Positions 1 to 64,000 of a stretch of 64,000 nt of DNA are shown here, piece by piece. The translations under genes and the position numbers were made by a program. How positions within the stretch are numbered: position 1 is the stretch's first letter; each line of letters starts with the position of its first letter. This DNA comes from Algoriphagus lutimaris (GTDB taxonomy: Bacteria > Bacteroidota > Bacteroidia > Cytophagales > Cyclobacteriaceae): assembly GCF_017051705.1 (NCBI RefSeq), contig NZ_JAFIDJ010000002.1, positions 950,384-1,014,383 on the forward strand, given 5' to 3'. Under the pieces are notes generated by a model that was not told the DNA's origin, did no database searches, and was given only the letters and a program-made list of their open reading frames with translations.

Positions 1-62
1 AAACCGTGGATCAGGACAATGGGTTGACCCTGTCCTTTTTCAAAAAATTCAATACCAGACAT
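1..62 (-). CDS. alpha/beta-fold hydrolase, N-terminal fragment (cut by window start)
   Basis: A reading frame begins with ATG at 62 and runs off the window at base 1. The 20 visible residues include FEKGQGQPIVLIHGF, which is the first beta strands and the HG(F) oxyanion turn of alpha/beta hydrolases. It begins 11 bp after the dxs stop on the same strand, so it is probably the second gene of a dxs transcript. Only the N-terminus is visible. The catalytic Ser, Asp and His and the substrate cannot be judged. Confidence 0.6.
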   Translation of the reverse strand, partial: MSGIEFFEKGQGQPIVLIHG

Positions 63-73
63 ATTTGTGTTTT

Positions 74-1987
74 TTAGAGGGATTTGGCTACCTCAGCCAT
101 GCTTCTCACAGCATCTGCTATTCCATCAGGATCAAAACCACACTCTTTTTGCAATTCAATTTGCTCACCGTGTTCGATGACCTCATCTGGAATTCCCAAA
201 CGTTTTATTTGTGCTTGATAGCCATGATCCATCATCCATTCTAGAACTGCAGATCCAAAACCGCCCATGAGACATCCATCCTCCACAGTGATAACCTTTT
301 TGAATTTGCCAAACACCTCATGGAGTAATTCTCCATCCAATGGTTTAGCAAATCGCATATCATAGTGCGCAGGATTTAGACCTTCTTTTTGGAGGGTTTC
401 ACATGCTTCTACAGCGTAGTTTCCAATGTGGCCCAAAGTTAAAATTGCTACTTCCTCTCCTTCTTTGATGATTCGTCCTTGTCCTGCAGGAATTTGTCTA
501 AATGGTGTTTTCCATTCTGGCATTACTCCTTTACCTCTTGGATATCGAATGGAATATGGTCCATTGTGCAATGAACCTGAATACATCATATTTCGGAGTT
601 CCTCTTCATTCATTGGTGCAGAAACAACCAGATTTGGAATGCATCTGAAATAGGCAATATCATAGGCACCGTGATGGGTAGGTCCATCAGCCCCAGCAAA
701 ACCAGCTCGATCAAGACAAAGTACTACTGGAAGGTTTTGAAGGCACACATCATGTACTACCTGATCATAGGCACGCTGCATGAAGGTGGAATAGATATTA
801 CAAAAAGGTACTAAACCTTGGGTAGCAAGACCTGCCGAAAATGTAACTGCATGTTGTTCCGCAATGCCCACATCAAATGCTCGGTCAGGCATGGCTTTCA
901 TCATGATATTCATGGACGATCCCGATGGCATGGCTGGAGTCACCCCCATGATTCTATCATCCATTTCAGCTAATTCCACTAAGGTATTTCCAAAAACATC
1001 TTGATACTTTGGAGCTTGAGGAATTGAAGGAGTTTTCTTGAAAATTTCTCCTGTTACTTTATCGAAAGTGCCTGGTGCATGCCAAGTCGTCTTGTTTCCA
1101 TTTTCTGCAGGCGCGTATCCCTTTCCTTTGACTGTGACGCAGTGCAAAATTTTCGGGCCAGGGATATCTTTCAAATCCTTGAGAATTTCAGCCAAATGAT
1201 TTACATCATGTCCGTCTACAGGACCAAAGTATCTTAAATTCAAGGATTCGAATAAGTTACTTTGATGAAGTACTGCGGATTTGATGGCTCCCTCTACTTT
1301 TGAGATAACTTCTTGGGCACTAGAACCGAATTTGCTGAATTTTCCCAAGAGCTTCCATACTTCATCTTTTACTTTATTATAAGTATGCGAAGTAGTAATA
1401 TCTGTGAGGTAGTCCTTGAGTGCTCCTACGTTAGGATCAATGGACATACAGTTATCATTCAAAATAATCAGGACATTGGAGTCACTGACTCCTGCATGGT
1501 TCATGGCTTCAAATGCCATTCCCCCGGTCATAGATCCATCGCCAATGACTGCGACATGTTGCTTGTGAACTCCTTTGTATTTGGAGCCTACAGCCATTCC
1601 CAAAGCAGCAGAAATGGAAGTGCTGGAATGACCTACACCAAATGTGTCGTATTCGCTCTCTTTTCTTTTAGGGAAACCGGAAATACCTCCGTACACTCGA
1701 TTGGTATGAAATTGATCTCTACGGCCAGTTAGGATTTTATGCCCATAGGCTTGATGGCCTACATCCCACACCAATTGATCTTCAGGAGTATTTAAAACGT
1801 AATGAAGAGCCACGGTCAGCTCTACTACACCTAAACTTGCACCAAAATGTCCCCCATACACGGAAACGTTATCTACTATAAATTGACGCAATTCATCGCA
1901 TATCTGAACGAGTTTTTCCTTCTGAAACTTCTTCAGGTCAGCAGGGCTGTTGATTTGCGCTAATAATTCTCCTGGTTGAATCAACAT
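74..1987 (-). CDS. dxs: 1-deoxy-D-xylulose-5-phosphate synthase
   Basis: This enzyme condenses pyruvate and glyceraldehyde 3-phosphate with thiamin diphosphate, the entry step of the MEP isoprenoid pathway in the cytoplasm. The 637 residues match the usual 620-640. Visible landmarks are GGHFGASLG (His47), WDVGHQAYGHK (about 74-83), the ThDP motif GDGSMTGG at 149-156 with the downstream NDN, and DRAGFAGADGPTHHG in the second half. The C-terminal transketolase domain is intact. The ATG at 1987 gives the expected N-terminus. It supplies precursors for quinones and for the carotenoid cluster 33 kb away, and it uses the cofactor whose uptake is probably controlled by the TPP riboswitch at 19.6 kb. 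Confidence 0.97.
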   Translation of the reverse strand: MLIQPGELLAQINSPADLKKFQKEKLVQICDELRQFIVDNVSVYGGHFGASLGVVELTVALHYVLNTPEDQLVWDVGHQAYGHKILTGRRDQFHTNRVYGGISGFPKRKESEYDTFGVGHSSTSISAALGMAVGSKYKGVHKQHVAVIGDGSMTGGMAFEAMNHAGVSDSNVLIILNDNCMSIDPNVGALKDYLTDITTSHTYNKVKDEVWKLLGKFSKFGSSAQEVISKVEGAIKSAVLHQSNLFESLNLRYFGPVDGHDVNHLAEILKDLKDIPGPKILHCVTVKGKGYAPAENGNKTTWHAPGTFDKVTGEIFKKTPSIPQAPKYQDVFGNTLVELAEMDDRIMGVTPAMPSGSSMNIMMKAMPDRAFDVGIAEQHAVTFSAGLATQGLVPFCNIYSTFMQRAYDQVVHDVCLQNLPVVLCLDRAGFAGADGPTHHGAYDIAYFRCIPNLVVSAPMNEEELRNMMYSGSLHNGPYSIRYPRGKGVMPEWKTPFRQIPAGQGRIIKEGEEVAILTLGHIGNYAVEACETLQKEGLNPAHYDMRFAKPLDGELLHEVFGKFKKVITVEDGCLMGGFGSAVLEWMMDHGYQAQIKRLGIPDEVIEHGEQIELQKECGFDPDGIADAVRSMAEVAKSL

Positions 1988-2117
1988 GATCTAATTTCTG
2001 GTGTCAAAAAGAAATAACTCTCCTTTTAAGTATTTGTTCTAAAATCAGTTAGGATTTCTTTTTGCCTACCTTTTTTCATTCTTTGGCCTAAGTCCAATTA
2101 ATTTACGCTTAATTGAA

Positions 2118-2125
2118 TATCTTTG
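2118..2125 (+). promoter_or_regulatory. possible -7 promoter box for scpA operon
   Basis: TATCTTTG fits the Bacteroidota -7 consensus TAnnTTTG and lies about 40 bp before the scpA start. No well-spaced -33 TTG was seen, so this is a weak call. Confidence 0.3.
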
Positions 2126-2165
2126 GCTACAAGGTTGCAAAATTAACCAATAATTTAAATATCCC

Positions 2166-2915
2166 TTGAGTTTCGAAATCAAATTACCGCTTTTCGAGGG
2201 CCCGTTCGATTTGATGTTATTCTTCATTGAGCGGGACGAATTGGATATATATGATATTCCTATCTCCAAGATAACCAATGATTTCTTAGACTACCTACAT
2301 CATCTGGAAAAAATGGAGATAGAAGTGGCAAGTGATTTTATTCTCTTTGCAGCAACTTTAATGCGAATTAAATCCAAACTTTTGCTTCCAAGGCCTGAAT
2401 TAAATGAGCAAGGTGAAGAAATAGACCCTCGCGAGGAATTGATTAGAAACCTTTTGGAGTATAAAAAGTACAAATCTGTGATACAGGATCTGGCAAGTTT
2501 GGAAGAGACCAGATTAACCAAAGAAAAAAGAGGAAACTTGCTTTTTGAGCTGCAGGAACTAAGTAAAGTAGAGGACGTTGATGCTGAAATGCAGCATGTG
2601 GATTTATACAAACTGCTCAAAGTGTTTCAGCGGAGTATGGCCAAATTCGCCGCGAGAGGGGATGAAACAAAGCATACGGTCATCCAGTATCCCTATACCA
2701 TAGAGCAGCAAAAAGACTTCGTATTGGAAAGAATTAGTTTTAAAAAACAAGTACCATTTTCAGAATTTATCACCTACAAACCAGACAAAATTTTTGTGAT
2801 TTATACCTTTCTGGCAATTCTAGAATTACTTCAGCTTTCTAAAGTTACCATCATTATCGGTGAAGGCTTTAATAATTTTTGGGTGGAAAAGACTGAGCCA
2901 ATCGCTGCGGGCTAA
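2166..2915 (+). CDS. scpA: segregation and condensation protein A (kleisin), TTG start
   Basis: ScpA is the kleisin subunit that bridges SMC heads in the bacterial condensin complex for chromosome segregation. The 249 residues open with the diagnostic ScpA N-terminus (FEIKLPLFEGPFDLMLFFI) and end in the winged-helix part (YTFLAILELLQLSKV). The frame has a stop at 2151-2153 and no ATG before the conserved N-terminus, so the TTG at 2166 must be the start, a rare codon in this window. The stop is 2 bp before the next gene. ScpB and SMC are not in the window. Confidence 0.93.
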   Translation: MSFEIKLPLFEGPFDLMLFFIERDELDIYDIPISKITNDFLDYLHHLEKMEIEVASDFILFAATLMRIKSKLLLPRPELNEQGEEIDPREELIRNLLEYKKYKSVIQDLASLEETRLTKEKRGNLLFELQELSKVEDVDAEMQHVDLYKLLKVFQRSMAKFAARGDETKHTVIQYPYTIEQQKDFVLERISFKKQVPFSEFITYKPDKIFVIYTFLAILELLQLSKVTIIIGEGFNNFWVEKTEPIAAG

Positions 2916-2917
2916 GT

Positions 2918-3985
2918 ATGAAATTGGACAACAAAAAAATCTTTCAGACATTAAACCCCAATAAGGTTTGGGTGCCTATTATCATAGGCTTGGGGATCGT
3001 ATTTGCGATGTTTTATTTTGACCCCTCAATCAATGCTGAAACCTTAAGTGTTGTTTTTGATGCATCCTTGTCCTGGATTTTTTTGGCTATCGTAGTCATT
3101 CTTTTTAGGGATGCCGGATATATATACCGGATTCGGGAAATTACCAATAGAGAACTTACCTGGTCTAGGTCTATCTACGTGATTATTCTTTGGGAATTTG
3201 CTTCGGCGGTAACCCCTTCTGTAGTAGGAGGTACGGCTGTAGCAATCTTCATATTGAACAAGGAAGGGATCAAATTAGGAAGAGCGATTGCCTATGTCAT
3301 GGTGACGGCGATTTTAGATAATTTGTTTTTTGTCATTGGGGCTCCTATTATCTTGTTTTTTGCAAAGGGAAATATATTTCCAGAAAGCAAGGTGTTGGAA
3401 ACCCAGATGCAGAGTAGTATGGAGGCAATTTTCTGGATTAGTTATGCCCTCTATGCGACCTATAGCTTAATCATGGCAGCCGCACTATTTTATAGACCTA
3501 GAGTTTTCAAATGGGTGTTGATCAAATTATTTTCTATCAAATGGCTCCGCAAATGGAAGCATGATGCAAGTGAATATGGAAATCAGATCATTGAAGCATC
3601 CAAAGAATTGACCGGTAAAAACTTCAGGTATTGGCTTCCTATCGTGGCAGCTACAATCTTTATTTGGACTTCCAGATATTTAATGTTGAATGCATTAATC
3701 TCTGCCTTTGTGCCATTGAGTCTCAATGATCATATCATTGTATTTGCAAGGCAGGTGATCATGTGGATCGTGATGATGATTTCTCCCACTCCAGGTAGTA
3801 GCGGTACGGCTGAGTTTTTCTTTGCGCAGTTCTTCACCCAATTCCTTACTATTTACACCTTTGTGACGAGTATCGTGTGGAGGCTACTATCTTATTACCC
3901 CTACTTGATTCTTGGGGCATTATTCTTGCCTAGATGGATCAAACAGGTCTTTTTTAAGAAAAAGGAGAATGAAACCCTAGAGTAA
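2918..3985 (+). CDS. lysylphosphatidylglycerol synthase TM-region / UPF0104 flippase-like membrane protein
   Basis: This is an integral membrane protein of 355 residues with about seven to eight hydrophobic segments. The glycine- and proline-rich stretches TPSVVGGTAVAIF (about 94-106) and SPTPGSSGTAEFFF (about 288-301) are the signature of the YbhN/UPF0104 family, related to the membrane part of MprF. Family members are thought to move lipids or lipid-linked precursors, but no substrate can be read from the sequence. It sits 2 bp after scpA and 1 bp before murF-alr, so the three are translated from one mRNA. The link to cell-wall synthesis is an inference from context. Confidence 0.8.
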   Translation: MKLDNKKIFQTLNPNKVWVPIIIGLGIVFAMFYFDPSINAETLSVVFDASLSWIFLAIVVILFRDAGYIYRIREITNRELTWSRSIYVIILWEFASAVTPSVVGGTAVAIFILNKEGIKLGRAIAYVMVTAILDNLFFVIGAPIILFFAKGNIFPESKVLETQMQSSMEAIFWISYALYATYSLIMAAALFYRPRVFKWVLIKLFSIKWLRKWKHDASEYGNQIIEASKELTGKNFRYWLPIVAATIFIWTSRYLMLNALISAFVPLSLNDHIIVFARQVIMWIVMMISPTPGSSGTAEFFFAQFFTQFLTIYTFVTSIVWRLLSYYPYLILGALFLPRWIKQVFFKKKENETLE

Positions 3986-3986
3986 T

Positions 3987-6446
3987 ATGCTACAGGAAAT
4001 GACCATCAAGCAAGTTGCTGAAATTACTAAAGGAGAACTTTTAGGAAATGTAAAAAGCAATTTGATTTCTCAAGTAGCTATTGATTCCCGTCAGATTATA
4101 CATCCTAGCCGTAGCTTGTTTGTAGCCTTAAAAGGGGCAAAAGCGGATGGAACAGTATTTATTCCCCAACTTTTTGAGTTGGGCGTTCGATGTTTTCTGG
4201 TTCCAAAAAATTATAAAACAAAGGAAGATACAGCATCTTATGTGGTAGTAGAAGATACCAGATCAGCTTTACAGAAGCTTGCTGAATTTCAACGAAACCA
4301 GTTCCAAAAGCCTATAGTTTCCATTACAGGGAGCAATGGCAAAACCATTGTCAAGGAATGGTTAGGTCAGGTCCTAAGCCAAAAATTTCATGTAGCCAAA
4401 AGCCCTAAAAGCTATAATTCCCAAGTTGGAGTACCTCTTTCCATTTTTGGAATCGAAAAGGATCATCAGGTGGCAATTCTTGAAGCGGGGATTTCAAAAT
4501 CTGGGGAAATGGCTGCTTTGGAAAAAATGATTCAACCAAGTTTGGGAATTTTCACCAATATTGGGACTGCCCACCAAGAAGGTTTTGAAAGCCAAGAGCA
4601 AAAGATTTCGGAGAAACTCAGCCTTTTTGAGCGTTCAAAACTGTTGATTTACTGTAAAGACCATCCAATATTGGCTTCTAAGATTGCCAATACCTTTCCA
4701 GAGGATAAATTGATAGCTTGGTCAGATGAGCCTGGTTCAGATTTCACCAGATCTGTTAAAATCAGAGATCATCAAACGAAAATATTCCTATTAAAATCTG
4801 ATTTAAGTACCTATACATTTCAAGTTCCTTTTAGAGATCCAGCCTCTATTGAAAATATTACCCATGTTCTAGTTGCCGCCTTAACATTGGGTCAATCTTC
4901 AGAATCTATCCAAGAAGGGTTGCATCATCTGAAGTCGATCGATATGCGCTTGACTTTGAAGCCGGGTGTGCATGAATCTATTATAATTGATGATACTTAT
5001 AATAACGATTTGGCTGGTTTAAAGGTCGCGCTGGATTTTATGCAGCAGCAGCGTCCCAAAAACAGAAAGGTTTTGATACTTTCTGATTTATTGCAACAGG
5101 GAGAGCCGGATCGGGTTTATTCCATGGTCTCCGATTTGATAATGAATTATCGCTTAGATAAAATTGTAGGGGTGGGTCAAGACATTGCGCGGATTGGCAC
5201 TAATTTTCCAGGTAAGTTTGAGACTTATTTAAAAACGGAAGATTTGCTTGATGTCCTAGACCCTGAACAATTTACAAATGATTTGATCCTGATTACTGGA
5301 GCAAGGCCGTTTGGTTTTGAAAGAGTAGTCAATAGACTCCAGCAACGTATCCATGGGACAACTTTAGAGATCAACCTCAATGCATTAACGCATAATTTTA
5401 ATTTTTATAAAAGACTGGTAAAACCTGAAACCAAAATGATGGTGATGGTAAAAGCCTTTGCCTATGGTGGAGGTGCAGTAGAAATTGCCAATCACTTACA
5501 AACCATGGGTGCAGATTACCTGGCAGTGGCTTTTACCGATGAAGGAGTAATTTTAAGAAAGCATGGAATTTCCTTACCGATTATGGTACTGAATCCCCTA
5601 GAGGAGTCTATAGATTTGTGCCATGAGTATGCTTTGGAACCAGTGGTTTTTAGTCCTGAATTTTTCAAAAAGGTCAACCAATATTGTGAGATAAATGAGC
5701 GGTCCTTATCTATTCATCTGGATTTGGATACCGGTATGCACCGGCTGGGTTTTGAGGAGAAGCATCTGGATGAATTAAAGGAGCTGATTTCAAAGGCAAG
5801 ACATTTAAAAATAGCTTCCGTGTATACCCATTTGGTAGGTGCTGACGAAGAACTCCATCGTGATTTTTCATTAGAACAAATCCTCAGTTTCCAGCGAATG
5901 AAATCAGAGTTGGAGCAAATTTTACCTACAGACACTTTGTTTCATGCCCTCAATTCCGCTGGAATAGCAGCTTTCCCGGAATATCAATTTGATATGGTAA
6001 GGCTTGGAATTGGCTTGTACGGAGTAGAGGTAACCGGTAAATATGGAAATTCGCTTCGGTCTATCAGTACCTTAAAGACGACTATTTCCCAGGTTAAAAC
6101 TTTAAATCCAGGTGAAACGGTAGGTTATTCGAGAAAAGGAGCCTTACCTCAGGGAGGAAAAATAGCTACTCTTGGTATTGGTTATGCAGATGGCTATGAC
6201 AGGAGGTTTTCGAATGGAAATGGATATGTCCTCATTCAGGGAAAAAAAGCTCCTGTAGTAGGAAACGTTTGTATGGATATGTGCATGGTAGATGTGAGTG
6301 ATTTGGATGTCAAACCTGGAGATGAAGCAATTATCTATGGAGAGCAGATTTCTTTGAAAGAGCTCGCAAGCCGAATAGGAACCATTCCTTATGAGTTATT
6401 AACCAATATCAGTACCAGAGTAAAACGTGTATACTATTTGGATTGA
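3987..6446 (+). CDS. murF-alr: bifunctional MurF ligase - alanine racemase fusion
   Basis: The 819 residues carry two cytoplasmic peptidoglycan-precursor enzymes. Residues 1 to about 455 are MurF, which adds D-Ala-D-Ala to UDP-MurNAc-tripeptide. The ATP loop GSNGKT is at 115-120, followed by the ligase centre and C-terminal domain. Residues about 456-819 are a PLP-dependent alanine racemase, with the PLP lysine K489 in MVKAFAYGGG and the Tyr-containing VGYSRKG motif near 715. The fusion joins production of D-Ala to use of its dipeptide. It is typical of Bacteroidota and is not a sequencing artefact, since the frame is continuous. The start follows the upstream stop by one base. Confidence 0.95.
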   Translation: MLQEMTIKQVAEITKGELLGNVKSNLISQVAIDSRQIIHPSRSLFVALKGAKADGTVFIPQLFELGVRCFLVPKNYKTKEDTASYVVVEDTRSALQKLAEFQRNQFQKPIVSITGSNGKTIVKEWLGQVLSQKFHVAKSPKSYNSQVGVPLSIFGIEKDHQVAILEAGISKSGEMAALEKMIQPSLGIFTNIGTAHQEGFESQEQKISEKLSLFERSKLLIYCKDHPILASKIANTFPEDKLIAWSDEPGSDFTRSVKIRDHQTKIFLLKSDLSTYTFQVPFRDPASIENITHVLVAALTLGQSSESIQEGLHHLKSIDMRLTLKPGVHESIIIDDTYNNDLAGLKVALDFMQQQRPKNRKVLILSDLLQQGEPDRVYSMVSDLIMNYRLDKIVGVGQDIARIGTNFPGKFETYLKTEDLLDVLDPEQFTNDLILITGARPFGFERVVNRLQQRIHGTTLEINLNALTHNFNFYKRLVKPETKMMVMVKAFAYGGGAVEIANHLQTMGADYLAVAFTDEGVILRKHGISLPIMVLNPLEESIDLCHEYALEPVVFSPEFFKKVNQYCEINERSLSIHLDLDTGMHRLGFEEKHLDELKELISKARHLKIASVYTHLVGADEELHRDFSLEQILSFQRMKSELEQILPTDTLFHALNSAGIAAFPEYQFDMVRLGIGLYGVEVTGKYGNSLRSISTLKTTISQVKTLNPGETVGYSRKGALPQGGKIATLGIGYADGYDRRFSNGNGYVLIQGKKAPVVGNVCMDMCMVDVSDLDVKPGDEAIIYGEQISLKELASRIGTIPYELLTNISTRVKRVYYLD

Positions 6447-6481
6447 GTGGTGAAGGCTGATATTTTTTCCTAAATTCATTT

Positions 6482-7291
6482 ATGAAAATCACAAGAAAAC
6501 GACTTGCTCATATAGTTTTTGAGTCTGACGATTGGGCCTCGAAGACTTTCGACATTGTATTGCTTTTTTTGATTTTTGGAAGTATTCTCATTTCCATTCT
6601 AGACTCGGTGGCAAGTCTTCGTGCTACCTATGGGGACTTTTTTTGGTGGTTGGAATGGGTTTTTACTATTTTATTTACAGTAGAATATGTACTACGGGTT
6701 TGGTTATCTAGAAAACCCAGAGGTTATATTTTTAGCTTTTATGGCTTGGTAGACCTGCTAGCCATTTTACCTTCTTATTTGAGCTTTTTCGTGGTGAATT
6801 CTCAGCTTCTGGCGGTGGTAAGAGCTTTACGTTTGTTGCGGGTGATCAGAATCTTAAAATTAGGGAGGTATGTTTCCGAAGCTGAATATTTACAACGATC
6901 CCTTCGTGCCAGTTCACATAAAATAATGATTTTTATAGGGTTTGTGGTTACCATTGTATTGATCATGGGAACCCTGATGTTCATTATAGAAGGTCCGGAA
7001 CATGGATTTACGAGCATCCCTGTTGGAATGTATTGGGCGATCGTCACCTTGACTACTGTAGGCTTTGGAGATATCACTCCTGCCACTCCCTTAGGCCAGT
7101 TTGTCTCCTCTATAATTATGCTTCTTGGATATGCGATCATAGCTGTACCTACTGGTATTGTAAGTACGGAAATGGCTTCTCAACGAAAAAAAGCAGATAG
7201 GCCTAAGTTGATTACATGTCCAAATTGCGGAAAGGACGATTTGAAACCTACCGACAATTTCTGTGCAAATTGTGGGATCAGCCTACGTTAA
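6482..7291 (+). CDS. six-helix potassium channel with C-terminal zinc ribbon
   Basis: This voltage-gated-like K+ channel has 269 residues. It shows an S4-like segment with arginines at 114, 117, 120 and 123, a pore helix, and the selectivity filter TVGFGD at 192-197, with S6 after it. The short cytoplasmic tail ends in a rubredoxin-like knuckle (CPNC at 246-249, CANC at 261-264) where a regulatory RCK domain might be expected. It meets the TrkA-type gene tail to tail: the two stop codons share the TTAA at 7288-7291. Function in K+ flux is well supported by the filter. The role of the zinc ribbon is unknown. Confidence 0.9.
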   Translation: MKITRKRLAHIVFESDDWASKTFDIVLLFLIFGSILISILDSVASLRATYGDFFWWLEWVFTILFTVEYVLRVWLSRKPRGYIFSFYGLVDLLAILPSYLSFFVVNSQLLAVVRALRLLRVIRILKLGRYVSEAEYLQRSLRASSHKIMIFIGFVVTIVLIMGTLMFIIEGPEHGFTSIPVGMYWAIVTLTTVGFGDITPATPLGQFVSSIIMLLGYAIIAVPTGIVSTEMASQRKKADRPKLITCPNCGKDDLKPTDNFCANCGISLR

Positions 7292-7977
7292 TCTTCCAGA
7301 TTCAGAAACTCCTGGATGTTTTTAATCTTTCCGAATAGTAAAAGGATATCTCCTTCTTCAAGTAAATAATCCGGGGTTATTACCCCAATTACTCTTTTTT
7401 CCTGAGTTTTAAGACCTAGCAAGTTGGTTTTATCTTCCAATTTGATGACAGTCAAAATGTTTAAAAAGAACTCCTTTCGAATTTCGGCTTCGGATACCTT
7501 CATTCCGAAATAACGCTTCGGCAATTTTACTTCCACAATGTTGTATTCATCTGAGATCTCCAGTGAGTCCATCACTCCTTTCAACTCCAATCTTTTTGAT
7601 AATCGATCAGCAGTTTCTTCCTCTGGATGTATGATTTCATCTACTCCAATACTTCGAATCACGGTCTCGTGTAAATCATTGATGGCTCTTGCGATGATCC
7701 GTTTTACCTGAAGCTGTTTAAAAATAGCGGTAGACATGATGGAGGCCCCAACATCTTCCCCAATAGCAATAATGACCACATCACAGTCTTTGAGGGGTAA
7801 GTTTTTCACCGCTTGTGCGTCTGTAGCGTTCATCGTCACCGCATGGGTGATTTTGTTACTGATCAGGTCAATGCGGTTTTCGCTATTATCTACTCCGATT
7901 ACCTCATGGCCTAAATCGGTCAGTCTAATGGCGAGATACCCGCCAAAGTTTCCCATTCCAACTATGATGTATTTCAT
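7288..7977 (-). CDS. TrkA/KtrA-type potassium uptake regulatory subunit (RCK)
   Basis: This cytoplasmic NAD(H)/nucleotide-binding gating ring of Trk/Ktr K+ transporters has 229 residues. The Rossmann loop GMGNFGG is at residues 7-13 with acidic VDNSE at the end of beta 2. An RCK-C domain follows (about 140-229, with PDYLLEEGDILLLFG). A single RCK unit of this length is KtrA-like, while E. coli TrkA is a double unit. It lies 101 bp after the TrkH-like gene on the same strand, its expected membrane partner. Its 3' end overlaps the convergent channel gene by 4 bp. Confidence 0.9.
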   Translation of the reverse strand: MKYIIVGMGNFGGYLAIRLTDLGHEVIGVDNSENRIDLISNKITHAVTMNATDAQAVKNLPLKDCDVVIIAIGEDVGASIMSTAIFKQLQVKRIIARAINDLHETVIRSIGVDEIIHPEEETADRLSKRLELKGVMDSLEISDEYNIVEVKLPKRYFGMKVSEAEIRKEFFLNILTVIKLEDKTNLLGLKTQEKRVIGVITPDYLLEEGDILLLFGKIKNIQEFLNLED

Positions 7978-8078
7978 GTGTTTTTAATTTGGTTTTTATA
8001 GGCCACTTGGAATCTATTAAGTTTTATCGTTCCATTTGTGGTGTATAGTTTTATGCTCGGTTTTACAGCATAATTAAT

Positions 8079-9893
8079 TTACGTAATAAAGACATTTTCC
8101 TCTGGATATTTATAGCGGTGCTGGCCTGCTTTTCTAACAATTGCAATCAATACTGTCAACGTACCTACCCTACCCATAAACATGCAAATCATGATCACCA
8201 ATTTACTGGCTGTCCCCAACTGTGAAGTAATTCCCAAACTCAATCCCACCGTCGAAAATGCGCTAAATACTTCAAAAGCCACGTCGATCAAGGGTAGGTG
8301 AGGGTCAAAAAGCATAACTAAGAAAATTCCTAAACCAATTACTAAAAAGGATAAGGCAATTACTGCAAATGCTTTTTGTATGGTTTCATTTGAAATTTGC
8401 CTCATAAAAACTTCTACTCTCTTTTTACCGGTGGCAATGCTTATTGTATTTAATAAGGCTACAGCAAAGGTGCTGGTTTTAAGTCCTCCGCCAGTAGATC
8501 CAGGTGAAGCTCCTATCCACATCAGGATCAAATATATTAAGATGGTAGGCACAGTGAGTAAGGTCATATCAACCGTATTGAACCCAGCTGTTCTTGGAGT
8601 TACTGCTCCAAAAACCGCAGTAGCGAATTTTCCATAAGGACTCAACCCTTCAAGGGTACTTTCACTTTCAAACACCCAGAAGGTGATAAAGCCAACAACC
8701 AATAGAATTCCCGTGGTATACAGAGAAAGCTTAGTGCTGACATTTGAAATCCTTGGAACATGTCTGTAGGATTCTATTCCCAATAGGTTTTTTGTTCCTC
8801 CGACTACTACGTGTTTCAAATAATTGTAATAATTAATAAAGACGGGAAAACCGATCCCTCCTAAAATAATGGCCAAAGCCAGGACCAAATGCATGGAATA
8901 GGCCTCTCTAAACCCAGACTCATAGAGCCCATTGCTCAAGGTGGAAAATCCTGCGTTACAGAATGCTGAAATAGCATGGAAAGCTGCAAAAAACAATTGC
9001 TCTCCTTTGGAGCTAAATAAGTCATCTGCCGTGAAATGGTAAATTAAAAAAGCAGCTATTACCTCCGTCAATACCGTAAAGAAGATGATTTTTAATAAGG
9101 TGGAATAAATCTCTCCAACGTTGTTTTCATTGATGTAATCTCTGATGAACAACTGGTTTTCTATGGAGAAGCTGCCTTTAAAAAAGAAACCAAAAAAACT
9201 GGTAAAGGTCATCATTCCCAAGCCCCCTATTTGAAAAAGGATCATGATGATGGTCTGACCAAAAAATGTGAAATCCTTTGCGGTGTCTAGTACGATCAGA
9301 CCTGTCACACATACCGCAGAAGTGGAGGTAAATAATGCGTCAATCAAGGAAATGCCATGTTGAGTGGCATGAGGAAGGCTTAATAAGATGGCTCCAATCC
9401 AAATCAAAATGAAGAAACTCATGATAAAGACTAGGGTTGGACTGGCTTTTAGACGGTTAATAGTCAGGCTAAACTTGCTGATCTCTATAAAAAATAGCAT
9501 AGCCACCAGAATATTTACTATAAAATACTGGCGTGAGTAGTTTAGAATTCCTTCGGAAAATTCCATTCCAAATACATTCCACCTCAATAAGGAAAAACCA
9601 ATTAAGAAAAGGGAAAGCAGTAGCTCCAATAATACCCTACTTACTAAAATGGATGGCTCATTAAGTAGGATTTTTAGGATATATCCAATCCCTATCAAGA
9701 TCAGGCAAAGGGTAAAGATAAATGAGGTGACAGCATAGGAACCTGAAGTGGGTTCATATCCCAAATGATACAATAAAATTCCGAAGCTGATGAAGCTGCT
9801 GTAACGAACTACACCTTCAACAATTGCTTTCAGCTTACGTGTGAAATATAAATTGCGGACAGGATTAGAAAAAAATTTAAAATTTAGTTTCAT
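8079..9893 (-). CDS. TrkH/KtrB-family potassium transporter
   Basis: This membrane subunit of a K+ uptake system has 604 residues. Four pore loops each carry the single filter glycine typical of the superfamily: CVTGLIVL, CNAGFSTL, RTAGFNTV and STVGLSLG. The N-terminus has several extra hydrophobic helices before the first pore loop, making it longer than the roughly 450-480 residues of KtrB. The trkA-like gene follows on the same strand, giving a complete transporter plus gating ring. The CLC gene 40 bp upstream may be in the same transcript. Confidence 0.92.
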   Translation of the reverse strand: MKLNFKFFSNPVRNLYFTRKLKAIVEGVVRYSSFISFGILLYHLGYEPTSGSYAVTSFIFTLCLILIGIGYILKILLNEPSILVSRVLLELLLSLFLIGFSLLRWNVFGMEFSEGILNYSRQYFIVNILVAMLFFIEISKFSLTINRLKASPTLVFIMSFFILIWIGAILLSLPHATQHGISLIDALFTSTSAVCVTGLIVLDTAKDFTFFGQTIIMILFQIGGLGMMTFTSFFGFFFKGSFSIENQLFIRDYINENNVGEIYSTLLKIIFFTVLTEVIAAFLIYHFTADDLFSSKGEQLFFAAFHAISAFCNAGFSTLSNGLYESGFREAYSMHLVLALAIILGGIGFPVFINYYNYLKHVVVGGTKNLLGIESYRHVPRISNVSTKLSLYTTGILLVVGFITFWVFESESTLEGLSPYGKFATAVFGAVTPRTAGFNTVDMTLLTVPTILIYLILMWIGASPGSTGGGLKTSTFAVALLNTISIATGKKRVEVFMRQISNETIQKAFAVIALSFLVIGLGIFLVMLFDPHLPLIDVAFEVFSAFSTVGLSLGITSQLGTASKLVIMICMFMGRVGTLTVLIAIVRKAGQHRYKYPEENVFIT

Positions 9894-9933
9894 TCAGGCT
9901 TGATTCAATTACCTAAAGATATGCTTTAGTGTT

Positions 9934-11190
9934 TTACTTTTTAAACCATCGATTCCATGAAAAAAAGCTTTTTGAGGGAAATATGAGAATTTTACCTTCC
10001 AAATTTTGGGCAGAATAGATACTGGATCGGCCACTAAAGAGATAAGCAATGAGGCATGCCACCGCCAGATACAAGCCAGACTCCACTCCGAATAATTCCA
10101 TTCCCATCACTGTGCAAGCCATCGGCGTGTTGGTAGCTCCGGAAAAAACACCCACAAAACCCATTCCTGCCAATAAAGCTAAAGGCAAAGGAATCCAGGA
10201 TGATAAGGCATTTCCCAAAGTTGCTCCGGTGAAGAACAAAGGAGTAACTTCACCCCCTTTAAATCCTGCACCTAGAGTAAAACCAGTCATACCCGTTTTT
10301 ACCAACCAATCATACCATGGCAAAGGTGTTTCAAAGGCCTCTACAATCCTAGGTACACCCAAGCCGATATAAGTAGTAGTGTCCGATATCCATACAATTA
10401 GGGCAATTAAAAGTCCGCCAATGAGCGGACGCATAGGAGGATAGGAAATCCATTTTGAAAATATATGAGAAAAAAAATGCGTGGTTTGGGCAAATAATCT
10501 TCCTGAAAACCCAAAGGCAATTCCTGCAGGAATGATCCAAAGAAAATTGATAATTGAAAGTGAAGGTACCTCTGGAATCATGTAATGAGTATGGCCTACT
10601 CCCCACAAATCTGCGCATACAAAATCCGCTACTAAGCCTGTCCACAAGGCAGGAAAAACAGACTTCCATCTAAACTTTCTATTGAGCATCCACTCCAAAG
10701 CGAAGATCGCTCCAGCCAATGGAGTTCCAAATACCGAGGCAAAACCTGCAGACACTCCAGCAATTAAAACGATCCTTCTATCCTCTTTTGCCAATCCAAA
10801 CCATTTGGTCAATTGGTCCGCTAAAGAGCCCCCCATTTGCACTGCAGTGCCTTCTCGGCCTGCTGATCCCCCAAAAAGATGGGTGGCAATCGTACCAAAA
10901 AGTACCAACGGAGTCATTCGTAATGGAATGGGTTGATGGGTTTGGTAAAGTTCCTCCAGTAAAAGATTATTTCCTCTTACAGAAGATTCAGCATACTTAT
11001 AATAAGTCCACCCGATGAGAAAACCTCCCAGAGGTAAGAGCGAAATAATCCAAAGGTTACTTTCGCGGGTTTGACTGGCCCAATCTAAGGCAACTAAAAA
11101 GAAAGCAGAAGCTGTTCCTGCGAGTAGCCCTATCAATAAACCAAATCCTGTCCAACGAAATAAGTAAGTAACCAGTGATGTGAAGTTCAA
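9934..11190 (-). CDS. CLC-family anion transporter, fluoride-type (CLC-F-like) motifs
   Basis: This is a CLC transporter of 418 residues with GREGT at 111-115 (gating Glu113). The canonical chloride-filter motif GSGIP is replaced by GNNLL at 73-77. The GxFxP region reads GFKGGEVTP at 309-317. Loss of the filter serine with Asn in its place, GREGT and the Thr in VTP are features I associate with the F-/H+ antiporter branch (CLC-F), which removes toxic fluoride. Automated pipelines will call it a chloride channel. There is no CBS domain. No fluoride riboswitch was recognised upstream (11191-11318). The family is certain; the fluoride specificity is inferred from motifs. Confidence 0.85.
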   Translation of the reverse strand: MNFTSLVTYLFRWTGFGLLIGLLAGTASAFFLVALDWASQTRESNLWIISLLPLGGFLIGWTYYKYAESSVRGNNLLLEELYQTHQPIPLRMTPLVLFGTIATHLFGGSAGREGTAVQMGGSLADQLTKWFGLAKEDRRIVLIAGVSAGFASVFGTPLAGAIFALEWMLNRKFRWKSVFPALWTGLVADFVCADLWGVGHTHYMIPEVPSLSIINFLWIIPAGIAFGFSGRLFAQTTHFFSHIFSKWISYPPMRPLIGGLLIALIVWISDTTTYIGLGVPRIVEAFETPLPWYDWLVKTGMTGFTLGAGFKGGEVTPLFFTGATLGNALSSWIPLPLALLAGMGFVGVFSGATNTPMACTVMGMELFGVESGLYLAVACLIAYLFSGRSSIYSAQNLEGKILIFPSKSFFSWNRWFKK

Positions 11191-11318
11191 TTCCTTTTTT
11201 TAAAGTTTGGCCCAAATTAGGCATAGAAAATGAAATGGAATAAACAGTCGGACAGTATTGTCAGATTTTGAAATTAACAATTTCCCAAATTTCGGGTTAA
11301 CTTCGAATAAATCGCCCT

Positions 11319-12209
11319 ATGCAAAATATCCTTATCACCGGAGGTTCAGGTCTAATTGGACAAAGAATCACTGCTTTGTTGGAAGCACAGGGCAAATCTG
11401 TGGCTTGGCTCAGCAGAAGTAAACAATCCCAAAAATCTTTTATTTGGGATATTGAAAATGAAACCATCGATCCCGAAGCAATGGAGTGGGCAGATGCTAT
11501 TATCCATCTAGCGGGAGCTGGAGTCGCAGATAAAAGATGGACGGAGGAACGGAAAAAATTGATTTTAGAGTCTAGAACAAAATCTACCCAACTTATTTAT
11601 AAGGCAGTAGCTGCTGTAACCAACCAACCGGATACAATGATATCTGCTTCAGCTGTTGGAATTTATGGATTCCACACTTTTACCGATTTGATGGATGAAT
11701 CATCTCCCGAGGGAAATGATTTTTTAGCTAATGTGGTCAAAGCTTGGGAGGTAGAAGTAAAAAAAATAGAAAGCCTTCATTTGAGAACCGTGATCTTACG
11801 AATAGGGATTGTTTTGGATGAACACGGAGGGGCTTTAGGAGAAATGTTGAAACCACCAGTGGCAGCTCCTTTGGGAAAAGGAGACCAATGGATGAGTTGG
11901 ATACATATTGAGGATTTGGCAAAAATGTTTGTTTTCGCACTTGAAAAAACCACGTTGCAAGGAGTGTTTAATGCAGTATCACCCAATCCAGCTACAAATT
12001 TTAGATTAACCCAAGAAGCAGCAAGAGCAAAAGGAAAACCGTTTGTTGGAATAGGAGTTCCTCCATTTTTACTCCGCCTAATCTTAGGGGAGATGGCCGC
12101 AATGGTTCTTGGAGGCAATAGGGTTTCCTCTTCAAAAATTCAAAAATCAGGCTTTGAATATGAGTTTCCCACACTCATTCCTGCATTGAAGGATATTTTT
12201 CACCGATAG
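11319..12209 (+). CDS. TIGR01777-family NAD(P)-dependent epimerase (YfcH/SDR39U1-like)
   Basis: This atypical short-chain dehydrogenase/epimerase has 296 residues. The Rossmann start NILITGGSGLIGQRI is at residues 3-17, followed by IIHLAGAGVADKRW (about 62-75) and ISASAVGIYG (about 110-119). The C-terminal DUF1731-like end reads GGNRVSSSKIQKSGFEY. This gives the full TIGR01777 layout. The physiological substrate of the family is not established. It stands alone on the plus strand, divergent from the CLC gene and convergent with the small membrane-protein trio (6-bp gap). Confidence 0.9.
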   Translation: MQNILITGGSGLIGQRITALLEAQGKSVAWLSRSKQSQKSFIWDIENETIDPEAMEWADAIIHLAGAGVADKRWTEERKKLILESRTKSTQLIYKAVAAVTNQPDTMISASAVGIYGFHTFTDLMDESSPEGNDFLANVVKAWEVEVKKIESLHLRTVILRIGIVLDEHGGALGEMLKPPVAAPLGKGDQWMSWIHIEDLAKMFVFALEKTTLQGVFNAVSPNPATNFRLTQEAARAKGKPFVGIGVPPFLLRLILGEMAAMVLGGNRVSSSKIQKSGFEYEFPTLIPALKDIFHR

Positions 12210-12215
12210 GAATCT

Positions 12216-12389
12216 TTAAATTCTTTTTCCTCTTCCTATCAAAAACCAAAGGATAGTTCCCAGAAAAGGAACCAATACTACAATCAGTAGCCAAATCAGC
12301 CTGTCTGTTGAATTGTGAAAGTTGCTAATGACCACATCATAGATGGTGTATGCGTAGATGGCAAGGCCGATAATTCCTATTCCAAACAT
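12216..12389 (-). CDS. PLDc_N-type mini membrane protein, copy 3
   Basis: A small protein of 57 residues starts at the ATG at 12389; a longer frame would overlap the upstream gene and lose the shared N-terminal pattern. It has two transmembrane helices around a polar loop, with RLIWLLIVVLVPFLGTILWF followed by IGRG. This is the phospholipase-D-nuclease N-terminal (PLDc_N) pattern found in sensor/cardiolipin-synthase leaders and as stand-alone proteins. It is the last of three tandem paralogues. No catalytic HKD motif is present, and the function is unknown. Confidence 0.7.
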   Translation of the reverse strand: MFGIGIIGLAIYAYTIYDVVISNFHNSTDRLIWLLIVVLVPFLGTILWFLIGRGKRI

Positions 12390-12393
12390 ATTT

Positions 12394-12618
12394 TTAACTT
12401 GTTTTCGTGCTTTTTCCCAAGATAAGATAAACAATAGGCCCAATAACCTGGGCAAATAATATTATAATTAACCATATCAGTTTCATGTTCGCATCCTTGT
12501 ACTCTGAGCGGATGATATCAACCAAACAATAAATCCATAATATGGTGTATAAGAGGCCAAAAATCATAAAAAAGAAGATCATTCCTCCTCCCATGTTTTG
12601 TATAAAGTGAAATGTCAT
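12394..12618 (-). CDS. PLDc_N-type mini membrane protein, copy 2
   Basis: The 74 residues have two hydrophobic helices with the same core as its neighbours: CLVDIIRSEYKDANMKLIW, then a helix ending GPIVYLILGK. It begins inside the stop of copy 1 (ATGA overlap at 12615-12618) and ends 4 bp before copy 3, so the three are probably translationally coupled. The shared pattern D-I-(I/M)-R-S...K-L-I-W points to tandem duplication. The function is not known. Confidence 0.75.
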   Translation of the reverse strand: MTFHFIQNMGGGMIFFFMIFGLLYTILWIYCLVDIIRSEYKDANMKLIWLIIILFAQVIGPIVYLILGKSTKTS

Positions 12619-12884
12619 GTATTAATTCGTGGGTTTTGAAAAATTAGGTTCAAAGTTTCTAAAATTCCTTTGGTCTTCCGGTTCATACTTATGTAAAGAA
12701 ATTTACCAAGGATGGGGAGTATTAAAATCACCATTACCCAAATCAATTTCATTTGATGATCTCGAAAATCAGATCGAATCATATCCTTGAGGGCGTATAT
12801 TGTAAATCCGAAATAACTGACTAGAAACAATAAACTACCGAGTAGCCAAAAGAGTAGACCGTTTGACGGTACTATCAAATCCAT
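12615..12884 (-). CDS. PLDc_N-type mini membrane protein, copy 1
   Basis: The first gene of the trio encodes 89 residues. An N-terminal helix leads into ALKDMIRSDFRDHQMKLIW and a second helix LPILGKFLYIS. A polar tail of about 20 residues is absent from the other two copies. It overlaps copy 2 by 4 bp. The family is recognised from the conserved KLIW and PxxGxxxY pattern; no function can be assigned. Confidence 0.75.
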   Translation of the reverse strand: MDLIVPSNGLLFWLLGSLLFLVSYFGFTIYALKDMIRSDFRDHQMKLIWVMVILILPILGKFLYISMNRKTKGILETLNLIFQNPRINT

Positions 12885-13068
12885 AGTGCTTCTTCAATTA
12901 TTTTAACCATTAAACCAATTTAGTTTTTTTTAAAGAATGAAAGTAGGAATTTAGTCGAAAGTTTTAATCCATCTATCTATATGAAATCGAGCATAAACCT
13001 TGTTAGACAAAGGTTTAAATACCCAATCTGCGAGATTCCATGTGGCTCATTTAAATCAATTTAATCAC

Positions 13069-15624
13069 ATGAAAAAGGCTGTTTTGTCGTTTTTATTGAC
13101 CGTTTTTGCCCTTTTTAGCTATGCTCAGGTGGACTTGAGCTATTACTTACCAAAAGGTTTTACCTATGATTCCAATATTCCTACACCGAAAGAGGTGCTG
13201 GGTTATGAGGTGGGTGAATGGCATGTGAGTCATGACCAGTTAGTAATGTATATGAAGGCAGTAGCTGAAGCTTCTGATCGAGTGACAATCGAAGAAACCG
13301 GAAGGACTTACGAAAAGCGACCCCAGGTTTTACTAACAATCACCTCTGCTGCCAATCATAGTAAAATTGATCAAATCAAGGCAGAAAGGGCTAAACTAAG
13401 AGATCCCGGGGCTTCAGTGGATATTAATTCCATGCCAATTGTCATGTTTATGGGCTATTCAGTCCACGGGAATGAACCAAGTGGAGCAAATTCATCCCTC
13501 TTGGCTATCTATCATTTTGCAGCAGCCAATGAAGTGGGACCTGAACTGGATAACATCATACTGTTGCTAGATCCTGCAATCAACCCTGATGGACTAAACA
13601 GATTCGCCTCTTGGGTCAATTCTCATAAATCTTACAATCTTAATGGAGATCCTAAAGGAAGAGAATACAATGAAGCTTGGCCAAGAGGCAGAACCAATCA
13701 TTATTGGTTTGATTTAAATAGAGATTGGTTGCCTGTTCAGCATCCCGAGTCAAGAAATAGAGTACGGGTGTTTCAGGATTGGCTTCCTAATATCCATTTG
13801 GATTTCCATGAAATGGGAAGCAATAGTACCTTCTTTTTTCAGCCCGGAGTTCCTGCAAGAATGCACCCTCTTACTCCTCAAAAGAATTTTGAGTTGACCA
13901 AAAAGATTGGAGAGTACCATGCCAAAGCCTTGGATCAAATAGGCTCCTTGTACTACAACCAAGAGAACTATGATGATTTCTATTATGGAAAGGGTTCTAC
14001 TTACCCAGATGTTCAAGGCTCCATTGGTATTTTATTTGAGCAGGCAAGCTCTAGAGGACATTTACAAAAGACTGACTATGGAATGTTGAGCTTTCCATTT
14101 ACCATTAGAAACCAGTTTACTGCTAATCTATCCTCCTATCAGGCTGCCAAAGAAATGCGTGAGGAGTTGAATCAATGGATGAGGGATTTTTATTCTGAAA
14201 TCAAAACGGAAAGTGAAGCGGATGTTAACAAAGCCTATATTTTTGGTAGTAAAGAAGATATGGCTCGAAGCTATCATTTGGCTGATTTAATTCTTCAGCA
14301 TGATATCGAAGTGTATAGTCTCAAAGAAGATGTGACTTTGAATGGAAAGGAATTTAAGAAAGAGAACTCCTATATAGTTCCAGCGAATCAACCACAATAT
14401 CGTCTAATTAAGGCCATGTTTGAAACCAGAACGTCTTTTCAAGATAGCCTTTTCTATGACATTTCCGCTTGGACTTATCCAATGGCTTTCAACTTGGATT
14501 ATCAAGCCTTAAACAGTCGAATTTTGAACTTGGCAAGTGTTGAAAAAGTGGATAAAAGCAATTTGGTTTTAGCTCCTGGAAAGGTAATTGGAGCTCCTGG
14601 TGCTTATCAGTATGCGATGGAATGGACCGGTTATTATGCCCCAAAGGCTACAAACAAACTAATGAATGCAGGATTTTTGGTACGGGTAGCCCATGCTGAA
14701 TTCAGTACTCCTGAAGGTAAGACTTTTGGAAGGGGTACCATTTTAATAGGTAAAGGTGATTCTGGATTGGATGAAAATACTATGTATCAGAAGTTAAATG
14801 AAATCGCAGCCTCTTCCAATGTGGATATCTACGCCATCAATACGGGTTATACTGCTGGAATTAATATGGGGTCCACTTTTACTGAAACATTAGACAAACC
14901 AGAAATCGCTTTGTTGGTTGAAGGGGGAGTAGATAGTTACGAAGCTGGTGAGGTTTGGCATTTATTGGATCAACGAATGGGAATGGCCATTACCTTGCTT
15001 CCAATGGATGCTATTGGAGGAACCACCTTGGATAAGTATAATGTAGTATTGATGCCTGATGGCAGATATAATGGGTTAGGTAAATCAGGTGCGGCAGTTT
15101 TAAAAGAATGGGTGTCCAAGGGCGGAACTTTGGTGGCCAAAGGTGGAGCTGTTCGTTTCCTCGCACAAAATGAAGTAGGTTCTTTTTCATTTAGAGAATT
15201 GCCAGAGGAAGAGCAAGGGCTACAAAAAAGCTATGCAGATTATGATAATGCTACTGGAGCAAAGGTAACTGGAGGAGCTATTTTTAATGCGAAACTGGAC
15301 ATTACGCATCCGATAGGCTATGGATATATGGATGCAAATATTCATACATTCAGGAATGATAATCAATTCATGGAGCCTTCGGAGAATCCTTATGCAAATC
15401 CACTAGTTTACACGGATAATCCTTTGGCCTCTGGATATATCCACCCCTCCAACTTAGAAGGATTAAAAAATGGTGGAGTGATACGGATATCTTCTCTAGG
15501 TAGTGGAAGGATTGTTGGGTTTGCTGATAATATGAATTTTAGAGCTTTTTGGTTTGGAACTAACAAGCTGTATCTAAATGCAATATTCTTTGGACAAACC
15601 ATTCAGAGAGGTACTGGAAGGTAA
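13069..15624 (+). CDS. secreted M14-family zinc carboxypeptidase
   Basis: A large exported peptidase of 851 residues starts at ATG 13069, which gives a clean signal peptide (MKKAVLSFLLTVFALFSYAQ); an upstream TTG in frame is ignored. The M14 zinc site is visible: HGNEPSG with His133 and Glu136, the third ligand in HLDFHEMGS (about 243-250), the substrate-binding DLNRDW, and the likely catalytic Glu324 in GILFEQASS. The second half resembles a class-I glutamine-amidotransferase-like domain often attached to these Bacteroidota enzymes. It probably acts in the periplasm or outside the cell on peptides. It is monocistronic, with a terminator at 15646. Confidence 0.88.
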   Translation: MKKAVLSFLLTVFALFSYAQVDLSYYLPKGFTYDSNIPTPKEVLGYEVGEWHVSHDQLVMYMKAVAEASDRVTIEETGRTYEKRPQVLLTITSAANHSKIDQIKAERAKLRDPGASVDINSMPIVMFMGYSVHGNEPSGANSSLLAIYHFAAANEVGPELDNIILLLDPAINPDGLNRFASWVNSHKSYNLNGDPKGREYNEAWPRGRTNHYWFDLNRDWLPVQHPESRNRVRVFQDWLPNIHLDFHEMGSNSTFFFQPGVPARMHPLTPQKNFELTKKIGEYHAKALDQIGSLYYNQENYDDFYYGKGSTYPDVQGSIGILFEQASSRGHLQKTDYGMLSFPFTIRNQFTANLSSYQAAKEMREELNQWMRDFYSEIKTESEADVNKAYIFGSKEDMARSYHLADLILQHDIEVYSLKEDVTLNGKEFKKENSYIVPANQPQYRLIKAMFETRTSFQDSLFYDISAWTYPMAFNLDYQALNSRILNLASVEKVDKSNLVLAPGKVIGAPGAYQYAMEWTGYYAPKATNKLMNAGFLVRVAHAEFSTPEGKTFGRGTILIGKGDSGLDENTMYQKLNEIAASSNVDIYAINTGYTAGINMGSTFTETLDKPEIALLVEGGVDSYEAGEVWHLLDQRMGMAITLLPMDAIGGTTLDKYNVVLMPDGRYNGLGKSGAAVLKEWVSKGGTLVAKGGAVRFLAQNEVGSFSFRELPEEEQGLQKSYADYDNATGAKVTGGAIFNAKLDITHPIGYGYMDANIHTFRNDNQFMEPSENPYANPLVYTDNPLASGYIHPSNLEGLKNGGVIRISSLGSGRIVGFADNMNFRAFWFGTNKLYLNAIFFGQTIQRGTGR

Positions 15625-15645
15625 TTCCAAGGTAAAACAATCATT

Positions 15646-15677
15646 AAGCCTCATGTCTTTTAGCTTGGGGCTTTTTG
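15646..15677 (+). terminator. rho-independent terminator after the M14 peptidase
   Basis: AAGCCTCA (15646-15653) pairs with TGGGGCTT (15666-15673) around a 12-nt loop with one G-U pair, followed by a T-rich run. Confidence 0.6.
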
Positions 15678-15798
15678 TTTATTTTGTGTTTTTTCAAGAA
15701 AGTTCCAACCAAAATTTAAAAGCATTCGTTTTACAAGTTATTGTTTTGTGATTTATTAATTTTCAGCCAGAATAGTATTCTAACACCCTTCTTCATTT

Positions 15799-16929
15799 AT
15801 GAAAAAATCTATACTTCTCAATTTTAGATGGTATTTAGCCGTAATTTTTTTAGGATTTTCCTCCCTTTCCAAAGCCCAAGAAATGAGTTTTGAAGAGTAC
15901 AATCCTCCATCAACGCTCAAGGTACCTGAGAATCCTGTTCATAGAGCCAAATACCCTTTTGTAGATATTCATAGCCACCAAGGAGGAATCAATGAAGAGA
16001 AAATAGACCAATTGGTATCTGAAATGGACGAGCTTAATATGGGTGTGTTGGTCAATCTGAGTGGAAGAGGTTTTGGACGTGGGGACAGTAATTCCCAGCA
16101 GGAATACATCAAATCTATGATCCAAGAATTTAATACCTTTGCACCTGGGAGATTTATGGTATTTACCAATTTGAATTTTGCCGGTTTTGGAGATGAAAAC
16201 TGGACAAGAATTGCAGTTAAAGAACTGGAAGAGGATGTTCAAGCTGGCGCCAGCGGATTGAAAATTTATAAAAGTCTCGGGTTGAATGTGAAAGACATCA
16301 ATGGGAATCGGGTTCCAGTAGACCATCCTGATTTAGACCCTGTTTGGGCAAAAGCGGGTGAATTAGGAATTCCTGTGATTATCCACTCAGCGGATCCAGC
16401 TCAATTTTGGCAGGAAATGGACGCTAATAATGAACGTTGGTTGGAATTGAAGACACATCCCAACCGGAAAAGAGGTGATGATAACCCGGCTCCTTTTGAA
16501 CAAATCATTGCGGAGCAGCACCATGTTTTTGAAAAGCACCCTGAAACGACCTTTATCAATGCACACATGGGATGGATGGCGAATGATTTAGATGCGGCAT
16601 CCGCACATTTAGATAAATATCCGAATGTAAATTTTGGAATAGGTGCTGTCATCGCAGAATTTGGAAGACAGCCTAAAAGAGCCTATGAGTTTTTTGAGAA
16701 ATATCAGGATAGAGTACTTTTTGGAAAAGATGCTTATAACAAAGAGGAATATTACACCTATTTCCGAGTGTTGGAGACGGAAGATGAATACTTCCCTTAT
16801 TATAAAAAGTACCATGCTTTTTGGGCGATGTATGGCCTAGGTCTTTCTGATGAAGTTTTGAAGAAACTGTATTACAAAAATGCCCTTCGCATTGTGCCCG
16901 GGATGGACAAAACGGTATTTCCTGATTAA
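15799..16929 (+). CDS. secreted amidohydrolase (Amidohydrolase_2 family)
   Basis: A TIM-barrel metal-dependent hydrolase of 376 residues with an N-terminal signal peptide ending near residue 26 (SSLSKAQ). Metal-site landmarks are DIHSHQGG, GLKIYKSLG, VIIHSADP and NAHMGW, with the late Asp in LFGKDAYN. They follow the order of PF04909 enzymes, which include decarboxylases and lactonases. Export suggests a substrate in the periplasm, but it cannot be named. A paralogue-like amidohydrolase lies at 50120-51109. Transcription ends at a strong hairpin at 16946. Confidence 0.85.
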   Translation: MKKSILLNFRWYLAVIFLGFSSLSKAQEMSFEEYNPPSTLKVPENPVHRAKYPFVDIHSHQGGINEEKIDQLVSEMDELNMGVLVNLSGRGFGRGDSNSQQEYIKSMIQEFNTFAPGRFMVFTNLNFAGFGDENWTRIAVKELEEDVQAGASGLKIYKSLGLNVKDINGNRVPVDHPDLDPVWAKAGELGIPVIIHSADPAQFWQEMDANNERWLELKTHPNRKRGDDNPAPFEQIIAEQHHVFEKHPETTFINAHMGWMANDLDAASAHLDKYPNVNFGIGAVIAEFGRQPKRAYEFFEKYQDRVLFGKDAYNKEEYYTYFRVLETEDEYFPYYKKYHAFWAMYGLGLSDEVLKKLYYKNALRIVPGMDKTVFPD

Positions 16930-16945
16930 TTTGAAAATAAATAAA

Positions 16946-16980
16946 AACCCCCTGTATTAGTATGTACAGGGGGTTTTTTT
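16946..16980. terminator. bidirectional terminator between convergent genes
   Basis: A perfect 11-bp stem, AACCCCCTGTA (16946-16956) with TACAGGGGGTT (16965-16975), has an 8-nt loop. Seven T's follow on the plus strand and an A-rich run precedes it. It serves the amidohydrolase (+) and the TonB receptor (-), which converge here. Confidence 0.93.
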
Positions 16981-17002
16981 AATTAATGTCAAAGAGTGTG
17001 AT

Positions 17003-19393
17003 TTAAAACTTCAAATTCAATCCTAGCATGAAATTCGTTCCTGCCATTGGATAATAATAGTTTTCTGTAATCAATTCTTTTCCTGAATCCCCAGGCAAGT
17101 AGTAGCTGAAGGTATACCCATTTGGTTCATACATTTCATTGAAAATATTGTTGACCAAAAGATTTACTTCTAAACTTTTGAAGAACCTAGGCTGAACTTG
17201 GTAACTGATTCTAAAATCATTTGTAAAGAATGAGTCAAGAGACCGGGCATCGTTACTAGTATTGTCCAGGTATTGCTTCCCTACATATTTAGACATCCAG
17301 TTGATGGATAAGTGATCAATAGGTTTGTATTCTATCGTAGCGGAAGCAATGGTATTTGGAGAAAATGCGATGTCTGTATTTTCATAGGTATTTGAAATCT
17401 GCTGAAATTCGGACTCGCTATAATCGTCTATGTACTCCGTAAAATTTTTGATTTTGTTTTGGCTGAAGGTAACATTTCCTCCAAAGACCCAAGCTTTTGC
17501 CACTTGTATAGCGCCTGAAAGCTCTATTCCTGCACGGTATGAATCAGCGACATTTTCGCGAATATATGCACCTACATCATTAATCTGACCAGTTAAAATC
17601 AATTGGTCTTTGTAATCCATAAAATAGAAGTTGGCATTGTAGTTAAACCTTCCTTTTTGTGCTCTTACACCTGCCTCTATATTGTTGAGGCGTTCTGGTT
17701 TTGGGATTTCCGTGATAGGGTTATCCGTAAAATCGGATCTTTTTGGTTCTCTATTGGCCACGGCATAGCTGGCATACCACACTTCTCCTGAGTTTTGCTC
17801 GTAGCTAAAACCAAACTTTGGGTTGAAGAAGGTATAGCTTTGTTGACCATCCACAATCCGTTGGTCATCATTGACCCCATAAAATGTGTAATCAATATTG
17901 CGTACTTGTAAGTCTCCAAATAGGTTCAAGCCAGGGCTAAGTTCATAGGTACCTTTTAGGTAGATATTTCGATCATCTTTGACTGCATTGTTGAAATAAT
18001 ATCGATCTCGTATTTGAGTTGCTCCTGCTATTCTTGCCCAAATAATTTCTCCAAAATGATCTCCATCGTATCGGTTTGCTCCTCCGCCTAGGACCACATC
18101 CCATTTTCCATTATCTGAGATATAATTGATAGAGGCAATTCCACCAAAGAAATCATTATCCAACCATCTTCTTCTAATAATATCAGTACTGGATATGATC
18201 TCCTCTCCGATCACTACATCTGGTAAGCCATAGCTTGCAAAATCATCATCTTCACGGTATTGTTCATAGTATCCTCGTCCATACGTATAGTGAAGTGCTG
18301 CATTGGTTTTCCAATTGGAACCAATTTTACCAGTGTAAATTAATTGGTAATGATCCTGTTGGTAATTATCAGTTTCATTATCATAGGTGTAATAATTCCA
18401 GGTTCGGTCATCCTCTAATTTTGATTCAGGCAGCCCCCACCAGGATTGATAGGTTTGTTCTTTTCCGGAGAACACATTCAGTTTGACCACATGGTTTTCC
18501 CCGTAGTATCCTGCTGAAACGAAGAAGGATTTCAAATCGGAAAATGCACGATCTACATAGCCATCAGAAGTTATTTTGGAAAGTCGGGCATCTACTGCAA
18601 AACGATTGTTCAAGAGACCTGTTCCTGCTTTTACGGTATGCCTCCATGAATTGAAGGATCCTACAGAATTGGAAATCTCAGCATATGGATCATCCTGACG
18701 CGTATCTGTCTGAAAATTCAAACTTGCTCCAAAAGTGGCGGCTCCATTGGTGGAGGTACCCACTCCTCGTTGAATTTGAAGGTTATCCACGGAAGAGGCA
18801 AAATCAGGCATATTTACCCAAAACACCCCATGAGACTCAGCGTCATTCATTGGAATCCCATTCACGGTAACGTTGATTCGGCTTTGGTCAGATCCCCGTA
18901 TCCTCAATCCAGTATATCCAATTCCTGCTCCTGCATCTGAATGGGTGACCACGGAAGGAGTAAAATTGAGAAGTATAGGGATGTCTTGACCTAAATTTCT
19001 TTTTGAAAGTTCTGCTTTGTCGATGGTCTGGAAAGTAGTCGGAGTAGTAGCCGAAGCTCGGGTAGCAGAGACAATAAACTCCTCTGTCAGCAACTCTGTA
19101 GGTTGGAGTTTCAAAGTCAGATCACCCGAGTAAGGTATCGTCAAACTTTGTTTTAAGCTTTCGAACCCTACATAAGAAACCCGAAGTTGGATCTCCCCTG
19201 CTTTCAGTTTGGTGATAGTGAAATTTCCATTTTCGTCTGTTACGCTTCCTCTACCTTGAGTTTCGGCCCATACAGAAGCACCGATTAATGGTTCTCCGGA
19301 ATTCGCATCCAGAATTTTTCCTTTTAGGCTTTCTTGTGCCCAAGCAGAAACTGCCAATAAGCATAAAGCCAGATTTAGCATTAATTTTTTCAT
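17003..19393 (-). CDS. TPP-riboswitch-controlled TonB-dependent outer-membrane receptor (probable thiamin/precursor importer)
   Basis: This outer-membrane active transporter has 796 residues from ATG 19393, which gives the signal peptide MKKLMLNLALCLLAVSAWAQ. An in-frame upstream start at 19546 would enter the riboswitch and add a non-secretory leader, so it is rejected. After the signal come a carboxypeptidase-regulatory beta-sandwich (about 22-110), a plug domain with LRIRGSDQSRINVTVNGIP, and a 22-strand-type barrel ending in a C-terminal Phe. The TPP riboswitch upstream predicts repression by thiamin pyrophosphate and hence a thiamin-related substrate. TPP-controlled outer-membrane receptors are known in Bacteroidota. 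No pnuT or thiamin kinase gene is adjacent. Confidence 0.92.
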   Translation of the reverse strand: MKKLMLNLALCLLAVSAWAQESLKGKILDANSGEPLIGASVWAETQGRGSVTDENGNFTITKLKAGEIQLRVSYVGFESLKQSLTIPYSGDLTLKLQPTELLTEEFIVSATRASATTPTTFQTIDKAELSKRNLGQDIPILLNFTPSVVTHSDAGAGIGYTGLRIRGSDQSRINVTVNGIPMNDAESHGVFWVNMPDFASSVDNLQIQRGVGTSTNGAATFGASLNFQTDTRQDDPYAEISNSVGSFNSWRHTVKAGTGLLNNRFAVDARLSKITSDGYVDRAFSDLKSFFVSAGYYGENHVVKLNVFSGKEQTYQSWWGLPESKLEDDRTWNYYTYDNETDNYQQDHYQLIYTGKIGSNWKTNAALHYTYGRGYYEQYREDDDFASYGLPDVVIGEEIISSTDIIRRRWLDNDFFGGIASINYISDNGKWDVVLGGGANRYDGDHFGEIIWARIAGATQIRDRYYFNNAVKDDRNIYLKGTYELSPGLNLFGDLQVRNIDYTFYGVNDDQRIVDGQQSYTFFNPKFGFSYEQNSGEVWYASYAVANREPKRSDFTDNPITEIPKPERLNNIEAGVRAQKGRFNYNANFYFMDYKDQLILTGQINDVGAYIRENVADSYRAGIELSGAIQVAKAWVFGGNVTFSQNKIKNFTEYIDDYSESEFQQISNTYENTDIAFSPNTIASATIEYKPIDHLSINWMSKYVGKQYLDNTSNDARSLDSFFTNDFRISYQVQPRFFKSLEVNLLVNNIFNEMYEPNGYTFSYYLPGDSGKELITENYYYPMAGTNFMLGLNLKF

Positions 19394-19540
19394 GTGTTTT
19401 TCCCTTGCGGGGTATTGAGGTGAAACATGAGAAAACTTAGGGGAAGTCTTCCTTGATTGTTTACCCGAATGCACAACTTGTACAAAATTGAAAGCGCAAC
19501 GGCGCCTGTTTGCGAACTCGATTTGGTACTTTGTTATGCT

Positions 19541-19624
19541 GCTCATTTCCCTTCGCCGGCATTACCCGGATCAGGTCTTATGGGTATGATCTCAGCCCGA
19601 ATTATTTAGGCACCCCTTATGATC
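19541..19624 (-). promoter_or_regulatory. TPP (THI-box) riboswitch
   Basis: Read on the minus strand, the element shows all conserved blocks in order: GGGGTGCC, GGCTGAGA, ATACCC, ACCTGATCCGGGTAATGCC and GCGAAGGGAA. The flanks TCAT and ATGA can close helix P1. It lies about 150 nt before the ATG of the TonB receptor, leaving room for an expression platform; a CCC-GCAA-GGG mini-hairpin sits next to the start codon. No clear intrinsic terminator was seen in the leader, so control of translation is more likely than attenuation. Confidence 0.96.
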
Positions 19625-19630
19625 TTGTTG

Positions 19631-19660
19631 CAAAGGTAATGGGGAAATGGATTTTTGCAA
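19631..19660 (-). promoter_or_regulatory. Bacteroidota-type promoter of the TPP-controlled receptor
   Basis: On the minus strand a TTG (19660-19658) is followed after 19 nt by TACCTTTG (19638-19631). This matches the Bacteroidota -33/-7 pattern TTG-N19-TAnnTTTG. Transcription would begin just before the first riboswitch helix, as expected. Confidence 0.75.
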
Positions 19661-19745
19661 TTCTTTATTACCAAATTCAGCTGATCAATGGATACGCTTC
19701 CCATTTCTTTTCACTAAATTTCTTGTTCAACAAACCCTTAAACCT

Positions 19746-20591
19746 ATGAAAATCTACAAACTTCCTTCGGGGACTCTTCTTGAAAAGGAGGATACCTATT
19801 TTTTGGGACCGAGTCTAAATTGGAATGAACTATTGGGAAGAGAAAATCTGAAGGAATATTTAAATTTTGAATCGAAAGGCTGGAGGGAATTAAAAGAGGA
19901 AGAAGCTCAAAAATTGCTGGGTGTAGGTCTATTGTCTCCAATGGGAGATCAAGAAATCTGGGCTGCTGGAGTAACCTATTTTCGAAGTAGAACTGCTAGG
20001 ATGGAAGAAAGCCAAGATGCTGGAGGGGCAGATTTTTACGATAAAGTATATGCGGCTGATAGACCTGAGCTTTTTTTTAAAGCTACAGCAAGTAGGGTGT
20101 CACCTCCTGGTGGAAAACTAAATATTAGAAAAGACTCAACTTGGGATGTACCGGAGCCTGAACTAACCCTATTGATTTCGCCGGCAGGTAGAATTCAAGG
20201 ATTTACTGTTGGCAACGATATGAGTAGTCGAAGTATAGAAGGAGAAAATCCATTGTATTTACCTCAAGCCAAGGTATACCATGGCTGTGCTGCTATTGGT
20301 CCTTGCATTTTAGTTCAAGATGAGGTTTTGTCCGAGGATGTTAAAATCAGGCTGGAAATATTTCGTGAGGGTCAGTTGGCATTTGCGGGAGAAACCGCAT
20401 TATCTCAATTGAAGCGAAAGCCTCAAGAGTTAGCTGAATGGCTTTTTAGAGCGAATACATTCCCAATAGGATGTTTTCTAATGACCGGAACCGGAATCGT
20501 ACCTGATGAGTTTACTTTGGAAGAGGGAGATCGGGTTAGAATTGGTATAGATGAGATTGGGGTGCTTGAAAACTTTATTTCCAAAATTTAA
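19746..20591 (+). CDS. fumarylacetoacetate hydrolase (FAH) family protein
   Basis: A cytoplasmic metal-dependent hydrolase or dehydratase of 281 residues starts at ATG 19746; the longer frame would run back through the divergent promoter. Landmarks are IWAAGVTYFRSRTARMEES, the metal ligands in VPEPELTLLI, and GNDMSSRSIEGEN. The GVTYxRS...ARMEES pattern resembles the branch that includes 2-keto-3-deoxy-sugar-acid dehydratases, but specificity within FAH proteins cannot be read reliably. The TfoX-like gene follows after 6 bp. Confidence 0.87.
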   Translation: MKIYKLPSGTLLEKEDTYFLGPSLNWNELLGRENLKEYLNFESKGWRELKEEEAQKLLGVGLLSPMGDQEIWAAGVTYFRSRTARMEESQDAGGADFYDKVYAADRPELFFKATASRVSPPGGKLNIRKDSTWDVPEPELTLLISPAGRIQGFTVGNDMSSRSIEGENPLYLPQAKVYHGCAAIGPCILVQDEVLSEDVKIRLEIFREGQLAFAGETALSQLKRKPQELAEWLFRANTFPIGCFLMTGTGIVPDEFTLEEGDRVRIGIDEIGVLENFISKI

Positions 20592-20597
20592 GGAACC

Positions 20598-20954
20598 ATG
20601 GCTTACGATGAATTTCTTGCAGAAAGGATGATTCAAAGCCTACAAGGCAGAGGACTTAATTTTGAAGCGAAGAGAATGATGGGTGGATTGGTGTTTATGG
20701 TGAATGAAAAGATGTGCATGGGCCTCAATAAAGATAAGAATACAGGAAAAGACCAGCTCATGGTCAGAGTGGGTGAATCTGCTCAGGAAATGTGTATGAA
20801 AAGGACAGGTTGTCGAAGTATGGAATTTACTGGCGGGCCCATGAAAGGGTTTGTTTTTGTTGACCCAGAGGGATTTGACCTAGATGCGGATTGGGATTTT
20901 TGGGTAGAAATGGCCTTGAAATACAATCCAGAGGCGAAAAGCAGCAAGAAATAA
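20598..20954 (+). CDS. TfoX/Sxy N-terminal-domain protein
   Basis: A small protein of 118 residues with the TfoX_N fold signature: ERMIQSLQ, KRMMGGLVFMVNEKMCMGL, LMVRVG, and the closing GPMKGFVFVDPEG. It lacks the C-terminal TfoX domain of the competence regulator, as do most stand-alone Bacteroidota members, whose role is unknown. It is transcribed 6 bp behind the FAH gene. Confidence 0.85.
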   Translation: MAYDEFLAERMIQSLQGRGLNFEAKRMMGGLVFMVNEKMCMGLNKDKNTGKDQLMVRVGESAQEMCMKRTGCRSMEFTGGPMKGFVFVDPEGFDLDADWDFWVEMALKYNPEAKSSKK

Positions 20955-21033
20955 TAATGTAGAATAGGGATTGGAATAATCTTGGCAAAGAACTTGAGTA
21001 AAATGGAATGCGCTTACTCAAAAGATTAAACCA

Positions 21034-21447
21034 ATGAAACATTCCCTTATTTTTACATTCATAGCACTTATTGTTTTTTCCTGTGATTTTAATGATATAC
21101 CTGAGCCTCGGGATGAAACTCAAAAATGGGCTTTGGCGGGTTATCAAGTAGAGGTTTCAGGAGATTTAGAATATACAAATATTCAGGATTCAGCCTATGT
21201 ATATTCCCTTTTGCCTGATGGAAGATTTTCAAAGAAAGTAGGAGAATATGAATTGAAGGGAACCTATGAGGAGAGCTTTTCTGATGGTTTGAAACGTTAT
21301 AAATTCATGTATACCTCTAAAAACAGCTTGTTGATTCATAGCTGTGCCACCGGTACGGAGGATTATTTCATTAACAGCAAAGGGCAATTGACGGGTACCT
21401 GGGATGCTTGTGATGGGCCTAAGTTATATTTCAATAAACAAAAATAA
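21034..21447 (+). CDS. small lipoprotein of unknown function
   Basis: The 137 residues start with a lipoprotein signal (MKHSLIFTFIALIVFSC, lipobox Cys17). The mature part has alternating beta-like segments, including LLPDGRFSKKVGEYELKGTY and a Cys-containing end (HSCATG, WDACDG), as in lipocalin-like small lipoproteins of Bacteroidota. No enzymatic motif is visible. It is followed at once by a hairpin terminator. Confidence 0.8.
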   Translation: MKHSLIFTFIALIVFSCDFNDIPEPRDETQKWALAGYQVEVSGDLEYTNIQDSAYVYSLLPDGRFSKKVGEYELKGTYEESFSDGLKRYKFMYTSKNSLLIHSCATGTEDYFINSKGQLTGTWDACDGPKLYFNKQK

Positions 21448-21450
21448 ACT

Positions 21451-21477
21451 AGAGGAGGGTTAGACCTCCTTTTTTTA
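21451..21477 (+). terminator. rho-independent terminator
   Basis: AGGAGG (21453-21458) pairs with CCTCCT (21465-21470) around a 6-nt loop and is followed by T6-7. It lies directly after the lipoprotein gene. Confidence 0.85.
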
Positions 21478-21504
21478 TTTAGTTAGGAGAATTTACATTT
21501 GGGA

Positions 21505-21936
21505 ATGACCAAGTTTTTTCAGCAAAAAATACGATTGTCGCCTTACCCTGCGGGTTATCACTTAATCACCGATAAAATCGAAGGCGAATTTCAGGAAATC
21601 AAGAAGATAAAAGTCGGGTTTCTCCAAATCTTTATCCAGCATACATCTGCTGCCCTCACGATCAATGAAAATGCAGACCCCACTGTAAGGACTGATTTCA
21701 AAACCTTTGTGAATGAATTGATTCCGGAGGATTACCCACGATTTATTCATACCTATGAAGGACCAGATGACATGCCTGCACACATAAAAGCCAGCTTTTT
21801 TGATTCACAACTCCAAATTCCTATTTCGAATGGAAAATTGGAGCTAGGTATGTGGCAAGGAGTTTATTTGTGCGAATTTAGACATCATGCATCTCCTAGA
21901 AATTTAATCCTTACCGCTTTTGGAGAGCCGTATTAA
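21505..21936 (+). CDS. YjbQ/UPF0047 family protein (COG0432)
   Basis: The 143 residues are counted from ATG 21505; a TTG two codons earlier is less likely. The family fingerprints are HTSAALTINENADP, EGPDDMPAHIKAS and MWQGVYLCEFRHH, with conserved His residues that probably hold a metal. Members can replace thiamin phosphate synthase when overproduced, hence the database name secondary thiamine-phosphate synthase, but the true role is unsettled. It lies about 2 kb from the TPP-controlled receptor. Whether that is meaningful is unknown. Confidence 0.9.
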   Translation: MTKFFQQKIRLSPYPAGYHLITDKIEGEFQEIKKIKVGFLQIFIQHTSAALTINENADPTVRTDFKTFVNELIPEDYPRFIHTYEGPDDMPAHIKASFFDSQLQIPISNGKLELGMWQGVYLCEFRHHASPRNLILTAFGEPY

Positions 21937-22028
21937 AATGGCTCCCTAAAATTATAAAATATCGCCATTGGTATAATAAAAGTAAGATCGTAATGGATTG
22001 ACGATACTTTTGTAAGGTATCCCGAACT

Positions 22029-24239
22029 ATGCGAACTTGTATTTTCCTTTTATTTGCATTCCTAGTTGGAATAGGAATAGCCTTTTCTCAAAATAGCCAA
22101 AATGCGAATGCTTTTGCATTTAAGTTAAATCAACCTATTGATTTAGATGGAGAATTGGACGAGGAGATATGGTTGGATCCAGAAGGCTGGAATACAGATT
22201 TTATGCAGTATTTCCCTTCGGACACATCTTTGTCTGTGGTCAATACCCAAGTGAAGATTGCCTTTGACGATAACAACCTTTATATCGCGGCAATTATGGA
22301 GAATAATGGTCCAAGAGAATATGTTTCCACTTCATTAAGAAGAGATTATCGAGGTCAGCAGAATGATGGGATTACTTTTGTATTTGACACCTTCAACGAT
22401 AAAACCAACGCTTTTCAATTTGGAGTGAATCCTTATGGGGTTCAAAGAGAAGGCCTATTGGCTAATGGAGGGATTAGAAGTGAAGATTTGAGTTTAGCAT
22501 GGGATAATAAATGGTATGCTGAGGCAAAAATTTATGATACCCATTGGCAAGTAGAAGCCATCATCCCACTTTCCACCATACGATTCAAGGATGGAACACA
22601 AAACTGGAATGTGAATTTTTATAGGATTGATAGCCATACCGGAGAGCGGAGTACTTGGTCGCCGATTCCCAGAAACTTATCCATTATTTCTACTGCATTC
22701 AATAGAAAATTGATTTTTGAGGAACCACTAAGGAAAAACTCTGCTAATATTTCTTTGATTCCTTATGTGGCAGGGAAAACTTCAAAAAATTACTTGGAAA
22801 ACACTTCCGAGAGTTTTTCTCCAGCATTCGGGGGAGATGCAAAAGTGGGGATTGGTCCGGCAATGAATTTGGATTTGACGTTCAATCCGGACTTTTCACA
22901 AGTAGAGGTGGATCAGCAAGTGACCAATTTGGATCGTTTCGAAATCTTCTTTCCAGAGCGAAGACAGTTTTTCCTAGAAAATGCCGACCTCTTTGACAGT
23001 TTTGGCTCCAGACAATCCAGACCATTTTTCTCCAGGAGAATTGGAGTGGATATCGATTCAGCTACTGGCCAGAACGTCCAAAGTAAAATTATTTATGGGG
23101 CCCGATTGAGTGGTAAAATAAATGATGATTGGCGTTTGGGTGTAATGAATATGCAAACTGCTACGGATGAGGAGGCAGGAATTTCAGGAAAGAACTTCTC
23201 CGTGGTGGCTCTTCAAAAAAAGATCTTTACTCGCTCCAATATTGGGGTGATCTTCGTAGACCGAGAATCTCTTGCCCTTGATGAATATCAGTCTCTTTTT
23301 AACCCCAATGAATACAACCGTTTGTTGGGAGTGGATTATAACCTGAATTCAGCGGATGGAAAATGGACTGGGAAAGCATTCTATCATAGGACTTTTGAGT
23401 CCAAGGAAACGGTGAAACCCTACTCTTTTAATGCATATATCTTATTCAATGATATTCATTGGGCCTGGAGTCTGAGCTACAGAGATGTAGGAGAAGATTT
23501 TAATCCGGAAGTCGGATACGTACCCAGGTCAAATTATAAGCGATTTAATCCCGATGTAGCCTATTTATTTTACCCAAATTCTAACTTGATCAATCGACAC
23601 GGACCAAAGGTGGAATATGAAGGCTTATGGAATGAGACTATTGGGACAACTGATAGAGATATCAATTTGAGTTATAATGTGCAATTCAATTCCTTTTCTA
23701 CTATTACACTGACTCAAAAAAACAGATATGTGTATCTCTTTCAAGATTTTGACCCAACTCGGACTGGTGGAGAAAAACTTCCTGCAGGTACAGATTATAA
23801 AACCAAAACACTTCAATTAGAATACAGTAGTAACCCGAGAAATCTGTTTTTAATAAAATTAGAGGCTGAAGCTGGTCAATACTTTACAGGGGATTTTCAG
23901 CGAGTAGTGAGTGAGATGGGGCTTAGAATTGGAAATAAAGCTAATATTTCCATGAACTTTAATTATGCAAGAATCCGACTTCCAGAGCCTCAAAATGATG
24001 CTGATTTAGTGTTAGTAGGGCCCAGAATAGATTTGACATTTACCAAGAAACTCTTCTGGACTACTTTTATCCAGTATAATAACCAAATTGATAATTTGAA
24101 CATCAATACGCGTTTGCAATGGAGATTTGCCCCTGTTTCAGACTTCTTCCTCGTTTATACGGATAATTATTTCCCTGATTCTTTTGCACCAAAACAGCGT
24201 TCTCTGGTATTTAAACTAAATTATTGGTTGAACCTTTAA
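22029..24239 (+). CDS. DUF5916 outer-membrane protein with CBM9-like N-domain
   Basis: The 736 residues begin with a signal peptide (about 1-20). An N-terminal CBM9-like sandwich follows, with the opening LDGELDEEIW and DDNNLYIAAIMEN (about 35-210), as in carbohydrate- and haem-sensing family 9 modules. The remainder is a DUF5916 beta-barrel (GVNPYGVQREG, FFPERRQFFLENADLFDSFG) ending FKLNYWLNL. It probably sits in the outer membrane. Its ligand is unknown. The 3' end overlaps the convergent gene at 24211 by 29 bp. TACTTTTG at 22005-22012 may be its -7 box. Confidence 0.88.
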   Translation: MRTCIFLLFAFLVGIGIAFSQNSQNANAFAFKLNQPIDLDGELDEEIWLDPEGWNTDFMQYFPSDTSLSVVNTQVKIAFDDNNLYIAAIMENNGPREYVSTSLRRDYRGQQNDGITFVFDTFNDKTNAFQFGVNPYGVQREGLLANGGIRSEDLSLAWDNKWYAEAKIYDTHWQVEAIIPLSTIRFKDGTQNWNVNFYRIDSHTGERSTWSPIPRNLSIISTAFNRKLIFEEPLRKNSANISLIPYVAGKTSKNYLENTSESFSPAFGGDAKVGIGPAMNLDLTFNPDFSQVEVDQQVTNLDRFEIFFPERRQFFLENADLFDSFGSRQSRPFFSRRIGVDIDSATGQNVQSKIIYGARLSGKINDDWRLGVMNMQTATDEEAGISGKNFSVVALQKKIFTRSNIGVIFVDRESLALDEYQSLFNPNEYNRLLGVDYNLNSADGKWTGKAFYHRTFESKETVKPYSFNAYILFNDIHWAWSLSYRDVGEDFNPEVGYVPRSNYKRFNPDVAYLFYPNSNLINRHGPKVEYEGLWNETIGTTDRDINLSYNVQFNSFSTITLTQKNRYVYLFQDFDPTRTGGEKLPAGTDYKTKTLQLEYSSNPRNLFLIKLEAEAGQYFTGDFQRVVSEMGLRIGNKANISMNFNYARIRLPEPQNDADLVLVGPRIDLTFTKKLFWTTFIQYNNQIDNLNINTRLQWRFAPVSDFFLVYTDNYFPDSFAPKQRSLVFKLNYWLNL

Positions 24240-24813
24240 TCCTTTTAAGTATAGGGATCAATCGGGCTCGATGGTTTCTTTGAAGGAGAATTGGATAAAA
24301 ATTAGCCAAAACATTCAATGTTTGGTTGAAGAAAGCCATTTTCCAAAAGCCCAAAAGTGCGCTCCATATACTTAAGAGAAATAGGAGTATGAAAGGAATT
24401 AGATGGCCAAACTCTGCCTTTTTTGACTCCATGATCCAATGGTTTATTCCTGATTTGGTCCCATTGAAATAGGCTCGCAGTTGGTCTTTATTTCTCCAAA
24501 AAGTATTCAAGAGGAATTTTTGGTAGATCCCGATTCCTATTTTTCTTGAAAATGAAACCAACCCATGTGGATTCTTGATTTTATAGTACTTTTCTGGAAG
24601 GAGTTGATAGGTAGGCCAAGCAAATCCTGCAAAAGCAAATGCTCCCAAAATGAAGAGGTTTGCCAGGAAGGAAATAATTAGAGCCTCAACACTATCATGG
24701 GTTTGTGCTTTATTCCAACCCATCACCAGGTCTCCTGATCTATAAATCAGGAAGATGCTTCCAAATGTCAAAAGGCCTTTCCTTAAAAGATCCCTTAGAT
24801 TAATTCTTTTCAA
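24211..24813 (-). CDS. integral membrane protein, possible CrtO-type acyltransferase relative
   Basis: The 200 residues carry about four hydrophobic helices. The C-terminal motif NFYPILLQRNHRARL resembles the N-x-P-x-x-x-Q-R-Y-N-R-x-R end of the glycosyl-4,4'-diaponeurosporenoate acyltransferase (CrtO) family. This similarity is from memory of the motif only and the N-terminal part is not diagnostic. It follows the YdjC-like deacetylase by 3 bp, so the two form an operon. If the family call is right, it could acylate an isoprenoid or sugar lipid, possibly a carotenoid. Confidence 0.5.
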   Translation of the reverse strand: MKRINLRDLLRKGLLTFGSIFLIYRSGDLVMGWNKAQTHDSVEALIISFLANLFILGAFAFAGFAWPTYQLLPEKYYKIKNPHGLVSFSRKIGIGIYQKFLLNTFWRNKDQLRAYFNGTKSGINHWIMESKKAEFGHLIPFILLFLLSIWSALLGFWKMAFFNQTLNVLANFYPILLQRNHRARLIPILKRIKGSTNNLV

Positions 24814-24816
24814 ATG

Positions 24817-25764
24817 CTAGAGTATTTTCCCTATTTCCTTCCAAGTGATTAGCTTAATGTTGTTCTCCTGAATCAGTTTTTTCGCCTGATCGCTTGTGAA
24901 GAAATTAAAATCTTCTTGTCGCCATGAGGCATGGTAGGTAGTATGACCTGCAGTTACGGCGTTCATTTCCTCATCATCAAATGCCAAATGCACCAAGAGC
25001 ACATGTACTCCTGGTTTTAGATTTTCTAATTTATTGGTGTAAAATTCTTCCATTCCAGCTTCATAGTCTTCTGGGTTGGCCATGATGATTTCATTGATGA
25101 CCGGAATTTTCTCCAAGTTGATTCCTTCAAATAGTGCTTGGTTGGGTTTGATAATTCCTTCCATTATTTGGGTATTGACCATAGCTGGGATCTTCAGTTC
25201 CTGAGCAATTTTCAAATAGGACCTCATGTATTCAGGTCTACCATAAAAAATACAGCCCATGTGGGAATCCAAATGGGTAGGTTGTATTCCCATTTGATTA
25301 GCGGCTTTGATTTGTGCTCTGATTTCAATTTCTACTTCTTCTGGGCTGGCATTTTTTGTGACTGGAGGGCAATCAGGGTACATAAATCCTTGTTCGTTGC
25401 TAAGTCCAGGAACTACCGACTTTCCTGCTTTTGGAGGCCAATTGAAGTTTTCCCATTCATTTGTCAAGGTGATGTGAATACCGATATCTGCATCTGGAAA
25501 ATCTTTCGCCAACACCCCTACTTCTGCGGACCAAGCCGGAGGAACCATCATACTAGTGGAAGTGACCAAACCTTTTTTCAAAGCCTCAAAGGTGGCTATA
25601 TTTTGAGAGTGAGCTACTCCTACATCATCTCCATGGATGATGAGTAGTTTATCCTCTTTTGAATAGCCAAGTTTTTCTGCTAATGTTTGGGAGATTGCCC
25701 CAAAAGGAAGTGCGAAAAAGAGGGCGATAACAAGTGTTTGTTTTGGTAGGTTGGGAAATTGCAT
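24817..25764 (-). CDS. exported YdjC/ChbG-family carbohydrate deacetylase
   Basis: This polysaccharide-deacetylase-like metal enzyme has 315 residues with a signal peptide ending near AISQ26. Metal ligands fit the family: IIHGDDVGV (Asp pair), IGIHITLTNEW (His), and THLDSHMGC (His). YdjC/ChbG proteins remove acetyl groups from oligosaccharides such as diacetylchitobiose. Most are cytoplasmic, so the signal peptide is notable and suggests a periplasmic substrate. The membrane protein at 24211 is co-transcribed. Confidence 0.88.
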   Translation of the reverse strand: MQFPNLPKQTLVIALFFALPFGAISQTLAEKLGYSKEDKLLIIHGDDVGVAHSQNIATFEALKKGLVTSTSMMVPPAWSAEVGVLAKDFPDADIGIHITLTNEWENFNWPPKAGKSVVPGLSNEQGFMYPDCPPVTKNASPEEVEIEIRAQIKAANQMGIQPTHLDSHMGCIFYGRPEYMRSYLKIAQELKIPAMVNTQIMEGIIKPNQALFEGINLEKIPVINEIIMANPEDYEAGMEEFYTNKLENLKPGVHVLLVHLAFDDEEMNAVTAGHTTYHASWRQEDFNFFTSDQAKKLIQENNIKLITWKEIGKIL

Positions 25765-25832
25765 ATTCTAATATAAATGATTTGAAGAATCACTTCCTTA
25801 AATTAGGCTTTTGGTGCTTATACCCATCCGAG

Positions 25833-26441
25833 ATGATCAAAAATTTATTGCTTTCAGCCTGTGTCTTTTGTTTTCTTTCTGTTTCAACAATGGGGCAAGA
25901 TTATAAAAATTCAATTCTTGAATTTCAGGATGAGCTCAATGCAGAATTTAAAAATCAGGATGAATCGCCACTTTCAGCTAAGGATAGAAAAGAGTTTACA
26001 GGCCTTCCCTTTTATCCTGTTGATGAACACTTTTGGGTAATTGCAAAATTTGAAAAACTTCCGCCAAGAAGTCTATTTCAAATGAAAACAACCGCAAATT
26101 CTATCAAAGACTATGATGTGTATGGACTATTGACTTTTTCATTGGAAGAGAAGGAATATTGCTTAAATGTTTATCAAAGCCATGTCTTTAGGACCCAGGA
26201 AAAGTACAAGGACTACCTTTTTCTACCCTTTACAGATTTGACGAATGTAACTGAAACCTATGGTGGAGGCAGATATATGGATTTGAAAATTCCTTCTGGT
26301 GATACCATGGAATTGGATTTCAATAAAGTCTATAATCCATTTTGTGCCTATTCCGATGGGTATGCCTGTCCCATTCTTCCAAGAGAAAATGACTTGCAAT
26401 TGGCAGTTCGCGCTGGAGTCATGTATTCTCCCAAAAAATAA
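25833..26441 (+). CDS. exported DUF1684 family protein
   Basis: The 202 residues start at ATG 25833, which gives the signal peptide MIKNLLLSACVFCFLSVSTMGQ; the longer frame would overlap the divergent deacetylase. The body fits DUF1684: FPFYPVDEHFWVIAKF-like beta strands, FLPFTDLTNVTETYGGGRYMDL, and the Cys-containing FNKVYNPFCAYSDGYACPILP. The family's function is unknown. It ends 2 bp from the convergent small membrane gene. Confidence 0.85.
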   Translation: MIKNLLLSACVFCFLSVSTMGQDYKNSILEFQDELNAEFKNQDESPLSAKDRKEFTGLPFYPVDEHFWVIAKFEKLPPRSLFQMKTTANSIKDYDVYGLLTFSLEEKEYCLNVYQSHVFRTQEKYKDYLFLPFTDLTNVTETYGGGRYMDLKIPSGDTMELDFNKVYNPFCAYSDGYACPILPRENDLQLAVRAGVMYSPKK

Positions 26442-26443
26442 AT

Positions 26444-26683
26444 TCATCTTCGAAAAGACTTCGACTTAGTTCGATACACCCAGAGATAAGAGAAAAAACC
26501 CAGGATTACCTGAATGAAGATAAAATAGAACCATGTGGAAGGTTGGGATAATGGTTCAGAATTGATTGTACCGTTATAATATAGTTTCGATACGGTCAAG
26601 GCAACAATACATGCAGGAAGTACAATAACCAACCAGAATTTAAAGAAGGACTGGTAGATAAATGGAGGCTTTTTAGAATTCAT
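26444..26683 (-). CDS. small two-helix membrane protein, unknown
   Basis: The 79 residues contain two clear transmembrane helices (about 15-35 and 50-68) and a basic end (RTKSKSFRR). No family was recognised. It overlaps the preceding small frame by 11 bp on the same strand, suggesting a coupled pair. Confidence 0.5.
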   Translation of the reverse strand: MNSKKPPFIYQSFFKFWLVIVLPACIVALTVSKLYYNGTINSEPLSQPSTWFYFIFIQVILGFFSYLWVYRTKSKSFRR

Positions 26684-26858
26684 TTTTCTTCTTTTGTCCT
26701 AGGTTGGGTTTATAAATGAAGTAATAATTCCCAATGGACCATACTACTGGCGATGAGACTAAAATGAGGTATAAATCCGAATCTTTTAGAAAAGCCGAGG
26801 AAAATGTTCGGTGTTTTATCGAATAATATCCAAAAGTCCAAAATATGGCCCCAGGCAA
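26673..26858 (-). CDS. possible small membrane protein
   Basis: A frame of 61 residues has two weak hydrophobic stretches (FWTFGYYSI and LYLILVSSPVVWSIGNYYFIY) and a basic tail. It precedes and overlaps the small membrane gene at 26444. The start is uncertain and no family is known. It could also be a remnant. Confidence 0.3.
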   Translation of the reverse strand: MPGAIFWTFGYYSIKHRTFSSAFLKDSDLYLILVSSPVVWSIGNYYFIYKPNLGQKKKNEF

Positions 26859-26864
26859 AGTGAT

Positions 26865-26893
26865 TTTACTCCAAATTTAACATGTGGAGTAAA
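26865..26893. repeat. 9-bp perfect inverted repeat
   Basis: TTTACTCCA (26865-26873) and TGGAGTAAA (26885-26893) flank an 11-nt spacer between the serine hydrolase stop and the next small frame. It may form an mRNA hairpin. There is no T-run, so it is not a standard terminator. Confidence 0.5.
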
Positions 26894-26922
26894 TGAACGT
26901 TGGAATCTGATTTTTCTTTCCG

Positions 26923-28155
26923 TCAATAATCAAACTTAAATTCACTCAAGTCCGGCTGAATTAATTTCCTTCTATTTAACTCTCTTTGGTAAAGGTATTC
27001 CCCCAGCTCGGCAAAAAATGGTTTTCCAATCTCCTCATATTCATAGATGTTGTCATTGAGAGTTTCATTTTCATTGGAATAAACAATGGCTGAAACGAAG
27101 AACTCTACTCCTTTTTCAAGGTCCAAAAAGTAACTTCCGTCTATCATGTAGCCATAAGACCAACCTGTTTTATTGAAAATTCTAAAGTTTTTTGGAATAG
27201 GATTTTCTGAATTTCCGAATTTGAAAAACTTGGAATATCCGTCGTAAAATTCGGATGAATCATACTTCGGAAAGTCGCTTTCTTCAGGAAACATACTCAT
27301 ATATTTCAACACAAATTTTCTATTTTCCTCAGAAATATGGAAGCGTTCGCTTTCCAGAAATGCATTTGGAAAAACAATTCTTTGAACTACTCCATGTAAA
27401 TCAGAAAGCGCAAATTTATTTTTATAGGAGAAGTCCATGGGCTCATTGATCAAGGAGTCACCTACCACATGTGCCTTTCCCAACAAGGGTTTTGGATCCA
27501 CGGCATAGATTTTTTCTGTATGTCTTTCAGGAATTTCCAAAAGTGTATTTCCTGACTTATCCACAAAGCGAATGGGGTTAAAATACCGATTTTCTTCGGG
27601 CGAAATTGGAAATGAAAGTCGTTGGCTAATGACAGTTTTCCACAGGCCTTTACCTTTCAGCTTTTCATTGATATATTCTTGTCCTAGAAGTTCATAGAGC
27701 CGATTATTGGCATCGTTATCAGAAACCAAAAGTATTTTTTTAATGTAATGAGCAATACTTGGAAGAGAGTCCTTCGAAGAATTATCCACATAGGCAGGAA
27801 TTTGGGATGGACGCACTGAATCGATCAGAAAAATTGTTTCTTTGTCCAAGTTATCCACAGAATTTTCATCTAACCATTCTAATGCCAGCAAGGCGATCGG
27901 AAGTTTTACCGTTGAGGCTGGATAAAAATATCGATCATCATCTAGGTTGAAACTATAATTGGTAAACATGGGTGTGCCATGTTCATTTCTGTCAATTTGA
28001 GTATAGAGTATCTGTACTTGATATTGCTCTTTGTTTTCCAATACTTTTTGGAGAATAGGGTAGTTGCTTACATCCCTTTCGAAAGGATTTTCAGTTTCCG
28101 GAGAGCAAGAAGTAATACAGCAAATGGAAAGAATAATGAAAACAAACTTTTTCAT
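26923..28155 (-). CDS. lipoprotein serine hydrolase of the class A beta-lactamase fold
   Basis: The 410 residues start with a lipoprotein signal (lipobox ITSC, Cys17). The penicilloyl-serine triad motifs are in order: SxxK at Ser81-Lys84 (PASTVK), SDN at 145-147, and KTG near residue 330 (FNKTGWSYG). The chain is much longer than the roughly 290 of resistance enzymes and is membrane-anchored. A DD-peptidase or other hydrolase role is therefore as likely as beta-lactam cleavage. It follows the aminotransferase gene by 9 bp. Confidence 0.85.
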   Translation of the reverse strand: MKKFVFIILSICCITSCSPETENPFERDVSNYPILQKVLENKEQYQVQILYTQIDRNEHGTPMFTNYSFNLDDDRYFYPASTVKLPIALLALEWLDENSVDNLDKETIFLIDSVRPSQIPAYVDNSSKDSLPSIAHYIKKILLVSDNDANNRLYELLGQEYINEKLKGKGLWKTVISQRLSFPISPEENRYFNPIRFVDKSGNTLLEIPERHTEKIYAVDPKPLLGKAHVVGDSLINEPMDFSYKNKFALSDLHGVVQRIVFPNAFLESERFHISEENRKFVLKYMSMFPEESDFPKYDSSEFYDGYSKFFKFGNSENPIPKNFRIFNKTGWSYGYMIDGSYFLDLEKGVEFFVSAIVYSNENETLNDNIYEYEEIGKPFFAELGEYLYQRELNRRKLIQPDLSEFKFDY

Positions 28156-28164
28156 AAATAGGAC

Positions 28165-29229
28165 TTATATGCTATTGGATATTTCTTTAAGATGGAACCA
28201 AAGCGTATCAATATCGCGCGCTGTATGAAATGCAGATAAAATGATTCTATTGACGGTTTGGTCATCGGAGGTAGGATAAGGAAAAGAAGAGGTGATGTAA
28301 TTTTTCTGTTCCAGTTTTTCAGCCCAACTCCCAGGTTGATAGGTAAAAGTTGGATAATTGCTTAAGCCATAAACATGCTCGGACATCTCATTTTTTTGTC
28401 CAAAATATTTGATCAGCTGGAATAAGCGACTTCTTCTGTCTTTATAAATCTCTTGTGATTTCAAAAACGCATGAAGGTATGCCGGAGGACAAGGAGAGGC
28501 ACCTCCATAGATTGGAAATTGTTTTATATCATGAATCATTTGTTGATTGGAAAGTATTATTCCAGCTGGCAGCCCTAGTGCTTTTCCAAGGGATCCGGTG
28601 ACCATCAGATGGATTGGTAAATCCTTCCATTGCGAATAGGTGCCAAACACCTCATGTCCTAAAACACCAAATGCATGGCTATCATCCAAGAGTAGGGTTA
28701 CTTCATTGGATTGAGCGAGTAATTCCAACCAGCTGTAATCATGAATTTCTGGGATCATAGGATTTACAGCATTTGCTAGAATCAGAATTTTTTGATCTTT
28801 TAGCGAGTTTGATTTTTCAATACAGGAATTTTTCCAATCCTGAAAAGTCTGTTTGGGGCTTGGTTTTATATTTATGGGAAGAATAGCAGGGTGTGTATCT
28901 GGAGCGACCCAAATTTGCTGAGCTTGTGGTTTCAGAAATTGTAAGGCTGCCATCCCAGATAGGTAACCGCTGCTCATGACAATAGCCGATGCTGCACCTG
29001 CTCCTTTTGCGAAAAAGTCTTCGAAATCTTCGAAAATTTGAAGCCGTATGTTGTTTATCCGGCTGAGTCCATGGTTTAAACCATATTTATCCATGCCGAT
29101 AATTAGATTCTCTTGAAATTCAGGTACAACATCAATTCCCAAATAGGAGGTTCCGCTGAAATAATGAAGAACTTGGTCTTGGTAAATGATTTTCCTGTCT
29201 ATCCTATTTTGTAGATAAAAAGACTTCAA
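28165..29229 (-). CDS. PLP-dependent aminotransferase / alpha-oxoamine-synthase-like protein
   Basis: A fold-type I PLP enzyme of 354 residues. LDDSHAFG (181-188) carries the cofactor-contacting Asp and His, and Lys216 in VTGSLGKALGLPAG is the Schiff-base lysine. The layout is that of 8-amino-7-oxononanoate/2-amino-3-ketobutyrate synthases, but the protein is about 40 residues shorter than BioF and no biotin genes are near. The acyl substrate is not assigned. It lies between the VOC protein (11-bp gap) and the serine hydrolase on one strand. Confidence 0.8.
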   Translation of the reverse strand: MKSFYLQNRIDRKIIYQDQVLHYFSGTSYLGIDVVPEFQENLIIGMDKYGLNHGLSRINNIRLQIFEDFEDFFAKGAGAASAIVMSSGYLSGMAALQFLKPQAQQIWVAPDTHPAILPINIKPSPKQTFQDWKNSCIEKSNSLKDQKILILANAVNPMIPEIHDYSWLELLAQSNEVTLLLDDSHAFGVLGHEVFGTYSQWKDLPIHLMVTGSLGKALGLPAGIILSNQQMIHDIKQFPIYGGASPCPPAYLHAFLKSQEIYKDRRSRLFQLIKYFGQKNEMSEHVYGLSNYPTFTYQPGSWAEKLEQKNYITSSFPYPTSDDQTVNRIILSAFHTARDIDTLWFHLKEISNSI

Positions 29230-29240
29230 TTTTCAGTAAT

Positions 29241-29663
29241 TTATTTCGCGAAAATTTGAGTTTCGTCTTGAAAGGATTTGAATTCCAATGCATTGCCACA
29301 AGGGTCTAGGAAAAACATAGTGGCTTGTTCCCCTACTTCACCCTTGAATCGAATATAGGGTTCGATTACAAATTCAATTCCATGGGCCTTCAATTTATCT
29401 GCCAAAGCATGCCATTCATCCCAAGGTAAAATCGCCCCAAAATGGCGAACAGGCACATTTTTTCCATCTACCGCATTGGTTTTGGCAAGTGCAAGCTCTT
29501 CAGGTTTGATATGTGCGGAAAGTTGGTGACCGAAAAAATTGAAATCGATCCATTTATCTGTGCTTCTGCCTATATCGCATCCCAACAAATCCCCATAAAA
29601 TGCACGGGTTTCTTCAATATCCCTGATCGGGAAAGCCAGGTGAAAGGGTTTAAATTGGCTCAT
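29241..29663 (-). CDS. VOC (glyoxalase/dioxygenase) family protein
   Basis: The 140 residues comprise two beta-alpha-beta-beta-beta modules: [23 protein letters not shown] opens and [15 protein letters not shown] closes, each providing likely metal ligands (His8 region and Glu near 131). The family includes lyases, isomerases and resistance proteins, and the reaction is not known. It is the first gene of a three-gene minus-strand run and is divergent from the patatin gene. Confidence 0.88.
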
Positions 29664-29722
29664 AATGTGTACTTTCGTTTGAAATTTTCTGCTTCAATTT
29701 AGTTTATTATTTCTTGAAAAAA

Positions 29723-30634
29723 ATGTCAGATAGGAAATCAGTTTCTTTGGTTTTGAGTAGCGGTGGTGCAAGGGGATTAGCGCATGTGGGGGTGATCGAA
29801 GAATTGGAAAAAAGAGGGTATCATATTGCTGAAATTGCCGGTTGTTCGGCGGGTGCCTTGGTCGGTGGAATGTATGCAGCGGGAAAACTGGAGGAGTTTA
29901 AAGACTGGATCTGCCATTTGGATCGAATTGATGTATTTTCCTTGATGGACTTCACCTTTTCCAGTCGCGGTTTTATCAAAGGGGAGAAAGTATACAATGC
30001 TTTGAAAAGAGTAGTGAAGGACTGCCAGATTGAGGATTTATCCATTCCTTTTTCTTGCAATGCGGTGGATTACAAAACCGGAGAAGAAATAATTTTTAGA
30101 AATGGAAGCTTGTATGCTGCAATCCGTGCATCAGGAAGTATTCCTTCAGTATTCCAGCCTGCAAAACATCCGCCTTATGAATTAATTGATGGAGGTGTCT
30201 TGAATCCAGTGCCTGTTTCTCTGTTAAAAAATCCGCATGAAAGTAAGGTAATTGTGGTTGGGCTCAATGGGCCCGATACGGAATTGGTAACTCCGCCTAA
30301 GAAAGATGCAGAGGGACATCGGTTTATTTCTCTTCCACTTTGGGTGAAGGAATATAGAAATAAGATGAAAGAATATTTTCCGGAACAAGAGAAAGTAGCT
30401 AAATCCAGTTCTTTGAGTTCTATCAATTTAATGACTCGTTCATTCGATCTGTTGCAGGATCGATTTTGTAATTTATTGATAGAGAAATATCCTGTGGACG
30501 TCAATATTCGAGTTGCCAGAAGGCAAGCAGGGACTTTGGAGTTTCATAGAGCAGCAGAATTAATCGAAATTGGAAGAATCAAAGCAATTAAAGCATTAGA
30601 TCATTGGGAAAATGGAAATAGCGGAGCTGAATAA
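29723..30634 (+). CDS. patatin-like phospholipase
   Basis: The 303 residues are counted from ATG 29723; an in-frame TTG three codons upstream is less likely. The Ser-Asp dyad of patatin/RssA lipases is visible: oxyanion loop SSGGARG (12-18), nucleophile elbow GCSAG (Ser42) and the DGG motif in LIDGGVLNPVP. It is predicted to be a cytoplasmic or peripheral lipid acyl hydrolase. Its last 23 bp overlap the start of the methyltransferase gene. Confidence 0.92.
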   Translation: MSDRKSVSLVLSSGGARGLAHVGVIEELEKRGYHIAEIAGCSAGALVGGMYAAGKLEEFKDWICHLDRIDVFSLMDFTFSSRGFIKGEKVYNALKRVVKDCQIEDLSIPFSCNAVDYKTGEEIIFRNGSLYAAIRASGSIPSVFQPAKHPPYELIDGGVLNPVPVSLLKNPHESKVIVVGLNGPDTELVTPPKKDAEGHRFISLPLWVKEYRNKMKEYFPEQEKVAKSSSLSSINLMTRSFDLLQDRFCNLLIEKYPVDVNIRVARRQAGTLEFHRAAELIEIGRIKAIKALDHWENGNSGAE

Positions 30635-31241
30635 ATTATTTGGGAATGTGGATATCTATCTGTTGGATCAAATTCTAAAAGGTAGGTTTTCCAAAGAAAT
30701 GAAAATTCTGGATGCAGGCTGTGGAGAAGGGAGAAATACGGTTTATTTTATTCGGGAGGGCTATCAGATTTTTGGGATCGATCCCAATGAAATTGCCATT
30801 CAATATTGTAGATACCAGGCCAAAAGCCTGAATCCCAATTATGATGTCTATCGGTTTTTGGAAGGAAAGTTGGAGGATATTCCTTTTCACTCTTCTTCAT
30901 TTGATGCAGTGATTTGTTCCGCAGTTTTACACTTTGCTTCAGATGTGGATAACTTTTGGGAAATGATCGATGAAATTCATCGAATTTTAAAACCTGGGGG
31001 AATTTTTTGGTTTCGAATGTGTACTGGGGTTGGAGGAATTTTGTCCGAATCTAAGCCCTTAGGCAAAGGTAGGTACCATTTACCGGATGATTCAGACAGA
31101 TTTGTGCTCACTTTAGAAGATGTGGATAAGTTGCAAGAGAAAGGCTTCCAATTTTTAGAACAGCCCAAAACGGTACTGGTTTTAGACCAACGGGAAATGG
31201 GTGCTTTTATGATGAAGAAGAACGAAACCGCTGGACACTGA
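30612..31241 (+). CDS. class I SAM-dependent methyltransferase
   Basis: The 209 residues have a Rossmann-type AdoMet-binding motif I, ILDAGCGEGRNT (32-43), then acidic GIDPNE and the post-motif LKPGGIFWF. This is the Methyltransf_11/25 layout. The substrate is unknown. It begins inside the 3' end of the patatin gene (23-bp overlap) and ends 4 bp before the TRIC-type gene, so the three form one operon. Confidence 0.9.
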   Translation: MEIAELNKLFGNVDIYLLDQILKGRFSKEMKILDAGCGEGRNTVYFIREGYQIFGIDPNEIAIQYCRYQAKSLNPNYDVYRFLEGKLEDIPFHSSSFDAVICSAVLHFASDVDNFWEMIDEIHRILKPGGIFWFRMCTGVGGILSESKPLGKGRYHLPDDSDRFVLTLEDVDKLQEKGFQFLEQPKTVLVLDQREMGAFMMKKNETAGH

Positions 31242-31245
31242 AAAT

Positions 31246-31848
31246 ATGGATTTACAATACGCATTAGAACTTGTGGGTACTTTCGTTTTTGCCATTTCGG
31301 GGGCTTTGGCGGTCCGGGAGCGGGAACATGATCTTTTTGGAGCTGGTTTTACTGGATTCATTACTGCCATTGGTGGAGGTACGCTTCGGGATATATTATT
31401 GGATAGCTATCCGTTGGTCTGGATCGCGGACGTGAAAGTATTATATGCGGTTTTTGCCGGTATCATGGCTGCCTTTTTATTTCCGAAGTTCCTGAGCAAA
31501 TTAAGAAAGACTTTATTTTTATTTGATACCCTAGGAATCGGACTGTTTACTGTTTTGGGAGTGGAAAAGGCCCTGAGTTTGGGTGTTAGGCCTGAGATTG
31601 CTGCGATCATGGGAATGTTTTCGGCGGTCATGGGTGGCGTGATCCGGGATACCTTGACTAATGAAATTCCCATTCTGTTCAGAAAAGAAGTGTATGCCTC
31701 TGCTTGCCTGGCAGGTGCGGTATTGTATGTGGTGTTGAATTACTTTGAAGTGGACCGGGATTATAATTTGTTAATATCTATGTCTTTAGTTATCGGGATT
31801 CGATTCCTGGCAATGAAATATAAATTGAGTTTACCGAGACTGGATTGA
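31246..31848 (+). CDS. TRIC/UPF0126 family membrane cation channel
   Basis: The 200 residues contain two repeats of three transmembrane helices, each marked by a glycine-rich kink: AIGGGTLRD and VMGGVIRD. This is the prokaryotic TRIC (YicG) family, which forms trimeric monovalent-cation channels. The fold assignment is strong; the ion and physiological role are inferred from family members. It is the last gene of the patatin-methyltransferase operon. Confidence 0.92.
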   Translation: MDLQYALELVGTFVFAISGALAVREREHDLFGAGFTGFITAIGGGTLRDILLDSYPLVWIADVKVLYAVFAGIMAAFLFPKFLSKLRKTLFLFDTLGIGLFTVLGVEKALSLGVRPEIAAIMGMFSAVMGGVIRDTLTNEIPILFRKEVYASACLAGAVLYVVLNYFEVDRDYNLLISMSLVIGIRFLAMKYKLSLPRLD

Positions 31849-31950
31849 GAAGTCAGAATTCTTAATGGTGAAAGCTGAAAAAGTATTCGGTTTTCAGTCT
31901 CAGTTTTCAGTACTCTAGAATTGAAATTCGGTGGAGTCATTTCGAACTCT

Positions 31951-31994
31951 AGGAGAAATCTATTTAGGATAGTCCTGCAGAATTATGCTGAAAA
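31951..31994 (+). repeat. 44-bp direct repeat, copy A
   Basis: It begins AGGAGAAATCTATTTAGG. It matches copy B at 32142 in 41 of 44 positions and all three differences are transitions. It contains a small hairpin, AGGA-TAG-TCCT. Confidence 0.85.
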
Positions 31995-31998
31995 CTTT

Positions 31999-32059
31999 CG
32001 CAGATAAACGCGGAAGCAAATCAATGAAGATCTAAGTCTTAATTCTGCGAGAATCAGCG
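31999..32059. repeat. degenerate inverted repeat
   Basis: CGCAGATAAACGCGGAA (31999-32015) is an imperfect reverse complement of TTCTGCGAGAATCAGCG (32043-32059), separated by 27 bp. It looks like a decayed repetitive extragenic palindrome. Confidence 0.5.
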
Positions 32060-32141
32060 GGCAAGTTAGCTCCAATCATTTTTACTAAGTAGAGGGGCTT
32101 AAATAGAAAAACATGAATATTGGCTGAGTCAGGTTGATCGA

Positions 32142-32185
32142 AGGAGAAATCTATTTAGGGTAGTCCCGCAGAATTACGCTGAAAA
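32142..32185 (+). repeat. 44-bp direct repeat, copy B
   Basis: Second copy, 191 bp after copy A, with G, C and C in place of A, T and T. It retains hairpin potential through GGG-TAGT-CCC. Confidence 0.85.
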
Positions 32186-32224
32186 TTAACCCGGCCCTGC
32201 GGGGGAATTGCTTTTTATAGGTTC

Positions 32225-33370
32225 TTACTCCTCAGTAAAACTTGGCTTCAACCTCACAAAAGCCATTTCGTCATCGATATTGAGGAAACTATACAGCATT
32301 CCATCTTTGAAAAACCGATTACTTGAATTGCTAAGGTTTTCCAAAGTCTGTTCTTTTAGCATCGTAAAGTCTGTATCGAAAAATGTCACCACATCTTTTG
32401 TTACCACTGAATCTGCAATCATTCGATCCATGTCAGTACTAATCCTCCAAATGAGATTTTCTTCCTTTTGAAAGATCATAGGCCCAAATTTTACTTGCTT
32501 CCTTTTTTCTTTGGAGGCTTCAAAAAGTGCCTCTCGAGTGTCCACCTGTGTAGGAAAGTTTTTGATCCTCTCATTGCCTGTGAGGCTAGCTTCGAAAGTT
32601 TTATGGAGCAAACTATCCATTGTAAAGTCATAGATATAGACCTCATTTATAGCAGTATTAGTAAGGACCAATTGCCCATTTATAAACTTCATATAAGAAG
32701 ATTCACCGGTTGACATCATGGCATTTCCGTTCATTTCCAACAAGATTCGGAATTCATCTAGCTTTGAAATAGCATCTGTTGGGACGAAATTCAACTCCAT
32801 TTTTTCCAAATCAATCACTGCCAGTCCTTTGGCGGGTTTTCTGAAACTTTCATCTTCCAACTCTCCAACATAGGTTTTACCATCTGCTGAGAATATTCCC
32901 ATATTACTGACCACATCTGTTTCACCAAATTCGTAACCGCTCAAGGTGTTTCTATCGAATTCATATTTTTTTATCAATTCGCCTTTGGGGCTTATTTCTA
33001 CTATTTTATTGAAATCAAAAAGCATCAGGTTCCCATTTCCGATTACTTGAAGTTTGGAAATAAATCCACCCCCAATTCCATTTGGTCCCTCTTTTTCAAG
33101 CTGAATGGTTTCTTTGAGTGCCAAAGCATCCATGTCCACAACCTCCAATAAAAGTGATTCAGGATTAAGATTATAAAGTAACTTTCCATCTTGAGTTAAG
33201 TCTGATATTCCCAGACCCCAGTTTAAGAAAAAGAAGTGATCCCCTGGGTCTACCATTACCGTATCGGTTGTATAGCTCAACTCAGGCATGTTTTCTTTTA
33301 CAGAATCCGATTTTTTCTCTGCGCAAGCCAGTAAAATTGCAAATAGGGCAAGATAAATTAAGTTTTTCAT
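32225..33370 (-). CDS. DUF4221 family lipoprotein
   Basis: The 381 residues start with a lipoprotein signal (lipobox LLAC, Cys16). The mature chain has repeated beta-strand pairs with propeller-like phrases (DLTQDGKLLYNLNPES, VIGNGNLMLFDFNKIVEISPKGELIKKY) and ends RLKPSFTEE. It matches the DUF4221 type frequent in Algoriphagus-like genomes, whose function is unknown. It starts 2 bp after the last codon of a decayed paralogue, so the pair arose by tandem duplication. Confidence 0.8.
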   Translation of the reverse strand: MKNLIYLALFAILLACAEKKSDSVKENMPELSYTTDTVMVDPGDHFFFLNWGLGISDLTQDGKLLYNLNPESLLLEVVDMDALALKETIQLEKEGPNGIGGGFISKLQVIGNGNLMLFDFNKIVEISPKGELIKKYEFDRNTLSGYEFGETDVVSNMGIFSADGKTYVGELEDESFRKPAKGLAVIDLEKMELNFVPTDAISKLDEFRILLEMNGNAMMSTGESSYMKFINGQLVLTNTAINEVYIYDFTMDSLLHKTFEASLTGNERIKNFPTQVDTREALFEASKEKRKQVKFGPMIFQKEENLIWRISTDMDRMIADSVVTKDVVTFFDTDFTMLKEQTLENLSNSSNRFFKDGMLYSFLNIDDEMAFVRLKPSFTEE

Positions 33371-33372
33371 AG

Positions 33373-33701
33373 TTAGTTGGTTAAGTTAAAGTTGAAAGTA
33401 AAAACCGAGAACCCCAGCTCATCTTCCACATTCACAAAGGACCAGAGCTTCGCGTCTTTGAAGAATGGATCTGGTTGAACATTGAATTATAAAGAAATAG
33501 GTGTTTTCCACCTTCTGAAATAGAAGAAGATCCTGGGCCTAGGTTGTATTCAAAAAATGCCTCTTTTGAGTCAATCATCAATTTATCGACTGAGAAGACT
33601 AGGTTCTCTAAGATATTTCCTTCTTCAGCTTTGTCAGCGTCCTTGTTTTTATTATATGAAAAAAATAGACACAAATAAAGGCATAACGAGTATATTCTCA
33701 T
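33373..33701 (-). pseudogene. decayed DUF4221 paralogue: internal deletion and frameshift
   Basis: The open frame 33701-33432 reads as 89 residues, but only about the first 75 are homologous to the N-terminus of the intact neighbour (LMIDSKEAFFEYNLGPGSSS against VMVDPGDHFFFLNWGLGISD). After about 33480 the homology continues in another frame, with FFKDAKLWSFVNVEDE matching FFKDGMLYSFLNIDDE near the neighbour's C-terminus, ending at TAA 33375-33373. About 280 codons between the two parts are missing. The expected lipobox Cys is also changed to Tyr (LFFSYNKNK). Both signs indicate loss of function. Confidence 0.85.
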
Positions 33702-33761
33702 TCTTTAAAAGTTAAGAATGGAAAATACAGAAAAATCTGAATAAAATTTAGTTAAGTTTTC

Positions 33762-34067
33762 TTAATGCACTGATTCCATGAGGGTTCGGAAGGCAAGTGC
33801 TTTTTCCCCATACCTTGCTTGAGTCTCGTAGCGAAGCGCATGTGCAAACCGGCCTTCGTATTCGATGAGTTTCTTGGTGCTTTCAGCATAAAACTGTACA
33901 CTGTAATTGGTTACATGATCATCAGGGCTGTTTAGTAACCTGAAGAATTTATGTTCTATAAATAGGCCAGTAGCAAAAATATCAGGGATATGAGTTTCTT
34001 TCATCCAATTGACAAAATCCTCTTCTATCTCATTGTTAACAGTGAAAGTAATGTTGTAAAGTATCAT
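33762..34067 (-). CDS. DUF4286 family protein
   Basis: The 101 residues form a ferredoxin-like alpha+beta fold: MILYNITFTVNNEIEEDFVNWM opens, FFRLLNSPDDHVTNYSVQF is in the middle. It matches DUF4286, a small Bacteroidota family of unknown role. It is divergent from the carotenoid region. CAAAGTTA at 34120-34127 (TAACTTTG on its strand) may be its -7 box, without a well-placed -33. Confidence 0.85.
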   Translation of the reverse strand: MILYNITFTVNNEIEEDFVNWMKETHIPDIFATGLFIEHKFFRLLNSPDDHVTNYSVQFYAESTKKLIEYEGRFAHALRYETQARYGEKALAFRTLMESVH

Positions 34068-34179
34068 ATCGGAAGATTTTAACTGGAATTTTGTTTTTTT
34101 GTAAACAGATTTAGCCCTTCAAAGTTAGGTATCTCAAAGCGAAAAACCGGAATTTCCTCCTTCTAAAGCTCCCAGAAAT

Positions 34180-34848
34180 ATGCATAAAATAGCCAAGGCA
34201 CCTCCAAAGGCTCAGGACAAACAATTGTTGATCGTTAAACTAGTGGTAGTGGCTTTGTATGGAGTTGGGATCATTGGCATGTCAATTCCGGAATATAGAC
34301 CACTATTTCAATCCCTGACTCCAGCACAGTTGTTAATTACGTTGGGACTGGTTCTGTTTTTTCATAAGGGTTGGACGGATTCATTTCCTATCGTAGCAGC
34401 ACTTGCGTTTTGGATTGGCTTTGGATCTGAATTGATTGGGATACATACCGGATATTTATATGGTGACTATGTGTATGGAGATACTTTGGGCCCCAAATTG
34501 TGGGATGTTCCATTGGTGATTGGGGTCAACTGGTTTATTCTGGTTTACTTGACAGGTGCGGTATTCTCAAAAAGTATTTCCAATGATTACTATGCTGCAT
34601 TGATGGGGGCTGTGGCCATGACTGCCTTTGATTATATCATGGAACCGGTAGCCATGGCAGTAGACATGTGGTATTGGAAGTTTGATGTTATTCCGTTTGA
34701 AAACTATTTGGGTTGGTTTGGAGTTTCTTTTTTAATTCACCTGATTTACAGGAAGGCAAATTTTGAAAAGTCTAACCCCTTGGCAGCCTTTTTGTTAATT
34801 GTAATGGTACTGTTTTTCGCGATACTCAATTTCACTTTGAATCTGTAG
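34180..34848 (+). CDS. CruF-like carotenoid 1',2'-hydratase (carotenoid biosynthesis protein, DUF422)
   Basis: The 222 residues carry about seven transmembrane helices. The conserved polar signature of the CruF/bisanhydrobacterioruberin-hydratase family is present: GSELIGIHTGYLYGDYVYG (about 88-106), VPLVIGVNWF and AFDYIMEPVAM. These enzymes add water to the psi end of acyclic or monocyclic carotenoids, giving a 1'-hydroxyl as in myxol, saproxanthin or flexixanthin. It is the first gene of the carotenoid island, 79 bp before crtZ, in the same direction. Confidence 0.85.
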   Translation: MHKIAKAPPKAQDKQLLIVKLVVVALYGVGIIGMSIPEYRPLFQSLTPAQLLITLGLVLFFHKGWTDSFPIVAALAFWIGFGSELIGIHTGYLYGDYVYGDTLGPKLWDVPLVIGVNWFILVYLTGAVFSKSISNDYYAALMGAVAMTAFDYIMEPVAMAVDMWYWKFDVIPFENYLGWFGVSFLIHLIYRKANFEKSNPLAAFLLIVMVLFFAILNFTLNL

Positions 34849-34927
34849 TATCTCATGATGGGAAAAAGGTTTTTACCCAATTCTAAAAATTTTATAACAA
34901 AATAAGATTATTTAAGTTGACTACTAA

Positions 34928-35374
34928 ATGATGGAAGCTATTGTTTTTACATTAGTTGGTTTTGGTCTGATGGAATTGTCTGGTTGGGCAATTCATAAGT
35001 ATTTAATGCATGGGCCATTATGGATGATTCATAAAACCCATCATCAACCAAGTAAGTTTGCATTTGAACTGAATGATTTATTTTCAGTTTTATTTGGTAG
35101 CATCGCCATTGTCTTAATAATAGTCGGTTTGAAAGAATTCGATTATCGGTTCTGGATGGGTGTTGGAATAAGTCTTTATGGGTTTTTATATTTCATATTA
35201 CATGACATATTGATCCATAGAAGAATTAAATGGTTTCAAAAACCAAAGAGTAAGTTTTTAAAAGCATTATTTAGGGCACATCAAGCACATCATAGAACCA
35301 ATAAGAAAGATGATGCAGTCTCGTTTGGTTTGTTTTTGGTACCCAAGGAATACTATAAAGAGGAGGAAGAGTGA
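34928..35374 (+). CDS. crtZ: beta-carotene 3-hydroxylase
   Basis: A membrane di-iron hydroxylase of 148 residues. The histidine clusters of the CrtZ family are intact: HKYLMH (His23, His28), HKTHH (35-39), HDILIH (92-97) and HQAHH (118-122). It introduces the 3-hydroxyl on a beta-ionone ring. Its TGA stop overlaps the GTG start of the B12-type regulator, so hydroxylase and regulator are translationally coupled. Confidence 0.93.
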   Translation: MMEAIVFTLVGFGLMELSGWAIHKYLMHGPLWMIHKTHHQPSKFAFELNDLFSVLFGSIAIVLIIVGLKEFDYRFWMGVGISLYGFLYFILHDILIHRRIKWFQKPKSKFLKALFRAHQAHHRTNKKDDAVSFGLFLVPKEYYKEEEE

Positions 35375-36267
35375 GCAATTATTCAATTAAGGATTTAGAG
35401 CAGTTATCTGGTATTAAGGCACATACCCTAAGAATTTGGGAGCAGCGCTATAATTTGTTGAACCCAAAACGTACGGATACTAATATTCGCTATTACGATG
35501 ATGGAGATTTAAAATTGATTTTGAATGTCGCATTGTTGAACGATAATGGTTTTAAAATCAGTAAAATTGCTTCCATGAGTCTCTCTGAAATGAAGGAGGA
35601 AGTGATTCGTTTGACAGATAGGTCTTTGACCCATGACGATCAAGTGCATGCATTAACCATTTGCATGATCGAAATGGATGAAGAACGATTTGATAAAGTA
35701 CTGACGACTAATATCATTAAAATAGGGTTCGAGCAAACCATGCTCAATATTATATATCCTTTTTTATCAAAAATTGGTTTGTTGTGGCAAACTGGAGCAA
35801 TTAACCCTGCCCAGGAACATTTTATTTCCAATTTGGTCCGACAAAAATTGATTGTAGCGATTGATGGACAAATTCCGAGTGTCTCTGGGAAAAAGTTTTT
35901 GCTTTTTCTTCCGGAAGGAGAATTACATGAAATTTCGATTTTGTTTGCTTCCTATTTGATTAAAAGCAAAGGACATAAAGTGATCTATTTGGGTCAGAGT
36001 ACTCCGAAAAGGGACTTAGATGCCGTTTATGAATTAGTAGAACCGGATTATATCTTGACAGTCATGACATCCTGTCCACCAGATGATTCTCCTCAAGAAT
36101 ATATAGATTACCTTTCTACCAGATTCTCCAAATCTCAGATTTTTGTTTCTGGATATCAGGTCGTAGGTCAGGATTTGCAGTTTGGAGAAAATGTGAAGCA
36201 ATTCAGCTATATACGAGAAATCAAGGATGTGCTAGATGAGATAGGACAAGGGATTTTAGAGAAATAG
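35371..36267 (+). CDS. CarH/LitR-type MerR regulator with B12-binding photoreceptor domain
   Basis: The 298 residues combine an N-terminal MerR winged helix (about 3-72, HTLRIWEQRY, NIRYYDD), a four-helix bundle and a Rossmann-type cobalamin domain. The photoreceptor marks are present: Wx9EH at Trp139 and Glu149-His150, and the lower-ligand motif E184-L-H186-E-I-S, a variant of ExHxxG. Known CarH/LitR proteins bind adenosylcobalamin, repress carotenoid genes in the dark and release DNA when light cleaves the cofactor. The GTG start at 35371 overlaps the crtZ stop. A terminator follows at 36295 and likely operator sites lie just beyond. Confidence 0.92.
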   Translation: MSNYSIKDLEQLSGIKAHTLRIWEQRYNLLNPKRTDTNIRYYDDGDLKLILNVALLNDNGFKISKIASMSLSEMKEEVIRLTDRSLTHDDQVHALTICMIEMDEERFDKVLTTNIIKIGFEQTMLNIIYPFLSKIGLLWQTGAINPAQEHFISNLVRQKLIVAIDGQIPSVSGKKFLLFLPEGELHEISILFASYLIKSKGHKVIYLGQSTPKRDLDAVYELVEPDYILTVMTSCPPDDSPQEYIDYLSTRFSKSQIFVSGYQVVGQDLQFGENVKQFSYIREIKDVLDEIGQGILEK

Positions 36268-36294
36268 TTTAATGATAGAGTAAAATGGTTAAAC

Positions 36295-36322
36295 AAAGCA
36301 TTTCTTCGGAAATGCTTTTTTT
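36295..36322 (+). terminator. UUCG-loop terminator after the B12 regulator
   Basis: AAAGCATTTC (36295-36304), tetraloop TTCG, then GAAATGCTTT (36309-36318) and further T's. A perfect 10-bp stem with the extra-stable UUCG loop separates the regulator transcript from the sigma-crt operon. A TTAAACAAAG word overlaps its 5' edge. Confidence 0.93.
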
Positions 36323-36395
36323 ATGGTTAAAATCCTCCATTAGACCTTAAAATTCTGCCGCTTAAGTCATAATGTTTAATAAAGAATAAAAAAAG

Positions 36396-36450
36396 TTAAA
36401 CAAAATGTTGTTATTTTGTTTAATGAATAGTAAGTTTGATTAAACAAAAA
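36396..36450. promoter_or_regulatory. probable operator of the B12 regulator: perfect inverted repeat plus extra half-site
   Basis: TTAAACAAAAT (36396-36406) and ATTTTGTTTAA (36413-36423) form a perfect 11-bp inverted repeat with a 6-bp spacer. A third copy, TTAAACAAAAA, is at 36440-36450, and shorter matches are at 36373-36379 (TGTTTAA) and 36289-36298. They bracket the promoter of the sigma-crt operon and were not seen before other genes checked. CarH-family tetramers contact several adjacent half-sites, which suits this layout. The assignment to CarH is inference. Confidence 0.65.
36408..36438 (+). promoter_or_regulatory. promoter of the sigma-crtI-crtB operon
   Basis: TTG (36408-36410) and TAAGTTTG (36431-36438), spaced by 20 nt, match the Bacteroidota -33/-7 pattern. 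The -33 element lies inside the spacer of the inverted repeat, so a bound repressor would block it. The leader to the ATG at 36461 is short. Confidence 0.6.
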
Positions 36451-36460
36451 CTCATAAGCC

Positions 36461-36973
36461 ATGACGACTCTAGAATTTAGCTACTCTTTGAATAATCTTT
36501 CTAGTTCATTGAAGCCATTTGCAATGAAATTGACTCGAGATTTGGATGATGCCAATGACCTGATGCAGGATACGATGGTCAAAGCCTTTACGAATAGAGA
36601 TAAATTTACGGAAGGGACTAATTTGAAAGCATGGCTTTATACCATCATGAAAAATACGTTTATTACGAATTATCAAAAGATGGTACGAAGAGGAACTTTT
36701 GTAGACACCACAGATAATTTACATTACATTAATTCCAGTGATATAAAAATCGAAAATGGAGTATTTGGAAATTTGGCAATGGATGATATTTATGAGTCTA
36801 TTGATAGATTGGATGATGTGTTCAAAACACCATTCTTAATGCACTACAGAGGTTTTAAATATCATGAAATTGCTGAAAAATTACAGATTCCAATAGGAAC
36901 TGTTAAGAATAGAATTCATATTGCTAGAAAGCAGCTGAAAGAGGATTTAATGGTGTACAAGCATAAAAATTGA
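36461..36973 (+). CDS. ECF-family RNA polymerase sigma factor of the carotenoid operon
   Basis: The 170 residues contain region 2 (about 15-80, with DLDDANDLMQDTMVKAF and LKAWLYTIMKNTFI) and region 4 (about 110-165, FKYHEIAEKLQIPIGTVKNRIHIARKQL). No anti-sigma gene is adjacent, which is unusual for ECF factors. The gene stands directly behind the putative operator and 4 bp before crtI, so its level is probably set by transcription through the B12 regulator. Whether it then drives the pigment genes or distant targets is not visible. Confidence 0.93.
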   Translation: MTTLEFSYSLNNLSSSLKPFAMKLTRDLDDANDLMQDTMVKAFTNRDKFTEGTNLKAWLYTIMKNTFITNYQKMVRRGTFVDTTDNLHYINSSDIKIENGVFGNLAMDDIYESIDRLDDVFKTPFLMHYRGFKYHEIAEKLQIPIGTVKNRIHIARKQLKEDLMVYKHKN

Positions 36974-36977
36974 TTCT

Positions 36978-38456
36978 ATGTCTCATAAACATGCGGTAGT
37001 AATCGGTTCAGGTTTTGCTGGACTATCGGCAGCTACGCATTTAGCAGTAAATAATTACCAGGTTACAATAGTAGAGAAAAATGATTCCCCCGGTGGAAGG
37101 GCTAGAAAGTTCGAACACCAGGGGTTTGTTTTTGATATGGGGCCAAGTTGGTATTGGATGCCTGATGTTTTTGAAAAGTATTTCGCTGATTTTGGAAAAA
37201 GTCCATCGGACTATTATGACCTGATTCGACTCGATCCTTCTTACGCAGTGATTTATGGTGAACAAGATGTGTTGGATATTCCTGCAAACCTTGATTCATT
37301 TAAGGAAATGCTTGAAAAAATTGAACCTGGAGCAGCGGTTCAATTGGATAAATTTTTAGAGCAAGCTGCATACAAGTACCAGGTAGGAATCCATGATTTA
37401 GTAACTAAGCCAAGTAGGTCTATATTTGAATTTACCTCTCCCTCCTTGCTTAAAGATATGCTCAGAATGGATATTTTCCAGTCCATGTCCAAGCATGTTC
37501 GAAAATTCTTCAAATCCGACAAGATTATTCGCTTGATGGAATTTCCAGTCTTGTTTTTAGGTGAGACTGCCGAAAATATACCGGCTTTATATAGTTTGAT
37601 GAACTATGCAGATATTGCTTTGGGTACTTGGTACCCCAAAAAAGGCATGCATGAAATTATCAAAGGAATGGTCAGTCTAGCTGAAGAAAAAGGTGTCAAA
37701 ATTCGTTATAGTTCCGAAGTGGAGGAAATTGAAATTGAAGGAGGAATAGCAAAGCGAATCCGGTTGAAGTCTGGAGAAAAAATTTCTGCAGATGTGGTCG
37801 TTGCAGGGGCAGACTATCACCATGTAGATAAACATTTAATTAATCCGAAGTACAGCAACTATTCAGAAGATTACTGGAATAAGCGTGTGATGGCTCCCTC
37901 TAGTTTGTTGTTCTATTTGGGGATTAATAAGCGTTTGGAAAACCTTCGCCATCATAATTTATTTTTTGACGAGCCACTTGGCCCTCATGCCGATGCCATC
38001 TACACGCATCCAAGATGGCCAGAAAAACCTCTTTTTTATGCTTCTGTACCTTCTATTACTGATAGAACGGTGGCACCAGAAGGAATGGAGAATATGTTTT
38101 TATTAATTCCATTAGCTCCCGATTTAGATGACTCTGAAGAAATCAGAGAAAAATATTATAACATCATCATGGACAGGTTGGAAAGGATTTCTGGACAAGA
38201 AATTAGATCTCATGTGATTTTCAAAAGGTCCTATGCACATCGTGATTTCAAAAATGATTACCATGCATTCAAGGGCAATGCCTATGGCTTGGCCAATACG
38301 CTCACCCAAACTGCGATATTGAAGCCCTCGCTTAAAAACAAAAAAGTTTCCAACTTGTATTATACAGGGCAGTTAACTGTACCAGGTCCAGGAGTTCCTC
38401 CTTCCTTAATTTCGGGTAAAGTTGTAGCAAATGAGGTGATCAAAGAAAATAATTAA
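36978..38456 (+). CDS. crtI: phytoene desaturase
   Basis: An FAD-dependent membrane-associated desaturase of 492 residues. The dinucleotide-binding motif is at the N-terminus (VVIGSGFAGLSAATHLA, then VEKNDSPGGRA), followed by GFVFDMGPSWYWMPD. The C-terminal CrtI signature YYTGQLTVPGPGVPPSLISG is intact. It converts phytoene to lycopene in bacterial pathways. It is the only desaturase in the island, so a separate 3',4'-desaturase (CrtD) would have to lie elsewhere. The start is 4 bp after the sigma gene. Confidence 0.95.
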   Translation: MSHKHAVVIGSGFAGLSAATHLAVNNYQVTIVEKNDSPGGRARKFEHQGFVFDMGPSWYWMPDVFEKYFADFGKSPSDYYDLIRLDPSYAVIYGEQDVLDIPANLDSFKEMLEKIEPGAAVQLDKFLEQAAYKYQVGIHDLVTKPSRSIFEFTSPSLLKDMLRMDIFQSMSKHVRKFFKSDKIIRLMEFPVLFLGETAENIPALYSLMNYADIALGTWYPKKGMHEIIKGMVSLAEEKGVKIRYSSEVEEIEIEGGIAKRIRLKSGEKISADVVVAGADYHHVDKHLINPKYSNYSEDYWNKRVMAPSSLLFYLGINKRLENLRHHNLFFDEPLGPHADAIYTHPRWPEKPLFYASVPSITDRTVAPEGMENMFLLIPLAPDLDDSEEIREKYYNIIMDRLERISGQEIRSHVIFKRSYAHRDFKNDYHAFKGNAYGLANTLTQTAILKPSLKNKKVSNLYYTGQLTVPGPGVPPSLISGKVVANEVIKENN

Positions 38457-38478
38457 TCAATTATTGATATATTAATAT

Positions 38479-39324
38479 ATGATGAACCCGAGAGATCTAT
38501 TTGATCAGACAACTTTTGAGTGTAGCAAGCTAATCACGCAAAGATATAGCACCAGTTTCACGTTGGGCATCAAAACATTGGATCAAAAATTCCATATGCC
38601 TGTTTATGCCATTTATGGCTTTGTCCGCTATGCGGATGAAATTGTGGATACATTTCATGACCAAAACAAGGAGAAATTGTTGGCTCGGTTTAAGAAGGAT
38701 ACCTACGAGGCGATTGAATCCGGTATTTCTTTGAATCCTGTGCTCCACGCATTTCAATTGGTAGTCAATAAATATCATATTGATCAAGAATTAATAGAAG
38801 CCTTTCTCCATAGCATGGAAATGGATTTGGATTTTAAAACGTATGATGATTCCAAATACAATGAATATATCTATGGTTCAGCTGAAGTGGTAGGACTCAT
38901 GTGTTTAAAGGTATTTTGTGAAGGGGATGAGGCTGAGTATGAGAAGTTGAAAGTTCCAGCATGTAAACTGGGAGCTGCTTTCCAGAAAGTAAATTTCTTA
39001 AGAGATATCAAAAGCGATTATGAGGAGAGAGGAAGAGTATACTTCCCAGGAGTAGAGTTTACTCATTTTGATAAAATCGTTAAAAAGCAAATTGAAGAAG
39101 ATATCCAACGAGATTTTGATGATTCGCTGATTGGGATTGAACAATTACCAATTGGAGCAAAGCTAGGAGTAAAAGTAGCCTATCTCTATTATCAAAAGCT
39201 GTTTGATAAGATCAAAGGCCTACCAGCGGAAACCATCACCAAGACCAGAATAAGAATTCCGAATTCAAAAAAGCTATCCTTATTGATCGGTACTTATTTT
39301 GTAAATAAGTTAGGTATTACTTGA
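38479..39324 (+). CDS. crtB: phytoene synthase
   Basis: This enzyme condenses two geranylgeranyl diphosphates to phytoene. The 281 residues have both aspartate-rich metal motifs: DEIVD at 53-57 and DIKSD at 176-180, the latter within NFLRDIKSDYEERGRVYFP. RYSTSFTLG near the N-terminus is also typical. It is 22 bp after crtI and 1 bp before the cyclase gene, in one operon. No GGPP synthase gene is in the window. Confidence 0.95.
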   Translation: MMNPRDLFDQTTFECSKLITQRYSTSFTLGIKTLDQKFHMPVYAIYGFVRYADEIVDTFHDQNKEKLLARFKKDTYEAIESGISLNPVLHAFQLVVNKYHIDQELIEAFLHSMEMDLDFKTYDDSKYNEYIYGSAEVVGLMCLKVFCEGDEAEYEKLKVPACKLGAAFQKVNFLRDIKSDYEERGRVYFPGVEFTHFDKIVKKQIEEDIQRDFDDSLIGIEQLPIGAKLGVKVAYLYYQKLFDKIKGLPAETITKTRIRIPNSKKLSLLIGTYFVNKLGIT

Positions 39325-39325
39325 T

Positions 39326-40033
39326 ATGGAAAAGTATTTATACTTAGGTGTTAATCTCTTTACCATTTCCTTTCCTTTGGTAAGATCATTTGAACAAAGG
39401 ATTCAATATTTCAAAAATTGGAAATTCTTGTTTCCAGCGATCTTCCTCACTGGTTCTTTCTTTTTGATTTGGGATCACTGGTTTACCAAGTTAGGCGTTT
39501 GGGAATTTAACCCCACCTACATTCTAGGGATTTACTTTTTTGATTTGCCATTGGAAGAGTGGTTGTTTTTTTTGACAGTGCCATTTGCCTGTGTTTTTAT
39601 TTATGAAGTATTGAATTATTTTTTTCCTACAGACCCATTGAAGGCATTTGGAAAGCCTTTTGTATATGTAATGGTTCCATTTCTTTTAGGTTTGGGATTC
39701 ATGCATTTGGATAAGTTATATACATCCATTAATTTCTTAATCGGAGCAGGTGCATTAGTCACTCATTTTCTGGTATTTAATGATAAATATTTGGGTAAAT
39801 TCTTATTTGCCTACCTTGTACATCTGATTCCTCTATTCCTATGCAATGGCATATTGACTGGAGGGCTTACGGAGGAACCTGTAGTAATTTATAATAATGC
39901 AGAAAATCTAGGGATTAGGATTTGGACGGTACCTGTAGAAGATACCATCTATTCGATGACCTTATTATTGATGAATATCTCTTTTTATGAAAGATTTAGG
40001 AATCAACAAACATTTCAATCTATTGAAAGTTAA
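39326..40033 (+). CDS. crtYcd: fused CrtYc-CrtYd lycopene cyclase
   Basis: A polytopic membrane protein of 235 residues containing two copies of the small lycopene-cyclase domain. The first carries PLEE at 75-78 (FDLPLEEWLFF) and the second PVED at 203-206 (TVPVEDTIYS). These Pro-x-Glu-Glu/Asp motifs mark heterodimer-type cyclases, here joined in one chain as described for an Algoriphagus carotenoid cluster. It makes beta-ionone rings from lycopene ends. Whether one or both ends are cyclised cannot be read. The start follows the crtB stop by one base. Confidence 0.92.
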   Translation: MEKYLYLGVNLFTISFPLVRSFEQRIQYFKNWKFLFPAIFLTGSFFLIWDHWFTKLGVWEFNPTYILGIYFFDLPLEEWLFFLTVPFACVFIYEVLNYFFPTDPLKAFGKPFVYVMVPFLLGLGFMHLDKLYTSINFLIGAGALVTHFLVFNDKYLGKFLFAYLVHLIPLFLCNGILTGGLTEEPVVIYNNAENLGIRIWTVPVEDTIYSMTLLLMNISFYERFRNQQTFQSIES

Positions 40034-40039
40034 TAGGCT

Positions 40040-40885
40040 ATGATGCAACTTGAAGTACATATAGACGATCATTCGGGCTTTTGCTTTGGGGTGGTTTATG
40101 CTATTGAAATGGCAGAAGAAATCCTGGATGAACAAGGATATTTATATTGCTTGGGGGATATTGTGCATAATGATGAGGAGGTAAACCGTCTGACTAAAAA
40201 AGGTTTGAAGATCATTAATCATGAGGATCTGAAGGAACTGAGAGACCAGAAAGTGTTGATCAGGGCTCATGGGGAACCACCTTCTACCTATCAATTGGCA
40301 ATCAATAATAATCTGACTCTTATCGATGCGAGTTGTCCAGTGGTTTTGAAACTTCAGAATAGGATCAAAAATTCATTCGATAAGGATGAGACGATTTATA
40401 TTTATGGAAAGCATGGGCATGCAGAAGTGATTGGGCTCTTGGGACAGACCAGCAATAAGGCGGTAGTTTTTCAGGATATCTCGGAATTGGATTTAGCAAC
40501 TCTTCCTAAAAACATTACGCTTTACAGCCAGACTACCAAAAGCACGGATAAATTCTATGAGATCAATGAGATACTGAAGCAAAATGGGATTTCTGTGAAT
40601 ACGAATGATACGATTTGCAGACAAGTATCTAATCGAGATAAGGAGTTGAGAGCTTTTGCAGATCGCTTTGATAAGATCATTTTTGTGAGTGGCACCAAGT
40701 CTTCTAATGGAAAAGTGCTGTATAATGTCTGCAAGGAAAAAAACCCGAATACAATTTTTGTTTCCAATGCTGACCAGATTAAACCCGATTGGTTTAAACC
40801 CAATGAAACCGTTGGAATTTGCGGGGCAACGTCTACTCCGATGTGGTTAATGGAACAAGTCCGAGAGAAAATCTTGACTTTCTGA
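40040..40885 (+). CDS. ispH: 4-hydroxy-3-methylbut-2-enyl diphosphate reductase
   Basis: A [4Fe-4S] enzyme, the last step of the MEP pathway, giving IPP and DMAPP. The 281 residues contain the three cluster cysteines C15 (SGFCFGV), C99 (DASCPVV) and C193 (NDTICRQ), His77 in RAHGEPP, and the catalytic region KHGHAEVIG (Glu129). It lies 6 bp after the cyclase gene, so precursor supply is co-transcribed with pigment synthesis. Whether it is the only ispH of the genome is unknown. Confidence 0.95.
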   Translation: MMQLEVHIDDHSGFCFGVVYAIEMAEEILDEQGYLYCLGDIVHNDEEVNRLTKKGLKIINHEDLKELRDQKVLIRAHGEPPSTYQLAINNNLTLIDASCPVVLKLQNRIKNSFDKDETIYIYGKHGHAEVIGLLGQTSNKAVVFQDISELDLATLPKNITLYSQTTKSTDKFYEINEILKQNGISVNTNDTICRQVSNRDKELRAFADRFDKIIFVSGTKSSNGKVLYNVCKEKNPNTIFVSNADQIKPDWFKPNETVGICGATSTPMWLMEQVREKILTF

Positions 40886-40908
40886 TTTAACTCAACTTGC
40901 TTGCAGGA

Positions 40909-41622
40909 ATGAATGCAGGAAATCAAATTTTAGGAAACAAGCATATAGACCCTATTGGGGTGTTACTGGCTATATTGATTATCGCTAGCTGGAGTGCCTC
41001 TCTGGTCTTTTTACTCCAGTGGAACATTAATTGGACCAATCCTCTTACCTATATTTTAGTATTGATTCAGATGCATCTCTATACAGGTCTGTTCATCACA
41101 GCACATGATGCCATGCATGGATTAGTTTCATCCAATAAAATTGTAAACAATCTAATTGGCGTGTTTGCAGCCCTTCTTTTTTCGTACAATTTCTATTGGA
41201 AATTGTTTCCTAAACATCATGAACATCATCGGTTCGTGGCCACTGATCAAGACCCGGATTACCATCATTCAGATAATTTCATTCTCTGGTATTTTAGCTT
41301 CATCAAACAGTATCTAAGCGTTTGGCAAATCCTACTAATGGCCATTACTTTCAATATTTTAAAATTATTTTTACCTGTGGATAACTTGATTTTATTCTGG
41401 ATGCTTCCGGCAGTGTTATCCACATTTCAACTATTTTATTTTGGAACTTACCTCCCACATCGAGGTGAAAGTGATAATAAACACCATTCTAATACACAGT
41501 CCAAAAATCACCTATGGGCTTTTATTTCATGCTATTTCTTTGGATATCATTATGAGCATCATGATTCTCCAGGAACTCCTTGGTGGAGGCTTTGGAGAAA
41601 AAAAGAGGAAATGATAAAATAA
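40909..41622 (+). CDS. crtW: beta-carotene 4-ketolase (CrtW-type fatty-acid-desaturase-fold enzyme)
   Basis: A membrane di-iron oxygenase of 237 residues from ATG 40909; an in-frame TTG four codons upstream is possible. The CrtW histidine motifs are complete: HDAMH at 66-70, HHEHH near 106-110 and HYEHH near the C-terminus, with the late PHRGESDNKHHSN segment typical of ketolases. It adds the 4-keto group to a beta ring. It is the last gene of the pigment operon, 23 bp after ispH. The product range together with CrtZ is a 3-hydroxy-4-keto ring. Confidence 0.92.
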   Translation: MNAGNQILGNKHIDPIGVLLAILIIASWSASLVFLLQWNINWTNPLTYILVLIQMHLYTGLFITAHDAMHGLVSSNKIVNNLIGVFAALLFSYNFYWKLFPKHHEHHRFVATDQDPDYHHSDNFILWYFSFIKQYLSVWQILLMAITFNILKLFLPVDNLILFWMLPAVLSTFQLFYFGTYLPHRGESDNKHHSNTQSKNHLWAFISCYFFGYHYEHHDSPGTPWWRLWRKKEEMIK

Positions 41623-41683
41623 AACCGTTTTTAACTAAACTTTTTCTTTCTAAAACCATTTTGTTTTAGAACTACCCATCGCA

Positions 41684-44086
41684 ATGAAAACTAGAGTACT
41701 GACATTTCTTATTGTATTAATATCTATTTCTGCTTTTTCCCAAGGAGTGATTAGAGGACGGATTATCAATCCTTCCAATGGAGAGCCTGTGGCCTTTGCC
41801 AATGTTTTGGTGTTGGAAACTGAATACGGTGCAATTTCTGATGAAGATGGTAATTACACTATTGAAAGTATTCCTCCCGGATTATATAATGTGCGCGCAA
41901 GTTTTGTCGGGTACAAGACTGAAACCAGGTATGAGGTTCGAGTTACCTTGGCAAAATCCGTACAATTAGATTTTGAATTGACCGAAGATGCCTCAGAGCT
42001 GGGAGAAGTCGTAGTCAGTTCAGAGTTTTCAAGATCTGAAGAAACGCCCCTTTCTGTTAGGAAGCTAAATAGCAATGAAATAGAAAGATACCCTGGTGGG
42101 AATAGAGATATTTCAAGGGTAATCCAGGCATTACCAGGAGTAGCAAGTACACCCAGTTTCCGAAATGATATTCTGATCCGTGGTGGAGCACCGAATGAAA
42201 ACAAGTTTTTTGTAGACGAAATTGAAGTTCCGGTAATTAACCATTTCTCTACTCAAGGTTCTTCAGGAGGGCCAGTGGGTCTGCTTAATGTTAATTTAAT
42301 TAAGAATGTAGATTTGATTGCAGGAGGATTTCCAGCTAATAGAATGGATGCCTTGAGTTCCTTTTTTGAAATTCAGTTGAAAGAAGGAAATAGGGAAAGT
42401 ATGCAGACCCAATTGACTTTGGGAGCGTCTGAGTTGACCCTTTCCAATGAAGGTCCGATCGGAGAAAAGACGACCTATTTAGTATCTGCTAGAAGATCTT
42501 ATTTGCAGGGTCTGTTTAAAGTATTGGGCTTGCCTTTTTTGCCTACGTTCAATGATTTTCAAGTGAAAACGACCACCAAACTCAATGATAAAACAGAGTT
42601 GACTTTCATTGGAGTTGGTGCTATTGATCAATTTGAACTGAATCAGGATATTCCTGAAGATGAGAGTGAAGAAGAGTTGGAAAACCGCCTGTATTTATTA
42701 GATGTTTTGCCGGTTCAAAGTCAATGGAATTATACTACAGGACTTAAATTAAAACGGTTCAGGGAGAATGGGTTCTGGACATTCGTATTGAGCAGAAATA
42801 TGCTCAATAATGAGGCTGAAAAGTACTTTCGAAATGAAGAAAGCTCTGAGTCCAATCTATTATATCGATATATTTCCCAAGAATCAGAAAATAAATTCAG
42901 AGCAGAGAATAGTATTTTCGGAAATGGTTATACCCTGAAATATGGAGTTAATTATGAGTATTCCAGGTATTACATTAAGAACTTTGACCGTGCTACTTTA
43001 GCGAATTCTTCAGAAGTGATTGATGTGGAATCAACTTCTAATTTCAATCAGTATGGAGCATTTATCTCAGGAACTAAATATTCGTCAGATGAACGACTCT
43101 TGGTTTCAGGTGGAATAAGAATTGATGGCTCCGATTTTGGAAAGACCGCGCAAAACCCTTTTAATCAGTTCAGTCCCAGAGTTTCTATTTCTTATCAGCT
43201 GAAGCCTAATTTATTTGCGACCGCCAATGCTGGTATATATTACCAGAAACCTCCGTATACAGTACTAGGATATAGAAACAATTCCGGCGAATTAGTCAAT
43301 CAAAATACGGATGTAAGATTTATTCAAAATAACCAACTGATCGCAGGATTGGAGTTTTTGGCACCGCAACGAAATAGAAGGTTTACGATGGAGGCTTTTT
43401 ACAAAAAATATAAGAACTATCCTTCTTCTATTCGAAATGGCATTGCTTTAGCAAATCTCGGTGCTGACTTTGGGGTGATAGGAAATGAGCCCGTAGAATC
43501 AAATGCAGAAGGCAGGGCATTTGGATTGGAGTTTTTGGCACAGCAAAGGCTTTTTAATAATTTCTATGGGATAGCCTCTTTGACTTTGGTACGTAGTGAA
43601 TTTACAAACCCAAATACGGAAGGATTTATACCTTCTTCCTGGGATAATAAAGTGATTTTGAGTTTAACCGCAGGCAAACGATTTAATAAAAATTGGGAGC
43701 TTGGCGGAAGGTGGAGATTTTTGGGTGGAACACCTTATACTCCTTATGATGTAGAAGAATCATCCTTGATCAGTAACTGGGATTTGAGAGGTCAGCCTAT
43801 TTTAGATTTCACCCAAATAAATACCCAAAGACTTTCTGCTTTCCATCAACTTGACCTACGTGTTGATAAAAAGTACTATTTCCCAAAATGGAGTTTGAAC
43901 TGGTATGTAGATATCCAAAATGCTTACAATTACGAGGCGGAACAACCTGATTTATTGGTGCCTGTTCGTGATGAAAATGGGGATATAAAGGTTGATCCAA
44001 ATGATCCTTCCCGTTACCAACTTAAATTCATTGAAAATACTGCGGGAACAATTCTTCCAACAGTTGGAATTATAGTTGAATTTTAA
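41684..44086 (+). CDS. TonB-dependent outer-membrane receptor with CarboxypepD_reg domain
   Basis: The 800 residues start with a signal peptide (MKTRVLTFLIVLISISAFSQ). A carboxypeptidase-regulatory-like sandwich follows (about 22-110, GRIINPSNGEPVAFANVLV, GYKTETRYEV), then a plug domain (NEIERYPGGNRDISRVIQALPGV region, DILIRGGAPNENKFFVDEIE) and a long barrel ending in Phe. No SusD partner is adjacent. The substrate is unknown. A small inverted repeat, CTAAAAC-N6-GTTTTAG, at 41650-41669 precedes it, after crtW, and may be a regulatory site or loop. Confidence 0.9.
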   Translation: MKTRVLTFLIVLISISAFSQGVIRGRIINPSNGEPVAFANVLVLETEYGAISDEDGNYTIESIPPGLYNVRASFVGYKTETRYEVRVTLAKSVQLDFELTEDASELGEVVVSSEFSRSEETPLSVRKLNSNEIERYPGGNRDISRVIQALPGVASTPSFRNDILIRGGAPNENKFFVDEIEVPVINHFSTQGSSGGPVGLLNVNLIKNVDLIAGGFPANRMDALSSFFEIQLKEGNRESMQTQLTLGASELTLSNEGPIGEKTTYLVSARRSYLQGLFKVLGLPFLPTFNDFQVKTTTKLNDKTELTFIGVGAIDQFELNQDIPEDESEEELENRLYLLDVLPVQSQWNYTTGLKLKRFRENGFWTFVLSRNMLNNEAEKYFRNEESSESNLLYRYISQESENKFRAENSIFGNGYTLKYGVNYEYSRYYIKNFDRATLANSSEVIDVESTSNFNQYGAFISGTKYSSDERLLVSGGIRIDGSDFGKTAQNPFNQFSPRVSISYQLKPNLFATANAGIYYQKPPYTVLGYRNNSGELVNQNTDVRFIQNNQLIAGLEFLAPQRNRRFTMEAFYKKYKNYPSSIRNGIALANLGADFGVIGNEPVESNAEGRAFGLEFLAQQRLFNNFYGIASLTLVRSEFTNPNTEGFIPSSWDNKVILSLTAGKRFNKNWELGGRWRFLGGTPYTPYDVEESSLISNWDLRGQPILDFTQINTQRLSAFHQLDLRVDKKYYFPKWSLNWYVDIQNAYNYEAEQPDLLVPVRDENGDIKVDPNDPSRYQLKFIENTAGTILPTVGIIVEF

Positions 44087-44090
44087 AGTT

Positions 44091-44543
44091 TCAACTTAGT
44101 GAGTTCAGAAGTTTGATGATTCGATTGGATTTAGCCTCCATATCTTCTGCAGCATAGATATAGCTGATCCAATTTTTTTGCTCTTCTTTGGGTAGCTGAT
44201 TGAATAATTCCAATTTTCCTGGATCCTCTTGGAGACATTCAATAAGTTCTTGGGGAAGGGTATTGGGGATTTCCTCTCTATACAACCTAATCACCACTTC
44301 ATCCCCCTCTTCTTTTCCAAGGATTTTCCTTATAGGTTTGGCAACCGGTAAAAAAACATAACCATTTCCCATAGGAAGGAGGTGTTTACCTTCAAAGGAA
44401 AAATCATCAATAGATCCCGAGATTTTCATCATCCCGAAAGCCTTACCTGACTTGATTAAATCCCCTGGAAGCTTTATAAATGTCCAACCACCTTTCCCGG
44501 TAAACTTTTCTAAGAGGTATGTTCCTTCAACAATCAGTTCCAT
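44091..44543 (-). CDS. DUF1905 / YdeI-like (bacteriocin-protection, OmdA) protein
   Basis: The 150 residues contain an N-terminal DUF1905 beta-barrel (GGWTFIKLPGDL, KISGSIDDFSFEGKHLLPMGNG) and a C-terminal YdeI/OmdA helical region (LFNQLPKEEQKNWISYIYAAEDMEAKSNRI). The family has been linked to protection against peptides or bacteriocins, on thin evidence. It is convergent with the TonB receptor (4-bp gap). Confidence 0.85.
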   Translation of the reverse strand: MELIVEGTYLLEKFTGKGGWTFIKLPGDLIKSGKAFGMMKISGSIDDFSFEGKHLLPMGNGYVFLPVAKPIRKILGKEEGDEVVIRLYREEIPNTLPQELIECLQEDPGKLELFNQLPKEEQKNWISYIYAAEDMEAKSNRIIKLLNSLS

Positions 44544-44571
44544 AAAAAAAGAGCAGGTTGTTGGCCTGCCC
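44544..44571 (-). terminator. rho-independent terminator of the 44586 gene
   Basis: On the minus strand GGGCAGG pairs with CCTGCTC (one G-U) around a 7-nt loop, followed by seven T's. It ends the small outer-membrane protein transcript just before the YdeI-like start. Confidence 0.85.
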
Positions 44572-44585
44572 TAATTAAGAATTTC

Positions 44586-45038
44586 TTATTCTACTTTACT
44601 AAATCTCCATCGGATATTCAAACCAAAAATATCTGCATTAAATTTTGTGTTTTCAATGATCCAAAAAGTAGGTCTCCAATCAGCACCTATCACTATTGGC
44701 ACATCTGTAAATGCATATTCAATACCTATTTCACCAGCAACGCCCAAATAAAATGGATCATCAATGTAAAGAGATGGCCCCACACCCAAGTACCAGTTAA
44801 ATTCGCTAGATCCAACGGGTCTGTATATTGGGTTCCAAAGCAAGTCTATTCCCACACCTGAACCAAAACTTACATCTCCGTGAACACGACTAAATTCACC
44901 GAGGGAGAAAACACCATCAACAGCGACATTGTTGCCTCTGAAATTACCAAAACGGATACCTAATTCTTGTGCGTTGCTTTCAAGAGATGCTGCCAATCCA
45001 AAGAAAAGTACTAGCGAAAGAATTTTGAGATACTTCAT
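44586..45038 (-). CDS. small outer-membrane beta-barrel protein
   Basis: The 150 residues have a signal peptide ending SNAQ24. Short amphipathic strands follow with glycine turns (LGIRFGNFRGNNVAVDG, FNWYLGVGPSLYI, FGLNIRWRFS), fitting an eight-strand-type barrel. No specific family was recognised. It is monocistronic with its own terminator. Confidence 0.75.
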   Translation of the reverse strand: MKYLKILSLVLFFGLAASLESNAQELGIRFGNFRGNNVAVDGVFSLGEFSRVHGDVSFGSGVGIDLLWNPIYRPVGSSEFNWYLGVGPSLYIDDPFYLGVAGEIGIEYAFTDVPIVIGADWRPTFWIIENTKFNADIFGLNIRWRFSKVE

Positions 45039-45096
45039 ATGCTTAACATTTGAGGTTAATATTAAATAGGTTATAAATATTAAAATTTTTATCGAT

Positions 45097-45780
45097 TTAT
45101 TGAGATCCAGAGAGAGATTTATAGGTTATTCCTGCTAAAAATGCACCTGCTAAAGGAGCAATCCAAAATAACCATAATTGTTGAATAAAGATGCCTCCGG
45201 CAAAGATTGCTTGGCTAGTACTTCTGGCGGGGTTTACGGAGGTGTTGGTAACAGGTATGGAAATCAAATGAATCAGAACTAATGCCAGCCCTATTGCGAT
45301 TCCTCCAAATCCAGCAGGAGCTTTTCCGTGGGTAGCACCTAAAATCACAATTAGGAAAAAGTAAGTCATGACTATCTCAGTAATCAAAGCTGAGCCCATT
45401 GAATAACCTCCTGGAGAAGCTTCGCCATATCCATTTGAGGCAAATCCTCCTAGTTCCACACCTGCCTTTCCTGTCACGATCGCAAATAAAATGGAGGCAC
45501 CGGCTAAGCCTCCCAGGACTTGAGCGATGATGTAAGGAATTAAATCTTTACTTTCAAATCTGCCTCCAGCCCATAAACCTATGGAGACCGCTGGATTTAA
45601 ATGACATCCACTGATATGTCCAATCGCATAGGCCATGGTCAGGACAGTGAGTCCAAATGCTAATGCTACTCCTAAAAAACCTATTCCCAATTCAGGGAAA
45701 CCAGCCGCTAAAACGGCACTGCCACAGCCCCCAAGTACTAGCCAAAGGGTACCGATAAATTCTGCTATAAGCTTTTTCAT
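45097..45780 (-). CDS. aqpZ: aquaporin Z
   Basis: A water channel of 227 residues with six helices and two half-helices. Both NPA motifs are intact, at 62-64 (GCHLNPAVS) and 183-185 (SVNPARS), and Arg186 of the selectivity filter follows the second. The His in [19 protein letters not shown] also fits the narrow water-specific filter of AqpZ, as opposed to a glycerol facilitator. It stands alone on the minus strand. Confidence 0.95.
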
Positions 45781-45941
45781 ATAAAAACAGGTTAGATGTT
45801 AACTGACTTAAGGAAATTAAATAAATAATTTTAAAATCAAGTAAGCATTAACTTTTAAATTGTATAATAAGTAGAAAAAATGGTGACTTAAGAGGTTTGT
45901 TTGTATTGTGGGTTTACTAATTGGTATTGCATATTTGAACT

Positions 45942-45972
45942 ATTCCGAACCCATTGGATTTATATTCGGAAC
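45942..45972. promoter_or_regulatory. paired 9-bp motif upstream of the metallopeptidase
   Basis: ATTCCGAAC (45942-45950) and ATTCGGAAC (45964-45972) repeat with one mismatch at 22-bp spacing, two helical turns. Their cores TTCCGAA and TTCGGAA are also reverse complements. They lie 26 bp before the start at 45998 and could bind a dimeric regulator. Confidence 0.35.
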
Positions 45973-45997
45973 AAGCCTAATGGAAAAAGATAAATAA

Positions 45998-47044
45998 ATG
46001 AAGATATTCGAATGTGGGAAGTGTTTTCAACCGCTTTATTTTGAAAATCAAAGCTGCGAGAAATGTGGGCATTTGGTAGGGTTCTCCAATGCCGAGCTGG
46101 ATTTGAAAACATTCGAAAACGGATTGGGCTCATGGAAATCTGATGGAGACAATTTTGAATTTAAATTTTGTAAAAACAAAGAGTTTGGAGTTTGCAACTG
46201 GCTGATTCCAGCAAGTGATCAGGATGATTTTTGCGTTGCCTGTAAACTCAATAGAACCATTCCTGATTTATCAGATGCCGAAAATTTCAAAAGGTGGCAA
46301 AAACTTGAAATTGCTAAACATAGACTCATTTATCAATTGGTAAGATTGGGATTGAATCCTCAATCAATAATGGAAGATCCTAACGGCCTAACTTTTGATT
46401 TTATCAACAACCAATATGGAATTGGGGAAAAAGCAATGACAGGTCATGACAATGGGGTGATTACGATCCTACTTTCAGAGGCTGATGCTGTCCATAGAGA
46501 ACAAATGAAGAAAGAGTTCGCAGAACCTTATCGAACCTTGATTGGACATTTTAGGCATGAGGTAGGCCATTATTTTTGGGATCGATTGGTATTCAATGAC
46601 CCTAGTATTCTCCAGGAATTTAGAAACGTCTTTGGCGATGAACGAGCGAATTATGGAAACTCATTAAATAGCTACTATTCGGATGGACCTCAATCCAATT
46701 GGCAGCAAAACTACATAAGCCAATATGCTACCTCTCATCCATGGGAGGATTGGGCTGAGACTTGGGCCCATTATCTTCATATCATGGATATGGCAGAGAC
46801 CGCCTATTATTTTGGGATGAGAGTGGAGCCAAAACTTTACGAGAACACCCTAGATGGGGCTATTGGTTTTGATCCCTATGATTGTACGGATTTTGAGAAA
46901 ATTTTAAAAGACTGGGGTCCCATATCATTTGCAATCAACAGTCTCAATCGGTCCATGGGAATGCCTGATATGTACCCGTTTGTGATCAGTCCAATAGTAA
47001 AAGCAAAAATGGAGTTTATCCATCGATTAGTCTACAGGAGTTAA
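45998..47044 (+). CDS. putative zinc-binding metallopeptidase with N-terminal zinc ribbon
   Basis: The 348 residues start with a zinc ribbon (C6-x2-C9 and C20-x2-C23). A second Cys-rich patch (FCVAC near 77-81) follows. The peptidase domain has the gluzincin-like HEVGH at 187-191 with a likely third ligand in the later EDWAETWAHYLH segment. This matches the Bacteroidota/Proteobacteria family of putative zinc-binding peptidases (DUF-type Peptidase_Mx). No signal peptide, so it is cytoplasmic. The substrate is unknown. Confidence 0.85.
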   Translation: MKIFECGKCFQPLYFENQSCEKCGHLVGFSNAELDLKTFENGLGSWKSDGDNFEFKFCKNKEFGVCNWLIPASDQDDFCVACKLNRTIPDLSDAENFKRWQKLEIAKHRLIYQLVRLGLNPQSIMEDPNGLTFDFINNQYGIGEKAMTGHDNGVITILLSEADAVHREQMKKEFAEPYRTLIGHFRHEVGHYFWDRLVFNDPSILQEFRNVFGDERANYGNSLNSYYSDGPQSNWQQNYISQYATSHPWEDWAETWAHYLHIMDMAETAYYFGMRVEPKLYENTLDGAIGFDPYDCTDFEKILKDWGPISFAINSLNRSMGMPDMYPFVISPIVKAKMEFIHRLVYRS

Positions 47045-47063
47045 AGCCAATTGGGAAAGGGAG

Positions 47064-48395
47064 TCAATCTAATGTCCTTCCATTTACCTTCACATTTTTC
47101 AAATCAAACCCAGTGATTATGCTTGGATCGAATTTGTCATTTTTTGCCTTGATTTTAAGATTTTCAAATTTAAATTGAGCTAATCGATCATGTTCGGTAA
47201 TCGCCACATCAAAAAAGATATCGCATTCCAAGTTGATGTTTTTCATGGTAATATGGTCTGAAAATGATTTTGGAACTTCTTTTCTACCCTTTAGATCGAA
47301 AAATTGAGTCCAAGGCTTCACATAGATCATGCTGTATGCCTGCCCTGTAATATTCTCTACTGTAATGTATTCATAGTGTTGGGGGGTGTCAGGACGCATT
47401 TTTAACCATAAAAGCCTTCGGGCATCCTGAATTTTTATATTCCTCATGATCACATTCTTGTTATGAATGGATTCACTTCCATTGGTGAGGGCGGAATGAC
47501 AAAAGCCAAATTCACTATCCTCGATTATAATGTGGGTGTTTTCTCCATTGTTTGGGTCTTCATCCGCCCAAGGCCCTTTTCCACCTTTTAGGGCAATGGC
47601 ATCGTCATTTACAGCAAGGTAGCAACCTTTGATCAGCACATTGTTGACTACATCTAAGTCTATGGCATCCGTACTTGGCGCTTTGATGGGTTCATGAGGA
47701 GAGGTAATGGTTAGGTCTAGGAGTTTAATATTGTTGCATTGGTAATAATGGCTACTCCAAAAACCAGCATTGATCAATTTCACATCTTGTAACTGGACAT
47801 CATTACTTTTCCAAATAAATACCAGTCTGGGTCTGGAAACCTCTAAATTGGTACAATTCGGATCTTCTTCCCTTCGTTTCCAGAATGCTTTCCAAAAGTT
47901 CAAACCATTTCCATTGATGGTTCCTCTACCTGTAATGGAGAATCCATCTACTCCATATGCATTCACCAAAGCTGCGAAGTAGTCTAGGTTTTGGCCTTCC
48001 ATCCGCGAAGGGATTTTTGGATAATTGGCAATGTCGTCAGATCCTTTCAATACGGCCCCTTCCTCTAGATGTAAATGAGTGTTGGGCTTGAAAAATAAAG
48101 CGCCGCTTAAAAATGTTCCTTTTGGAATGACAATGACACCTCCTCCGGATTGACTGGCCTCGTCTATGATTCGTTGAATTTTTTCGGTTTGAAGGGAAGT
48201 GCTATCCGCAACTACTCCATGAGAAGTAATCTTATATTGTTTCCCCAAATCCTTTAATTCTAATTTACTATAATCATGAAACCAAGGAGAAATTTTCGAA
48301 CCATCAGGCCAATTATCCTCCTTCGAGTAAGTTTGCGAAAAAGTGATTTGGATACTTAAAAATAGAAATAGAAGAATGGAGTGGAGGATTTTCAT
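47064..48395 (-). CDS. exported glycoside hydrolase family 28 (polygalacturonase-like)
   Basis: The 443 residues have a signal peptide (MKILHSILLFLFLSIQITFSQ). An N-terminal pectate-lyase-3-like start follows (GVVADSTSLQTEKIQRIIDEA, GGVVIVPKG-type), then the right-handed beta-helix. Catalytic Asp motifs of GH28 are STDAIDLD and NDDAIALKGG. The typical GHG is replaced by CHSALTNGSES. It is probably active on pectin-type or rhamnogalacturonan oligomers in the periplasm. No SusC/D pair is adjacent, so it is outside a classical PUL. Confidence 0.9.
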   Translation of the reverse strand: MKILHSILLFLFLSIQITFSQTYSKEDNWPDGSKISPWFHDYSKLELKDLGKQYKITSHGVVADSTSLQTEKIQRIIDEASQSGGGVIVIPKGTFLSGALFFKPNTHLHLEEGAVLKGSDDIANYPKIPSRMEGQNLDYFAALVNAYGVDGFSITGRGTINGNGLNFWKAFWKRREEDPNCTNLEVSRPRLVFIWKSNDVQLQDVKLINAGFWSSHYYQCNNIKLLDLTITSPHEPIKAPSTDAIDLDVVNNVLIKGCYLAVNDDAIALKGGKGPWADEDPNNGENTHIIIEDSEFGFCHSALTNGSESIHNKNVIMRNIKIQDARRLLWLKMRPDTPQHYEYITVENITGQAYSMIYVKPWTQFFDLKGRKEVPKSFSDHITMKNINLECDIFFDVAITEHDRLAQFKFENLKIKAKNDKFDPSIITGFDLKNVKVNGRTLD

Positions 48396-48498
48396 CTTGG
48401 TAATAATAACAAATTCATGTCAGAATTGAGACAAATCGAATTTCAAATTATTCCATGTATTGAACAAAGGGGATCCTTTGCTGACCTGTTAATTCCCA

Positions 48499-49824
48499 TT
48501 ACGAGGGGTTTTCTTTTCCTTTCATGACATCCATGACGAAATCAAGAGCTGAGTTCCAAGCATTCATGCATTTTTCGGTATTGTTTCCCCCTAACGTCTT
48601 ATTTATGGTATAGAGCAATGCTTCTTTTACCACTGGGTAATGTGTGGCCTGCACACCATATTTTACATGGTTTTCTCCTAATCGCTGTAGGCCTGTGACC
48701 AAATGTTCTGGTCTCGATAATGAATAAATGATGCCGCCTAACATATGGGTCAAGAGTCGGCCTTGATCGGTCATATTATTTCGGAAAAGGCTTTTGGCAT
48801 TCGGATCGATTTCAAATACCTTATCATAGAAAATAGAAGCAAATTCTTCCGGATTTTCCATCATGATGGGAAGAGAGGCTTGGAGTTCCAACTGCATATC
48901 CATTTCCTTGAACGCTAATAATTCGAACAATTCGGCAGGCTCTTCTTTCCCTTTCAGTTCTTTTAAGTAGGTTTCCCCAATTTCAAGGGTATCTTTTGGA
49001 ATACTATTTAAGACTGTTTTTGAAATGAGAATTTTGGATTGGGTAACTTTCGTTTGCTCTTGAATCCTGCTCGCTACATTCACAGGATCTCCAATGACTG
49101 AAAATTGCTTATGGGTCGGATGTCCCAAATGACCAATGTAGGCTTTGCCAAAATTGATACCTATTCCGGAATTTAATTTGATGTCCAAATCCTTTAATTC
49201 AGTGTTATTGAGATGTGTCAAAGCAAAATGCATCCCCAATCCTGCTCGGATGGCATCCGTACAAATTTTATCCCTTGTGCCTCCAGTGGTCCCAAACACT
49301 CCGATAATTTCATCTCCTACGTATTGGTAAATAATTCCATTATTCATCAGAATTGGGTCTCCCAATGCGGTATAAAACTTGTTGAGCAGGAAGGCCATGT
49401 CGTAATTCAAGTTATTGGAAGAGAGGTTGGTATAATTTCTTAAATCACAAAAAAGGATAGCAATGGGTCTTTCTTCTGCTTTTCCTACCGGAGAGAGCTC
49501 TTTTTGTAATTGGTTAACTTCCCCCATAGACCAGATTAAGCGTTGCAAGGTTACGTCACCTTTTGGGTAGGATTGGCAGGCTAGTCGGATAGAAGGATCC
49601 CATTTCCTTGCGTAAGAAGTTTCCTGTTCCAGCTGGTTTTTTGGATTTAAGTTATTGATTCCTTCCAGTATCCTGACTCTACAGGTGGTGCATCTTCCAT
49701 GCCCTCCACATTCATGCAAATGGGTAATTTGATTAGCAATGGAAATATCCAATAGGGAATTCATATCATCATCATTTTCCACCACACGATTTATTCCAGC
49801 ATAGGTAATTTTCTGTTTCATCAT
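48499..49824 (-). CDS. three-domain sensor: 2Fe-2S ferredoxin - class III nucleotidyl cyclase - globin
   Basis: The 441 residues have no signal peptide. Residues about 3-100 are an adrenodoxin-like ferredoxin with C39-x5-C45-x2-C48-x34-C83. Residues about 117-305 are a class III cyclase with metal Asp127 and Asp171 and the catalytic N249/R253 pair in GDPVNVASR. The base-recognition positions are Gln167 and Ser242, not the Lys/Asp of typical adenylyl cyclases, so ATP or GTP use is open. Residues about 310-435 are a flavohaemoglobin-type globin with Tyr333 (B10), Gln354 (E7) and proximal His386 in ENHVKYG. It should make a cyclic nucleotide in response to haem-ligand or redox state. It is monocistronic. 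Confidence 0.92.
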   Translation of the reverse strand: MMKQKITYAGINRVVENDDDMNSLLDISIANQITHLHECGGHGRCTTCRVRILEGINNLNPKNQLEQETSYARKWDPSIRLACQSYPKGDVTLQRLIWSMGEVNQLQKELSPVGKAEERPIAILFCDLRNYTNLSSNNLNYDMAFLLNKFYTALGDPILMNNGIIYQYVGDEIIGVFGTTGGTRDKICTDAIRAGLGMHFALTHLNNTELKDLDIKLNSGIGINFGKAYIGHLGHPTHKQFSVIGDPVNVASRIQEQTKVTQSKILISKTVLNSIPKDTLEIGETYLKELKGKEEPAELFELLAFKEMDMQLELQASLPIMMENPEEFASIFYDKVFEIDPNAKSLFRNNMTDQGRLLTHMLGGIIYSLSRPEHLVTGLQRLGENHVKYGVQATHYPVVKEALLYTINKTLGGNNTEKCMNAWNSALDFVMDVMKGKENPS

Positions 49825-50119
49825 TCTAAGAATTAGGTGAAAAATTGAATCAATGGATTCAGATTTCTTTTACTTGCTTATTTCGAGGTCCTTTGTTCAT
49901 TCTAAAAATCATGATTCGCAATTATATAAAAATTGAGATTAATTATTAAGATGCCAATTGAGATCAAAAAAGCTATAAGGAATATCCGCAAAAAAGAGCA
50001 AATTGTCAATTGAAAATGAGATAGTTATGCTTTCTAATGAAGTATGCTTTCAATTATCTCCATAAAAGAAGTAAAGGAGTGAACTTGGTCTACTCCTTTA
50101 CTATTCATGTTTTTTAGAG
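49825..50119. other. intergenic region between amidohydrolase end and cyclase start
   Basis: These 295 bp are A/T-rich. They hold the terminator of the amidohydrolase gene at 50062-50102 and, presumably, the promoter of the cyclase gene. No TAnnTTTG box was recognised on the minus strand. A 20-codon plus-strand frame at 49951-50013 has no support as a gene. Confidence 0.5.
50062..50102 (-). terminator. terminator after the 50120 amidohydrolase
   Basis: A perfect 11-bp stem AGTAAAGGAGT (50070-50080) with ACTCCTTTACT (50092-50102), loop 11 nt. On the minus strand it is followed by TCTTTTAT, a moderate T-run. Confidence 0.7.
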
Positions 50120-51109
50120 TTATTCAAATTTTGAGGCATCTAAATTGAAGAACCTGACCGCATTGTTAAAGAAAATATCCCGTTTTTGATCATAGGATAA
50201 ATAGGTGGCATTTTGGATCAGGCCAATTGATGTTTCCAACAGTTTTGGCCAAATCATTAGGTCTGTTCCGTATAATATTCGTTTTCCAAAACCTGCTTGA
50301 ACCAATCTTTTCAAATAGTCATGAATTTCATCTTGAGGATAGCTCCAGATTAAACCAGCCAAATCCACATAAACATATGCATTGGCACCCATCAAAGCGA
50401 TCATTTCATCGATCATAGGGTATCCTGCATGCATGACCCATATTTTTAATTTGGGATGTCTCGCGAGCATGTCTTCCAATAAGAAGGGATTTCCCATAGA
50501 GGCTCTATAAGAGGGGCTTGTGATATTGGCCATTCCATTTCCACCAGTTCCCATATGGATACCTACCGGAATACCAAGTTCTTCTGCTACTCCAAAGTAT
50601 TCATCTAAAGACATGTCACTTGGGGATTTGCCTTGGTATTGTGGTGCAATCTCTCCCATAACTTTATAAAAACCACCTGAAAGGGAGTCCCTGAATGCTT
50701 CCACACTCATATCCTGCCCAATTCCAATCGAAGGAATGATACGGTTAGGAACAGCGTTGTACCAATTATGGATAATTTCGGCATCTCCACTGACAACCAT
50801 CGTGACGTTTAGCCGTTCAGTAGCTGATATAATAGCATCTTGCATTTCCTGATCAGATTTTGCAGCTTTTAATGGGTCAACGCAATCATTATTTAGGAAA
50901 GAAGGGGCTGGTTGATTAGGTCCGCTTCCTGGCATGGAAGTAAGGAACCAGGGACAGAGATCAGATGCGAATGCTGGGTTTACCTTAGAGGCATGCACAT
51001 GCACATCAATTATAGGAGGCATTTTCTTTTCAGTTTGAGCTGAAATTTGAAAAGAAAGTAGCGCAATCAGTGAGAAGAAGCGCGCTTTAGGTAGTAATTT
51101 TAGGGTCAT
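50120..51109 (-). CDS. exported amidohydrolase family protein
   Basis: A TIM-barrel hydrolase of 329 residues with a signal peptide ending near FQISAQ25. Metal-ligand phrases include PPIIDVHVHAS (HxH), GIPVGIHMGTG, WVMHAGYP and ILYGTDLMIWP, in PF04909 order. The exported location is shared with the amidohydrolase at 15799, but the two are distant in sequence. The substrate cannot be named. Confidence 0.87.
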   Translation of the reverse strand: MTLKLLPKARFFSLIALLSFQISAQTEKKMPPIIDVHVHASKVNPAFASDLCPWFLTSMPGSGPNQPAPSFLNNDCVDPLKAAKSDQEMQDAIISATERLNVTMVVSGDAEIIHNWYNAVPNRIIPSIGIGQDMSVEAFRDSLSGGFYKVMGEIAPQYQGKSPSDMSLDEYFGVAEELGIPVGIHMGTGGNGMANITSPSYRASMGNPFLLEDMLARHPKLKIWVMHAGYPMIDEMIALMGANAYVYVDLAGLIWSYPQDEIHDYLKRLVQAGFGKRILYGTDLMIWPKLLETSIGLIQNATYLSYDQKRDIFFNNAVRFFNLDASKFE

Positions 51110-51273
51110 AATGGAAGTTGTATTGCTACAATGAAAATTATTTTCTTATTGTTTCTTTATGACAAAATAGACTAATCTTTTTAGAATGAAAAATTAATTT
51201 TGCAGGATAAGGGCTTAGTATTTATTTTCTGTGTATCATTAATCCCACACTTTTCATTTTAAATTCTTTTACT

Positions 51274-51573
51274 ATGATAAATCACAGTGTTTTTTTTAAG
51301 TTAAAGTACCCCAAGGGTTCTTCTGAAGAAAGGATATTTTTGAATGCAGCCTCAAAACTTTCCACAATCTCAGTTGTAAAGAATTTTCTGGTATTGGATG
51401 AAACCAGTCCTAAAAATGAGTATGAATATGGCTTAAAAATGGAGTTTGAAAGTCAAGAAGCTTATGATGCTTACAATGAACACCCACATCATTCCCTGTT
51501 TTTAAAGATGTATTGGGATGATTATGTGGATAAGTTTTTAGAGATTGATTACAAAGTGATAGACCTCCAATAA
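51274..51573 (+). CDS. Dabb (stress-responsive alpha/beta-barrel) domain protein
   Basis: The 99 residues form one dimeric ferredoxin-like barrel: MINHSVFFKLKYPKGSSEERIFL opens and EAYDAYNEHPHHSLFL is the typical motif before the last helix. Dabb proteins include small stress-linked and aromatic-cyclase-like enzymes. The stop codon lies within the terminator stem. TAATTTTG at 51195-51202 may be the -7 box. Confidence 0.87.
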   Translation: MINHSVFFKLKYPKGSSEERIFLNAASKLSTISVVKNFLVLDETSPKNEYEYGLKMEFESQEAYDAYNEHPHHSLFLKMYWDDYVDKFLEIDYKVIDLQ

Positions 51574-51608
51574 AAAAGGAAGAAATCAAATCGATTTCTT
51601 CCTTTTTT
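51572..51608. terminator. long perfect hairpin terminator
   Basis: A 16-bp perfect stem, AAAAAAGGAAGAAATC (51572-51587) with GATTTCTTCCTTTTTT (51593-51608), and a 5-nt loop. Its A-tract overlaps the Dabb stop codon. The A/T tracts on both sides would let it work in both directions. Confidence 0.92.
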
Positions 51609-51739
51609 ATTATTAACTAACATGTCGGGTATTAGTAGAAGTTAATTATTGATTTAAAAAAACTTGATCTTCTAAAAATGAGTTTGAGCGTTCATATTCA
51701 GAAGTATACCTTCTTTTGATAACAGGTTTAACAATCCCT

Positions 51740-52885
51740 TTATTCCATTTTCCAAAAGATAATACCACCTGCTTGTTTACCCATATCAACCGAAGCCACT
51801 TTTTTGGCATTTTTGATATCGATTACATCCATGGTCCCCGGCTCTCCGCCGATCCCTTCCACAGAAATAAAAGCATATTTACTATCAGGAGAAATGCTCA
51901 CTCCATGAGAAACCATCCTCGTATTTTTGACACGAGGAAGTTCTTTCTTCTTTTTTAAATCCCAAATTCCAGTTTCGCCACTACCCTTGTAGGTGGCTAC
52001 CAAATACTTTCCATCTGGAGAAATGTCCAAGTTGTAAGGACCTTTTCCGGTTTTGAACCTGTCTGTGATTTCCCACTTTTCTAGATCTACTTCCAAAATT
52101 TCATCGGATCCATTTCCAGCAACATATACTTTTCCATTCGTAGGATGAGGCATTGCCCAAGTAGGTTTGGTCGCACTATGGTACATGGGAGTACTCATCG
52201 CTGCATGCCCCATTTTTGAGTGATCCATCATGCTATGATCCATTCCTCCCTTGGCAGGCTCTTCTTCTTCTATGCCATCAAGATTTAATTTTCGATTTAC
52301 TTTCAATTTGGTTGTTGAAATCTCAAATAATTCTCCAGACATCATTCCCACGGAATAATGATACATGCCGTCGGCAGAGATTCTAGAACCATGCGGCATT
52401 ACTCCAGTTTCGATTTTTTCAATTTCAATCATCTCCTCAGGGTCTACGACAGAAACTGTGCTCGGAACCATGTCTCCATGCAGGTTAAAATTCACACAAT
52501 ACAATAGCCCTGTTGCTTTAGACACTTGAAGCGATGCAGGGAATAAGCCAAGCATCACAGTGTCAACAACCTCATTGGTAGCAGTGGAATATTTGTATAA
52601 AGTGCCATAAGGATTGCCATGGGCAAGCGACAAATACCAATATTTACCATCCGGGCTAACATTGATGCCATGAGGGCCTTCTATTTCGGCTGGCCAAACT
52701 CCTACGGGAATAGTCTCTTCAATAGTGGCTTTTTCTCCATCAAATTTTACCAAAGCCACCTCATCCTCAGATTCTGCTGTGACATAGATATAATAGTCTT
52801 GAGCCTGAGCTACCAGACTGAATAACCCTGAGGCTATTGTGAATAGGAAAGCTTTATTGAAGACTGATTTTAGAATCTTGCTCAT
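51740..52885 (-). CDS. exported YncE-like beta-propeller with Met/His-rich loop
   Basis: The 381 residues have a signal peptide ending VAQAQ29. Propeller blades are marked by repeated ISPDGKY-type turns (NVSPDGKYWY, DISPDGKYLVATY, SISPDSKYAFISVEG), as in the YVTN/cytochrome-D1-like family. Between blades, around residues 215-235, an inserted loop reads GGMDHSMMDHSKMGHAAM, similar to copper-binding MDHSxM repeats of periplasmic copper proteins. It is the second gene after the LVIVD protein (14-bp gap). Metal binding is an inference from the loop. Confidence 0.85.
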   Translation of the reverse strand: MSKILKSVFNKAFLFTIASGLFSLVAQAQDYYIYVTAESEDEVALVKFDGEKATIEETIPVGVWPAEIEGPHGINVSPDGKYWYLSLAHGNPYGTLYKYSTATNEVVDTVMLGLFPASLQVSKATGLLYCVNFNLHGDMVPSTVSVVDPEEMIEIEKIETGVMPHGSRISADGMYHYSVGMMSGELFEISTTKLKVNRKLNLDGIEEEEPAKGGMDHSMMDHSKMGHAAMSTPMYHSATKPTWAMPHPTNGKVYVAGNGSDEILEVDLEKWEITDRFKTGKGPYNLDISPDGKYLVATYKGSGETGIWDLKKKKELPRVKNTRMVSHGVSISPDSKYAFISVEGIGGEPGTMDVIDIKNAKKVASVDMGKQAGGIIFWKME

Positions 52886-52899
52886 AAATGACTTGTCAA

Positions 52900-54879
52900 T
52901 TATTTGTTCTCAATGGTAGCATTTTGTGGAACTACCGGCTGTAGTTTAGCAGACCATAATCCACTGTTCCAGTCAGAGTAGAAAATATGACCCTTATGCG
53001 GTTGTGCTCCCCAGGTAAAAGGCGCATTGGCAATGTATCCATCTGGATCTTCTGGGACAATCCAGGCGATTTCTCTTCCCTGCCTGTTTAGATCTCCTAA
53101 TAGTTCACCGCTAAGATCAACCACTCTTACTCCAGCATTATAGAATGCTGCATATAAAATATCGTCTTCAATCCAGAAGTTGTGGGATCCTGCAAAAGGA
53201 ACTTGGAACCAAGCAACCTCTTTTGGGTTTTTTAGATCTGTGAAATCAATAATATGAAGAAAGCCAGCTGCTCTTGCAGGTTTACGACCGTCAGGATCCA
53301 AACCATATGGGAATTCTTCGTCTCCCAGTATTACATAAAATTTTCCGGTCTTTTCATCCTTGTAAGGGAAAGCAGCATGATTGGATCCACTTGGGTAAGC
53401 ATAGCTCGCAAATTGTACCGGGTTAGAAGGTGTACCTCCTGCAATACCATTTCCAACGTCCACTAATTGTACCCCATCGGACCAGTTGGAAGAATAAGCA
53501 ATCCCATCATGTACCCATACATCATGGATGGAATGACCAGGAGTATCCAACTCAAATTCACCAACAATTCTTGGTTTGCTAGGATCCTCTATGTTGATAG
53601 AGTAATATTTCCTACCTGCGCTTAACGCATAGACGTGATTTTTGTAAATAAATACATTGTGAACTCCTCCAGTAAGATTTTCAGAAAATTCTGAAATGAT
53701 TTTGGCATCTCTGGGGTTGCTTACATCGATGATCACCAATCCATTTTTTCTATTGGAAGCACCTTCTCTTGAGATGACGGCTACTTTTCCGTCTTCTGAA
53801 ACTTTTACATCATTGACAGTACGGGCATCCACTTTTACAGAATCTATCAATTGTATACCCGCAGGATCAGTTACATCCCAAAAATAGGCTGTTCCATCTG
53901 CTCCCCAAGTTCCTGTTACCGCATAATCTTTTCCATCTATTCCTTCCCATACCCACAAATCGGAAGTGTGTTTGTTATTGACCGAGCCTTGACCGACCAA
54001 GTCAATTTTTCGCGTGATGTTTCTTTCGTTTGCTTGTACGGTGATAGATGCCGCTGCGGGTCCAGAAGTAGCATTCAATACATATAAGCCTGGTTCATCG
54101 GCCACAAATTTTCCTTCTTTTGTTATCAAGCCTGAAGGGGCAGCAGAAACATCAAAAGATTCTCCAGTAAAGGAGTAATTAATGGGGGCATCACTTACTT
54201 CATTGCCATCTTTATCCAAGGCCATTGCGTTTAAAGTAAATACATCTCCAGATCGTCCCTCTACTTTGTCAGATTTCAAAAGGATTTTAGTAATTGGGTT
54301 TTCGATGACATTGATTTCCAAGGTTTTGTTTACCCCATCTACCGTTGCTGTCACCTGAGCTTTACCAGCTTTTTTAGGGATTAATTTGGTAAAAGGAGCA
54401 ACTGATACAATTTCTTCATCAGAGGAGGTCAAGGTGATTACTTTTTCTGGTCTTTCAAATCCGGCTTCATCCGTCACGGTCAATTCTAATGGGACCGTGA
54501 TTCCGGAATAGATTTTCTCTGGAATTGTTCCAAAATCCACTTTTGCAATAGCAGCGGGTTCAATGGTTACCCGAATATTAGATCTTAATTGTGGGTCCCC
54601 TGGACTGATTACAATGACATCATACTCGCCATGTTTTACAGCAGTTGCCATTCCTGTACTATCCACCACGGAAAGGGCTCTTCGGTTTCTGGAATAAAAA
54701 ATAAAATCACGATCTACAACTTTATTCCCCGAGGCATCTACCACTACTGCTTCTAATTGTAGTGTCTGGCCGATTTTCATGGAAATATTCTCATCACTCA
54801 CTTTGATGGATAGGTCTTGCGCCTGCAAAAAGTTTACAGTGAGCAGTAAGGTAAAAACAGAAAGAATGAACTTTTTCAT
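52900..54879 (-). CDS. exported Ig-like and LVIVD-repeat propeller protein
   Basis: The 659 residues have a signal peptide (MKKFILSVFTLLLTVNFLQAQ). Three BIG2/invasin-type Ig-like domains follow (about 22-290, with phrases such as ISMKIGQTLQLEAVVVDASG and PKKAGKAQVTATVDG). The C-terminal half is a propeller of LVIVD repeats (GLVIIDVSNPRDAKIISEF, YYSINIEDPSKPRIVGEFEL, FLHIIDFTDLKNPKEVAWF, GVRVVDLSGELLGDL). It is likely a secreted or surface binding protein. It is first gene of a two-gene operon with the Met/His-rich propeller. The ligand is unknown. Confidence 0.87.
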   Translation of the reverse strand: MKKFILSVFTLLLTVNFLQAQDLSIKVSDENISMKIGQTLQLEAVVVDASGNKVVDRDFIFYSRNRRALSVVDSTGMATAVKHGEYDVIVISPGDPQLRSNIRVTIEPAAIAKVDFGTIPEKIYSGITVPLELTVTDEAGFERPEKVITLTSSDEEIVSVAPFTKLIPKKAGKAQVTATVDGVNKTLEINVIENPITKILLKSDKVEGRSGDVFTLNAMALDKDGNEVSDAPINYSFTGESFDVSAAPSGLITKEGKFVADEPGLYVLNATSGPAAASITVQANERNITRKIDLVGQGSVNNKHTSDLWVWEGIDGKDYAVTGTWGADGTAYFWDVTDPAGIQLIDSVKVDARTVNDVKVSEDGKVAVISREGASNRKNGLVIIDVSNPRDAKIISEFSENLTGGVHNVFIYKNHVYALSAGRKYYSINIEDPSKPRIVGEFELDTPGHSIHDVWVHDGIAYSSNWSDGVQLVDVGNGIAGGTPSNPVQFASYAYPSGSNHAAFPYKDEKTGKFYVILGDEEFPYGLDPDGRKPARAAGFLHIIDFTDLKNPKEVAWFQVPFAGSHNFWIEDDILYAAFYNAGVRVVDLSGELLGDLNRQGREIAWIVPEDPDGYIANAPFTWGAQPHKGHIFYSDWNSGLWSAKLQPVVPQNATIENK

Positions 54880-55013
54880 AGGTTGGATTTAAAATGGATT
54901 CTGAATTTAATGAATCCTTTATTCCCAACCATAAGAAATTTGGCAATTTGTCTACCCAGCCAATTCTTTAAAACATACATTTTAAGTTGCTGGAACAATG
55001 AATGAATAAAAAA

Positions 55014-56387
55014 TCAAAAAATCTTTTGATACACCTCTTCCAATTTGCTAACTGGGATCACTTGAATTTTGTATTTGCCGAGATCTAACCCTTTGACTGC
55101 ATATTTGGAAACAATAATTTTTTTGAAGCCCAGTTTCTCTGCTTCAGCAATTCGATTTTCAATTCGGTGGACAGCACGGATTTCTCCTCCCAAACCTACT
55201 TCCCCCGCGAAGCAAATATGTTCTGAGACTGGAGTATCTTCATAACTTGAAATTAAGCTTGCACAAACCGCTAAGTCCAAAGCAGGATCATCTACCCGAA
55301 GACCCCCGGCAACGTTCAGAAAAACATCTTGCTGCCCTAGCCTCATACCTCCTCTTTTCTCCAATACTGCCAATAGCATATTCAAGCGCTTTGCATCATG
55401 ACCGGTACTACTTCGTTGCGGTGTTCCATAGGTGGCTGGACTTACCAAGGATTGAATTTCTATCAATAAAGGTCGGTTCCCTTCCATCATGGCTCCAATG
55501 GCAACACCATTCAAAACCTCTTCACGCTGCGTCAAGAGGATTTCAGAAGGATTCGCTACAGGACGAAGACCCTCTACCCTCATTTCATAAATACCTAATT
55601 CATGGGTGGAGCCAAAACGATTTTTGCTGGTTCGAAGGATTCTATAGCTCATATGTCGATCGCCTTCAAATTGAAGTACTGTATCGACCATATGTTCTAA
55701 TACTTTAGGACCGGCTATGGAACCATCTTTTGTGATATGTCCGATCAGAAAAACAGGGGTTCCTGTTTCTTTCGCAAATTTCATTAACTCTGCCGTGCAT
55801 TCACGGACTTGAGAAACGGATCCAGCCGCCGATTCAACATACTGGGAGTTTAAAGTTTGAATGGAGTCTATGACCAGTAAATCTGGCTTTAACGCTTCGA
55901 TTTGTTGAAAAATATGTTGAGTGTTGGTTTCAGAAAGCACATAACAATCAGGGTTTTGAGTTTTCATTCGATCTGCCCTCATTTTGATTTGCGCTTCACT
56001 TTCCTCTCCGGATACATACAAAATCTTTTTGCCTGTTAGGGTTAATGCGATTTGTAGCATCAAGGTGGATTTACCAATTCCTGGTTCTCCTCCAATTAAA
56101 ACCAATGACCCTGGAACAATTCCCCCTCCTAGCACTCGGTCCAATTCTGCATCACCAGTAACGTATCGAGGCATTTCTTCGTAGTTTACCTCTTGTATTT
56201 TCTTAGGTGTACTGGCTTTCTTGTTGGTAGATCCGGCAGGTTTCCAATTCCCTTTACCTGATTCTTCCTTTTGGATTACTTCTTCTACGTAAGTGTTCCA
56301 TTCACCACAGGCAGGGCATTTCCCTAACCATTTGGGACTTTGGGCTCCACAGTTTTGACAGAAAAAGGAGGTTTTTATTTTGGCCAT
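55014..56387 (-). CDS. radA: DNA repair protein RadA (Sms)
   Basis: A branch-migration ATPase in homologous recombination, 457 residues, normal length. It shows the N-terminal zinc finger (C10-x2-C13 and C24-x2-C27), Walker A GEPGIGKST at 100-108, the RadA-specific KNRFGST motif near 255, and a C-terminal Lon-protease-like domain without the catalytic dyad. It lies 157 bp behind polA on the same strand. Confidence 0.97.
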   Translation of the reverse strand: MAKIKTSFFCQNCGAQSPKWLGKCPACGEWNTYVEEVIQKEESGKGNWKPAGSTNKKASTPKKIQEVNYEEMPRYVTGDAELDRVLGGGIVPGSLVLIGGEPGIGKSTLMLQIALTLTGKKILYVSGEESEAQIKMRADRMKTQNPDCYVLSETNTQHIFQQIEALKPDLLVIDSIQTLNSQYVESAAGSVSQVRECTAELMKFAKETGTPVFLIGHITKDGSIAGPKVLEHMVDTVLQFEGDRHMSYRILRTSKNRFGSTHELGIYEMRVEGLRPVANPSEILLTQREEVLNGVAIGAMMEGNRPLLIEIQSLVSPATYGTPQRSSTGHDAKRLNMLLAVLEKRGGMRLGQQDVFLNVAGGLRVDDPALDLAVCASLISSYEDTPVSEHICFAGEVGLGGEIRAVHRIENRIAEAEKLGFKKIIVSKYAVKGLDLGKYKIQVIPVSKLEEVYQKIF

Positions 56388-56544
56388 TAGATATTAGAAA
56401 ATACGAAAGAAGAAATACGAAATTAGAAAGAAGGGAACGATATGGTTTAAGATCAATTAGATTTTAAATAAGCATGAAGGTTGTATCAGTAGATGATAAT
56501 AGTAGAATTAAATCTTACCTCCGACATCCTAAATCTGAAATCGA

Positions 56545-59370
56545 TTAATGGGCTTCCAGCCAATCGTTTCCGGTTCCTACTTCTACTTCAACAGGCACCG
56601 CCATTTTTATCGCATTTGACATCAACCCCGGTATATGGGATTTTAAGATTTCCACTTCGTCTTTATGGGCATCAAACACCAATTCATCATGAACCTGAAG
56701 GATCATTTTGGACTTTAGTTTTTCTTTTTTCATCCAACGGTGTACATCAATCATGGCAACTTTGATCAAATCAGCCGCAGAACCCTGAATCGGAGCGTTG
56801 ATGGCATTTCGCTCGGCAAAACCCCTCATGGTCGCATTTCTGCTATTGATATCCCTCAGGTATCTTCTACGTCCCAAAATGGTCTCTACATATTCATCTT
56901 TTCGGGCTTTTTCAATGGCTCCATCCATGTATTCTTTGACTGCAGGGAACTCTTTAAAGTAAGCATCGATGATTTCTTTGGCTTCAGTTCGTGAAATAGA
57001 AAGTCGTTGAGAAAGTCCAAATGCAGAAATGCCATATATGATCCCGAAGTTCGCTGTTTTGGCTTTTCTACGCATATCTGAAGTCACTTCTTCCAATGGC
57101 ACCTGGAAAATTTTAGCTGCGGTAGTAGCGTGAATATCTCTTCCATTTTTAAATGCCTCAATCATGGATTCATCTCCTGAGAAAGCGGCCATGATCCTCA
57201 ATTCTATTTGAGAATAATCCGCTGCCAAAAGAATATGGTTTTCATCTCGAGGTACAAATGCTTTTCGTATTTCTCTTCCGCGCTCAGTACGTATTGGAAT
57301 ATTTTGGAGATTCGGGTTTATGGATGAAAGTCTTCCTGTTGCTGCTACAAATTGATTATAGGTAGTATGGATCTTTCCTGTTTTGGAATTAATCATAGTA
57401 GGCAAAGCATCCACATAGGTGGACTTCAATTTGACCATTTGCCTAAAATCCAAAATTGCCCGGGCAATTTCATGTTCATTTGCCAATTTGCTTAACACCT
57501 CTTCACCGGTTGCATATTGGCCGGTTTTGGTCTTTTTGGCTTTAGGATCCAGCTTGAGTTTCTCAAAAAGTACATCTCCTAGTTGTTTTGGGGAAGCTAA
57601 ATTGAATCGTACCCCAGCTATTTCATACACTCTATTTTCAATTTCCTTGCTTTCCTTTTCCAGTAACAAAGACATTTCTGCCAGACTTTTAGTGTCAATC
57701 CTGACACCCTCAAACTCCATGTCGGCAAGAACCTGGATTAAAGGATTTTCGACTTCATAAAACAGTTTTTCTAAGTCACTTGATTTTAAAAGTGGATCTA
57801 GCTTTTCTTTGAGTTGTAAGGTAATATCAGCATCTTCTGAAGCATATTCTGTGACTTCATCCTCATCTACATCCCGCATATTTCCCTGATTTTTCCCCTT
57901 CTTACCAATAAGTTCAGTGATGGATACAGGTTTGTAATTCAAGTAATGTTCAGAAAGCCAGTCCATAGAATGCTTTCCTTCTGGTTCGATGAGGTAATGA
58001 GCCAACATGGTATCGTAAAGACCTCCTTTGATTTCAATCTCATAATTTTTTAGGACCAGAAGATCGTATTTTACGTTTTGGCCAATTTTCTGAATTTTTT
58101 CATTTTCAAAAACTGGCTTTAATAGTTCTAAAATGGCTAGGGTTTCAGTTCTTTTTGCAGGGCAAGGAATATAATAGGCTTCTCCAGGCAGGTAGGAAAA
58201 TGAAATTCCAACCAATTCTGCTTCCATTGCATTGACAGAGGTAGTTTCCGTGTCAAAGCAGAGTTCCTTTTGAAGGAGCAGATAGGAAACCAGCTCTTGA
58301 ATAGCTTCTTTTCCGGAAATTTTATGGTATTGGTGAGCAGTCGTATGGATGGTAGCAGCTTCTTGTACAGGCTCAGGGTTGACCGATTCTTCTTCAAATT
58401 CTACGGATGACTTACTGGTTGCCACCGGACTTTCCCCAAATAGACCCAATTGGTCATTCTTTTTAATGGAGGCTTTTTTGCCGGTTCCATCTTTGAAAAT
58501 CCTGCTGGCAAGTGTTCGGAATTCCAATTCCGAGAATAAAGCTCTTAGTTTCTCTTCATCGAAGCCATCGTATTGTAACTCTTCATCCACAAATGCCACT
58601 GGTACATCCACTTTGATGGTTGCAAGTTCTTTTGATAATAACCCTTGCTGTGCAAAGTTGACCACGTTTTCTTTTTGCTTTCCCTTTAGATCATCTGTGT
58701 TCTTGATTAATTCTTCCACTGAGCCATATTGCTTCAGGAGCTTGACGGCTGTTTTTTGCCCAATCCCTGGTATACCTGGGATGTTGTCTACTGCATCTCC
58801 CATTAAACCTAATATATCGACAACCTGGTCCACTCGTTCGATGTCCCATTTCTCACAAATCTGCTTTGGTCCCATGACTTCTACTCCGTTCCCCATAAAT
58901 GCTGGTTTATAGAGGAAAATATGATCATCTACCAACTGACCATAGTCTTTGTCAGGAGTCATCATATAGACTGTGAACTTTTCGGCTTCTGCTTGTTTAG
59001 CTAGGGTTCCAATAATGTCATCTGCTTCATATCCATCCATTTCCAGAATGGGAATATTAAATGCTTTGACGATTTCTTTTACCCATGGAATGGCGACTCC
59101 GATATCCTCTGGCTGTTCTTGTCGGTTTGCCTTATAGGCTTCAAATTGCTCATGTCTGAAGGTAGGGGCATGGGTATCAAAGGCAACCCCAATATGGGAA
59201 GGTTTTTCCTTATCCAAGACCTCAAGTAGGGTATTTGTAAAGCCAAGCATCACCCCTGTGTTCAAACCTTTACTATTGATTCTGGGATTTTTACTGAAGG
59301 CAAAATGGGCTCGATAAATAAGTGCCATGGCATCCAGTAAAAAAAGCTTGTGTGCTTGGTTTTGAGGCAT
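56545..59370 (-). CDS. polA: DNA polymerase I
   Basis: The 941 residues have three domains: a 5' nuclease (about 1-290, with MDGYEADDIIG and the H3TH region GIPGIGQKTAVKLL), a 3'-5' exonuclease (about 350-540), and the family A polymerase (about 560-941; DYSQIELRIMA, YGISAFGLSQRL, LQVHDELVF). The proofreading acidic residues are present (FDTETTS, KYDLLVLKN, YASEDADITL), so proofreading looks active, in contrast to Taq-like enzymes. It functions in Okazaki-fragment processing and repair. Confidence 0.98.
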   Translation of the reverse strand: MPQNQAHKLFLLDAMALIYRAHFAFSKNPRINSKGLNTGVMLGFTNTLLEVLDKEKPSHIGVAFDTHAPTFRHEQFEAYKANRQEQPEDIGVAIPWVKEIVKAFNIPILEMDGYEADDIIGTLAKQAEAEKFTVYMMTPDKDYGQLVDDHIFLYKPAFMGNGVEVMGPKQICEKWDIERVDQVVDILGLMGDAVDNIPGIPGIGQKTAVKLLKQYGSVEELIKNTDDLKGKQKENVVNFAQQGLLSKELATIKVDVPVAFVDEELQYDGFDEEKLRALFSELEFRTLASRIFKDGTGKKASIKKNDQLGLFGESPVATSKSSVEFEEESVNPEPVQEAATIHTTAHQYHKISGKEAIQELVSYLLLQKELCFDTETTSVNAMEAELVGISFSYLPGEAYYIPCPAKRTETLAILELLKPVFENEKIQKIGQNVKYDLLVLKNYEIEIKGGLYDTMLAHYLIEPEGKHSMDWLSEHYLNYKPVSITELIGKKGKNQGNMRDVDEDEVTEYASEDADITLQLKEKLDPLLKSSDLEKLFYEVENPLIQVLADMEFEGVRIDTKSLAEMSLLLEKESKEIENRVYEIAGVRFNLASPKQLGDVLFEKLKLDPKAKKTKTGQYATGEEVLSKLANEHEIARAILDFRQMVKLKSTYVDALPTMINSKTGKIHTTYNQFVAATGRLSSINPNLQNIPIRTERGREIRKAFVPRDENHILLAADYSQIELRIMAAFSGDESMIEAFKNGRDIHATTAAKIFQVPLEEVTSDMRRKAKTANFGIIYGISAFGLSQRLSISRTEAKEIIDAYFKEFPAVKEYMDGAIEKARKDEYVETILGRRRYLRDINSRNATMRGFAERNAINAPIQGSAADLIKVAMIDVHRWMKKEKLKSKMILQVHDELVFDAHKDEVEILKSHIPGLMSNAIKMAVPVEVEVGTGNDWLEAH

Positions 59371-59528
59371 TATTAAATTATTTTGGTTCTAATTAAGCTT
59401 AAGTTTGACTTTGTAAGTTAAGAAAAATAGACGTTGAAAAGCTTCTAAACTTTGGTTCAATATTATCTGGGACAAAAATTGGCGGCTTTATTGATATTTT
59501 CAGTATCTAACCATAAACAATTCATTTT

Positions 59529-59843
59529 ATGAAAAAGCTATTAGCGATTTTTGCCCTATTCCTTTCCATCCAATTCGTTCATGCTGAACCAGCCATTGAA
59601 AATGAATCGAAAAAAGGAAAAACAGAATTAACCGAGGCTCAGAAAATGAGGGCTGCAGAAATGAAAGCTAGATTGGATGAGATCAAAGGGATGGACTTTA
59701 AGTCTATGAGTAAGGACGAGATCAAGGATATTCGTACTGAATTGAAGGAAATGAAAGCAGAAGCTAAGGCTCAAAAAGATGGAATTTTTCTTTCAATAGG
59801 AGCGATCATCATCATTATTTTACTTTTGATCCTTATCCTTTAA
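59529..59843 (+). CDS. small exported helical protein with C-terminal membrane anchor
   Basis: The 104 residues have a signal peptide (MKKLLAIFALFLSIQFVHA). A highly charged helix/coiled coil follows (about 30-83, ELTEAQKMRAAEMKARLDEI, MSKDEIKDIRTELKEMKAEA), and a C-terminal hydrophobic segment made mostly of Ile and Leu (IGAIIIIILLLILIL). The layout suggests a periplasmic helix tethered to the inner membrane, possibly stress-related. No family name is given. It is divergent from polA and followed by a strong terminator. Confidence 0.75.
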   Translation: MKKLLAIFALFLSIQFVHAEPAIENESKKGKTELTEAQKMRAAEMKARLDEIKGMDFKSMSKDEIKDIRTELKEMKAEAKAQKDGIFLSIGAIIIIILLLILIL

Positions 59844-59859
59844 TTAAATATCAAAATTG

Positions 59860-59889
59860 AAAAAAGGACTCGTAATCGAGTCCTTTTTT
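59860..59889 (+). terminator. rho-independent terminator
   Basis: A 13-bp perfect stem AAAAAAGGACTCG (59860-59872) with CGAGTCCTTTTTT (59877-59889) around a TAAT loop. It follows the small exported protein. Confidence 0.93.
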
Positions 59890-60020
59890 GTTTTAACACT
59901 TTTCTAATGAATAGGAAAGGTCATGAAACTTCCTAAAAAGATTATTCATATCAAATTGGAATGAAGTAGGAGAGATATATTTGATAGCCATCTCGAATCA
60001 TTCATTTAAAACCAATAGTT

Positions 60021-60461
60021 TTATCCTTGTTCCTTTTTCTCCAAGAAATTTTTTACCTGACAACCTCTTAGGAAGATAACAATCAAAGGAATTAGCCAAA
60101 GCAATTCATTGACAATCAAGTGAAAACCGCTTCGCTTGTTCCAGGAAATATCTGGAAGAAAGCCCAGTGTAAACCAAATTGCTAAAATGAGCTTACCTGT
60201 AATTCCTGCCAAAATCAAATACACCCAGCTTACAGGATAAAATGCACTGACGAAAATGATAATCCCCACCAGGATCCCAAAAGTCCCATAATAGTTGGCT
60301 GGAAGATTCTCAATGCCTTTGGTTCCCATGGCAAGCCAACTGATTAAATCAGGTCCAAACCATTTGAAAAATGCTGACCAGGCGATGGTATACATTCCTG
60401 TAAGTAGGAGAATTCCTCTGAAATGCATGGGAAATACAGGAAACGGAGTTTGCTCATCCAT
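60021..60461 (-). CDS. four-helix integral membrane protein, unknown
   Basis: The 146 residues have four hydrophobic helices (about 13-33, 60-80, 82-100 and 115-135) and a charged C-terminal tail (NFLEKKEQG). No diagnostic motif was found. It is divergent from the amidase gene, with its start 74 bp from it. Confidence 0.6.
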   Translation of the reverse strand: MDEQTPFPVFPMHFRGILLLTGMYTIAWSAFFKWFGPDLISWLAMGTKGIENLPANYYGTFGILVGIIIFVSAFYPVSWVYLILAGITGKLILAIWFTLGFLPDISWNKRSGFHLIVNELLWLIPLIVIFLRGCQVKNFLEKKEQG

Positions 60462-60535
60462 GAGTGGTTTGATTTATTTTGGTTTATTGAAGATCTTGAA
60501 TGAATTAATACCTTGATATTATACAAAACTATCCA

Positions 60536-62215
60536 ATGAAAATTAATAATCGAATCCGAACTAAAGGTTTTCTGCTTATTCTAGGCGCAAGCACTTGTCT
60601 TGCTTTAGGTTTTACCTTAGGGAAAAAGGTGGGTGAAATCACTCCTACAAGTATTGAGGAGGCTTCTAATTTAATTGGACTCTCCTTTAACGCATCAGAA
60701 AAAGATAGCATGATTACTAATTTGAAGAATCAGCTATCCAATTATGAATCCTTACGCAAAGTGGAGTTGGATAATTCAGTAGCTCCTGCCCTAGTATTTA
60801 ATCCACTTCCCAAGGGTTTCAGTCCAGACTTGACCCAAAAACCATATGATTGGGGGCTTCCAGCATCTGTCGATTTACCTGAAAAGGAATCGGATATAGC
60901 CTATTTACCTGTTCATGAATTGGCAGTTTTAATAAAATCTAGAAAAATCAGTAGTGAAAGCCTTACGAAGATTTATCTGAACAGAATCAAAACTTATTCA
61001 GATACTCTTCAATGCTTGATCACTTTAATGGAAGAAACCGCTTTGGAGAAGGCTCGGGCAATGGATCAAGAAATTGAATCTGGAAACTACAGAGGCCCAC
61101 TTCATGGAATTCCTTACGGAATCAAGGATCTGCTAGCTGTCAAAGGAACTAAAACCACTTGGGGAGCCATGCCTTATAAAGATCAGGTAATTGACCAAAC
61201 TGCTACAGTTGTTCAAAAACTAAATGATGCAGGAGGGGTTTTGGTAGGTAAATTCACACTAGGAGCCCTTGCAATGGGAGATGTATGGTATGGAGGAAAG
61301 ACCAAAAATCCCTGGAATTTGAGTCAGGGGTCTAGTGGTTCTTCCGCAGGCTCTGCCTCCGCTGTAAGTGCTGGATTGGTGCCATTTGCTATAGGAACTG
61401 AGACTTTGGGTTCTATTGTTTCCCCTTCGACCAGAAATGGAGTAACTGGATTAAGACCGACCTATGGAAGAGTAAGCAAAAATGGGGCGATGGCCTTGAG
61501 TTGGTCCATGGATAAAATTGGACCGATATCCAGATCTGCTTTAGATGATGGAATCGTACTTTCTGTAATCAACGGTGTGGATGATTTAGATTCCAGTACT
61601 ATCCCTGCTTCATTTAACTACGATTCCAAAAAATCTGTAAAGGATCTGAAAATAGGCTATTTCAAACCTTATTTTGAAGGAGAGCGGGTAAGTCAAAACG
61701 ATCTCAATGTATTGGAATTATTAAAGAACGAAGGACTGGAGTTACATCCTTTAGAATTGAAAACAACTATTGAAGCAGGTCCTATTGTCATGATGTTGAT
61801 GGTGGAAGGGGCCGCTGCTTTTGATGAGTTGACCCGATATGGATGGGATGATCAATTGGTGGCACAGCATAAAGGAGCCTGGCCTAATTCTTTCCGGGCA
61901 GCACGGTTTATTCCTGCGGTGGAATATGTTCAATTAAGTAGGCAGAGAACGGTGTTGATCCAGGAAATGCATGAATTAATGAAAGAGTACGATGTCATCA
62001 TTACACCATCCTTTGCAGGGCCACAATTAAGAATTACGAATTTGACTGGGCACCCTGCACTTTGCCTGCCCAATGGATTTAATGATTCAGGAAGCCCAAC
62101 TTCCATCACCTTATTAGCAAATTTGTTTGAAGAAGAGAAATTGGTCCAGTTGGGTGATTTTATCCAGAATCGTTCAGACTGGCAGGCAAAAAGACCACCT
62201 TTGTTTGACCAATAA
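60536..62215 (+). CDS. amidase signature family enzyme with N-terminal membrane anchor
   Basis: The 559 residues begin with an N-terminal hydrophobic segment (about 11-27), which suggests export or anchoring. The amidase signature Ser-cisSer-Lys triad region is clear: Lys197 in GIPYGIKDLLAVKG, and the Gly/Ser-rich QGSSGSSAGSASAVSAGLVP (264-283) followed by GTETLGSIVSPSTRNG. The family hydrolyses amides or transfers ammonia (GatA). The anchor and lack of gatB/gatC argue against a tRNA role. The substrate is unknown. Confidence 0.9.
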   Translation: MKINNRIRTKGFLLILGASTCLALGFTLGKKVGEITPTSIEEASNLIGLSFNASEKDSMITNLKNQLSNYESLRKVELDNSVAPALVFNPLPKGFSPDLTQKPYDWGLPASVDLPEKESDIAYLPVHELAVLIKSRKISSESLTKIYLNRIKTYSDTLQCLITLMEETALEKARAMDQEIESGNYRGPLHGIPYGIKDLLAVKGTKTTWGAMPYKDQVIDQTATVVQKLNDAGGVLVGKFTLGALAMGDVWYGGKTKNPWNLSQGSSGSSAGSASAVSAGLVPFAIGTETLGSIVSPSTRNGVTGLRPTYGRVSKNGAMALSWSMDKIGPISRSALDDGIVLSVINGVDDLDSSTIPASFNYDSKKSVKDLKIGYFKPYFEGERVSQNDLNVLELLKNEGLELHPLELKTTIEAGPIVMMLMVEGAAAFDELTRYGWDDQLVAQHKGAWPNSFRAARFIPAVEYVQLSRQRTVLIQEMHELMKEYDVIITPSFAGPQLRITNLTGHPALCLPNGFNDSGSPTSITLLANLFEEEKLVQLGDFIQNRSDWQAKRPPLFDQ

Positions 62216-62232
62216 AATTTTATGAAAAAAGA

Positions 62233-62267
62233 AAGACCTTTGAGTTGTAAATCCTCAAAGGCCTTTT
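62233..62267. terminator. bidirectional terminator between amidase and lipoprotein genes
   Basis: CCTTTGAG (62237-62244) pairs with CTCAAAGG (62254-62261) around a 9-nt loop. It is flanked by CCTTTT on one side and an A-rich run (T-rich on the minus strand) on the other. Confidence 0.75.
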
Positions 62268-62270
62268 GAA

Positions 62271-62831
62271 TTAGAATCTTAATGCACCCATTATTTTGAT
62301 ATTATTTGGTTTGAGAAACCAGATTTTTTGGGTGGTTTCTATGGTATAATGATCAATTTTTTCGGTGGCTTTGGAAATATAGAATTCTGCGTTGGTGACA
62401 GAACTATAGAAAATATTTTCCTTGGCAATTTTTAAAGTTAATAAATGTACCTTATCGTCTATGATGCTAACTGTGATATTCTTAACATCTCCTTTTTCGT
62501 CAGGAAGTAAATTATGAATCAAATATTCATTTTTTACTTCTGTATCATAGGCAGTTACCAAGGAAGGTTTGTTGATGTCTGCTTCAAAAAAGACCTCTAA
62601 TTCTTCTCTCCATTGTTCCTCTGTTAATTTTACTTCTACTTGAGATTCTACTCCGTTAATTCTTGAAATTTTGGTTACATCTGCCGCTTCTAGGCCTTTG
62701 ATGGCTCCTTCCATGTAGCCTTTTAGATCAAAATAGGGCAATACATCTAAGGAATTGCCATTATTTCCCCCTCCACTACAGGCTGTTAAACCGACAAATA
62801 GTAGTACAATAAAACTGATGTTGTATTTCAT
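62271..62831 (-). CDS. lipoprotein of unknown function
   Basis: The 186 residues start with a lipoprotein signal (lipobox LTAC, Cys18), then a Gly/Asn linker GGGNNGNS. The mature part alternates strands and helices without a recognised motif (KLTEEQWREELEVFFEADI; TIETTQKIWFLKPNNIKIMG). Its ATG overlaps the stop of gpmI by one base (TAATG), so it is translationally coupled to it. The functional link is unclear. Confidence 0.8.
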   Translation of the reverse strand: MKYNISFIVLLFVGLTACSGGGNNGNSLDVLPYFDLKGYMEGAIKGLEAADVTKISRINGVESQVEVKLTEEQWREELEVFFEADINKPSLVTAYDTEVKNEYLIHNLLPDEKGDVKNITVSIIDDKVHLLTLKIAKENIFYSSVTNAEFYISKATEKIDHYTIETTQKIWFLKPNNIKIMGALRF

Positions 62832-64000
62832 TATGCTAATAAGATTTCTCCAGTCATATCTTTAGGAATGTCAATTCCCATAAGCTTCAAAATGGTAGGC
62901 GCTAAATCACCTAATTTTCCATCCTTAACATGAATCTGATCTTTTCCATCCACCATGATGAATGGGACTAAATTAGTTGTGTGAGCTGTGTTTGGGGTAC
63001 CATCTTCATTGATCATCATGTCGCTGTTTCCATGATCTGCAATGACAATGATGGTATAACCATTATCCAAGGCAGTGGTAATTACACTTTTAGCACTTTT
63101 GTCTACGGCTTCACAGGCTTTTACTGCAGCATCAAACACACCTGTATGACCTACCATATCAGCATTGGCAAAGTTTAAGCAAATAAAGTCAGCACTTTTC
63201 TTGTTCAATTCCGGATTTATTTTCGCCGCAATTTCGAAAGCACTCATTTCGGGCTGAAGGTCGTAGGTGGCCACTTTCGGAGATGGGCAAAGCAATCTAC
63301 TTTCACCTTCAAACACATCTTCTCTACCCCCAGAAAAGAAGAAGGTCACGTGAGGATATTTTTCAGTTTCCGCTATACGGATTTGTTTTTTTCCTGCCGC
63401 TTCCAAGACTTCACCCAAGGTGTTATTTAAATTGTCTTTTTCGAAAAGGACTTTTACTCCTTTGAAGGTATTGTCATAATTAGTGAAGGTCACATAATCC
63501 AGATCGAGTTTTTTCATATTGAAATCCTCAAAATCCTTTTGCGTCAAGACCTGAGTGATTTCCCTACCTCTATCTGTTCTGAAGTTGAAGCAAATTACCA
63601 AATCGCCTGGAGCGATATGCGCCAGAGGTTTGCCATCTACTCCTACATGGATGATCGGTCTGATAAATTCATCCGTTACATTGTTTTCATAAGACTTTTT
63701 AATGGAAGCTAAAATGTCTTTGGACTTTTCACCTTCAGATTTGACCATGGCATCATAGGCTAGCTTGACTCTTTCCCATCTGTTGTCACGATCCATAGCA
63801 TAGTATCTCCCAATAACACTTGCGATCTGTCCAGTAGAAGTGTTCAAGTGTTCTTGTAGATCCGTTAAAAATTTGATTCCACTTTTAGGATCTGTGTCCC
63901 TTCCATCGGTAAATGCATGAATGAATACATCTTCCATTCCGTTATACTTAGCTGCATCGCAAAGCCCTTTCAAGTGATCGATATGTGCATGAACTCCACC
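62831..64000 (-). CDS. gpmI: 2,3-bisphosphoglycerate-independent phosphoglycerate mutase, C-terminal part (cut by window end)
   Basis: This enzyme interconverts 3- and 2-phosphoglycerate in glycolysis. The 389 visible residues run in frame to base 64000; the true N-terminus (about 120 residues including the phosphorylated Ser) lies outside. The family landmarks are GGVHAHIDHLKGL, HAFTDGRDTDP, NFRTDRGREITQ, NFANADMVGHTG and VIADHGNSDMM with NTAHTTNLVPF, which bind the two Mn2+ ions. The stop shares one base with the start of the lipoprotein gene. Confidence 0.97.
   Translation of the reverse strand, partial: GGVHAHIDHLKGLCDAAKYNGMEDVFIHAFTDGRDTDPKSGIKFLTDLQEHLNTSTGQIASVIGRYYAMDRDNRWERVKLAYDAMVKSEGEKSKDILASIKKSYENNVTDEFIRPIIHVGVDGKPLAHIAPGDLVICFNFRTDRGREITQVLTQKDFEDFNMKKLDLDYVTFTNYDNTFKGVKVLFEKDNLNNTLGEVLEAAGKKQIRIAETEKYPHVTFFFSGGREDVFEGESRLLCPSPKVATYDLQPEMSAFEIAAKINPELNKKSADFICLNFANADMVGHTGVFDAAVKACEAVDKSAKSVITTALDNGYTIIVIADHGNSDMMINEDGTPNTAHTTNLVPFIMVDGKDQIHVKDGKLGDLAPTILKLMGIDIPKDMTGEILLA

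Follow-up and report, generated by a model that had tools for sequence, protein, structure and literature searches.

A three-domain gene and its conserved site residues

The stretch of Algoriphagus lutimaris DNA analysed here (64,000 nucleotides, hereafter the window) contains, on the evidence of the open reading frame (ORF) list and the translation, a minus-strand ORF that runs from an ATG at position 49824 down to position 48499; the plus strand across the same interval is full of stops, and the original prediction had named no strand. The encoded 441-aa protein joins an N-terminal [2Fe-2S] (Fer2) domain, a class III nucleotidyl cyclase domain, and a C-terminal globin in one chain (Table 1), as the original prediction had proposed, with all three Pfam scores above the cut-off and approximately two times the cut-off or more; the profile search that had been suggested as a check thus recovered the C-terminal part as a globin. 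Sequence matches in the PDB include class III cyclases (e.g., 2w01 and 1wc0) within residues 115–304, the single-domain globins 3wfw and 3s1i as well as the flavohaemoglobin 1cqx at the C-terminus, and, more weakly, [2Fe-2S] ferredoxins and ferredoxin-like subunits at the N-terminus.

Table 1. Features at the cyclase locus and nearby genes (positions in the window)
Feature	Positions	Strand	Basis
Whole gene, Fer2-cyclase-globin protein, 441 aa	48499..49824	-	ORF and translation
Fer2 [2Fe-2S] domain, residues 7–88; ligands C39, C45, C48, C83	49561..49806	-	Pfam PF00111, 42.1 bits (cut-off 21.0)
Conserved linker from Fer2 to cyclase, residues 92–117	49474..49551	-	Conservation
Class III nucleotidyl cyclase domain, residues 118–295; D127/D171, N249/R253, base site Q167/S242	48940..49473	-	Pfam PF00211 Guanylate_cyc, 55.7 bits (cut-off 21.9); PDB matches; conservation
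Single-domain flavohaemoglobin-type globin, residues ~315–435; Y333, F347, Q354, H386, Y396	48520..48882	-	Pfam PF00042, 45.0 bits (cut-off 22.0) over residues 332–434; PDB matches
Rhamnogalacturonidase, beside the cyclase gene	47064..48395		Strong match, 769 bits (cut-off 650)
Beta-propeller protein	51740..52885		Sub-threshold matches, including a clade III lactonase-type nitrous-oxide reductase model, 70 bits (cut-off 700)

The Fe-S ligands, metal-binding, base-site, and transition-state residues named in the original prediction were all found in the translation, and most are strictly conserved in a combined alignment of 61 rows (57 of them different), to which genomes from further searches had been added. 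The four cysteines, spaced C39-x5-C45-x2-C48-x34-C83, and the metal-binding D127 and D171 are invariant in all 61 rows; the transition-state pair is kept in 61 (N249) and 60 (R253) of these rows. The globin residues Y333, F347, Q354, H386, Y389, and Y396 are likewise invariant (61/61), and the invariance of the sites of all three domains reaches a distant member (L063) with 36% identity. In alignments with 1cqx and with globins of the Hell's Gate type, Y333, Q354, and H386 fall at the positions that we take to be B10, E7, and F8, respectively, which bears out the predicted B10 Tyr, E7 Gln, and proximal His; F347 is taken to be CD1. In the segment between Fer2 and cyclase, R95, E102, L106, Q107, and E109 are kept in 44 of 44 aligned sequences and W98 in 43 of 44; this linker may pass a signal between the two domains.

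The spacings D127–D171, Q167–D171, S242–N249, and N249–R253 presumably equal those of cyanobacterial CyaC. Class III adenylate cyclases recognize the base by a Lys together with an Asp or a Thr. This combination does not occur in the family; a Gln (Q167) occupies the Lys position in all 61 rows and position 242 is variable (S in 36 rows, A in 16, T in 7, C in 1, and G in 1), and the departure from a Lys/Asp pair that had been predicted for this one protein extends to its relatives. The Gln/Ser base site bears on the product and not on class III membership; with an invariant Gln at this site, the product (cAMP, cGMP, or pyrimidine) is not readable from the sequence.

The protein ends a few residues past the globin and the FAD/NAD reductase domain of flavohaemoglobins is absent; the NCBIfam flavohemoprotein model scored 58.6 bits against a cut-off of 432. 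A globin and a transducer domain in one chain (PF00042 and PF00211) are the combination that characterizes globin-coupled sensors; however, while the globin of classical globin-coupled sensors is N-terminal, that of the 441-aa protein is C-terminal. Comparison with the nearest relative (L058; 96% identical) gave a dN of 0.019 and a dS of 0.643, indicating that the protein is under purifying selection.

Distribution and inheritance of the family

The protein had been presented as a single case, but it belongs to a family that is patchy over Bacteroidota and has two copies in its own genome. The three-part Fer2-cyclase-globin design is real and common to dozens of related bacteria: the search for the same architecture, a scan of genome contigs that reaches close relatives only, identified 42 loci encoding a relative (44–74% identity), all 42 of which span the three domains, and each of the 31 scanned members placed in alignment A1 matched all three Pfam models. 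Another family of the phylum contributes a distant member (G394, L063), which is 36–37% identical and also contains all three Pfam domains. Full-length matches were found in 3 of the 36 genomes searched from the window's own genus (own genome counted), in 14 of the 397 genomes sampled from the family of G173, and in 3 of 395 genomes of a phylum-wide sample (own genome counted). Alignment rows that are identical to named strains suggest Flavobacteriaceae as the family of G173 (L092, identical to Eudoraea) and Algoriphagus as the window's genus (L059, identical to Algoriphagus zhangzhouensis). Outside Bacteroidota, coverage consisted of the close-relative contig scan and of plasmid records, 529 of which matched, with none covering 80% of the query. 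The titles of the 42 loci are those of Bacteroidota except for one locus (L052:1511-2812), where the three-domain gene is on a contig titled Thalassovita (Pseudomonadota) and groups with sequences from Flammeovirgaceae and Cytophagales; this contig may be mis-binned. Among the open-licence PMC papers that the literature searches brought up, none was seen to describe the three-domain protein.

The three domains are inherited as one unit, with pairwise domain distances (uncorrected for relatedness) that correlate between Fer2 and cyclase (r = 0.88), cyclase and globin (r = 0.90), and Fer2 and globin (r = 0.86). The second own-genome copy is located outside the window (G000:C1:276000-277301) and is 67% identical to the window copy. 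A quick tree of the 61 rows (SH-aLRT support only) placed the window copy in a set of nine rows with sequences from Lewinella, Saprospiraceae, Robertkochia, and Cyclobacteriaceae, and the second copy in a set of five Algoriphagus rows nested within a group that is mostly Flavobacteriaceae; by their placement in this tree, the two copies belong to different lineages. Horizontal transfer is a candidate explanation, as it would account for both the separate copies and the patchiness of the family.

Gene neighbourhoods

Neighbouring genes were grouped by blastp clustering of ORFs over 57 cyclase loci, with Pfam searches for selected neighbours; because clustering relied on blastp and the flanks were unequal in length, some of them truncated where a contig stops, partners that have diverged may have escaped detection. 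One section of the tree shows a conserved row in which genes for a TPR histidine kinase and a NarL-type regulator are located divergently upstream of the cyclase, with an EncM-like FAD oxidase after it; domain identities of these neighbours are from one locus (L027). The kinase was found at 20 loci (a count that includes L147, a longer protein joined by clustering), the regulator at 18, and the oxidase at 15. The second own-genome copy (L158) is located in a complete row with regulator, kinase, and oxidase. The window copy, according to the same clustering, has no kinase, regulator, or EncM-like oxidase alongside; its neighbours are the rhamnogalacturonidase gene (Table 1) and an amidohydrolase gene, an order also present in G018, and the 57-locus clustering found no conserved neighbour beyond G018. 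Upstream of the gene, one promoter-like pattern was sought and gave no match, and no Rfam family reached threshold within positions 47000–51700. The EncM-like FAD oxidase gene that follows the three-domain cyclase at L027:7396-8787 and at a further 14 loci encodes, in L027, a protein with a match of 342 bits to EncM in the PDB; it is possible that this oxidase represents an electron partner or a target of the cyclase.

Association with PycTM genes

PycTM is a family of membrane proteins known as Pycsar effectors. Five loci from the Muricauda group presented a PycTM gene after the three-domain cyclase, either directly (L023, L025, and L054) or after an intervening oxidase (L026 and L028); the L026 PycTM scored 56.6 bits with the Pfam PycTM model and 104.5 bits with the PADLOC PycTM model. 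Clustering placed PycTM at only these 5 of 57 three-domain loci and not at the window. Among 397 sampled genomes, a PycTM relative (E of 1e-30 or better) was found in 63 and the three-domain protein in 14; seven genomes contained both genes, in each case at a large distance from one another or on separate contigs. These two results led us to reject PycTM as a general partner of the three-domain family.

At 22 of the 30 best PycTM loci, another class III cyclase is located beside PycTM or one ORF away (one ORF intervenes in L106 and L123); 20 of these cyclases are similar to a 346-aa REC-cyclase and two to a 390-aa one, as checked with Pfam for L108. The other eight loci had no cyclase within the fetched flank of approximately 1.5 kb. 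While the wide spread of PycTM might suggest that the Muricauda adjacency is an accident, the 22 loci with another class III cyclase point in the opposite direction. In a hand count over 11 genomes, which covered 12 loci less L033, a class III cyclase domain was located within approximately 2.3 kb for 9 of the 13 short PycTM genes, whereas the remaining four short genes and all ten long PycTM genes (396–434 aa frames) had no cyclase near; these counts come from related genomes and are not independent. The cyclase of five of the nine close pairs is the three-domain protein, and three pairs (in G835, G836, and G837) are on opposite strands. The genomes G830 and G831 have no PF00211 match other than the three-domain protein, and with it as the only class III cyclase detected, the pair could be studied there with little background; Flagellimonas amoyensis and Allomuricauda taeanensis are genomes of this kind, with a single detected class III cyclase in each.

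PycTM may thus be the receptor for the three-domain cyclase in the Muricauda group, and the receptor link could have persisted with the cyclase partner exchanged over time. A wider proposal is a gas- and redox-gated circuit outside phage defence, in which the messenger of the three-domain cyclase would act on PycTM, and PycTM proteins, beyond their role as Pycsar effectors, would serve the class III cyclases of Flavobacteriaceae as general and interchangeable receptors; we put this forward tentatively and consider it rather doubtful. The PycTM association suggests that ordinary signalling may also make use of an effector family known from defence against phages. In the own genome, the search for cyclic-nucleotide receptors that the original prediction had called for yielded nine cNMP-binding matches and three PycTM matches, which are receptor candidates.

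The pair of REC-cyclase and PycTM recurs in Flavobacteriaceae-type genomes (L104–L133; e.g., L108:395-2082). A similar REC-cyclase in the own genome (L005) has Lys/Thr at the base site, a pair typical of cAMP-forming cyclases, which fits poorly with a role of PycTM confined to pyrimidines. In G394, a PycTM match in a 280-aa frame and another class III cyclase match, in a 503-aa frame, are approximately 1.5 kb apart (G394:C3:128051-130520). At a further own-genome locus (L160; G000:C8:1192334-1194412), a short PycTM ORF (188 aa) is located within approximately 2 kb of a ferredoxin-like ORF (108 aa), with similar spacing in G018.

Proposed function and alternative readings

We propose that the three-domain protein is probably a soluble class III nucleotidyl cyclase that would work as a homodimer and carry two built-in sensors: the C-terminal haem globin would bind O2 and/or NO, the N-terminal [2Fe-2S] domain would register or supply electrons, and both would alter cyclase output via conserved linkers. 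Cofactor loading, dimer formation, activity, direction of regulation, gating, product, and receptor are all features that we infer from sequence. A cyclic-nucleotide output that depends on electron supply as well as on O2/NO, as originally predicted, is plausible and fits the strict conservation seen at the sites of all three domains. Were both sensors to gate the cyclase, a single chain would merge electron supply and gas into one messenger; the 441-aa protein has no evident membrane anchor, which makes this directly testable.

A different division of labour would make the protein a self-reducing NO dioxygenase or gas sensor, in which Fer2 would take over the role that the FAD/NAD domain plays in flavohaemoglobin and donate electrons to the haem of the globin, the state of which the cyclase would report. 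The flavohaemoglobin-like character of the globin (the match to 1cqx and the flavohemoprotein score, which is far below its cut-off) and the invariance of the B10 Tyr, the E7 Gln, and Y396 in 61 rows are consistent with this reading, which we nonetheless consider unlikely, as the cyclase is located between Fer2 and globin, and as the existence of Fer2-cyclases without a globin indicates that Fer2 needs no globin partner. In addition, the proximal triad of flavohaemoglobins includes a Glu, the position of which would land in the variable C-terminus. Globin-free Fer2-cyclases, present as two-domain proteins in sampled Bacteroidota (G039, G195, and G374) and as longer proteins in rhizobia, could also suggest a cyclase that responds to redox state only, with the globin as a store or structural relic without a gating role; the invariance of the globin ligand-site residues in 61 rows argues against such a relic, which we regard as very unlikely.

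It is highly improbable that the protein belongs to an anti-phage system as a pyrimidine cyclase of the Pycsar type (PycC), even though the PADLOC PycC models match it (best score of 59 bits), PycTM is a neighbour at the five Muricauda-group loci, and F125, two residues before the metal Asp, is the same letter as F100 of EaPycC and F60 of AnPycC (PMC11224242). Among the residues reported there to recognize pyrimidines, this Phe alone is matched by offset count from the metal Asp; R142/Q144 of EaPycC and K104/F109 of AnPycC are not, and clustering found PycTM at only 5 of 57 loci. The PycC label was set aside because three of four control cyclases (L108, 93 bits; L005, 80 bits; and L143, 79 bits) outscore the 441-aa protein on the PycC models, with one lower (L001, 54 bits). 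The three-domain cyclase resembles Pycsar systems (PycC with PycTM or PycTIR) in that five of its loci have a PycTM gene near this class III cyclase, but it is not especially PycC-like by model score and carries added sensor domains; on present evidence it would not be Pycsar proper.

Relation to known cyclases and globins

Compared with the two-input cyclase favoured here, several known proteins share parts of the architecture, and the three-domain protein is a variant on known ferredoxin-linked and globin-coupled cyclases. The best solved matches over its globin are 3wfw, 3s1i, and 3ubc, which we take to be Hell's Gate and related single-domain globins; the solved chains are 131–139 aa long, with 3wfw named as a Roadblock/LC7 fusion and none named as a cyclase fusion.

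The original prediction had noted that pairings of an Fe-S domain and of a globin with a cyclase are each known in principle, and precedents exist for both (PMC4821796; PMC4534343). Class IIIb adenylate cyclases of proteobacteria, such as Q132R4 from Rhodopseudomonas palustris, are described as a 6TM anchor followed by ferredoxin and cyclase, with haem predicted in the anchor (PMC4821796). As in the 441-aa protein, Fer2 directly precedes the class III cyclase, and a haem (predicted), a ferredoxin, and a cyclase share one chain; a similar rhizobial protein (L143) is 34% identical over residues 23–300. In contrast to these enzymes, the 441-aa protein has no stretch before Fer2 that is fit as an anchor, its haem module would be the C-terminal globin, and its base-site pair is Gln/Ser instead of the Lys/Thr found in two rhizobial Fer2-cyclases. 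The protein would thus repeat the haem, ferredoxin, and cyclase theme proposed for the proteobacterial enzymes (PMC4821796) with another haem module at the opposite end. HemAC-Lm from Leishmania major is a haem-containing soluble adenylate cyclase that makes cAMP in response to O2 and, compared by description only, is likewise soluble and combines a globin with a class III cyclase; however, it is eukaryotic, and the passages that describe it name no ferredoxin domain (PMC4534343).

Two-domain Fer2-cyclases of Bacteroidota (L060, L064, and L065) present the same N-terminal order with 30–33% identity, but their frames (306–315 aa) stop before any globin and their base-site letters are E/V, E/T, and D/A. 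A Gln at the Lys position of the base site is also found in two other cyclases, L061 and L066, which have no Fer2.
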